Positions 1 to 33,211 of a stretch of 33,211 bases of DNA are shown here, one piece after another. Each line of letters starts with the position of its first letter. Positions within the stretch are counted from its first letter, which is position 1. This DNA is from a virus. The stretch covers positions 1-33,211 of IMG/VR virus record IMGVR_UViG_3300031758_000305. One strand, written 5' to 3'. Made by a program: the position numbers and the translations under genes. Under the pieces are notes generated by a model, which did not search any database, had not been told where the DNA came from, and saw nothing but the letters and a program-made list of their open reading frames with translations.

Positions 1-80
1 GCCCTCCTCTGCACAAACGTAACCCTGTAAAATCGCTTGCAAAATGTCAGTAAATTTCTCAAACTCGGGAGGGGTCAGGG
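1..80 (+). other. Non-coding leader before the terminase genes
   Basis: This is an AT-richer stretch of 80 bases with no convincing gene. It ends in a purine-rich ribosome binding site (GGGAGGGG, about 67-74) for the small terminase start at 81. A TAAAAT hexamer at 28-33 could be a -10 box, but no -35 partner is visible, so no promoter is called. Confidence 0.4.
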
Positions 81-620
81 GTGACAAACGAGCAACTGCC
101 GGACAGGCAGCCCAGCCGCAGCGATCTGCAGCACGTCGAAACGGCAGTGAAACAAGGCTGGGACATTCCAGCCGCGGTGTTTTCCGAGCTGCCGCAAAAA
201 CTGTGGAAGATCGTTCAGGCCGGAAAACCACGCGAGGCCATTCGGGCCGCAAACATTCTCCGCATGTTGAACGAGTCGAACGCACCAAGTATCCCGGCGG
301 TGCACCTGCACGCACCGATACCGACACCACCAGCACCAGAGGCGACTCATGACGACGGACCTCAGGGACCTGCAGAGCCTTCTGAGCGGATCCAGCGACT
401 CCGAGCTATCCTTGCTGACTACCAGCGAGAGGCAGGCATTGGAGCGATTGTTGTCGAACCAGCGGCAGAGTCAGCTGGACCAGCGGCAGCAGGAGCAGGA
501 GGCGGCAGCAGCCCGCCGCCGGCTGCAGAACCGCGAGAAGGTGGCGAGGCACCGAGCAGCCCTGCGGGAGATCGGCGAAATACCCGCCGTGGCAGACCCC
601 GCAAAAAGGGCTCTGTGTGA
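81..620 (+). CDS. Probable terminase small subunit
   Basis: 179 aa, GTG start with a good Shine-Dalgarno (GGAGG) about 8 bases upstream. Small terminase subunits bind the phage DNA at the packaging site and hand it to the large subunit. The assignment rests mainly on position directly before the large terminase and on a short helical N-terminal half (about residues 15-70, with IPAAVFSELPQKLWKIV) that could form a DNA-binding bundle. The C-terminal half is Ala/Gly/Pro-rich and ends in a basic tail (GRPRKKG). It shares about 270 bases with the start of the terminase large subunit in another frame, so either its C-terminus or the terminase N-terminus could be overcalled. No specific family signature was recognised. 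Confidence 0.55.
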   Translation: MTNEQLPDRQPSRSDLQHVETAVKQGWDIPAAVFSELPQKLWKIVQAGKPREAIRAANILRMLNESNAPSIPAVHLHAPIPTPPAPEATHDDGPQGPAEPSERIQRLRAILADYQREAGIGAIVVEPAAESAGPAAAGAGGGSSPPPAAEPREGGEAPSSPAGDRRNTRRGRPRKKGSV

Positions 621-2562
621 TCAGTCACTCAAGGCGTTCCTCGAGCACTGTTTCCCCGACATATTCCACCTCGAATTCTCCGCCGCCCATCTCGATTTGA
701 TCGCGGCAATTGAGCGGGCCGCCACCCATGGTGGATACGAGGCTTTCGCGTGCGAGCGCGGCTTCGGTAAGACGCAGCTGTCGATCGGTGCCGCGGTGTG
801 GGGGTGCCTGACCGGCAGGGTTCGGTACGCCCTGATCATCGGGGCAAACGCCGATATGGCCACAGCCCAACGTGAGGGCATCAAGCGCCGCCTCGAGACC
901 TCGCCGCCACTGTTCGGCCTGTACCCCGAGATCTGTTACCCGATGCGGACACTGGCCGGCAGCCAGAAAAACTCAGCCACGTATCGCGGCGAGCTGCTGC
1001 GGATCCGCTCCCGCCCTGATCTGGTCCTGCCACGCATCCCTGGAGCCCCGGGATCTGAGGCTGTGATTTCATGCACCGGTATCGACTCAGGGTCGATCCG
1101 TGGCCGGTACTATGACAGGGCCGACGGGACAACGGTCCGCCCCGAGCTGGTGATGCTGGACGACCCGCAGGACGACAACACGGCGAAGCAACCCAAAGAG
1201 GTTGAGTCACGCTCAAAAAAGATCCGGCAGGCCGTGGCCGGCACCCGTGGCCCAGGCGAAAAGCTGGCCATCCTCATGCCCTGCACAGTCATTGCAAAGC
1301 GGGATCTGGCCTACGAATTCACCGACAGAGACCAGCGCCCCGAGTGGTCCGGCCGCCGCGTTCCTGCCATGCCACGCATGCCCGATGACCTGCAGCTGGA
1401 TCACCCGCTGTGGCACCACTACGACGAACTCCGCCGCGAGGACCTGGCCGGCGGCGACAAGGACCGCAAGCGAGCGACGCAGTACTATCTGGACAACCGG
1501 GAGGCGATGAGCCGCGGGGCCGAAATCACGTGGCCCAGCCGCATCGAGAAGGGCTGCGCCGACGCCCTGCAGGGCCTGATGGACAAGTACCTGAGCGACC
1601 GCATGTCATTCCTCGCTGAGCAGCAGCAGGACCCGCAGGGCGATGATGATCTGTCGATCTATCTGGACTACGCTGGCATCCTCTCGCGATACAACGGCAT
1701 CCGCCGCGGTCAGATTCCCTCGCAGGCCTCGATTGTGCTCACTGGGATCGACGTTCAGGAGCACCTGCTGTACTGGACTCAGATTGCATGGTCCGATCAG
1801 CTCACCGGCTGGATAATCGAACGAGATACATTCCCCCGCCAGCCCGTGGCGGACTTCCATCACCTGCGACCGCCGCGGACGATTCACCAGTGGGCCCGAA
1901 CAAAATTCCCGCTGCAACAAATGTCGTGGGAGGAGGAGCACAGCGCCGCGATCGTCGAGCTGCTGGACAATCTTCCGCAGCCGAAGGGCCTCACCATGGG
2001 CCCGATGATGATCGACAACCGATGGCACAAGGCCCAGGACGTGGTCCACAGGCTGGCGTCAGATTCACGCTATTCCGGCCGCCTGATTCCGGCTGGTGGT
2101 CTGTTCATTTCGGGCAATGAAATCCCGATCAGCTCCCGCAAAATGCAGCCCGGCAGCAAACGCATCGACAAGGCAGTTGAGTGGTACACCAAACGCGAAG
2201 GAAGTAACCGCAGGATGCTGCTGTTCGATGCGAATTTCTACCGCTCGCAGCTGCAAAAGGGGCTGGCGGCCGATCCCGGTTTGCCGGGCTCGATCACGTA
2301 CAACGGCACCGCACCGGACACGATTCTGGCGAATCACCTCGCCGCCAAAGTGGTGAAGAAATCCGCCGAGACCAAACGCGAGGTTGAGGTGTGGCAGAAC
2401 AAGCCCGGCATCGACCAGGATCACTGGCTGGACTGCTGTGTCCTGTGTCGAGTCGGGGCTGAACTGGCTGGGTTCCGGGCAAGTGGCGAGCGGAAAACGG
2501 CACAGAAAAAACGCAGACTCACGCAGGCCGATCTACTCGCAAAACTGGACCGCAAAAAATGA
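349..2562 (+). CDS. terL: Terminase large subunit (packaging ATPase/nuclease)
   Basis: 737 aa. This motor cuts concatemeric DNA and pumps it into the prohead through the portal. A Walker A-like P-loop is seen at about residues 136-143 (ERGFGKTQ) and a Walker B at about 267-273 (LVMLDDP). The C-terminal part has RNase H-like nuclease landmarks: GIDVQ near residue 467, MIDNRWH, and a terminal DHWLDC acidic motif. The first 70 residues are Gln/Arg-rich and probably coiled coil. They overlap the upstream gene by 272 nt. A GTG at 541 (MARHRAALREIG) is an alternative start giving about 673 aa and a much smaller overlap. The stop overlaps the next ATG (ATGA). Confidence 0.9.
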   Translation: MTTDLRDLQSLLSGSSDSELSLLTTSERQALERLLSNQRQSQLDQRQQEQEAAAARRRLQNREKVARHRAALREIGEIPAVADPAKRALCDQSLKAFLEHCFPDIFHLEFSAAHLDLIAAIERAATHGGYEAFACERGFGKTQLSIGAAVWGCLTGRVRYALIIGANADMATAQREGIKRRLETSPPLFGLYPEICYPMRTLAGSQKNSATYRGELLRIRSRPDLVLPRIPGAPGSEAVISCTGIDSGSIRGRYYDRADGTTVRPELVMLDDPQDDNTAKQPKEVESRSKKIRQAVAGTRGPGEKLAILMPCTVIAKRDLAYEFTDRDQRPEWSGRRVPAMPRMPDDLQLDHPLWHHYDELRREDLAGGDKDRKRATQYYLDNREAMSRGAEITWPSRIEKGCADALQGLMDKYLSDRMSFLAEQQQDPQGDDDLSIYLDYAGILSRYNGIRRGQIPSQASIVLTGIDVQEHLLYWTQIAWSDQLTGWIIERDTFPRQPVADFHHLRPPRTIHQWARTKFPLQQMSWEEEHSAAIVELLDNLPQPKGLTMGPMMIDNRWHKAQDVVHRLASDSRYSGRLIPAGGLFISGNEIPISSRKMQPGSKRIDKAVEWYTKREGSNRRMLLFDANFYRSQLQKGLAADPGLPGSITYNGTAPDTILANHLAAKVVKKSAETKREVEVWQNKPGIDQDHWLDCCVLCRVGAELAGFRASGERKTAQKKRRLTQADLLAKLDRKK

Positions 2563-2810
2563 CCCGACAGGAACACGGCTGCAATTTGCCAGACGAGTGC
2601 GATCGGTGCGGATGTCCGCGGTTCACGATCGTTCGCCAGTACAAAACCCGCGGATTCATCAACGCGGTGTGGAAATGTGACTTCTGTCACGCTATGACTC
2701 GGACGCAGACCAAAAACACTTGGATCGAGAAAAAACGGGCTGAGGAGGCGAAGGACGATGGAAATAAACGACGCGGCAAACGCCCCCCTGAGAAGCGTAA
2801 TTGGTGGTGA
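2559..2810 (+). CDS. Small zinc-ribbon protein
   Basis: 83 aa, starting in an ATGA overlap with the terminase stop, so probably translationally coupled. It has a four-cysteine arrangement, CDRCGC near residue 14 and CDFC near residue 40, about 25 residues apart, typical of a zinc ribbon. A very basic C-terminus follows (KKRAEEAKDDGNKRRGK). Such proteins sit beside terminase genes in several phages and may bind DNA or help packaging, but the precise role here is unknown. The last 50 bases overlap the next small gene. Confidence 0.65.
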   Translation: MTRQEHGCNLPDECDRCGCPRFTIVRQYKTRGFINAVWKCDFCHAMTRTQTKNTWIEKKRAEEAKDDGNKRRGKRPPEKRNWW

Positions 2811-2943
2811 GACAATCGAGGAACACAACCTCAGGGACCGCATTGCTTACGAGCAGTGGAAGGCCCAGCAAGACGCCGCCGCCGCCCTGCCTGATGGCCG
2901 TTCGATGATTCGCAGAACCCGACTCACACACACGAGACCCTGA
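2758..2943 (+). CDS. Small hypothetical protein before the portal
   Basis: 61 aa, with a strong ribosome binding site (GAGGAGG, about 2740-2746) inside the previous gene. It overlaps that gene by 53 bases and ends 3 bases before the portal ATG, which fits the tight packing of the cluster. The sequence is hydrophilic and mixed charge with no recognisable domain. The short length makes it less certain than its neighbours. Confidence 0.5.
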   Translation: MEINDAANAPLRSVIGGETIEEHNLRDRIAYEQWKAQQDAAAALPDGRSMIRRTRLTHTRP

Positions 2944-2946
2944 GCC

Positions 2947-4524
2947 ATGGCACGCAAGAAAAATCGAGTCACCAAACAGGCCGCACGTGTTCGCCACGAG
3001 CGGCAGCGGGTTGCCCAGATCGTCGACGTCCAGCGGAATCAGGAAACGCTGAACGCCGCGTTCGATTTCGCTGAGCTGAACCCCGAACTGAACGAGCTGT
3101 TCGCGCGAGCGAAACACGAATCCGGCATGACTGGATACGATCGGCAGGCCCGCCGCACGCTGATCGACCGCAGCCGCTACGAGATCCTGCAGGCGAACAA
3201 ATGGTTTCAGGGCTCAGCCCGAGCTGCGGTCACGTGGGTTATCGGCCGCGGACCATTTCTCGAGGTCAAAATACAGGGCAACGCCGAAGCCGCTCGCAGT
3301 GTTGAGCAGCTGTTTAACCAGTGGTTTAGGCTGCGAAATGGACCACGCAAGTTGCGTGTTATGTGCTGGTCAAAAATCACCGATGGCACCGGCCTTGCGA
3401 TGGTCACAAATTACCCTCAGGCGATTCCTGACGGACCGGCAACAGTACGCGACATTTCGCTGAATTTCGTGCCGTTTGAGGAGGACCAGATTCAGCAGCC
3501 CTTCGCTGATTTGTACGGCGAGGCATTCAACACCAGATACCTGCTGGACGGCAAGGAGCTGAACGACCAGGGCGACCCGGTTCGCTACTATGTTTTGCCC
3601 TATCATCCGGCCGACGAACCCGCACTAAATCCGAAGCCGATCGACGCGGAATTTGTGATCGACGTCTGGGACTGGAAGCGACCCTCGCAGGGCCGCGGTT
3701 ATCCCGAAATGGCGACGTCGATCGGCGAGGGGCCGATGCTGCGCACCTATGATCGGGCTGTGGTCGACGCTGCCGCAACGGCCGCGAAACACACAGTCCT
3801 GATCGAGACCAATGTCAGCACCTTCCCCGACGGTGATGAGAATTATGATCCGGTTGAGGCTGGGGCAACCATGCCGATCGGGTATGGCATGCAGTCGTTT
3901 TTGCCTGCTGGCCACAAGGCCACGCAGATGAAGCCCGAACAGCCCACAGCACAGCACGGGGACTTCGTCCGGACCAACACCGCGGGGGCAGCTCGACCGC
4001 TGGGGCAGCCCTCGCAGATTGCGACCGGGGACGCGGGCGGAATGAATTTCGCCGGTGGTCAGTTGGGCCGGCAGGACTATGAGGCGGACGTCGACATTCA
4101 GCGGCAGGACTGGGAGACGCTCTGCCTCGACAAGCTGCTGAGGCACTTCCTCGATGAAGCTGTTTTGCTGGGGCTGATCCCGGCGGACATTGCCGAGCTC
4201 GCTGAGTTGTCGCATGAGTGGCGATGGACTCGCCGCCGGCATCAGGACACAAATCGAGAGTACACTGGACGACAGAAGGCCTGCGCCTCCGGCCTTACCT
4301 CTCCCGCATTCTGGCAGGAAGATGATGGAGTCGATCCAGAGGAAGAGGATCTGGCCTCAGCCCGATCCTACGGACTCACCATCGAGCAGTTTCGTGAGGC
4401 CCGATTCCGCACGCTATTCCCGGAAGCCGCACTGGCAATTCTCGGGCCGGGACAGACACCGCAACGCACCGCACCAGCACAGAGAGGACAGCAGCCCGAT
4501 GGTCAGCAGCAAACTCAGAATTGA
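2947..4524 (+). CDS. Portal protein
   Basis: 525 aa. The portal forms the dodecameric ring at one capsid vertex through which DNA enters and leaves. Position directly after terminase, length and layout fit the lambda gpB-like portal family: a basic N-terminus, a region near residues 235-255 (VIDVWDWKRPSQGRGYPE) matching the conserved stretch where lambda-type portals carry an R-x-GQ/RG-P motif, then a long helical stem region and a Gly/Gln-rich tail. The C-terminal tail is polar and low in complexity (GQQPDGQQQTQN). The last 26 bases overlap the next start. I am confident of the role, less of the subfamily. Confidence 0.85.
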   Translation: MARKKNRVTKQAARVRHERQRVAQIVDVQRNQETLNAAFDFAELNPELNELFARAKHESGMTGYDRQARRTLIDRSRYEILQANKWFQGSARAAVTWVIGRGPFLEVKIQGNAEAARSVEQLFNQWFRLRNGPRKLRVMCWSKITDGTGLAMVTNYPQAIPDGPATVRDISLNFVPFEEDQIQQPFADLYGEAFNTRYLLDGKELNDQGDPVRYYVLPYHPADEPALNPKPIDAEFVIDVWDWKRPSQGRGYPEMATSIGEGPMLRTYDRAVVDAAATAAKHTVLIETNVSTFPDGDENYDPVEAGATMPIGYGMQSFLPAGHKATQMKPEQPTAQHGDFVRTNTAGAARPLGQPSQIATGDAGGMNFAGGQLGRQDYEADVDIQRQDWETLCLDKLLRHFLDEAVLLGLIPADIAELAELSHEWRWTRRRHQDTNREYTGRQKACASGLTSPAFWQEDDGVDPEEEDLASARSYGLTIEQFREARFRTLFPEAALAILGPGQTPQRTAPAQRGQQPDGQQQTQN

Positions 4525-6745
4525 GGCATCAAACCCGGTAAACATGCCAATCCCCGGCGGACTGGCGACACTCGAGACGATCGAAGCCGCCGGCGGTTCG
4601 AAGGTCCGCAAATTCAACCTGCTGGCATACACTGGCGGAAAAGCGTACATCCCCGGCCGATCCATGCCAGTCGTGTTCGATTTGTCGACGATGAAATTGG
4701 TTGACGGCATGCCAGTACCGCTGCTGCTGGACCACGACAACACGCAGCCGGTGGGCCATGCTGAGGCGATTAAGATCGGTGCGAGCTCGATCACTGCGAC
4801 AGGCTACGCGAGCGCGGAAACCGAGTGGCGTGACCGCGTGGTGAACAGTGCCGCCAACGGATTCCAGTGGCAGTTATCGGTTGGCGTGGTGGTCGACCGG
4901 TCAAACATCCTGGAGATTCCAGAGGGCCGTTCAGAAAATTTGAATGGACAGCTGTTGACAGGCCCATTCTTGCTCGCTAGGCATGCCGAGCTAAGAGAGA
5001 TCACATTCACCGCGACCGGCGCAGACGCCGGTGGAGCGGTGGCAAAATTAGCCGCCAGTTTTGGCACACTCGCACAGGAGCCGACCGCAGTGAAATTTTC
5101 TCAATACCTGACCTCGCTGGGGCTGACGGTGGCAATGCTGAGCGCTGACGCCCTCACCGCACTCCGGACCGCATGGAGAGGCGCCAACGCAGACGCCGAG
5201 GACGACGTCCCACAGCCCGCCTCCGCTCCGGCTGCCCAGGGCGACGCTCAGGCCGCTCCGCCCGCCCAGGGTGACGCTCAGCCCGCAGCTGGCCAGCAGC
5301 AGGCACAGCCCGGCGACAATCGCCCGACGATCTCCCAGTATGAGCAGGACGCCGCAGCACAGGTTCAGCGAGTCGAAGCCCTGACCGCCCTGAATGCCTC
5401 GCTGCAGCCGCCGGCAATCGACGGTCAGTCTGCACTCGCTCACGCGATCACCAATCGCTGGACTCCGGAGCGATTCGAGTTGCACGCTCTCCGCTCTCGC
5501 CGCCCTCAGGCTCCGGCTGTGCACACTCCGGCAGCTCCTGACCGCGACCTGATTCAGGCCTCGCTGGCGATCGCATTTGCTGATCGTCTCGGGGTTCGGC
5601 CCGACCACCCAGTCTATGAAGCCCGCGATTCGCGGATCTCGCTGAATGCCAGCCTTCGCCGGCCGGTGAATGATCAGTTCCGCCAGCGGGCAATGGATCA
5701 GGCTGACCGCTACCGCGGGCACGGAATGGTTGAGCTGTTCGCGCAGGCTGCACGCCTCAGCGGTCAGGATCTGGCATCTCTGGGCCACTGGCGTTCTGAT
5801 GAGTGGCTGCGAGCCGCATTCAGTTCGACCGCAATTACCGACATGTACACGCAAGCCCTCAACGCGCGCGTGATGGCATCGTGGGTTGAACAGACCAGCG
5901 AGCTGATGCAGCTCGTCACCGAAAGCGACGTTCAGAATTTCATGGCCGCAGAACGCAAGGCCTTGGAACTCACTGGTGGTGCCCCTCGCCCGCTCCCGAA
6001 TCAGGGTGTGGCGAAGGACATCAGCATGAGTGCAAACGGCGAACAGATCCGAGCGAAAATGTACGCTGACCGGTTCCAGTTCTCTGAGCAGGACCTGATC
6101 GACGAACGCTTCGACACGCTCCGCCAGGCTGGTGCAGTCATGGGCCAGCGGAGCCGCCGTTTGCTCTATGACCTGATCGCTTACGTGTTGATCGCGAATC
6201 CGACCATGTCGAATACGCGAGCGTTCTTCAACACGACCGACGGGAACCTGCGAACCAGCAAGGCCCTGAACCGCGACAACCTGATCAGCGGCCTGACCGC
6301 CTTCGAGACGCAGCAGGAAAACGGCGTGAATATCGACGTCCGCCCGACTCACCTGATTGTGAGCCGAGCGGCCCGATTCACCGCCGCGGAACTGCTGAGC
6401 CCGTCTGCACTGATCACCGGCGAGAATGCGACCCGCAGCTCTCTGAACGTTCTGGCAGGCCAGATCGGTGGTGTGCTGAGCGACGCCCGAATCGACAACG
6501 GATTCACGGACCCGACCGACGCTGCCGACATTCCGGCGACGGTGGCCGGTGTGCCCACCACGTGGTGGATTGCAGACGCCACACAGCCGGCGATCGAGCT
6601 GGTTTACGTGGCCGGACTGGGCCGCGTTCCACGCCTGCGAACCGGCACCCTTGGCAATGGCATGTTCGGATTCTGGTACGATTGCAGCATGGCCGCAGGT
6701 ATCGCACCAGTCCGCCGCAAGTCGGTTCAGCGTAACAACGCCTGA
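4499..6745 (+). CDS. Fused prohead protease - scaffold - major capsid protein
   Basis: 748 aa from the ATG at 4499, which has an AGAGAGGA ribosome binding site 10 bases upstream; the longer open frame from 4190 would lie deep inside the portal gene. Residues 1-190 look like an HK97-type (U35) prohead protease, with LLLDHD (His79) and WQLSVGV (Ser127) matching the catalytic His and Ser regions. Residues about 225-305 are an Ala/Gln/Pro-rich low-complexity segment with a twice-repeated AQGDAQ(A/P)A unit, probably scaffold. From about residue 370 to the end the chain resembles a capsid subunit, best compared with the Mu gpT-like group. Such a polyprotein would assemble as a precursor and be cut by its own protease domain. 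No separate capsid gene is present nearby, which supports the fusion. Confidence 0.8.
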   Translation: MVSSKLRIEASNPVNMPIPGGLATLETIEAAGGSKVRKFNLLAYTGGKAYIPGRSMPVVFDLSTMKLVDGMPVPLLLDHDNTQPVGHAEAIKIGASSITATGYASAETEWRDRVVNSAANGFQWQLSVGVVVDRSNILEIPEGRSENLNGQLLTGPFLLARHAELREITFTATGADAGGAVAKLAASFGTLAQEPTAVKFSQYLTSLGLTVAMLSADALTALRTAWRGANADAEDDVPQPASAPAAQGDAQAAPPAQGDAQPAAGQQQAQPGDNRPTISQYEQDAAAQVQRVEALTALNASLQPPAIDGQSALAHAITNRWTPERFELHALRSRRPQAPAVHTPAAPDRDLIQASLAIAFADRLGVRPDHPVYEARDSRISLNASLRRPVNDQFRQRAMDQADRYRGHGMVELFAQAARLSGQDLASLGHWRSDEWLRAAFSSTAITDMYTQALNARVMASWVEQTSELMQLVTESDVQNFMAAERKALELTGGAPRPLPNQGVAKDISMSANGEQIRAKMYADRFQFSEQDLIDERFDTLRQAGAVMGQRSRRLLYDLIAYVLIANPTMSNTRAFFNTTDGNLRTSKALNRDNLISGLTAFETQQENGVNIDVRPTHLIVSRAARFTAAELLSPSALITGENATRSSLNVLAGQIGGVLSDARIDNGFTDPTDAADIPATVAGVPTTWWIADATQPAIELVYVAGLGRVPRLRTGTLGNGMFGFWYDCSMAAGIAPVRRKSVQRNNA

Positions 6746-6784
6746 TCCATCTGAATCACCCTCCGGAAGTGTCTGAGACTAACC

Positions 6785-7000
6785 ATGAAGCCCTGCCTGA
6801 TTGAACGACGATTCATCGACGATGGCGTGACCTATGAGCCAGGGGATACCGCTGAGTTCGATGACGCTCGAGCTGTTCAGTTGGCCGCTTTTGGGCTGGT
6901 CTCAGACGCTCCGGAGGCTGCTTTTGAACTCAATACTGATCCTGAATCCGCAGAACAAAACGAGGCTGAGACGCAGCCCAAACGCAAGAGGAGTAAATGA
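6785..7000 (+). CDS. Small head-region protein
   Basis: 71 aa, acidic in the middle and ending in a basic tail (KPKRKRSK-like, QPKRKRSK). It begins MKPCLIERRFIDDG followed by TYEPGD, a layout common in small proteins placed just after capsid genes, often of unknown function. It lies between the capsid and decoration genes and its stop overlaps the next ATG. A competing frame at 6834-7085 is less convincing because it would run across the start of the next gene. Confidence 0.6.
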   Translation: MKPCLIERRFIDDGVTYEPGDTAEFDDARAVQLAAFGLVSDAPEAAFELNTDPESAEQNEAETQPKRKRSK

Positions 7001-7386
7001 CGATGGGCGCGACTGTGCACGGCGAATATTCGACTGTCGAGAACGTTACCGCACTGCGAGCTGTGAGCAGTGGTCACCTGCATGAGTGCCCCGATGGCCG
7101 CATCGGCTATTACGGTGGCACACAGAACGTGGCCAGCGGTGCGGTGATTCCGTCACTCGAGACCGAGGTGGTCCTGAAGATCACCGCCGGCAATTTTGCG
7201 GCGATCGCTGCTGGCCAGCCGGCACGGATCAACATGACCACGCAGAATTTGGCACTGACTGGAACTGTGATCGGCACCTATGTGAAGGACAAGGCCCTGA
7301 ACGCCGCCTTCGGTGTGGTGGCCCTGAACAACGCTGGGCAGCCGGCAAACACCGCACAGATCCCGACAACCACAACGACCGTCTGA
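6997..7386 (+). CDS. Putative capsid decoration (cement) protein with Thr-rich C-terminus
   Basis: 129 aa, ATG overlapping the previous stop and preceded by AAGAGGAG. It is small, Gly/Ala/Thr-rich and beta-like, with a pattern (ALRAVSSGHLHECPDG, then PSLETEVVLKI) similar to DUF2190-type capsid cement proteins, and it follows the capsid gene as those do. Decoration proteins bind the outside of the mature capsid in high copy. The chain ends in IPTTTTTV, a Pro-Thr run that recurs in three other virion proteins of this phage. It is the last gene before a strong terminator, consistent with high-level expression of capsid plus decoration protein. Confidence 0.6.
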   Translation: MTMGATVHGEYSTVENVTALRAVSSGHLHECPDGRIGYYGGTQNVASGAVIPSLETEVVLKITAGNFAAIAAGQPARINMTTQNLALTGTVIGTYVKDKALNAAFGVVALNNAGQPANTAQIPTTTTTV

Positions 7387-7417
7387 TCAACCAATTGATC
7401 GAACGAACAACCCCTCC

Positions 7418-7455
7418 GCAGGTTGCAGTGCGAAAGCCTGCAGCCTGCTTTTTTT
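7418..7455 (+). terminator. Intrinsic terminator after the head genes
   Basis: An 11-bp stem (GCAGGTTGCAG with CTGCAGCCTGC, one G-U pair) is capped by T-GC-GAAA-GC, which adds two pairs and a GNRA tetraloop, and is followed by seven T. It sits 31 bases after the decoration gene and only 9 bases before the next start at 7465, leaving no room for a promoter. It therefore probably lowers rather than abolishes read-through into the connector genes, or is controlled by antitermination. Confidence 0.88.
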
Positions 7456-7464
7456 GAGACCACA

Positions 7465-7818
7465 ATGAGCCGCCGAACCGAAGCCGCCGCACACGTCAGA
7501 ACACGGATCAAAGCCGTGGCTGGCGACACTGCGACGATCACGCGAGGCGATGAAACGATTGCGGCGAACATACTGATCACCAAAGTCAGCAGCCGCAAAA
7601 ATCTGCAGTCGTTCGGTGGTGATTTCACGGTGGACTCGAATGAGCAGCTGTGGATCATCGGCCTCGATGTTTGCGGCGAGGATCTGCAGATTGGTGATCT
7701 GATTACGGTGGATGAAATTGAGTATCGAGTCTGTGAGTCGGCAACGACTGGCAGACATTGGCAGTGGTGGAACAACGACAACTCAGCGAAGATCTACACC
7801 TCGAGGCAGTGGCAATGA
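7465..7818 (+). CDS. Head-tail connector / head completion protein
   Basis: 117 aa from ATG 7465. The longer frame from 7423 would begin inside the terminator hairpin, so the later start is preferred, although its ribosome binding site is weak (GAGAC). The protein is beta-rich and polar with a region QLWIIGLDVCGEDLQIGDLITVDEIEYRV, that is, a barrel-like fold of the kind seen in head-closure or joining proteins. The position between decoration protein and a gp10-like protein supports a connector role, but no family signature is certain. The stop overlaps the next ATG. Confidence 0.5.
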   Translation: MSRRTEAAAHVRTRIKAVAGDTATITRGDETIAANILITKVSSRKNLQSFGGDFTVDSNEQLWIIGLDVCGEDLQIGDLITVDEIEYRVCESATTGRHWQWWNNDNSAKIYTSRQWQ

Positions 7819-8480
7819 GCGGGCAGGATTTTGCAATCCGGATGACGGTGAAACAGGCTAAGACCCTGTTCCTCGATCGTCCTGCAATAATCAGCCGCCT
7901 CGACAAAGTGGCCCGCCGCCGCCTGGCCACGTTCGGGGCCTACGTCATGCGAGTGGCTCGCAACTCGCTGGAACCCAAACGGGACCTGCGAGCGGATGAG
8001 CTGCCGCAGGAAATTAAGGAGCTTGTGGGGCTCGATAAGTTTGAGGTCAAGCGCGACAAACGCGGGCGATTTTTGCCCGGTGCTCGCAAGGCTCAAGACG
8101 CGGAACTGAAGGACATTGTGCAGCCGTGGCCGCAGACGATCTCGGCCCCAAATTCACCGCCGAACTACCGCAAGGACTACACATTCAGCGGCAAGATTTT
8201 CAGCCGCTTTCGTGACCTGATTTTATTCATCGTCGAACCGAATCTGGCCTCAGTGGTGATCGGCCCGATCATCTTCGACAACAAAGACATCCCAGGGCTG
8301 CTGGAGTATGGTGGGACCACCGTGGCATACCGGCCGCGATGGTTTCTGGCTGAAGAAAACAAGGTTCGAGCATCGTTTGAGAAAAAGCCGGTTACCGTGG
8401 CTCCGCGGCCATACATGCGACCGGCATTTGATACGGCAATTGATCGACAGATTCCGAGGATTTTTAGGGACATATTCTGA
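7815..8480 (+). CDS. Tail completion / minor head-tail protein (HK97 gp10-like)
   Basis: 221 aa from ATG 7815 (ATGA overlap with the previous stop); an in-frame ATG at 7758 lies inside the previous gene. It has a basic helical N-terminus (SRLDKVARRRLATFGAYVMRVARNSL), as in gp10-like neck proteins that begin with a helix and act at the head-tail interface, followed by an alpha/beta part with PGLLEYGGT and a C-terminal PRPYMRPAFD motif. The G-x-x-x-P-RPYMRPAF type of ending is frequent in HK97 gp10-like proteins. Its place just before the tube gene fits. Confidence 0.65.
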   Translation: MSGQDFAIRMTVKQAKTLFLDRPAIISRLDKVARRRLATFGAYVMRVARNSLEPKRDLRADELPQEIKELVGLDKFEVKRDKRGRFLPGARKAQDAELKDIVQPWPQTISAPNSPPNYRKDYTFSGKIFSRFRDLILFIVEPNLASVVIGPIIFDNKDIPGLLEYGGTTVAYRPRWFLAEENKVRASFEKKPVTVAPRPYMRPAFDTAIDRQIPRIFRDIF

Positions 8481-8950
8481 TGGCATACAAACACGGCCTT
8501 CGCGGCAAATTTTACGTTTCGGCCACACTGCATCAGGCTGGCACGTCAATCACGTGGTCCGAGGTTGACTTGACTGAATCCATCGGAATGGAGGATTCGC
8601 GAGCGGTTGCTGACGTGACCAACCGACGCGGCGAATTCACCACGCATGGAGTTGGGAAACGCACGCTGTCCTACACCGTGGCCTGCACCTACGATCCAGA
8701 CGATGCAGCACAGGCGATTCTGTGGACCGCATACCGCAACGGGACGCCGATTGCAGTGGCCGACATGGATGGAGCTATTGCAACCGCAGGGACAAAGGGT
8801 GTTTTTGCAGACATGGTTGTGACATCGGCACCAAAGCCCAGCGATCTGGCCGCGTTCAATTCGGTCGAATTCACGCTGCAGCCCGCAGCCGTGAGCACGT
8901 ACCAGCCGACGTTCCAGACGATTGCTGCACCGACGACCACGACTACCTGA
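8480..8950 (+). CDS. Major tail (tube) protein with Thr-rich C-terminus
   Basis: 156 aa, TGATG overlap with the previous gene. It precedes the tail chaperones and tape measure, the canonical place for the tube protein, which polymerises into the hexameric rings of the tail. The sequence is beta-rich (GLRGKFYVS, TWSEVDLTESIGMEDSRAV, AFNSVEFTLQPA), typical of the tube fold. The last residues are IAAPTTTTT, a second copy of the Pro-Thr tag seen at the end of the decoration protein; in a tube protein such a tail would point outward. Codons in the tag vary (ACG, ACC, ACT), arguing for protein-level selection. Confidence 0.75.
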   Translation: MAYKHGLRGKFYVSATLHQAGTSITWSEVDLTESIGMEDSRAVADVTNRRGEFTTHGVGKRTLSYTVACTYDPDDAAQAILWTAYRNGTPIAVADMDGAIATAGTKGVFADMVVTSAPKPSDLAAFNSVEFTLQPAAVSTYQPTFQTIAAPTTTTT

Positions 8951-8991
8951 TCTGATTTTTGAATCCGTTTCACGCTCTCGGGGGAGCAACG

Positions 8992-9186
8992 ATGAAACCT
9001 CAGCCAACCGTGCATTTTGTTCGCAACGCCGACGGCGGTTTGCAGTCATTCACGGCTATCCCATTCATGACTCTCGAGGAAGCTCGCGAGTATGGAGCAG
9101 CCAAAATTGCAGACCCGAATTTCATCCAGCAGCAGATTGCACAGGCATCCGCTGCGGTGAATGGAGGGGATAATGCCGCAGGTTAA
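8992..9186 (+). CDS. Small protein before the tail chaperones
   Basis: 64 aa from ATG 8992, chosen over 8959 because a clear ribosome binding site (GGGGGAG) precedes it by 8 bases. No domain was recognised; it contains FMTLEEAREYGAAKI, a short helix. It overlaps the next gene by 14 bases. It may take part in tail assembly, judged only by location. Confidence 0.6.
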   Translation: MKPQPTVHFVRNADGGLQSFTAIPFMTLEEAREYGAAKIADPNFIQQQIAQASAAVNGGDNAAG

Positions 9187-9640
9187 ACTGAAGCGCGGCC
9201 GTCAGCTCGAGTGTGAAGCCACACTCGGGCTGTTGCGCCGCATCAAACGGATTCATGGCATCGACCTGCTGAGCCGAGACGTGAAGGTCTTCGCGCAGTT
9301 TCTCGGACAGTCCGATGTTTGCTGGCCAGTGGTCTGCGAATTCTACGGTCTGCAGACTGAGGCACAGCAGGAGGAACTGGCGGAGACTGCCACCGGGGCT
9401 GACGTCGCAGCTCTGATTCGCGGAGTGAATGAGAGTCTTCGCGATTTTTTCCAATCAAGCGGCGAACCAGAGATGGCCGCCGCACTGGAGAAGGCGATCG
9501 AGACAGTGCAGGCAGGACGGCAGACTCTCGCTCAGAGGATCACGGCGACGGATCTGGTGAGCGAGATGACGCGGGAGATCCTCTCGATGGATTTGAGCCC
9601 TGGGAACTCGTCTACGCCGCAGCTGGTCGACTCAGCCTGA
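9173..9640 (+). CDS. Tail assembly chaperone, upstream (G-like) product
   Basis: 155 aa from ATG 9173, with GGAGGGG directly upstream. The protein is helical and acidic and starts MPQVKLKRGRQLECEATLG, a pattern typical of lambda G-type tail assembly chaperones that coat the tape measure protein before tube polymerisation. It lies two genes before the tape measure. Codons 92-93 (TTT TTC) form a slippery site that would let some ribosomes shift to the -1 frame and make the longer G-T fusion; see the downstream segment at 9451-9846. Without frameshifting it ends at the TGA at 9638-9640. Confidence 0.7.
   Translation: MPQVKLKRGRQLECEATLGLLRRIKRIHGIDLLSRDVKVFAQFLGQSDVCWPVVCEFYGLQTEAQQEELAETATGADVAALIRGVNESLRDFFQSSGEPEMAAALEKAIETVQAGRQTLAQRITATDLVSEMTREILSMDLSPGNSSTPQLVDSA
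9445..9480 (+). promoter_or_regulatory. Probable -1 ribosomal frameshift signal
   Basis: The heptamer T TTT TTC (9445-9451) is exactly in the reading frame of the upstream chaperone gene, matching the X_XXY_YYZ rule. Seven bases downstream a GC-rich hairpin is possible (GCGGC 9459-9463 with GCCGC 9476-9480, 12-base loop), a spacing usual for stimulatory structures. The last stop in the -1 frame is upstream at 9430-9432, so a shift here gives an uninterrupted frame to 9846. Confidence 0.6.
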
Positions 9641-9846
9641 GCCCCGATCCTTACACCTGGCGGGAACTCGATACCATGGATCGGGCCCGCCGGTGTGAGG
9701 AGTGGGACAAGGTTTCTTCGGTCATGGCTGTGACTGTCGACGTGTGGTCGAAACGGCCCGGTGACATGCTCAGATTCAACCCGTACAAAATCGAAAAACC
9801 AAAGCCGCCGAAACCTGAGGTCAGTCCGTTTCTGCGGTGGTTGTGA
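9451..9846 (+). CDS. Tail assembly chaperone, frameshifted (T-like) segment
   Basis: The -1 frame relative to the upstream gene is open to a TGA at 9844-9846. It has no ATG, GTG or TTG before its recognisable domain; the first ATG is at 9676, inside the domain. The domain begins near 9595 with FEPWELVYAAAGRL, continues SPDPYTWRELDTM, then EEWDKVSSVMAVTVDVW and a Pro/Lys-rich end. This is the typical pattern of the second tail chaperone ORF (W-E-L-x-x-x-AG, TxRELxxM, W, A-N/V-x). A shift at 9445-9451 would give a 224-aa fusion with a roughly 45-residue charged linker. A shift nearer the end of the upstream gene, or initiation on a rare codon, are alternatives. It ends 10 bases before the tape measure start. 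Confidence 0.7.
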   Translation, partial: PIKRRTRDGRRTGEGDRDSAGRTADSRSEDHGDGSGERDDAGDPLDGFEPWELVYAAAGRLSLSPDPYTWRELDTMDRARRCEEWDKVSSVMAVTVDVWSKRPGDMLRFNPYKIEKPKPPKPEVSPFLRWL

Positions 9847-9855
9847 GGTTCGCAA

Positions 9856-12045
9856 ATGCCATCGAGTCGATCAGTACGAGCGGGCCGGGCATTCGTGGAA
9901 TTTTTCCTCGAGGACAACCCGCTCAAACGTGGCCTCACCGTGGCAGAACGCCGCCTGCGGCAGTTCGGTGCAAGGGTCCAGAACATTGGTCGAACTGCAT
10001 TCGCTGCGGGGTTTGGTGGGCTCGCCGCAACGGCCCTTCCAGTGGCTCAGCTGATCCAGTTTGATGATGCAATTCGGATGACTGGGGCAGTGTCGCAGGC
10101 CACTGGAGCACAGCTGGAGCAGCTCCGCGAAACGGCCCTCGAGTTAGGGCGAACCACCTCATTCACAGCGGTGCAGGTGGCTCAGCTGATGGGTGAGTTG
10201 GGCAGAGCTGGTTTCAGGCCGGATGAAATCGACACGATGACCGCCGCGGTCTTGAATCTCTCGCGAGCGAGCGGGACTGATGCTGTCATGTCCGCCGGCC
10301 TGATGGCCGCCACGCTCCGGCAGTTCTCGCTGGGAGCCGAGCACGCTACGCGAGTGGCTGACGTCCTGACGCTGGCGGCAAACTCGACATTCAACAGTGT
10401 CGACCAGCTGGGCGAGGCTCTCAGCTACGCTGGCCCGGTGGCCGCGGATCTCGGAATGTCCCTCGAGGATACCGTTGCAATTCTCGGAACGCTCGGAAAC
10501 GTCGGCATTCAGGGCAGCAACGCAGGAACAGCACTCCGCCGCCTTGGGACGATCACAGCCGCCGAGGCAGACAAAATGCGGCAGCTGTTTGGGGTGGAAT
10601 TTCTGGACGCGGCCGGCAATCTCCGGCCGCTGGTTACCGTCATGGGCGAACTGGCCAGGGCAACCAATGGCCTACCCAGTGGCCAGCGAATCGCCAAAAT
10701 GAATGAGGCATTCGGCCTGCTGGGGATCACCGGGGCGACAGTGGTCGCAAACACCGCCGCCGAAACTGAGAGGCTTTCACAAGCCCTCATGAGTGCTGGT
10801 GGCACAGCAGAGCGGACCGCCAACCAAATGGACGCTGGGCCCGGCGGAGTGTGGCGACGATTTACCTCAGCGATCGAGGGAGCCGCAATTGCGATCGGGA
10901 CTGCACTGTCTCCGATGCTCGAGCAATTCGGAACGTACATCACCGATCTCACCGGAAGAATCACTGGATGGATCGCGCAGAACCAGCAGCTGATCGTCTA
11001 CGCTCTGAAGCTCACCGCTGTCGTGTTCACGGCTGGCGTGGCCCTGATCGCAACCGCAAAAATCCTGTCGTCTCTGGCTGTGGTGGCTGCGGCTGCCGGC
11101 TTGGCCGTGGCAATCGTGACGAAGATTTTTGCGATCGCGACCGCAGCCGCCGGCCTGCTGGGTTCCGCGGTCACTCTGATGCTGAATCCGTGGATTGCAA
11201 TCCCGGTAGTTTTGGCCGCTGCTGGCGTGGCGATCGCAGGGGCTGACGTGAACCTGCAGGGCATGGCTAACACGATGCTGGCGACGTTCACGCCGGCATT
11301 CATGCAGGTGGTTGATATGGTCCGATCTGGTGACCTCGAGGGGGCTCTTGAGCTCGCCATGTCTTCAGCATGGGCCGCCATCCGAATCGGGCTGATAAAC
11401 ATCCGATCCGGGATGAATGAAATGGGCATCACGATCCGCGAAATTTGGGCTCAGCTGTGGAACAACATCACGCTGGCTCCGGCCTCCGCGGTGGCGATGA
11501 TTCAGGACAAGATTCAGGAACTGACCGACTGGGCCAACAGCATGGTCGGCCGCGACGTTCCACAGCGAATCAGCAACGTTGAAAAGCTGAATCAGATGGT
11601 CCGAGCCGAAGAGGACCAGCGACAGGCCGCATACGAGGCCGAGCGGCAGGCTTACGCCGCCGAGGTGCAGGCTGTTCAGCTCGAGCTGCAGACCGCAGTG
11701 GATCAGGCAAAGGCCCGCAGCGAGGTGCTCAAAAAGGACCAAAAACAGATCTCGCAGATTGATCCGAATCAGCCCGGCGGAACCTCACCGGGCAACCAGC
11801 TGGCCACGCAGGTACGCCGCAACGTGACCGCGGTCCAGCAGGAGCGGGCCGCATTCGTCGACGCTGTGGACAAACGCACGCAGGAAGGGCAGCGAGCGAT
11901 TTACGAATCGCTGAATCAGCAGGCCGCACAGGACGAGACAACAGAGGCGGTCAAATCGCTTGAGGGAACGCTCGAGGATGAGTTTGAGCGGACCCGCCGC
12001 GAAAACCGCCAGAATGCAGTCGTGATCAAAGGGAGCCGCAGATAA
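9856..12045 (+). CDS. Tail tape measure protein
   Basis: 729 aa. The tape measure sets tail length and is injected ahead of the DNA. The N-terminal 330 residues show the TP901-type phage tail tape measure core: repeated helical Ala/Leu-rich stretches such as TGAVSQATGAQLEQLRETA, LGRTTSFTAVQVAQLMGELG and GALSYAGPVAADLG-like text. Residues about 375-470 are strongly hydrophobic (several candidate membrane-crossing segments). Residues about 580-700 form a Gln/Glu-rich coiled coil. By the usual 0.15 nm per residue the tail would be near 110 nm. The stop overlaps the next start (TAATG). Confidence 0.92.
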   Translation: MPSSRSVRAGRAFVEFFLEDNPLKRGLTVAERRLRQFGARVQNIGRTAFAAGFGGLAATALPVAQLIQFDDAIRMTGAVSQATGAQLEQLRETALELGRTTSFTAVQVAQLMGELGRAGFRPDEIDTMTAAVLNLSRASGTDAVMSAGLMAATLRQFSLGAEHATRVADVLTLAANSTFNSVDQLGEALSYAGPVAADLGMSLEDTVAILGTLGNVGIQGSNAGTALRRLGTITAAEADKMRQLFGVEFLDAAGNLRPLVTVMGELARATNGLPSGQRIAKMNEAFGLLGITGATVVANTAAETERLSQALMSAGGTAERTANQMDAGPGGVWRRFTSAIEGAAIAIGTALSPMLEQFGTYITDLTGRITGWIAQNQQLIVYALKLTAVVFTAGVALIATAKILSSLAVVAAAAGLAVAIVTKIFAIATAAAGLLGSAVTLMLNPWIAIPVVLAAAGVAIAGADVNLQGMANTMLATFTPAFMQVVDMVRSGDLEGALELAMSSAWAAIRIGLINIRSGMNEMGITIREIWAQLWNNITLAPASAVAMIQDKIQELTDWANSMVGRDVPQRISNVEKLNQMVRAEEDQRQAAYEAERQAYAAEVQAVQLELQTAVDQAKARSEVLKKDQKQISQIDPNQPGGTSPGNQLATQVRRNVTAVQQERAAFVDAVDKRTQEGQRAIYESLNQQAAQDETTEAVKSLEGTLEDEFERTRRENRQNAVVIKGSRR

Positions 12046-13067
12046 TGGCACTGCCACAGGCCAGACTTTGGCGCCGCGAACTCGCCCACCAGCGAGACGG
12101 CGAGCTGACGTATCCTCAGGATGGCACGCCTGAGCGCCGCGTGACTGAATACTGGAACCTGATCTGCCTGACCGATCAGGCCGACATGTCAGAGGATCTC
12201 TGCGCCGCCCTGTTTCCGGATCTGGCCCCAGGCATCTACCGCCAAAACGGCTACTATGTCGAGCGGCTGAAGATTGAAAAACTCGCGAGCTCCGAACACT
12301 GTCAGGCGGTTGTCGAAACTGTGCTTCGCGTGGGCTCAGGCCGCGGGACTGTGTACGATCCGAATCCGCTCCGCCGCCCACTGAGGTGGGAAGTGGACAC
12401 CGATTTTGAAGAGATTCCCGCGGAAGTCGACGGCGAGGGAAATCAGCTGGTGAATACCGCCGGCGAGCAGCTGATCGGCATCGTCCGCGAGGAGCAGATT
12501 TTGGTGTTCAATGCCACGCGATACGTGACGCAGATACCGCAGTGGCTGGGGCAGTTTGCCCATGTCTGCTGCAACTCCGAACCAGTCGATCTGGATGGAT
12601 TCATCGCAGCCCCCGAGACGCTGAAAATGAAGGGGGTTCGCCTCAGCCTGCCACAGTACACTGAGGTGGATGGCCGCGAGGTGGAGTACCGGGAAATGCC
12701 CCTGCAATTCCTGTATCGTGAGACCACGTGGCGGACGGAATATTTGAATCAGGGGCTGACGGAATACTTCCCGCCGAAACCCATTTACGCACCGTGGGAA
12801 CAGACGCTCATCGGTCAGCCGCGGAAGATCCTGGCCTACACTCAGGAGATTCGTAGACCAGCCACAGACTCCGCTGGTAAACAGGTGCAAAAACCGGTAC
12901 CACTAAACAAGGACGGCAACCAGATCCGCGAATACAAAAACGTGGCACCGCCAGATCAAACTCCACAGTTTGAGTGGGTGCTGAAACAGAAACTGGACAA
13001 GGCGGATCTGCATTTTGTTTCGTACCTGATCCCGCGAAAACTCGATTTTAACCTGCTGTTTACCTGA
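12045..13067 (+). CDS. Tail protein of unknown type after the tape measure
   Basis: 340 aa, TAATG-coupled to the tape measure gene. Location suggests a distal tail or baseplate-like component. Visible features are RRVTEYWNLICLTDQ near residue 31, a central Glu/Asp-rich beta region (about residues 105-150) and a C-terminal part ending FVSYLIPRKLDFNLLFT. No enzyme motif is seen. The gene ends 8 bases before the next start. Confidence 0.6.
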   Translation: MALPQARLWRRELAHQRDGELTYPQDGTPERRVTEYWNLICLTDQADMSEDLCAALFPDLAPGIYRQNGYYVERLKIEKLASSEHCQAVVETVLRVGSGRGTVYDPNPLRRPLRWEVDTDFEEIPAEVDGEGNQLVNTAGEQLIGIVREEQILVFNATRYVTQIPQWLGQFAHVCCNSEPVDLDGFIAAPETLKMKGVRLSLPQYTEVDGREVEYREMPLQFLYRETTWRTEYLNQGLTEYFPPKPIYAPWEQTLIGQPRKILAYTQEIRRPATDSAGKQVQKPVPLNKDGNQIREYKNVAPPDQTPQFEWVLKQKLDKADLHFVSYLIPRKLDFNLLFT

Positions 13068-13075
13068 GGTGAAAA

Positions 13076-15940
13076 ATGCCCCTGAATAAATTTCGCGGCG
13101 ACGCTCTCCCGCAGCCGAAAGTTGTCCGCCTGCTGTCTCCGCAGACCGCCGGAATCGTCGAGGCTGAGATCACCTGCGGATCTCGAGTGTTTAAGTTCTC
13201 GACGTGGAACGCCGCCACGATTGCGAGCACGCTGCAGAATTCGGGGGCTCCGGAATTCGCGAACCTCGCATTCACGGCGAGCAATGGCGACGTGGTTTGC
13301 GCTGGCCCTGATGACGATGATTTCATCATCTCGATGAGTCTCCGCCCCACCGTGACCGTGGCCAACGATCTCGGGGCAACGCCAGTGAATCAGATCACCG
13401 CCCTCAATTTCGCCGGGGCTCGGGCCGGTACGTACAAGCTCACAATCAACGGTGTGACAACCAGCTCGATCACCTACGGCGACGCGGCGGGGCTGCTCAC
13501 AGCGATCGCAGGAACCACGGGCAAGGCCTCCGCAGTGACAATCCGATCGGCGACGCCTGATCAGATTCTGCTGGAGTGGATTGGCGAACTGGCAGCCGTT
13601 CCGGTGGCTGTCGTGATGGATGCGAGCACGCTGCAGAATGGGACTGTGGTGAATGTCCGCGAACGCACTCCATACCGAGCTGGCCCGCATGACGTGTGGA
13701 TGCTCGGAGTCGAAAGCAACTCGACGTTCACTCTGACGATTGACGGCAATTCTGCCACAGTGCGATCGGATGACGGGATTGACCGCGTGAGGCAGATCGT
13801 CAAATCGCTGGCCACCAATAACGTCGAGGTCTACGGCGGGATTTTGGCCAGTGGTGCAGGCGTTACCGGCGCTCACTACGTTCTCGATTTTGTGGGCTAC
13901 ACCTCAGCCAGCCGCCCAACGATTTCGATCAGCAGTGTGGTGGGTGCAACGGCCCTGAAAATTCTGAACAACCCGACTGCACAGCTCTCAGTTACCACAG
14001 CATTCGGCACCACAAATTCGAACCGCGGTTACGCTGCTCACTGGCTGCTCGATTTCACCACTGGAAACACGATCACACTGGAGTATCAGGGCCGGCAGGT
14101 GACGCTGACAAATGCCGGGGCAACGGTGCAGCCTGACTACAGCAGCACGGCGCAGAATGCGGCCTATTCAGATGCTGCCATTGCCGCCGCAAATTCACTG
14201 AATGACATCAGCGACTTCAGCGACTTTCTCGGAATCGTCGGTGTGCACATCGGAAACTCGGAGCAATGGGGGGCCGCCAGCTATGCCCCAGGCTCATTCT
14301 ACCACCCCCAGTTGATTCACCTGATCGACAACGCATCGACGCTGGCCGCTGCGGCAATCGACGGCAGTTTCCGGCAGGTTGGCGGGACTGGTGTGCTCCG
14401 CAAAATCAACGACGCCGGCAGCGCTGCCGCCGGAGCTGTCCACGCGATCTCACTGCCAGCTCGCACGAGCTCCGGTACGTTCCGCCTGACGCTGCCTGAG
14501 GGTCTGACTGCGGCAATCGCGTGGAACGCCTCAGCCGCGACCGTAGAGGCTCAGTTTGACGGCCTCATCCCCAGCGGGGTATCCGTCACCGGATCCGGCA
14601 CTGAGGCCAGCCCGTGGCTGGTGACCTATGCCGCCTCGCAGCGGGTGCGAGTGCTGCCGGTACCAACCGCGGTGGCTCTCGGGGGCAACGGGACGGGATC
14701 CGCGACTGTCTACCGTGAGCACGTGGTCGCACGCACGCAGACCGCCACAATCGCCGTGAGCCGCTCTGCAGTCACCGGCGGATTCTATCTGACCTTCGGC
14801 ACTGAGGGCCCGCTGTACGTGGCTGTGGGCACGTCCGCGGCCTCACTCAGGACTCTGCTGGCAACGCTGCCATCAATCGGCAGTGTGGATAACGTGGTGG
14901 TCACCTATTCGTCGGACTCCACCAGCTATCTGATCACGTTCACCAGCGGGCTGTCGAGCAAGCTGCTGCCGCTGTTTGCGATCCAGCTGAACGCGATCGA
15001 CGTCTCGACGGTCAACACGCTGTCAGTGAGCCAGCGAGCCACTGGGCCGCGGAACTGGGCGGACCCAACCAACTGGACGCTGGGCCGTGTGCCAGGGGCT
15101 CTCGATGACGTGACAATCGACAACGCCGCCGGCGATCTCCGCTATGGTCTGCGGCAGTGGGTGCCGGTGACTGTCGAGACGATCTACACGCCACTGCCGA
15201 CAACCACGACCAGTTCGACCACAACCACCACGGCCGCTCCGCTGGGGGCCCTGAATCGACTGCGGGCGGTTGGTGGGCACGATTTCAGGACTGGCCAGAT
15301 TGTGCGACTGCAGTCGACGGGGACGATTCCCGCGGGGCTGTCAGCCGGCACCAGCTACTACGTTTTGGACGCGGACAACGAAGCCGGGACATTCCAACTG
15401 TCCGCGACCGCAACCGGCAGCCCGATCACGATCACCAGCGCAGGATCCGGCACGATCTACTGTGGGCTGCAGGTGGCATCGTTCCGGATCTCCGCAGCCT
15501 ACACCTCGCAGCTGGGCCGCAGTGAGAGAACCTCGATCAACAATTCCGTGGAGTACCTGCCGCGATATCTGTCTGTCGGTGTGCCATCAGGGACCGCCGC
15601 GGAAATTGGTCTCGGGCTGGGCCGCGGATCTTCGCTGATCCGTCTTGATCTCGGCATCTCCGCCGGTACACTGCGAGTGGTGCGGACGGGGACGAGTGAC
15701 GAGCAGGATAAGGCCGCCTGCTGTGCGCTGCTGAACAACACCAGTGCGACGGCTGAGGTGATCACAGGTGAGCTGGGGCTAGCTGCATTCGACGGCGAGT
15801 CGGTGACGCTGGGGACGCTGGAGCAAAATAACGGGCTGGTGGTTGGCGGTGCGGTGGCTCTCGGGACACTCACCAAAAACGCCGGCCGCATGATCATGCG
15901 ACAGCTCACTGCGAGTGGAGTGGTGACGATTCGGGGGTGA
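13076..15940 (+). CDS. Large modular tail fibre / adhesin-like protein
   Basis: 954 aa, ATG 13076 preceded by GAGGTG. It is rich in Ser, Thr, Ala and Gly and almost free of Cys and Lys, typical of beta-structured fibres. Four diverged copies of one module are visible near residues 118, 215, 467 and 567, each with a G-T-F/Y-x-L-T opening, then A-S-A/N-A-S-A and a closing V-T-F/Y strand. NWTLGRVPGALDD (about residue 670) is a motif common in surface beta-helix proteins. A Pro-Thr linker (PTTTTSSTTTTTAAP, about residues 707-722) precedes an FCCH-like small domain (HDFRTGQIV ... AGTSYYVLD). Its place at the tail end and the next gene's related module support a host-contact structure. Confidence 0.65.
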   Translation: MPLNKFRGDALPQPKVVRLLSPQTAGIVEAEITCGSRVFKFSTWNAATIASTLQNSGAPEFANLAFTASNGDVVCAGPDDDDFIISMSLRPTVTVANDLGATPVNQITALNFAGARAGTYKLTINGVTTSSITYGDAAGLLTAIAGTTGKASAVTIRSATPDQILLEWIGELAAVPVAVVMDASTLQNGTVVNVRERTPYRAGPHDVWMLGVESNSTFTLTIDGNSATVRSDDGIDRVRQIVKSLATNNVEVYGGILASGAGVTGAHYVLDFVGYTSASRPTISISSVVGATALKILNNPTAQLSVTTAFGTTNSNRGYAAHWLLDFTTGNTITLEYQGRQVTLTNAGATVQPDYSSTAQNAAYSDAAIAAANSLNDISDFSDFLGIVGVHIGNSEQWGAASYAPGSFYHPQLIHLIDNASTLAAAAIDGSFRQVGGTGVLRKINDAGSAAAGAVHAISLPARTSSGTFRLTLPEGLTAAIAWNASAATVEAQFDGLIPSGVSVTGSGTEASPWLVTYAASQRVRVLPVPTAVALGGNGTGSATVYREHVVARTQTATIAVSRSAVTGGFYLTFGTEGPLYVAVGTSAASLRTLLATLPSIGSVDNVVVTYSSDSTSYLITFTSGLSSKLLPLFAIQLNAIDVSTVNTLSVSQRATGPRNWADPTNWTLGRVPGALDDVTIDNAAGDLRYGLRQWVPVTVETIYTPLPTTTTSSTTTTTAAPLGALNRLRAVGGHDFRTGQIVRLQSTGTIPAGLSAGTSYYVLDADNEAGTFQLSATATGSPITITSAGSGTIYCGLQVASFRISAAYTSQLGRSERTSINNSVEYLPRYLSVGVPSGTAAEIGLGLGRGSSLIRLDLGISAGTLRVVRTGTSDEQDKAACCALLNNTSATAEVITGELGLAAFDGESVTLGTLEQNNGLVVGGAVALGTLTKNAGRMIMRQLTASGVVTIRG

Positions 15941-15943
15941 TAG

Positions 15944-16795
15944 GTGGCAGAGGAATTATTCGCGATTGAGCCGGCAGACCGCCGGCCGTTCAACGACCTG
16001 GTGGACTGGTGGAGGCGGGTGGCAATTAACGGCCCGCAGTTCTCCGCCGGCGGCGGGGCTGAGGCTGTGCCGCTGATGATTCTGCGAGCTCCCGAGGGCT
16101 GGACTCTCGGGCGCTACGCTCCCATGATCGTCGACGCCGCTTACCCCTACAGTTACGACGTCTGTCTGATCGGTTATCCGGCGGCCTACAATGCGGGACA
16201 GATCCAGCCGGGAACATTCCGCGTAGCATGGCAGGGCGTGCAGTCCCAGCCGATCCCGTTTAACGCGACGGCGGTCCAATTCCGGGCCGCCCTGCCACAA
16301 CCGCTGCGGGATCTGTGCAAGGTCACCGGCGGGACGATCACGGACACTGTGGCCACTGGCGAAACGTACTATCCCGGCCGATGGTTTGTTTCGCTGCCGG
16401 AGCGATTCTCCGGCCTGACCGCAGTACCACTGACCGCTGGCACGCTAGACACGGTGGTCCTGCGGGTCTCGGAATCGCCGCTGTCGGTGGCTCCGATGGT
16501 GTTCCCCTGCTGGTGTCTGGTCAACCGCACAACCTCGCCGCGGATCGCAGCTGGGGCCCTCGCACTGGGCTGGTACACTCAGGGACTGGGGCTGATGATC
16601 GGGGCTGTTGAACCTCGCATTTACGAAGAATACAGCGGGATCATTTATCAGCCGACCACGACAACCACGGCCGCTCCGACAGGGCCGACCACAACCACGA
16701 CCGCGGGACCGACAACAACCACAACCACAGCAACGCCGACAACCACAACACCAGCGGAAACCACCACCACCCCAGGCGGACTAATGCCCCCATGA
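15944..16795 (+). CDS. Virion surface protein with mucin-like Pro/Thr tail
   Basis: 283 aa, GTG start 3 bases after the previous stop, with GGGGG upstream. Residues about 89-160 repeat the module of the preceding fibre (GTFRVAWQGV ... FNATAVQFRAAL). The last 48 residues (from about 236) are Pro/Thr-rich, 26 of them Thr, arranged as five PTTTT-type blocks separated by short Ala/Gly/Pro steps. Such a tract resembles the O-glycosylated repeats of mucins. The stop overlaps the ATG of a glycosyltransferase-like gene (ATGA), so the two are likely translationally coupled. Function is inferred as a surface or fibre protein; no enzyme motif is visible. Confidence 0.6.
   Translation: MAEELFAIEPADRRPFNDLVDWWRRVAINGPQFSAGGGAEAVPLMILRAPEGWTLGRYAPMIVDAAYPYSYDVCLIGYPAAYNAGQIQPGTFRVAWQGVQSQPIPFNATAVQFRAALPQPLRDLCKVTGGTITDTVATGETYYPGRWFVSLPERFSGLTAVPLTAGTLDTVVLRVSESPLSVAPMVFPCWCLVNRTTSPRIAAGALALGWYTQGLGLMIGAVEPRIYEEYSGIIYQPTTTTTAAPTGPTTTTTAGPTTTTTTATPTTTTPAETTTTPGGLMPP
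16652..16774 (+). repeat. Thr-rich (PTTTT)n coding repeat
   Basis: This 123-base tract at the end of the surface-protein gene encodes about five Pro-Thr blocks. At the DNA level Thr codons are mixed (ACC, ACG, ACA), not a simple triplet repeat, so the protein sequence rather than slippage seems maintained. Shorter versions encode IPTTTTTV (end near 7386), APTTTTT (end near 8950) and PTTTTSSTTTTTAAP (about 15196-15240). Confidence 0.85.
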
Positions 16796-17718
16796 AACTG
16801 ACAATCGGATTCGCGACACACAACGATTTTGATGGCCTGTATTTCTCGCTTAACGCTCTCCGACTGTATCACTCGCATGTGATAGAGGACGTGGAGCTAA
16901 TCGTCATCGACAACGCCCCGGACTCACCATGTGGGCAGCGGGCGAAGGGCCTGTTCAGCCACATAAACTCCGGCATTCAAAGTGGTCAGCCGGGGCATCC
17001 GTTTTCCGCTCGCTGGATACCGTTCGGCGAGATTCAGGGGACGTCCGCACCGCGGGATAGGATATTCCACGAAGCCGCCGGCGATGCTGTGCTGGTGATG
17101 GATTCGCATGTTATGCTGGTGGGCGGAGCCGTTGAAAAACTGCTGGCGTTTTACCGCCAAAATCCAGACTGCAGAGACCTATTGTCAGGCCCGCTGCTGC
17201 TGGATAATCACTCCACAGTCTACACGCATTTTACCGACACGTGGCGAGATGGCATGTGGGGGACGTGGGGCATCGACGATCGGGGCCGAGACATCGACGC
17301 GGAGCCGTTTTCCATTCCCGCCATGGGGCTCGGATTGTTCAGTTGCCGCCGCGATGCGTGGCTGGGCTTCAATCCGCATTTCCGCGAGTTTGGCGGGGAA
17401 GAATGGTACATCCATGAGAAGTTTCGCAAGGCCGGCTACGACTGCAAATGCCTGCCGTTCCTGCGATGGCAGCACAGATTCGGCGATCCGGTGGGCGGCA
17501 GAAAATCACCGCTTAGCCTCCATGGAAAGATCCGCAATTTTATGATCGGACATCAGGAGCTTGGGATTAGTCTGGAGCGACTGCGGAACCACTACGTCTA
17601 CGGGATTAACGAGGATACCGGGCTGGGTGAATCCCGCGATGGCCGCCTGACGTCGGCACAGTTTGCGACGCTGGCCAGCAATCCGATAGCCTACCCTGCA
17701 CTCTCACTGTTCTGCTGA
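16792..17718 (+). CDS. GT-A glycosyltransferase, polypeptide GalNAc-transferase-like
   Basis: 308 aa, starting in an ATGA overlap with the Thr-tailed protein. The order of motifs fits a GT-A fold enzyme of the GT2/GT27 group: an ATHND opening strand (residues 8-12), ELIVIDNAP (35-43), GTSAPRDRIFHEA (83-95), then LVMDSH with the metal-binding D-x-H at 104-106 rather than D-x-D, and MGLGLFSCRRDAW followed by FGGEEWYIHEKFRKAG (about 178-215) and WQHRFG (226-231). Polypeptide GalNAc-transferases likewise use DSH/DAH, a GGLF-GGEN-E-x-S-F-R stretch and a G-H-V-F-R end. The likely substrates are the Thr-rich tails of the virion proteins, by inference from context. Donor sugar and acceptor cannot be read from sequence. 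Confidence 0.65.
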   Translation: MKLTIGFATHNDFDGLYFSLNALRLYHSHVIEDVELIVIDNAPDSPCGQRAKGLFSHINSGIQSGQPGHPFSARWIPFGEIQGTSAPRDRIFHEAAGDAVLVMDSHVMLVGGAVEKLLAFYRQNPDCRDLLSGPLLLDNHSTVYTHFTDTWRDGMWGTWGIDDRGRDIDAEPFSIPAMGLGLFSCRRDAWLGFNPHFREFGGEEWYIHEKFRKAGYDCKCLPFLRWQHRFGDPVGGRKSPLSLHGKIRNFMIGHQELGISLERLRNHYVYGINEDTGLGESRDGRLTSAQFATLASNPIAYPALSLFC

Positions 17719-17726
17719 GGCATCCC

Positions 17727-18383
17727 ATGCGAATCCCCGCATTCATTACATCACGCGATCTCACGTCAGTAATCGACATGGCTGAGAAGCTGCGGCAGTG
17801 CAGGGCGATTAGCTCGGTTTGGGTCTTGGATTGCAACTCAACCTACAGGCCGCTGCTGGAAGCCTATTCGCGTTTGTCCGGCGGAATCTCAGTTTCCTAC
17901 GGTCAGAACCACGGCTGCAGGGCATACTGGGAGCGATTTAAGTTTGTGAACGCACCACCGTTCTATCTCGTCACAGACGGGGATCTGGACATCAGCCATT
18001 GGACCGGCGAGGAAATCGACATCATGCTGGATCGGCTGCGGAGTCAGCAGCAGCTGATCAAGGTGGGATCTGCCTTGTCGATTAACGACCTGCCGGACAC
18101 CGAGCTGGGCCGCAAGGCATTCAAGCACGAGTCGCAGTTTTGGACTCACCAAACCGGACCGGGATTTTTCGCAGCCGACATCGACACGACGCTGGCAATT
18201 TATCGCACGCCGGACTGGCATGGATATTACCCAGCGGAACGCTGTAGCTTAGCGATGGCACGGCACCTCCCATGGTATCTTGACATCAACAATCTGCCAG
18301 ACGATCACAGGCACTATCTGAGCCGCGATGATCATCAAGCTGGCACACACTGGAGCGGACTACTGCGATGCAAAACCAACTGA
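17727..18383 (+). CDS. Glycosyltransferase-like protein (GT-A type)
   Basis: 218 aa, starting 8 bases after the previous gene with GAGGCATCCC upstream. A DGDLDI motif (about residues 84-89) after a hydrophobic strand (FYLVT) looks like the metal-nucleotide binding D-x-D of GT-A enzymes. Other visible features are NHGCRAYWERF (61-71), FWTHQTGPGFFAADIDTTLAIYR (written here only as a location, about 137-160) and ARHLPWYLD near residue 183. The family of small glycosyltransferases that share the RHLPWYL and DIDTT patterns is known in bacteria and phages. Acceptor unknown. It overlaps the next gene by 16 bases. Confidence 0.6.
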   Translation: MRIPAFITSRDLTSVIDMAEKLRQCRAISSVWVLDCNSTYRPLLEAYSRLSGGISVSYGQNHGCRAYWERFKFVNAPPFYLVTDGDLDISHWTGEEIDIMLDRLRSQQQLIKVGSALSINDLPDTELGRKAFKHESQFWTHQTGPGFFAADIDTTLAIYRTPDWHGYYPAERCSLAMARHLPWYLDINNLPDDHRHYLSRDDHQAGTHWSGLLRCKTN

Positions 18384-19126
18384 TCCTGCCACGTGTCACG
18401 TGGATTACACCGACTTACTGCCGGCCGCAAACGCTGCCGAATTTGATCGCCTGTTTTCAGGCTCAGCAGTATCCGCCAGAGCAACTGCAACTGATCATCC
18501 TCGACGATGCTGGCCAGTATTCTGAGGACTGCCGCGGAGATCGGTGGAAGGTGATTTCGATTAACCAGCGATTCAACTCGCTGCCGGGCAAATTTAACGC
18601 CTTGGTTTCACTCGCTGAGATTGGCGATGAACATGACATCATCATCGTGGCGGAGGATGATGATTCATTCCTGCCGCATCATACGATGGCTCATGTGACA
18701 GCATTGGAAGATGGCGATTTCAGTAAGCCCTCGCAAGTGCTCAGTGATTACGGCTGCAGCCTTGGTGAGGCGATTATTGAGGAGGCTGCTGGCAGATTTC
18801 ACGGCTCGATCGCATTCCGCCGAACTCACTGGGCTGAGCGCGGCGGATGGCCGCTCACTGACGCCGCAAATTTTGATCAGCAGATGATGAGTCATTTCGC
18901 GGCCGCCGGCAAGACAGTCGACCCATGTCAGTATGCTCCACCGTCCTACGTTTTTCGCTGGCATACCAACCAGTACCACGGGCAATCACTGGCCAGCGGG
19001 CCGGCAGATACGCAGTGGTACCGGGACCACGAGCGGCAGCAGCTCGGACGCGAATGGGTCCAGACACTCAGCCCCCAGCTCGATATCTACACGCAGGTAC
19101 TGTATGCACGCGAGCACAATCTGTAA
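18368..19126 (+). CDS. Family 2-like glycosyltransferase
   Basis: 252 aa. It starts VTWITPTYCRPQTLPNLI, the standard opening of family 2 glycosyltransferases, followed by QLIILDDAG (about residues 41-49) and a D-x-D region at AEDDDSFLP (95-103). The C-terminal half has GSIAFRRTHW and a mixed alpha/beta region. It is the third glycosyltransferase-type gene in a row, overlapping the second by 16 bases, so the three likely act on one glycan or one set of acceptors. No membrane segment is seen, so a cytoplasmic enzyme is likely. Confidence 0.75.
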   Translation: MQNQLILPRVTWITPTYCRPQTLPNLIACFQAQQYPPEQLQLIILDDAGQYSEDCRGDRWKVISINQRFNSLPGKFNALVSLAEIGDEHDIIIVAEDDDSFLPHHTMAHVTALEDGDFSKPSQVLSDYGCSLGEAIIEEAAGRFHGSIAFRRTHWAERGGWPLTDAANFDQQMMSHFAAAGKTVDPCQYAPPSYVFRWHTNQYHGQSLASGPADTQWYRDHERQQLGREWVQTLSPQLDIYTQVLYAREHNL

Positions 19127-19139
19127 TCCGTGGAATCCC

Positions 19140-19829
19140 ATGCCGGGCTGGCTGCACCCTGGGGCCCTCGATGACCCGATGGCCCCCGAGATTGCGGTGA
19201 CCAACCGCGGGTGTTTCGACGCTATCGGTGTGCCGTACCTGATCGCAGTCTATCAGGACGATACGCTGATCGACGTCTGCCGGCGGGTGCTGCAGACCAC
19301 TGGCTATCTCGTCTCATATGACACGACACTGCTGGCGAATCTGGTGGCGACTGAGGGACCGGAGCGCGGCAGCCGCATTTATCGCGACCTGTTCAACTGG
19401 CAGTTCTGCCGGCGGCGAAACACCAGTACGCTGAATGAGAATTTGGCCGGTTTTTTCTGGTCCGGATCGGGCCGCGAGCACCCAAAATGGACCGGCAAAA
19501 CCTACACGATTCAGGCCAACGAATACCTGCCGCCGGGAGCTCGATTCGCCGAGCCGCCGGAGAATCCACCAGTGGCTGGCAGGCCGACGATTACCGAGGG
19601 TGATGACCTGCGGCGATGGTCGATGTTTTCGCGGACCGCTCCGCAGACGATCGACCCACCGACACCCTACGACGTCTGGCAGTCATACGATGCGGAGCCG
19701 GGGACCACAGCGGGCCTGCCTGCCGACGTCTACCGGAGCGGCGTTTTTCCGTTTCCGGAGGTGATTTTGTGGGGCTGCAGCCCCGTAAATCTCATGGACC
19801 GCATCCATCTAAAGCCACTCCAACTCTGA
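19140..19829 (+). CDS. Hypothetical protein after the glycosyltransferase cluster
   Basis: 229 aa from ATG 19140, just after the previous stop. An ATG at 19104 would overlap the previous gene by 23 bases and cannot be excluded; the frame is open to 18933 but that part is a shadow of the glycosyltransferase gene. The protein has no recognised domain. It contains ALDDPMAPEIAVTNRG and a Pro-rich region (EPPENPPVAGRP). It may be a tail or glycan-related protein, but only position supports that. Confidence 0.55.
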   Translation: MPGWLHPGALDDPMAPEIAVTNRGCFDAIGVPYLIAVYQDDTLIDVCRRVLQTTGYLVSYDTTLLANLVATEGPERGSRIYRDLFNWQFCRRRNTSTLNENLAGFFWSGSGREHPKWTGKTYTIQANEYLPPGARFAEPPENPPVAGRPTITEGDDLRRWSMFSRTAPQTIDPPTPYDVWQSYDAEPGTTAGLPADVYRSGVFPFPEVILWGCSPVNLMDRIHLKPLQL

Positions 19830-19896
19830 AGGCGACGCAAAAACACGGCAGTTTTCACGATTTCCGGAGTTTTTTGAAAAAAGAGGGAAAGTGGAA

Positions 19897-19924
19897 TTGC
19901 CACCGCTGCCGAATATTGTACTAT
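19897..19924 (+). promoter_or_regulatory. Candidate sigma70-like promoter
   Basis: TTGCCA at 19897-19902, a 16-base spacer and TACTAT at 19919-19924 resemble -35 and -10 boxes. They lie in the longest gene-poor stretch so far (19830-20017, 188 bases), about 95 bases before the next start. The surrounding DNA is AT-richer (GTTTTTTGAAAAAAG upstream). Nothing else was recognised in this gap. A single promoter guess by eye is only moderately reliable. Confidence 0.4.
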
Positions 19925-20017
19925 TCCCCTGTCGACGCAAGACGGTGCGAACGACAGAGTGACACGGTGACAACCAGTCGGAAAAGTATTCCGGCGATAT
20001 CTCAGGGAACAGGGACA

Positions 20018-20419
20018 ATGAACAACGCATACGCAACGACCTATCATCGAGACCGCTCAGTGACTGTATGGGACGTGTATTCTCAGCAGTGGCTGCGAAC
20101 CAGCCGTCCGAGCGATCGCATTTTGTCCAGTCTGTCAGCGAGCGAGCGAAGCCGCGTGGTCCTGCACTGCTCAGGCGGACCGGCACTGACGAGCAAATTT
20201 ACGACGATCGCGACGGTTGGGTTTTCTGGCAGTGTCAGCAGCAACCAGAATCCAGCAGCACACGGGGCCGTCTGCCACCTGCAGGCCCGCAAGACTGCCG
20301 ATGGCATCGTCGGCCGCAAGGTCAACAGCAACGGTCGCCACAGCGAGACGGGCAAGGCCTTCCAGCTCGATGCTGACACGCTGGCACAGTGGCAGCGGAT
20401 TGACCGCTGCTCACGCTAA
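20018..20419 (+). CDS. Hypothetical protein
   Basis: 133 aa from ATG 20018, which follows an AGGGA ribosome binding site. The frame is open much further upstream (to 19616) but that part crosses the end of the previous gene and the promoter candidate. The protein is basic, Ser-rich and beta-like with no known domain. It begins the block of small genes between the glycosyltransferases and csrA. A 96-base gap follows, in which a 6-bp inverted repeat (ACGGTG/CACCGT, about 20439-20465) is the only visible structure. Confidence 0.5.
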   Translation: MNNAYATTYHRDRSVTVWDVYSQQWLRTSRPSDRILSSLSASERSRVVLHCSGGPALTSKFTTIATVGFSGSVSSNQNPAAHGAVCHLQARKTADGIVGRKVNSNGRHSETGKAFQLDADTLAQWQRIDRCSR

Positions 20420-20515
20420 TCTGACATCGCAGGCGAAACGGTGTGAGCCTTAACTGATCACCGTGACAGCCGGAGAGACGGCATTTTCCACGCTTTTCCT
20501 ATGGAGCAGGGAATC

Positions 20516-20668
20516 ATGTCGACGCCAGTCATCCGCAATATCGAGTACCTCGTCTGTGTCCGCACTATGTCGGGGGTGGTGCAGGTTTTCGGCCGCTACA
20601 CCACCCGCGAGCAAGCCGCCACCATCGCCGAGTTGGTCGATGGGTGGGTCGAGGCCAATTTCATCTGA
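20516..20668 (+). CDS. Small hypothetical protein, 50 aa
   Basis: ATG 20516 has a good ribosome binding site (GGAGCAGGGA). The 50-residue product begins MSTPVIRNIEYLV and ends DGWVEANFI; it has a plausible strand-helix pattern (VVQVFGRYTTREQAATIAELVDGW). It ends 16 bases before a terminator. The overlapping frame 20463-20927 looks like a shadow (Ser/Pro/Arg-rich, no ribosome binding site). Confidence 0.6.
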   Translation: MSTPVIRNIEYLVCVRTMSGVVQVFGRYTTREQAATIAELVDGWVEANFI

Positions 20669-20683
20669 CGTTTTTTTCAGCAT

Positions 20684-20710
20684 AAAACAGGAGCTCTGCT
20701 CCTGTTTTTT
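20684..20710 (+). terminator. Intrinsic terminator with repeat of its stem in the next ribosome binding site
   Basis: AAAACAGGAGC pairs with GCTCCTGTTTT around a TCT loop: 8 GC-containing pairs plus three A-T pairs, followed by T residues to 20710. It is a compact rho-independent terminator, 25 bases before the start of the gene at 20735. Confidence 0.85.
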
Positions 20711-20731
20711 CAACCACAAAACAGGAGCTCT
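20684..20731 (+). promoter_or_regulatory. 14-base direct repeat spanning terminator arm and ribosome binding site
   Basis: AAAACAGGAGCTCT occurs at 20684-20697 (5' arm of the terminator) and again at 20718-20731, where its AGGAG is the ribosome binding site of the gene at 20735. The terminator 3' arm (GCTCCTG, 20698-20704) can therefore pair with either copy. The terminator fold would leave the second copy free; pairing with the second copy would undo the terminator and cover the ribosome binding site. Regulation is inferred. Confidence 0.55.
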
Positions 20732-20734
20732 ATC

Positions 20735-21187
20735 ATGGTTTCACGAAACTCCATCACCGAACGCAACGCATTCCTCTCGACCAAACGTAACGAGATTCTC
20801 ACCGCTGGTCTCTCCGCCCAGCTCTCGCAGTGGGAATGGGATGCTGAGTGGCCAGTGGTCGATACCGATGGCTGCCTCACGGGCAAGATCGTCGGACCTG
20901 ATCCGGATTACACCGTGGTCGACGTAATGCAGGCCCCGAGCGGCGACTACTACGCGACCGCGTACCACAACGGATCGGTCGGCAGCATGGCCATGTGCCC
21001 GACGGCGAGCATGCAGCAGCGAGAGAGGCTGCTGGTGGCCGCCGGTGAGTGTGAGTGCCACGAAAATGTGGTGGAGGTCAGCATCGCCGAGGGGCCGCGT
21101 GGGTGGATTGCGGTGGTGGCATTTGAGGCCGCCAACCACGCGACGCTGGTCAGCCTGCTCCGCCAGATCGGGAGGCTGCAGCCATGA
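20735..21187 (+). CDS. Hypothetical protein
   Basis: 150 aa with AGGAG 7 bases before the ATG. It is an acidic, mixed alpha/beta protein with a Trp-rich N-terminal part (QWEWDAEWPVVDTDG) and a C-terminal helix (ANHATLVSLLRQIG). No recognised domain. The start lies just after the terminator and repeat described above. It overlaps the next gene by 4 bases (ATGA). Confidence 0.65.
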   Translation: MVSRNSITERNAFLSTKRNEILTAGLSAQLSQWEWDAEWPVVDTDGCLTGKIVGPDPDYTVVDVMQAPSGDYYATAYHNGSVGSMAMCPTASMQQRERLLVAAGECECHENVVEVSIAEGPRGWIAVVAFEAANHATLVSLLRQIGRLQP

Positions 21188-21405
21188 GTCGACCAATCCG
21201 AGGCAATACCGGGGCCCTGTATCAGGCGGTGGCTCAGTCCGCCAGCCAGTTGGCTGGGCCGTTATTCGACGACTCGACTGGCACACTGGAGCAGCGGATT
21301 CGGCACTGCATCGACAACCCGATCAGTGGCGGGATCGTCCTGTCTCAGGTGCAGGTGCAGCATCTGCGGGGCCTGCTCGACGTTCTGGCGGCGGAGGAGG
21401 GTTGA
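21184..21405 (+). CDS. Hypothetical protein
   Basis: 73 aa, ATGA-coupled to the previous gene with GGGAGG upstream. It is helical, with IVLSQVQVQHLRGLLDVLAAEE near the C-terminus. No domain was recognised. It ends one base before the next ATG. Confidence 0.6.
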   Translation: MSRPIRGNTGALYQAVAQSASQLAGPLFDDSTGTLEQRIRHCIDNPISGGIVLSQVQVQHLRGLLDVLAAEEG

Positions 21406-21406
21406 G

Positions 21407-21484
21407 ATGCAGACGGTGATCGGGTGTCTGATTGCAGTGGCGTTTGCGGTGGTTGTGGGGCTACAGATCGGGGGTGAGCAGTGA
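21407..21484 (+). CDS. Tiny single-span membrane peptide
   Basis: 25 aa with an excellent ribosome binding site (GGAGGAGG, spacing about 7). Nearly the whole chain is hydrophobic (VIGCLIAVAFAVVVGLQI), so it is probably one membrane helix. It overlaps the next gene by 4 bases. The strong ribosome binding site and the coupled neighbour make it more credible than its size suggests. A role in lysis (holin- or antiholin-like) is possible but only inferred. Confidence 0.5.
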   Translation: MQTVIGCLIAVAFAVVVGLQIGGEQ

Positions 21485-21711
21485 TTGCGAGGCAGGTGAC
21501 GTGGGCTGAGTTTTGGAATCATGACGTGCAGTTCGGCTTTGTGTGCGGCGTGTTCGTCGGGGTGATCGGATTGGCGGTGATGTTTTTCGCTCTGGATCTG
21601 CTGGCCTGGCTGATCGCCGGCCGACGGAAGCCGCAGCCGCCACCGGCGGAGCGTATCCGCCGGTATGAGTCGCAGGGCGGACCAAACGGGCAAAGCTGGC
21701 GAAAATTTTGA
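21481..21711 (+). CDS. Small membrane protein
   Basis: 76 aa, GTG start overlapping the previous stop and preceded by GGGGGTGAG. One clear membrane segment lies at about residues 18-46 (GFVCGVFVGVIGLAVMFFALDL then LLAWLIAG), followed by a basic, Pro-containing cytoplasmic-type tail (RRKPQPPPAERIRR). The size and topology would fit a holin-like or other small phage membrane protein. No endolysin is visible in this window, so the role stays open. Confidence 0.6.
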   Translation: MIARQVTWAEFWNHDVQFGFVCGVFVGVIGLAVMFFALDLLAWLIAGRRKPQPPPAERIRRYESQGGPNGQSWRKF

Positions 21712-21783
21712 ACACACCCACACACCATACGCACGACAGCGCGTGATCCGGGCTAAGGGAGACCGGTGGGGCAGCCGCAAGTC

Positions 21784-21815
21784 TGCCGCAAACGATTTGC
21801 TGTGTGGCATTTTTT
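21784..21815 (+). terminator. Likely intrinsic terminator before csrA
   Basis: TGCCGCA (21784-21790) pairs with TGTGGCA (21803-21809), seven pairs including one G-U, with a 12-base loop and six T directly after. It ends the small-gene block and lies 15 bases before the csrA start. The rest of the 119-base gap (21712-21830) holds only a second weak hairpin (GGCAG/CTGCC). The longer loop makes this one weaker than the terminators at 7418 and 20684. Confidence 0.5.
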
Positions 21816-21830
21816 CGAAAGGGTAGTACA

Positions 21831-22022
21831 GTGCTGATTCTGAGCAGACGCAAATTCGAGGACATCGTGATCACCGCAGGTACGCAGCAGATCGTCGTGA
21901 GGCTGGTCGAGCTGCGGCCGGGAAAGGCGAGGATCGGCATCGAGGCCCCTGCCGGTGTTGAGGTTCATCGCAAGGAAATTCACGACATTATTCACGGGTG
22001 CCCGCCGCGACCGACGGCATGA
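21831..22022 (+). CDS. csrA: CsrA/RsmA-family RNA-binding regulator
   Basis: 63 aa from GTG 21831 (the frame is open to 21804, but the family begins at MLILSRR). CsrA is a dimeric RNA-binding protein that recognises GGA in hairpin loops, often over ribosome binding sites. The family landmarks are all present: LILSRRKFEDIVI at the N-terminus, VVRLVELRPGKARIGIEAP in the middle and VHRKEIHDII at the end. Length is normal (about 60 aa). A phage copy could regulate host or phage mRNAs. The stop overlaps an ATG (ATGA) that opens a small stop-interrupted frame. Confidence 0.92.
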   Translation: MLILSRRKFEDIVITAGTQQIVVRLVELRPGKARIGIEAPAGVEVHRKEIHDIIHGCPPRPTA

Positions 22023-22207
22023 ATCCGCCACGAAACCAGCGGAATCGGTTGGGTGAGTACAGAGAGCCCGCGTAACGCAGCGCAATCCTGTACCAGATGA
22101 CTCCGGAGGCGTCTCGGCTCTCTGGTGGGGAGTTCCACGGCTCGCAGCTGTGGCGGAGTCTTGCGGCGACGGTGCCGCTTGTGTGTGTGTCCTGTGACGG
22201 AGAGTGA
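22019..22207 (+). pseudogene. Small ORF interrupted by an in-frame TAA
   Basis: Starting at the ATG that overlaps the csrA stop, the frame reads 18 codons (MNPPRNQRNRLGEYREPA), a TAA at 22073-22075, then RSAILYQ, an ATG at 22097 and 35 more codons ending VPLVCVSCDGE with a TGA two bases before the next gene. Both ends fit the coupled gene packing, and the second half looks protein-like (a C-x-x-C pair). It may be a 62-codon gene broken by one base change, two short peptides, or chance. The ATG at 22097 has no ribosome binding site. Confidence 0.4.
22060..22178 (+). repeat. Inverted repeats between csrA and the exonuclease gene
   Basis: CAGAGAGCC (22060-22068) and GGCTCTCTG (22116-22124) are a perfect 9-bp inverted repeat enclosing 47 bases. 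Two further hairpins follow: CCACGGCT/AGCTGTGG with a 3-base loop (22135-22153) and GCGGC/GCCGC (22163-22178). Several GGA triplets occur in this gap, including at the ribosome binding site of the next gene. The DNA overlaps the interrupted ORF, so it could be coding, RNA structure, or both. Confidence 0.45.
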
Positions 22208-22209
22208 GG

Positions 22210-23148
22210 ATGGAATTCAGTTTCAACGACATTTTTGCGCCGCCTGCGAGGGCGGGGCAAAAGCCGGCAGCCGCAACGCCGCCGGCGACTGAGGCAGCGG
22301 CTAAGCCGGTGCCTGCATCGGCGGCGATTAAGCCGCTGCCGGAGGCCAAAGACATTCAGCGATCAAGCTGGTTTGTGTTTGATTTGGAGACGGTGCCGGA
22401 TGAGACCCGCAGCCCGAAGCCTGAGGCCAAACAGCCTGAGCCGCGGCCGCCGGTCAGCTGCGATCTCGGAGACTTGCTGACAAAGCCCATCGCCAACATT
22501 AAGCCGATGCTGACGCGACTGGCCGAACCGCAGCTGCGGGAGTTGGCCACGATTGAAGCCGGCGGCAAAAACAGGGCAACGCTGCTGTCAGCGATCGCCG
22601 ATGAGATCCAGATTCTAACCGGCTGCGATATGTCCGCGATCGACGAATGGAAGAGGCTCTCATTCAATCCTTTCGGCTGTCGTGTTGTGGCTGTTGGGGT
22701 GGCTCAGCAGAACGGGGTATTCGCCGAAGTGGCTCGCAACCTCGATGAGGAACGCAAGCTGTTGAGGAAGCTCTGGGGGTTCATTCACACTTGCCCGACG
22801 CGAATCGGGTACAATATCAACGCCTTTGACGATGCGGTGATTATCGCCCGCAGCATCATGTTGGGGCTCGAGGAACCATCAGCTCCACTGGACCGCCGCC
22901 GATTCGGCAACCGTGAGTCAGTGGACCTGATGACCGCATTGTTCCCGGCTGGCCAGCCGATGAAACTGAAAGAGTTGTGCCGCCTGCTGCAGATTGTGCC
23001 GCCAGCAGGCTACGAAATGAGCGGCGATAAGGTTCTGGACTATGTCGAGGCCGGTGACTACGACACCGTGCTCAATTACGTTCATTCCGACGCGATCATT
23101 GAACGCGAACTGTTTTTGAAGGTTCGGAGTTTTGTGAAGCTCGATTGA
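22210..23148 (+). CDS. Predicted 3'-5' exonuclease, PolB exonuclease-like
   Basis: 312 aa from ATG 22210 with GGAGAGTGAGG upstream; a GTG at 22204 is in frame but sits within the ribosome binding site. The RNase H-fold exonuclease motifs are visible: FDLET (Exo I, about residue 58), GYNINAFDDAVI (Exo II, about residue 200) and YVHSDA (Exo III, about residue 293). IDEWKRLSFNPFGCRVVAVGVA lies between them, typical of the stand-alone DNA_pol_B_exo2-like family. The first 50 residues are an Ala/Pro-rich linker. It begins the replication and recombination module and may trim or proofread DNA ends, possibly with the RecT-like protein downstream. Confidence 0.8.
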   Translation: MEFSFNDIFAPPARAGQKPAAATPPATEAAAKPVPASAAIKPLPEAKDIQRSSWFVFDLETVPDETRSPKPEAKQPEPRPPVSCDLGDLLTKPIANIKPMLTRLAEPQLRELATIEAGGKNRATLLSAIADEIQILTGCDMSAIDEWKRLSFNPFGCRVVAVGVAQQNGVFAEVARNLDEERKLLRKLWGFIHTCPTRIGYNINAFDDAVIIARSIMLGLEEPSAPLDRRRFGNRESVDLMTALFPAGQPMKLKELCRLLQIVPPAGYEMSGDKVLDYVEAGDYDTVLNYVHSDAIIERELFLKVRSFVKLD

Positions 23149-23208
23149 TTGTCACGTTTTTCTGTGTGTTTGTGTGGCTCGATTTTTCATTCTGAATGAG
23201 GTGACGCT

Positions 23209-24222
23209 ATGAGTTCCGGATCCAACCACCAGCCTACTGAGCAGGAGACGCGGGCGGCGAACGCCCTGAGTGTCTACGCGAAAATCGCCGACCCGATGGC
23301 GGCGGTGGCTCAGCTGGGCGAACAGTTTTTCAAATCGCAGATTATGCGAGTCAGCACACCCGGTGACGGGGCTGTTTTGGCTCTCACGTGTATCTGTGAG
23401 GGCATCACTCCGCTCGAGTTTGTGCGGACGTACCACATCATCGAGGGCCGGCCCGCCATGCGAGCGGACGCGATGGCGGCGAAATTCCTCGCTGCTGGCG
23501 GGCTGATCGAGTGGCACGAAATCGGAGAGGCCGGCAAGCCTGCATCTGCCACGTTCACCTTCGGACGCCAGTCGATCCCGATGGCGTTTTCGCTCGAGGA
23601 TGCTCGCCGCATGCTGGGCAAAACGAAGGACGGAGCGGACGTCATCGATAAACCCAACAGCAACTGGCAGAAAGACCCTGGGGCGATGCTGCGGGCGAGG
23701 CTGGTCAGCAAGGCAGTCCGCATTCTGGCCCCGCACATCGTGGTCGGTGTGTACACGCCGGAGGAACTGCAGGACGTGGCGGAGCCGACAGGAGCACCGC
23801 CGCAGCGATCCAGCCGCAAGGCCACAACGCCGCCGCCAGCTGATCCGCCAGCAGCCCCCGAGCCGCAGCCGGTGCAGGCGGTGCAGCAGCCGGTGACTGT
23901 CGAGACAGATCCTGACGTGATCGACGCGGATTTCACGGTGACGCCAACCGTCACCACAATCCCGCCGGAACATGTCGAGGTCAGCGAGGTGGTTCCTGTG
24001 ATCAACACGACCGCAGACGACGATCTGCCGGTGACAGCCGAGCTGCTGCAGGAACTGGTAGCCGTGGCCAGCCAGTTCCCCGGCGAGAATGGTGCACGGA
24101 TCACAGCAGACGAGATCAACGCTCGCCTGTGTCGGTTCGCGTCAGTGGACAGCCCCAGCGCTGCAACCCGCGGTCAGGTGCGGAGCCTGATCACCCGCTG
24201 CCGTGCGGCCCTCTCCCGTTGA
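23209..24222 (+). CDS. RecT-like single-strand annealing protein
   Basis: 337 aa, with GAGGTGACGCT before the ATG. Residues about 30-190 follow the RecT pattern: ICEGITPLEFVRTYHIIEGRPAMRADAM, then W-x-K-DPGAMLRARL-x-S-x-AVRILAP and a Y-x-PEEL end. RecT proteins bind single-stranded DNA and anneal complementary strands in phage recombination. From about 200 to 270 a Pro/Glu/Val-rich linker follows, and the last 65 residues form a small helical domain (LLQELVAVASQFPGE ... GQVRSLITRCRAAL) not part of RecT itself. The preceding 60-base gap is T-rich without a clear promoter. It neighbours the exonuclease and SSB-like genes, as expected for a recombination pair. Confidence 0.78.
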   Translation: MSSGSNHQPTEQETRAANALSVYAKIADPMAAVAQLGEQFFKSQIMRVSTPGDGAVLALTCICEGITPLEFVRTYHIIEGRPAMRADAMAAKFLAAGGLIEWHEIGEAGKPASATFTFGRQSIPMAFSLEDARRMLGKTKDGADVIDKPNSNWQKDPGAMLRARLVSKAVRILAPHIVVGVYTPEELQDVAEPTGAPPQRSSRKATTPPPADPPAAPEPQPVQAVQQPVTVETDPDVIDADFTVTPTVTTIPPEHVEVSEVVPVINTTADDDLPVTAELLQELVAVASQFPGENGARITADEINARLCRFASVDSPSAATRGQVRSLITRCRAALSR

Positions 24223-24235
24223 ATGGAGGCGAGTC

Positions 24236-24463
24236 GTGGCGCAGACATTCCACGGCGTTATCAGGGACGGTGAGGACGTCGAGGACATCGGTATCCGGTG
24301 GCATTGGCTGATGCACAGTCTGATCAGATTGGTTGGGCCTCGAGTCGTGTATGACGTGGGGCTGCAGGTACTGGAGTATCCGCCGACGTGGGTGGATACG
24401 CATCACGAGGCGGATCTGGTCGAGGCCGCCGTGTTCGAGTTTTTGAGGAGTCGGTACAGATGA
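24236..24463 (+). CDS. Small hypothetical protein
   Basis: 75 aa from GTG 24236, with GGAGGCGAG upstream. No domain was recognised. It contains two Trp (RWHWLMHSLIRLVG) and ends FEFLRSRYR. The stop overlaps the next ATG, so it is probably made together with the SSB-like protein and may act in the same process. Confidence 0.6.
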   Translation: MAQTFHGVIRDGEDVEDIGIRWHWLMHSLIRLVGPRVVYDVGLQVLEYPPTWVDTHHEADLVEAAVFEFLRSRYR

Positions 24464-25047
24464 GTTTTGAGTTTGACCTGAGCAATGTTCCAGAGGATGC
24501 GAGCCGCATTCAGGATGGTGGTGGGGATCGTCCAACACCCGGCCGCGGGATGGCAGTGATTCGCGAGTGGGTGGAGTATGGAGCCGTCAACGGACAGGCC
24601 CACAAACTGGCTCTCGAGCTGGTGGCATGGACTACGCCGACAGACGTCGGCAAGTTTCATGACGAGTCGATCTTCCATCAGGACCGCTCGGGGAAGGGCC
24701 ACCCCATGAAACGGATGACGGCTCTGGCCTTGGCCGCCGGCCTGTTCACTCCGGCCGACGTGGCACGGTGGAAGGCGGAGCGGAAGAACCCCTCGATCGA
24801 CATGCAGGCCATGGTGAACCGGCCCATCATGATCGAGCTGGCGGAAGAGCCGGACCAGAAGGACCCGAGCAAGAAATATCTTCGCATCGGCAACATCGGG
24901 CTGGGGTTCTGGCATTGCACGGACCCGCGAACAAAGGACTGGCCGAAGAACGCCAGTGTCCTGAACCGCTCGCTGTCGGTGATTGGGCAGTGGACCACGC
25001 CGACCAGCACGGCAGCACCGTCTGGCAGCAGGCCATTGCCGTGGTGA
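24460..25047 (+). CDS. SSB-like / DUF669-type DNA-binding protein
   Basis: 195 aa from ATG 24460 (ATGA overlap). The chain has an N-terminal short acidic stretch, a beta-rich part (ELVAWTTPTDVGKF, about residues 52-66), a helical middle with MKRMTALALAAGLF and a C-terminal part with GNIGLGFWHCTDP. This matches the layout of phage single-strand-binding proteins of the DUF669 group that sit next to RecT-like genes. The assignment depends partly on context. It is followed by a strong terminator. Confidence 0.55.
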   Translation: MSFEFDLSNVPEDASRIQDGGGDRPTPGRGMAVIREWVEYGAVNGQAHKLALELVAWTTPTDVGKFHDESIFHQDRSGKGHPMKRMTALALAAGLFTPADVARWKAERKNPSIDMQAMVNRPIMIELAEEPDQKDPSKKYLRIGNIGLGFWHCTDPRTKDWPKNASVLNRSLSVIGQWTTPTSTAAPSGSRPLPW

Positions 25048-25073
25048 TGGTCGGTGTGTTTTCGGTGACGCAA

Positions 25074-25102
25074 GGGGGCCGCAATCGTGGCCCCCGTTTT
25101 TT
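25074..25102 (+). terminator. Intrinsic terminator
   Basis: GGGGGCC (25074-25080) pairs with GGCCCCC (25089-25095) around an 8-base loop, followed by G and six T (25097-25102). It lies 26 bases after the SSB-like gene and 12 bases before the next start, again without room for a promoter. Confidence 0.85.
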
Positions 25103-25114
25103 GGGAGAGTGACG

Positions 25115-25372
25115 GTGGTGGGGAAGTACGTTAAGCAGGTTAACGAGTCATTGTATGACGAAGGCCGCTATCCGATAGCTGTCGACGTCTATGACGTCTT
25201 GGTGGCCTTTAATGTGACCTGTCCGGCGATTCAACACGCAGTGAAAAAGCTGTTGTGCCCGGGGCAGCGAGGCACTAAGGACGCAATGCAGGATTTGCAG
25301 GAAGCTCGGTTTTCCATTGATCGCGCTATGCAGTTGCTGGCAGCGACATCGAGGGGGAAGAAATCGAAATGA
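25115..25372 (+). CDS. Small conserved phage protein, function unknown
   Basis: 85 aa from GTG 25115 with GGGAGAG upstream. It contains VDVYDVLVAFNVTCPAIQHAVKK followed by GTKDAMQDLQEARFSIDRAMQL, a pattern that recalls widespread small phage proteins and, loosely, DUF3310 (a central K-x-L stretch and a closing D-L-x-E-A helix). No function is assigned. The stop overlaps the next ATG. Confidence 0.65.
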   Translation: MVGKYVKQVNESLYDEGRYPIAVDVYDVLVAFNVTCPAIQHAVKKLLCPGQRGTKDAMQDLQEARFSIDRAMQLLAATSRGKKSK

Positions 25373-26271
25373 CTGCAAGGCTTCCAGAGATGGCAGACGC
25401 GGACATCGCCGCCATCGAAAAAACGATCTATGAATTCATCCGGCCGCATGTGACGCAGTGCGGCAAAATTGTGCGAATCCACGACATCCAAACGAATCTC
25501 ATCGTCTGGCGGCGAAGGATCGAAACGATTTGCCGTGATGCTGGGGTATCGCTGAGCATCCCGCGAAACGTGGGCAACCGCGGTCCGTTGTGGGTCCGCA
25601 TTAAACCTGGGCCTGAGATGTTTCAGCAGCGGCCGCAGTGGATGATCGGCACAGAGCGGACCTTTTCGGGTTGTGAGTACGACGGCCGCAAATTGTGCGA
25701 AGTGTGGAACAGCGAGGCGAAGGCCAAACGCGAACAGCACAGATTCCGCGTGGTGTTGGGTGGCTCTGTTCAGACTGGCGGCTGCATCTGCCAGAAAACA
25801 CAAGTGGCCACGCTGACCAGTTGGACACACACAGTGAAAATCCTGAAGCACGAAAAAGGCTACGTAACGACGCAGCACGTGAAGGGCAAAACAACCGCCG
25901 ACATCCGCGCTCAGATCTGGGCTCTCAGCGAACTGGAAACTTGCCTGATTGATTGCCAGCGACAGCGGGCTTACAAGATCGTAGAGTCGCAACGGCTCAG
26001 ATATCGCGACAGGGTGAGGCGATTCCGTTTTAAGGTGATTGATACACCAGAGGGTAAGCGACTGCGGGTTTTGCGAATGGTGGATCGCCCGCTGTACGAT
26101 CTGGGCAACTGGCAGGTGGAGGAGGAACGCCAGTTCTCTGGCCATGCCCGCAACCGCTGGAGACTGCTGGCACGCCTGAACCGCGATTTTGCGAAGAACA
26201 GACCACAGGCGGCAATCTACGAAACATCCTGCTACACCGAAACGACCTTTACCATTAAGCGAGTACGATGA
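25369..26271 (+). CDS. Hypothetical protein of the replication module
   Basis: 300 aa, ATGA-coupled on both sides. It is basic, with mixed alpha/beta structure and several Cys (GGCICQK near residue 138). No recognised domain or catalytic motif. Location between a small phage protein and the RecD2-like helicase suggests a DNA-related role, but this is only context. Confidence 0.6.
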   Translation: MTARLPEMADADIAAIEKTIYEFIRPHVTQCGKIVRIHDIQTNLIVWRRRIETICRDAGVSLSIPRNVGNRGPLWVRIKPGPEMFQQRPQWMIGTERTFSGCEYDGRKLCEVWNSEAKAKREQHRFRVVLGGSVQTGGCICQKTQVATLTSWTHTVKILKHEKGYVTTQHVKGKTTADIRAQIWALSELETCLIDCQRQRAYKIVESQRLRYRDRVRRFRFKVIDTPEGKRLRVLRMVDRPLYDLGNWQVEEERQFSGHARNRWRLLARLNRDFAKNRPQAAIYETSCYTETTFTIKRVR

Positions 26272-28619
26272 TGCGAAACGAGGAATTAACCGCTGTATTT
26301 CTCAGCGAGGATTACGTGTTTGAAAACGACGGTCCGGAAACGCGATCCGTTGTCATTACGGTCCGGCTGCCGAACCGCGAAACACTCCGCTGCCGCGGGC
26401 TGGCGGCTGATGGCTCATTCAGCAAGGGCCTGCAATATCGCCTGTTTGGCCACTACTCAAACCACGCGAAATACGGGCGGCAGTTCGCGTTCAACTCATT
26501 CGTCGAGGAAACGCCGCTGGACCCTGAGGCTGTGGTCAGCTACCTGATGCAGTGCCGCGGACCTGATCGCGGCAGCATCAGCATGAGGGTGGCTGAGGCA
26601 CTGGTCGACAAATACGGAGTCGATGCGGTGCAGCGGCTGATCGACAACCCAGACGAGGCCGCCGAGGGGATTAAGTTGTGGGACGCAACCAAAGCGGGAA
26701 TCGCCGCCAAAATTCTCGGGACACAACGGCTGACACAGCGGACAAAAATTGATCTGATCCAGTTGTTCGACGGATTCAAATTTCCCAAAAAGACAGTCGA
26801 CGCCGCCATCAGAAAATTCGGGGCCGCGGCATCGTCACAGATCCGGCAGAACCCGTTCCTGCTGTGTTCGTTCCGCGGCATCGGATTCAAATTGGCGGAC
26901 CAGTTATATTGCTCGCTGTGTCGTGAGAAGTACGGCGGCGACAGCGAGAAGCTGGCGGAGGCGATGGCTGGCCCGTTCCGCCAGATGCACGCCCTGTGGG
27001 ACACAGTTTCGACTGAGACCCGCAGCACCGGCAGCACGTGGCACGCCACGCTGCATATGGTCGGGCGGCTGAATGGACTGATCGGTCCGCGGGCGAACGC
27101 CAAACAGGCGATTGAGGACGCCGAGCGTGATGCGATTCTGCGTCTGAGCCCATGCCGAAAATTCATCGCTCTCGAGTCGGCTGCCAGCCATGAGCTCGAT
27201 ATTGCCATGGCTGTTGGCAATGCAAAAATGAGTGGCTCGCTGGAGTGGCCGACAATCACCGACATCGCACGTCAAGCCCCTGACGGCAAGCCCCTCAGCG
27301 GTCACCAGTTGGCGGCGATCGAGATCGCGACATCTCAGCGCTACGGCTGCCTGCAGGGCTCGCCGGGTGTGGGCAAGACGTTCTCGGTGGCCTGCATTGT
27401 GAAGGCGATCATGGAAGCCCATGGTATTGAGAACGTAGGTGTGGCAGCTCCGACAGGCAAGGCCGCGGTCAGAATGACTCAGGCAATGGTGAGCAATGGG
27501 GTACACGTTCAGGCCTGCACCATCCACCGAATGCTGCAGGTAAAAACTGGCGGTGAGGGTGGCGGCTGGAGTTTTCATCACAACGCCAAAAATCCGCTGC
27601 CGTTCAGATTCCTCGTCATCGACGAATCGTCGATGATCGACACTGACCTGATGGCCGCATTGCTGCGAGCCTGCTCAGTGCAGTGTCATATCCTGCTGGC
27701 CGGCGACAGCAACCAGCTGCCGCCGGTGGGCCATGGCAGGCCGTTTCTGGACCTGCAGGAAGTTTTGCCGACGGGACGCCTCACTGAGATCCGCCGCAAC
27801 TCCGGCCTGATCGTCCAGTGTTGTGCCTCGATTCGGGACGATCGCAAATTTCTGTCGGTGCCGCAGATGGATCTGGACCGCGGAGACAATTTGATTCTGG
27901 TGAATTCGCCTGATGAGGATTCGATTCGAACCGTCGAAAGGCTGCTCGAGGGCGCTCAAAGATTGACCAACAACGTGGTCGATGACGTGCAGATTCTTTG
28001 TGCAAAAAATGACCGCCGAGTCGAGTTGAACAAGATGCTGCAGGAATTATTGAACGGCAACAAAACGCAGGTTAAGGGGAATCCGTTCCGCGTGGGCGAT
28101 AAGATCGTCTGTGTGAAAAACGGGGCCTACCCTGACGCCCACGATAGACTGCAGACACATTTCGTGGCGAATGGCGAATTGGGCTCAGTCCGCGAGATCA
28201 ATCCCGGAAGAATGATCGTGCTGCTGCAGGATCCAATCCGCGAGGTGATCGTCACCTACTCTGCCGCCAGCACTGAGGGACAGCCTGCTGAGGGTGAACA
28301 GGCCCGCGGGGCTGTCGGCGACTGGGATCTGGGATACTGTCTTAGCGGTCATCGTTCGCAGGGTTCTCAGTGGCCCTGGGTGATCGTCCTGATTGATCGG
28401 GCCGGCGCTATGGTGCAAAGCCGGAACTGGACCTACACTGTCATCAGTCGAGCGGAGAGAGCCACGTTTGTGGTTGGGACGGCCGCGACGATTGACCAGA
28501 GCATGAGACGTGACGGGCTGACAGGACGTGTGACCCTGTTGGTGGATGATATTCGACGGATCTCCGGCGCTCGCCGGAGACTGACTGTCGATGAGGTGTT
28601 TTCAGGAGCGGTGACATGA
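26268..28619 (+). CDS. RecD2-like superfamily 1B helicase
   Basis: 783 aa. The helicase motifs are complete: Walker A GSPGVGKTFS (about 364-373), TGKAAVRMTQ (Ia), Walker B VIDESSMID (about 450-458), LAGDSNQLPPVGHG (III), GYCLSGHRSQGSQ (V) and YTVISRAERATFVV (VI). The N-terminal 350 residues match the RecD2 layout: an OB-like barrel (VVITVRLPNRETLRC ... FNSFVEE) and helix-hairpin-helix-like region (SFRGIGFKLAD). RecD2 enzymes unwind DNA 5' to 3'. It is ATGA-coupled at both ends to neighbours in the replication cluster. RecD2-like genes are known in some phages and bacteria, so the call is firm although the cellular role is not. Confidence 0.9.
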   Translation: MMRNEELTAVFLSEDYVFENDGPETRSVVITVRLPNRETLRCRGLAADGSFSKGLQYRLFGHYSNHAKYGRQFAFNSFVEETPLDPEAVVSYLMQCRGPDRGSISMRVAEALVDKYGVDAVQRLIDNPDEAAEGIKLWDATKAGIAAKILGTQRLTQRTKIDLIQLFDGFKFPKKTVDAAIRKFGAAASSQIRQNPFLLCSFRGIGFKLADQLYCSLCREKYGGDSEKLAEAMAGPFRQMHALWDTVSTETRSTGSTWHATLHMVGRLNGLIGPRANAKQAIEDAERDAILRLSPCRKFIALESAASHELDIAMAVGNAKMSGSLEWPTITDIARQAPDGKPLSGHQLAAIEIATSQRYGCLQGSPGVGKTFSVACIVKAIMEAHGIENVGVAAPTGKAAVRMTQAMVSNGVHVQACTIHRMLQVKTGGEGGGWSFHHNAKNPLPFRFLVIDESSMIDTDLMAALLRACSVQCHILLAGDSNQLPPVGHGRPFLDLQEVLPTGRLTEIRRNSGLIVQCCASIRDDRKFLSVPQMDLDRGDNLILVNSPDEDSIRTVERLLEGAQRLTNNVVDDVQILCAKNDRRVELNKMLQELLNGNKTQVKGNPFRVGDKIVCVKNGAYPDAHDRLQTHFVANGELGSVREINPGRMIVLLQDPIREVIVTYSAASTEGQPAEGEQARGAVGDWDLGYCLSGHRSQGSQWPWVIVLIDRAGAMVQSRNWTYTVISRAERATFVVGTAATIDQSMRRDGLTGRVTLLVDDIRRISGARRRLTVDEVFSGAVT

Positions 28620-29758
28620 GCAGATTGATTGTGGCGATTCCCTATGCGAAATTCTCGAAGGCCCTGCGGCTGCTGGTGCCGCAGGCTCAAAAAAACCTGC
28701 AAAACCCGAACCTGCTGCTGGTGGTCAACCGCAGCGAAATGTCTGTCGAGTGCACCAACGGGAACATCCTGCTCTCTCACCGAATCGAGGTGGAATCCAA
28801 TTTCACGGGCCAGATTGTTTTGCCGCCGCGGATCCTGCGAGCACTGCAAGCTGAGACTGGCGGATCGGTCCTGCTCATGCCGGGAGAGGACAACACTGTT
28901 GAGGTCCGGATCGGTGAGGATACGTGGGTGTTTCCCACTCAGGATCCCGGCGATTATCCGGCAGTCAACTGGTCCAGCGGGATTGATGGCAGCGTTCCGG
29001 CTGACAAATTCCTCGAGGCGATCAAATTCGTTGAGCACGCGATTGACCGGGACAACGGCAGCAGCAAATACGCCTTGAGCGGAGTCTGCCTTGAGATCCA
29101 CTGGGGCTCAAAAATCTGGGTGCAGGCCACAGACGGCCGCCGCCTCGCATTCACGCAGGTGGAGCTGGCTGACGAGGCGGATGAGTCGAAGACCGGCAAA
29201 AAAACCGTGGTGATTCCTGCCGCGAATCTACCGACGCTGAAGGCCCTGTGTCAGCTCGACGATCGGATTGAGCTGGTGGAGAATGGTGACCAGCTGCAGT
29301 TCAGGGCAGGCTCGCTGATCGCGATCAGCAAGCTGATGGAGGGAAGATTTCCAGCGGTCCGCGGGACCGCAATCAAGGCCACGCCGTTTGCTGCCGTTGC
29401 CAGCGATCAGTTGGCCCAGGCGGTGCAGGTGGCGGCGGTGTGTGTGGATCCGGAGACCAGTGGAGTCGAGGTGGAATTCCGGCTGCCGCCAGTACCGTCA
29501 GAGAATTTAGAAGGTGATGGGGATTTGCCACCGACTGTTGTGGTGAGTTGCACCAGTACACTGGGGCGATCCACTGGCACTGGCTGGTGTTTGGTGGTTC
29601 ACGAACCTCGCAAATTGACGATGAAGCCGGAGTACATTGCCGAGGCCCTGAAAAGCCTCGAGGAAAACACTCGCTGCGAGCTGCGATCGAATGAGGATGG
29701 CACGCTGCAGATTGATTGCTCAGTCGGTACCATGATCATTGCGGGAATGTCGACATGA
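28616..29758 (+). CDS. Sliding clamp, DNA polymerase III beta-like
   Basis: 380 aa. The clamp encircles DNA and tethers polymerases and repair factors. Seen here: PYAKFSKALRLLVPQ at the start, YALSGVCLEI followed by VQATDGRRLAF (about residues 155-185), a hallmark of bacterial DnaN, and three repeats of a beta-alpha fold across the length typical of the family (about 370 aa). The C-terminus lacks the usual M-P-M-R-L ending (it is IIAGMST), as may happen in phage homologues. It overlaps both neighbours by 4 bases. No phage DNA polymerase is in this window, so it may work with a polymerase outside the window or with the host's. Confidence 0.85.
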   Translation: MSRLIVAIPYAKFSKALRLLVPQAQKNLQNPNLLLVVNRSEMSVECTNGNILLSHRIEVESNFTGQIVLPPRILRALQAETGGSVLLMPGEDNTVEVRIGEDTWVFPTQDPGDYPAVNWSSGIDGSVPADKFLEAIKFVEHAIDRDNGSSKYALSGVCLEIHWGSKIWVQATDGRRLAFTQVELADEADESKTGKKTVVIPAANLPTLKALCQLDDRIELVENGDQLQFRAGSLIAISKLMEGRFPAVRGTAIKATPFAAVASDQLAQAVQVAAVCVDPETSGVEVEFRLPPVPSENLEGDGDLPPTVVVSCTSTLGRSTGTGWCLVVHEPRKLTMKPEYIAEALKSLEENTRCELRSNEDGTLQIDCSVGTMIIAGMST

Positions 29759-30513
29759 ACCTGAAAACGCAGGCCTACAGGACCGTGGCCAGCCTGTTTG
29801 GGATTCGGCAGCTACAGGATTTCCGCAGTGTTACAGCTGCGGAGATCTTGGCGGTGCAGGGAATCGGAAAAGCCTTTCTCAACAAGCTCCGCCTGCATCT
29901 GGCACACCACCAGATCGCACTCAGGCACGACAACCCGCCAGCCTATTGGCTGCAGGCCCTGACGCCGCCTGAAGATCCGGCTGAGGCCCGCGGTGTGTGT
30001 CCATTCACAATCGTCATCGACGTGAATGAGACGCTCCCGTTTCAGTTCGCGGACATCCTCGACAGCGACGACCGCCCCGTGAGTGTGCCGACCACGCGCC
30101 GCTCTCAGTGGTCCATCGGTCTGGCAGATTACTCGATCGACGGAATTGAGCATCTGGTACAGATCGAGCGGAAGGGCGATGACCTGCCATCGTCTCTCGG
30201 TGGCCGTCGCGAGGAATTTGAGGGCGAGATCCGCAGGCTGTCTGAGGGCTGCGAGTTTGCCGCTGTTGTGGTGGAGCATCCGTGGCGGGATTTCCTGCAG
30301 GACACTCACGAGCACGGAGCTCGGGCCCGCTCGATATTCCGCACCGTGCTCCAGTGGCAGATCGATTACCCCGGAGTACACTGGTGGTTTTGCGAGGGCA
30401 GGGCCCACGCTGAACAGGTGACGTTCCGGCTGCTGGAAAAATTCTGGTGGCAGCACCAGCGGCAGTTGGCGGAGCAGTCGTGGCAAACACGACTCGATCA
30501 GATTTTCAGTTGA
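29755..30513 (+). CDS. ERCC4-type nuclease with helix-hairpin-helix region
   Basis: 252 aa from ATG 29755 (ATGA overlap with the clamp). Residues 1-65 carry a helix-hairpin-helix-like stretch (EILAVQGIGKAFLNKL). The C-terminal part matches the XPF/ERCC4 nuclease core: FTIVIDVNE (about 83-91), WSIGLADYSIDG, the signature IERKGDDL (about 141-148) and SLGGRREEFEGEIRRL. Such nucleases cut branched or looped DNA. The RecD2-like helicase, clamp and this nuclease are one coupled run, suggesting they cooperate, as in repair or resolution of replication intermediates. After its stop comes the structured gap at 30514-30647. Confidence 0.85.
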   Translation: MNLKTQAYRTVASLFGIRQLQDFRSVTAAEILAVQGIGKAFLNKLRLHLAHHQIALRHDNPPAYWLQALTPPEDPAEARGVCPFTIVIDVNETLPFQFADILDSDDRPVSVPTTRRSQWSIGLADYSIDGIEHLVQIERKGDDLPSSLGGRREEFEGEIRRLSEGCEFAAVVVEHPWRDFLQDTHEHGARARSIFRTVLQWQIDYPGVHWWFCEGRAHAEQVTFRLLEKFWWQHQRQLAEQSWQTRLDQIFS

Positions 30514-30530
30514 TTGTGTGGTGACATAAC

Positions 30531-30625
30531 CACGTCAGCGGGTGCGAGCCGCCGACGTGTGCCTCTCGTTTCCAGTCCGGCAAACACCGGATTGCCGCCG
30601 TCTGCGCTCGCACCGCAGCGGCGGC
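30531..30625 (+). ncRNA. Three-hairpin element with complementary loops (kissing-loop candidate)
   Basis: The 134-base gap 30514-30647 is exceptional in an otherwise overlapping cluster. Hairpin 1: 30531-30541 with 30549-30559 (11 pairs, one mismatch), loop GTGCGAG at 30542-30548. Hairpin 2: 30574-30580 with 30587-30593 (7 pairs, one G-U), loop CAAACA. Hairpin 3: 30594-30600 with 30619-30625 and 30602-30606 with 30614-30618 (12 pairs, one bulge), loop CTCGCAC at 30607-30613. Loops 1 and 3 are perfectly complementary over all 7 bases. It ends 12 bases before the ribosome binding site of the primase gene. It may be a 5' UTR regulator, an independent RNA or an origin structure; the strand is not proven because the complement folds the same way. 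Confidence 0.7.
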
Positions 30626-30647
30626 GAATACATGCTGGAGATGCACG

Positions 30648-33211
30648 GTGGCAGCAGTCGTTCCATTTAACGCGGCGGACGTTCGGCGGACGCTGGAAAT
30701 TTTCTGCGGCGGATCAGTCGCAGAGGTCCGGATCATCAACGCATTCGGGAGTAAATCCCGAACTGATGCGGGCTATTTCTCACGCTACGAAATCGCTGCA
30801 GGTGCGATCGCAGGCCATGCGATGCACCCGAAAAACTCCGGGATTTATTTCGTCCTGAATGAGTTTCCGGCGGACCTGCAGAACCGAGCAAACAACCGGA
30901 TCGCGGAGCGAATTGACAGCACCGCAGCCGATGCGGACATCACTCGCCGGCGATGGTTTTTCATCGACTGCGATCCGAAGCGGCCGGCTGGCATTTCCTC
31001 GAGTGAGGCGGAGTGGTTGGCGGCCCGGGCGACTGCCGATGCAGTGGCTGCATTCCTCGCCAGCCGAGCATTCCCCGCACCGATCCTCGCGAGCTCCGGC
31101 AATGGGTGGCACCTGCACTACCGGATCGACGTCCCAAACAATGATGAGGCAACTGAGACGATTCGGAATGCACTGCGGGAGATTGCCAACCGATTCGACA
31201 ACGGCAGTGTGAAAGTCGACACCAAAGTCTTCAATGCCGCCAGGGTCTGCAAATTGTACGGCACTGTCAGCCGCAAGGGTGACCACTCACCAGAGCGACC
31301 ACACCGCGTGAGTGAGCTGGTGAAGGTGCCTGAGACGATCCATGTTTGTGACTGGTCGAAGATTGAGGCCTTGGCAGCGGAAGCCCCGAAAGAGAAGGCC
31401 AAAGGCACTCGCGAGCGAGGCAAAACGCGGCCGCGAAAATCAGTGGTCGATCGGGCCGCGGCGTACCTGTCGAAGATCCCGCCGGCAGTCTCAGGCGAGT
31501 CAGGCCATGACGTGACATTCCATGCGGCCTGTGTGCTGGTCAGAGACTTCGATCTGTCGATTGAGGATGCATTGCCGATCCTCGCTGAATGGAATGACCG
31601 CTGTTCTCCACCATGGTCCGATCGTGAGCTGCTGCACAAACTGACCGACGCGGACAAAGCTCCTGGCGAGCGTGGCAGAGCCCTGCAGTCGGACCGATGG
31701 GAACCGGATCCAATCCGGCCGCGTGAGCCGGCAGTGGTGGCAATCCCCGCTCATGTGCAGCTGGTGCAGGATCCGGATCCCGTGGTGATCCCGGAGCACC
31801 TCAAGCTGCACAAGGCGATTCTCGACACACTCGGAATCATCTACTGTGCTGCCGATGACACCAGCGCAGCGATCGAGATTTTCAGCGACGCCACCCGCAA
31901 GTTTTCACGGTTCAAGGATCCATCGAATATCAAGTACGAACAATTGGTGTTGGCCGCCGGTCATCCCGTGATGGTCCATGTTCAACGGGGCGGCGATGAC
32001 TCGGGGCAGTTCACGCTGGCTCAGGTTAAGCTGGCCATCGCATCAGTGGCCGCTCAAACATCTGCAGTGACGGACAAGCGCGGAGTGGGTGTGTGGGAGA
32101 GCGGCTGTAATCTGGTCATTGTCTCGAGCCGCCAGCTCGGGATCCTGAACGGCAGCCCGCAGCTGTCGATCTCGCAGAATCCGGTCTTCAAAAATCAGGC
32201 CTACGACGTCGGCGACCGCTGCGAGTGGATCGACATGGATGCACTGGCAGACCAGATCTGCGGGGTTGGGGCGAAGCCCGGAACGCTGCACGTGGATGAT
32301 GTTTTTGCGCTGCAGGCCCTGTTCGCGAAATGGTCATTCCGCAACCCAGACGGGGTGATTCCCGAGGTCCTGACGGGGCTGGTGATGGCCTCATTCGTCC
32401 AGACGCTTTGGCGGTGGAGGCCTCAGGTGTTTCTGATCGGCCAGGCCTACGCAGGGAAAACAACGATGATGCACGCGCTGGCCGCTCTGTTTGGCAAATT
32501 GCAGGCCAACTCCGCTCAGTCGTCTGCAGCTGGGATCCGGCAGGCCCTGCGGAATTCGGGCCGCATCGCCCTTTGTGATGAGCTCGAAAAAAATAAGCAC
32601 CGCCCCGAAATCTTCGAGATGGTGCGATCATCGGGCCGCGGTGATGAGGTGTTCCGCGGAACCGCTGGCCAGCATGGGCACATGGCGTACAAATTGCAGC
32701 ACATTTTCTGGTGTGCCTCGATCGAATCCGGCCTGCTGAATGAGGCGGACTCCAGCCGATTCATCGTGATCGAGCTGCAGAAAACCAACCAGAAAATCGA
32801 CGTCCCGCAAAACGAGGATCTCGAGGCACTGGGGCGCAGGCTGGCGGCGACGGCGATCCTGAATGTCCGCCGAGCTCGGGAGGTGGCGGACTATTGCCTT
32901 GCTCGCCGGCCTGAAGGCGTTCACGGCCGCGTGTGCGAGTCATACGCAGTCCCGATCTCCATGTACTGCACATCGGTCGGGATGAGTGAGATCGAGGCTC
33001 TGGACCTGTTCTTGCGGGCTCTGGCGGGGATCTCCGAATCTGATCAGGTGGAGTCAGACGCGGAAATGCTGCTGCATGAATTGATGCTGTCCCAGATTCC
33101 GCTTCCAGGGGGCCGCAGGCTGTCGCTCGCGTATTGTCTGGAGCACAAGTACCAAAGCCAGATCGAAGAGTCTCTGGAGGCCGTGGGCGTTATTGCAGAG
33201 GGGGATGCGGT
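30648..33211 (+). CDS. AEP primase-polymerase fused to an AAA-type ATPase (partial)
   Basis: 854 codons visible; the frame is open to the right edge, so the C-terminus is missing. GTG 30648 has GGAG 7 bases upstream. The archaeo-eukaryotic primase core is clear: FFIDCDP (about residues 104-110, D-x-D), SSGNGWHLHY (149-158, s-G-x-G-x-H) and VKVDTKVFNAARVCKLYGT (about 188-206, h-D). A linker with charged and Pro-rich stretches follows. Near residue 598 begins an ATPase domain with GQAYAGKTTM (Walker A) and ALCDELEK (Walker B), as in SF3/VirE-type phage helicase domains. The protein probably primes and unwinds DNA at the phage origin. The kissing-loop element lies just before the start. Confidence 0.85.
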   Translation, partial: MAAVVPFNAADVRRTLEIFCGGSVAEVRIINAFGSKSRTDAGYFSRYEIAAGAIAGHAMHPKNSGIYFVLNEFPADLQNRANNRIAERIDSTAADADITRRRWFFIDCDPKRPAGISSSEAEWLAARATADAVAAFLASRAFPAPILASSGNGWHLHYRIDVPNNDEATETIRNALREIANRFDNGSVKVDTKVFNAARVCKLYGTVSRKGDHSPERPHRVSELVKVPETIHVCDWSKIEALAAEAPKEKAKGTRERGKTRPRKSVVDRAAAYLSKIPPAVSGESGHDVTFHAACVLVRDFDLSIEDALPILAEWNDRCSPPWSDRELLHKLTDADKAPGERGRALQSDRWEPDPIRPREPAVVAIPAHVQLVQDPDPVVIPEHLKLHKAILDTLGIIYCAADDTSAAIEIFSDATRKFSRFKDPSNIKYEQLVLAAGHPVMVHVQRGGDDSGQFTLAQVKLAIASVAAQTSAVTDKRGVGVWESGCNLVIVSSRQLGILNGSPQLSISQNPVFKNQAYDVGDRCEWIDMDALADQICGVGAKPGTLHVDDVFALQALFAKWSFRNPDGVIPEVLTGLVMASFVQTLWRWRPQVFLIGQAYAGKTTMMHALAALFGKLQANSAQSSAAGIRQALRNSGRIALCDELEKNKHRPEIFEMVRSSGRGDEVFRGTAGQHGHMAYKLQHIFWCASIESGLLNEADSSRFIVIELQKTNQKIDVPQNEDLEALGRRLAATAILNVRRAREVADYCLARRPEGVHGRVCESYAVPISMYCTSVGMSEIEALDLFLRALAGISESDQVESDAEMLLHELMLSQIPLPGGRRLSLAYCLEHKYQSQIEESLEAVGVIAEGDA

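Follow-up and report, generated by a model that had tools for sequence, protein, structure and literature searches.

Phage particles are usually regarded as bare protein, and proven virion glycosylation is, to our knowledge, limited to a few actinobacteriophages. In animals and Toxoplasma, mucin-type O-glycosylation is initiated by the polypeptide GalNAc-transferases of family GT27, and in eukaryotes the families GT27 and GT60 both start mucin-type chains. According to PMC12363180 (citing Freeman et al., 2023), virions of the mycobacteriophages Che8, Corndog and Myrna are glycosylated on capsid and tail-tube proteins by phage-encoded glycosyltransferases.

The viral locus described here resembles these mycobacteriophages in carrying a glycosyltransferase gene beside structural genes. 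The first of its glycosyltransferases, GT1, shares with the GT27 enzymes the GT-A fold (all top PDB matches), a DxH metal site, a GGE motif and a C-terminal His in the same order, as well as the predicted acceptor, a Pro/Thr tract. It differs in being cytoplasmic and viral, in an identity of about 15% and in an N-terminal half that also resembles general GT2 enzymes. Moreover, the ricin-type lectin domain is absent from its 308 residues, which hold no further domain, and GT1 is therefore filed as GT27-like and not as a member of GT27. On the basis of the comparisons below, we consider it likely that GT1 attaches sugar to the Thr tracts carried by virion proteins. A literature search outside most subscription journals and bioRxiv returned no description of GT27 or GT60 enzymes or of Thr tracts in phages. 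Virion glycosylation itself is known, whereas its mucin-like, tract-directed form looks new.

Threonine tracts in the window

The window, i.e. the whole viral contig of 33.2 kb, contains 36 called ORFs in a siphovirus-like order: terminase, portal, protease-capsid fusion, connectors, tail tube, tape measure and a distal tail/fibre region, followed by three glycosyltransferase-like genes and then by replication genes (Table 1). Among the structural labels tested, those of the tail tube and of the protease-capsid fusion (PHROG head maturation protease, E 1e-26) are supported by profiles. The labels terminase, portal, tape measure and replication were given by gene order and sequence reading, and 'decoration' and 'fibre' by gene order or very weak profile matches. 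Since three of the four tract proteins owe their assigned virion role to position or weak matches, their location on the outside of the particle is a putative one.

Table 1. Tract genes, glycosyltransferase genes and the adjoining conserved gene of the window.
Coordinates	Strand	Feature	Evidence and remarks
6997..7386	+	Small structural-region protein; head decoration suggested by position	C-terminal IPTTTTTV; predicted glycosylation substrate
8480..8950	+	Tail tube (major tail) protein	PHROG major tail E 5e-5; C-terminal APTTTTT; predicted substrate
13076..15940	+	Large tail/fibre-region protein	Internal PTTTTSSTTTTTAAP at residue 708; predicted substrate
15944..16795	+	Last tail/fibre-region protein	47-residue C-terminal Pro/Thr mucin-like tail; main predicted substrate
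16792..17718	+	GT1: GT27-like GT-A glycosyltransferase, predicted initiating enzyme	308 aa; fold, motifs, profile
17727..18383	+	DGD-motif (D84, D86) GT-A-fold protein, probable second glycosyltransferase	Predicted model; lineage-restricted
18368..19126	+	GT3: GT2-family glycosyltransferase, DDD motif, probable chain-extending enzyme	Pfam, PDB profile
19107..19829	+	Conserved protein after the glycosyltransferase cluster, same lineage	No family match

Runs of TTTT or longer occur in only four proteins of the 36 called ORFs, all encoded in the structural region and identical to the four named in an earlier sequence-only reading of this DNA. That reading had found no such runs in portal, tape measure and connectors; this was confirmed, and the replication proteins of the window lack a TTTT run as well. 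When residues were permuted within each protein, the means were 0.45 runs and 0.43 proteins with runs, compared with nine runs in four proteins observed, and only 1 of 2000 shuffles reached at least four proteins. The unused frames of the four tract genes hold three isolated TTTT, none of them preceded by Pro.

Five of the runs lie in the last tail/fibre-region protein, whose tail contains 26 Thr as originally counted, in 47 rather than 48 residues. Its stop codon (TGA, 16793-16795) overlaps the start codon of GT1 (ATG, 16792-16794) in the ATGA already noted in the first reading. The tracts of the tail tube and of the decoration candidate have just five Thr each, which counts against a glycosylation role. 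A relative of the large tail/fibre-region protein matches PHROG minor tail (E 1e-5). Apart from this and the tail-tube match, the family libraries yielded nothing useful for the tract proteins, and the decoration candidate matched neither a family nor a PDB entry.

All four tracts are present in relatives at 65 to 100% GT1 identity (L010-L013, L020, L021). Across relatives, the tail-tube protein ends in APTTTTT, APTTTTV or GATTTTAAP, and the decoration candidate has PTTTTTV, PTTTTV, PTTTTAAP or PTTTTPAP in all relatives holding the tract. The tail of the last tail/fibre-region protein varies in length and repeat order and retains its Pro/Thr richness. Inside the runs of the window the Thr codons are mixed (ACC 22, ACA 15, ACG 9, ACT 1), and in a comparison of 11-12 sequences the tract codons of close relatives swap among ACA, ACC, ACG and ACT with Thr unchanged. 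Since Thr stays constant while its codons drift, selection acts, judging by this comparison, on the amino acid Thr and not on the DNA, as first argued from the mixed codons.

A GT27-like enzyme and its cluster

The AlphaFold2 model of GT1, built from eight sequences, reached a pLDDT of 84.6 and a pTM of 0.87, and a Foldseek search of this model against the PDB returned pp-GalNAc-T structures for all of the top 50 matches (E 3e-14 to 5e-11), with a query TM of about 0.6. None of the residues D104, H106, G133, G157, W159, W226, H228 and N249 varies among 80 viral GT1 relatives, 79 of which also have GGEE at 201-204. The GT1 profile matches GalNAc-T10 at E 9e-6 over profile positions 33-221, most of the catalytic domain, and the DSH, GGE and final His of GalNAc-T10 align with DxH, GGEE and H228 of GT1. 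Other glycosyltransferases, including polysaccharide ones, match the profile over its N-terminal half alone; one such match, to a GlcNAc-transferase, is stronger.

Fold, DxH/GGEE/His pattern and profile alignment agree in placing the first gene of the cluster close to GT27, as had been proposed. The profile search suggested with that proposal gave a divided answer: the alignment to GalNAc-T10 speaks for it, whereas Pfam returned just Glycos_transf_2 below threshold, the same family and no other being found for all members. It should be noted that GT-A fold similarity does not fix the donor or acceptor of GT1. No match to GT1 was found among 50,697 named phage records.

For the following two genes, the early description as glycosyltransferase-like also held. 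The DGD-motif protein has a GT-A model and no Pfam, NCBIfam or PDB sequence match. GT3 fits a GT2-family profile (Pfam Glycos_transf_2 slightly under the cut-off), matches a beta-1,3-glucosyltransferase in the PDB profile search (E 2e-7) and occurs together with GT1 in numerous phages that have no other relationship.

Distribution of tracts and enzymes among phages

For the survey anchored on GT1, a Thr-rich gene was defined by at least two TTTT runs and proximity by 2.5 kb. Removal of five tract-ascertained loci from 42 viral GT1 representatives (80% identity) left 37, of which 17 have a Thr-rich gene within this distance upstream, in contrast to 0/36 downstream (Fisher 1e-6). The upstream gene usually ends less than 40 bases from GT1, and one further locus (L019) adds to the pairing. 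With the tracts masked, nearly all partner proteins are unrelated to each other (3 weak local matches among 17), and the paired glycosyltransferases are roughly 40-55% identical to the GT1 of the window. Phylogenetically, the GT1 of the window falls into a clade of 18 (SH-aLRT 98), where 15 of the 16 viral members have a Thr-rich partner; elsewhere the trait switches between the sister pairs L045/L032 and L044/L059, and seven changes are found among the viral rows. This pairing of genes supports a link between GT1 and the tracts. A Thr-rich gene is missing within 2.5 kb upstream in 20 of the 42 representatives and within 10 kb in several, some of these tract-less relatives adjoining terminase- or portal-like genes. 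Since about half of the relatives have no tract nearby, enzymes of the GT1 family are not tied to tracts everywhere.

With the tape measure as anchor and 5.5 kb or more of downstream sequence required, we found a Thr-rich gene in 7/7 loci with GT1 versus 0/17 without, although six of the seven are of the window's lineage and one is distant (L334), so that these loci, from two lineages, are not independent and the effective number is small. A third survey started from 80 fragments with a PTTTTT-A-(A/G)-P coding sequence. GT1 is present in eight of them, three of which lie on contigs that the GT1 scan had also returned. Either GT1 or a GT60-type gene was detected in 11 fragments and neither in 69. 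The fragments are short, but tracts may also have a role that needs no glycosylation. Overall, the survey of related phages proposed with the sequence-only reading favours the link, through the tape-measure lineage and the pairing upstream of GT1. It is limited by the tract-less GT1 relatives and by the many tract-bearing fragments that lack GT1, some of which have a GT60-type enzyme instead.

From the 64 listed neighbours of tract genes, 58 were put through a family search. In loci without GT1, the neighbours of tracts included Pfam GlcNAc (PF11397, E 5e-38), a family that includes the polypeptide alpha-GlcNAc-transferases (GT60) of Dictyostelium and trypanosomes. A scan with the PF11397 enzyme, using the best 80 of 151 viral relatives, resulted in 33 representatives (three from tract-ascertained contigs). 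On the upstream side, 26/33 have a Thr-rich gene no further than 2.5 kb away; on the downstream side, 0/31 do. PF11397 was recovered in all six members tested (E 1e-34 or better), and in environmental phages these relatives sit downstream of PTTTTTAAP-tract genes. The enzyme is absent from the window and belongs to a different glycosyltransferase family from GT1, yet its phage relatives likewise follow Thr tracts. Judged by gene arrangement, two unrelated families of the mucin-initiating type are both placed behind Thr tracts in phages. The GT60-type pairing was unexpected and represents an independent analogue of, or parallel solution to, GT1.

Proposed virion glycosylation and alternative explanations

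Taken as a whole, the region is likely to be a virion O-glycosylation module that would operate in the following steps. During assembly in the host cytoplasm, GT1 would add one sugar residue to Thr residues of the Pro/Thr tracts, with a host UDP-sugar as donor and GalNAc or GlcNAc as the most likely sugars. The tail tube and the putative decoration protein have their tracts at the C-terminus, the large fibre-region protein has an internal one, and in the last fibre-region protein the tract forms the tail. The DGD-motif protein and GT3 would then probably lengthen this sugar into a short chain, resulting in a particle with mucin-like, sugar-coated flexible tails. We infer that the tracts are the substrate, occupied by sugar and exposed on the particle surface, where they could shield surface sites, resist proteases or hold the particle to glycan-rich surfaces. 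Since GT1 is paired with a tract in many phages, each time on proteins that are unrelated, a coat of mucin-like sugars on phage particles is probable.

The alternative that fares best, although we regard it as unlikely, is that the tracts merely link or space protein parts as passive, disordered segments, the glycosyltransferases act on the host envelope (seroconversion) or on DNA, and both are adjacent because host-interaction genes are kept after tail genes. The 69 tract fragments with neither type of enzyme fit this explanation, and so do the tract-less GT1 relatives, some beside terminase- or portal-like genes, and the best PDB profile match of GT3, which lies among envelope-type glycosyltransferases. 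Adjacency, however, leaves unexplained that the partners have just the tract in common, and the upstream-only pairing is strong for GT1 as well as for the unrelated GT60-type family. Moreover, GT1 and tracts are jointly present or absent in the tape-measure lineage, the GT27-type fold has known peptide acceptors, and Thr is selected while flanks and codons change, which a spacer would not need.

Distinctly less probable is a modification of the virion elsewhere, with GT1 acting on other Ser/Thr residues of capsid or tail and the tracts serving as binding or spacing elements. Here, the capsid and tail-tube glycosylation by mycobacteriophage enzymes, given as established in PMC12363180 (citing Freeman 2023), offers a precedent, and tract-less GT1 relatives need some other acceptor. 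In contrast to this expectation, GT1 is co-distributed specifically with Thr-rich genes, and its unrelated partners have little but tracts in common. DNA repeat slippage without a selected protein function, which a loose 6-base ACAACC period in one stretch (16715-16749) and the lean of the run codons to ACC and ACA would fit, is highly improbable and was rejected, since codons are mixed, tracts are confined to four proteins and nearly every Thr codon has changed synonymously in relatives with Thr kept, and this in two distinct proteins at the corresponding place of the C-terminus.

If glycosylation of the tracts by GT1 is correct, mucin-like sugar tails would be common on environmental phages, with a bearing on adsorption and particle stability as well as on the origin of mucin-type glycosylation. 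GT27-like and GT60-like enzymes that are small, cytoplasmic and provided with Thr tracts as natural substrates would also be tools for bacterial glycoprotein engineering. To find further cases, a simple testable rule is to seek a glycosyltransferase gene adjoining a TTTT-tract gene. Bacterial chromosomal relatives of GT1 are located close to small proteins that combine a Tat signal with a Thr-rich tail. The chances are about even that mucin-type O-glycosylation is widespread among tailed phages of environmental bacteria. In this reading, it would be started on virion Pro/Thr tracts by two or more unrelated enzyme families, GT27-like and GT60-like, which are elsewhere linked to the mucins of eukaryotes, and bacterial chromosomal relatives would work on small exported Thr-rich proteins. 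Eukaryotic mucin glycosylation may then have a counterpart in phages that is ancient or arose in parallel.

As to the host, no tRNA genes that could serve as clues were found in the window. Outside viral collections, the nearest GT1 relatives come from Planctomycetaceae assemblies (L210-L213, 58%), in which GT3 is present too. Two of these loci (L211, L212) weakly match the window in tail tube and tape measure and carry a Thr-rich gene of 1011-1014 residues that ends 20 bases before GT1; from this gene content, they are phage or prophage loci related to the window phage. Because they sit in Planctomycetaceae assemblies, a planctomycete is the likely host of the window phage.

Enzymes encoded beside Thr tracts

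Pairing of Thr tracts with glycosyltransferases extends beyond GT1 (the GT27-like enzyme of the window) to PF11397, a GT60-type family that includes polypeptide alpha-GlcNAc-transferases. In environmental phages, a gene with a PTTTTTAAP tract lies upstream of the PF11397 enzyme in 26 of 33 representatives, which were drawn from the best 80 of 151 viral relatives and include three from tract-ascertained contigs.

In several phages, the Thr-rich gene paired with GT1 is also very Cys-rich, with up to 113 Cys. Here, Thr runs separate the Cys-containing modules, an arrangement reminiscent of the layout of eukaryotic mucins. The protein encoded directly behind the glycosyltransferase cluster, which matched no family in the libraries searched, shares ~50% identity with counterparts in distant relatives.

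Features and surveyed loci (L-numbers)
Feature	Location	Strand	Basis
Conserved protein directly 3' of glycosyltransferase cluster	window 19107-19829	+	sequence comparison
GT1 branch behind 506-aa gene	L054-L056, L062, L064-L067, L069-L076, L078-L080, L085-L087, L090
GT1-relative loci, bacterial chromosomal type	L217:7302-12329, L258, L240, L231, L250, L268, L271		genome contigs
PF11397 enzyme downstream of tract gene	L366, L375, L377, L385, L437 and others
Cys-rich and Thr-rich GT1 partners	L014, L019, L022, L023, L024, L025, L028, L053, L068, L334

GT1 relatives apart from phage tracts

One branch of GT1 relatives directly follows a conserved 506-aa gene with a terminase-like C-terminus. No Thr tract was found near these enzymes, and their acceptor must be a different one. 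In Schlesneria assemblies (L214, L215), GT1 relatives at 45-46% have neither the phage's genes in their neighbourhood nor an adjoining Thr-rich gene.

Bacterial chromosomal GT1 relatives carry a fused HprK-related kinase domain, as tested in L217 and L258, and L217 additionally contains PqqD-like and NTP_transf_5 genes. They are accompanied by small Tat-signal-like proteins with the pattern W.KPVV.SV.PAHA followed by Thr-rich tails. These loci may represent a so far undescribed modification system for exported Thr-rich proteins.
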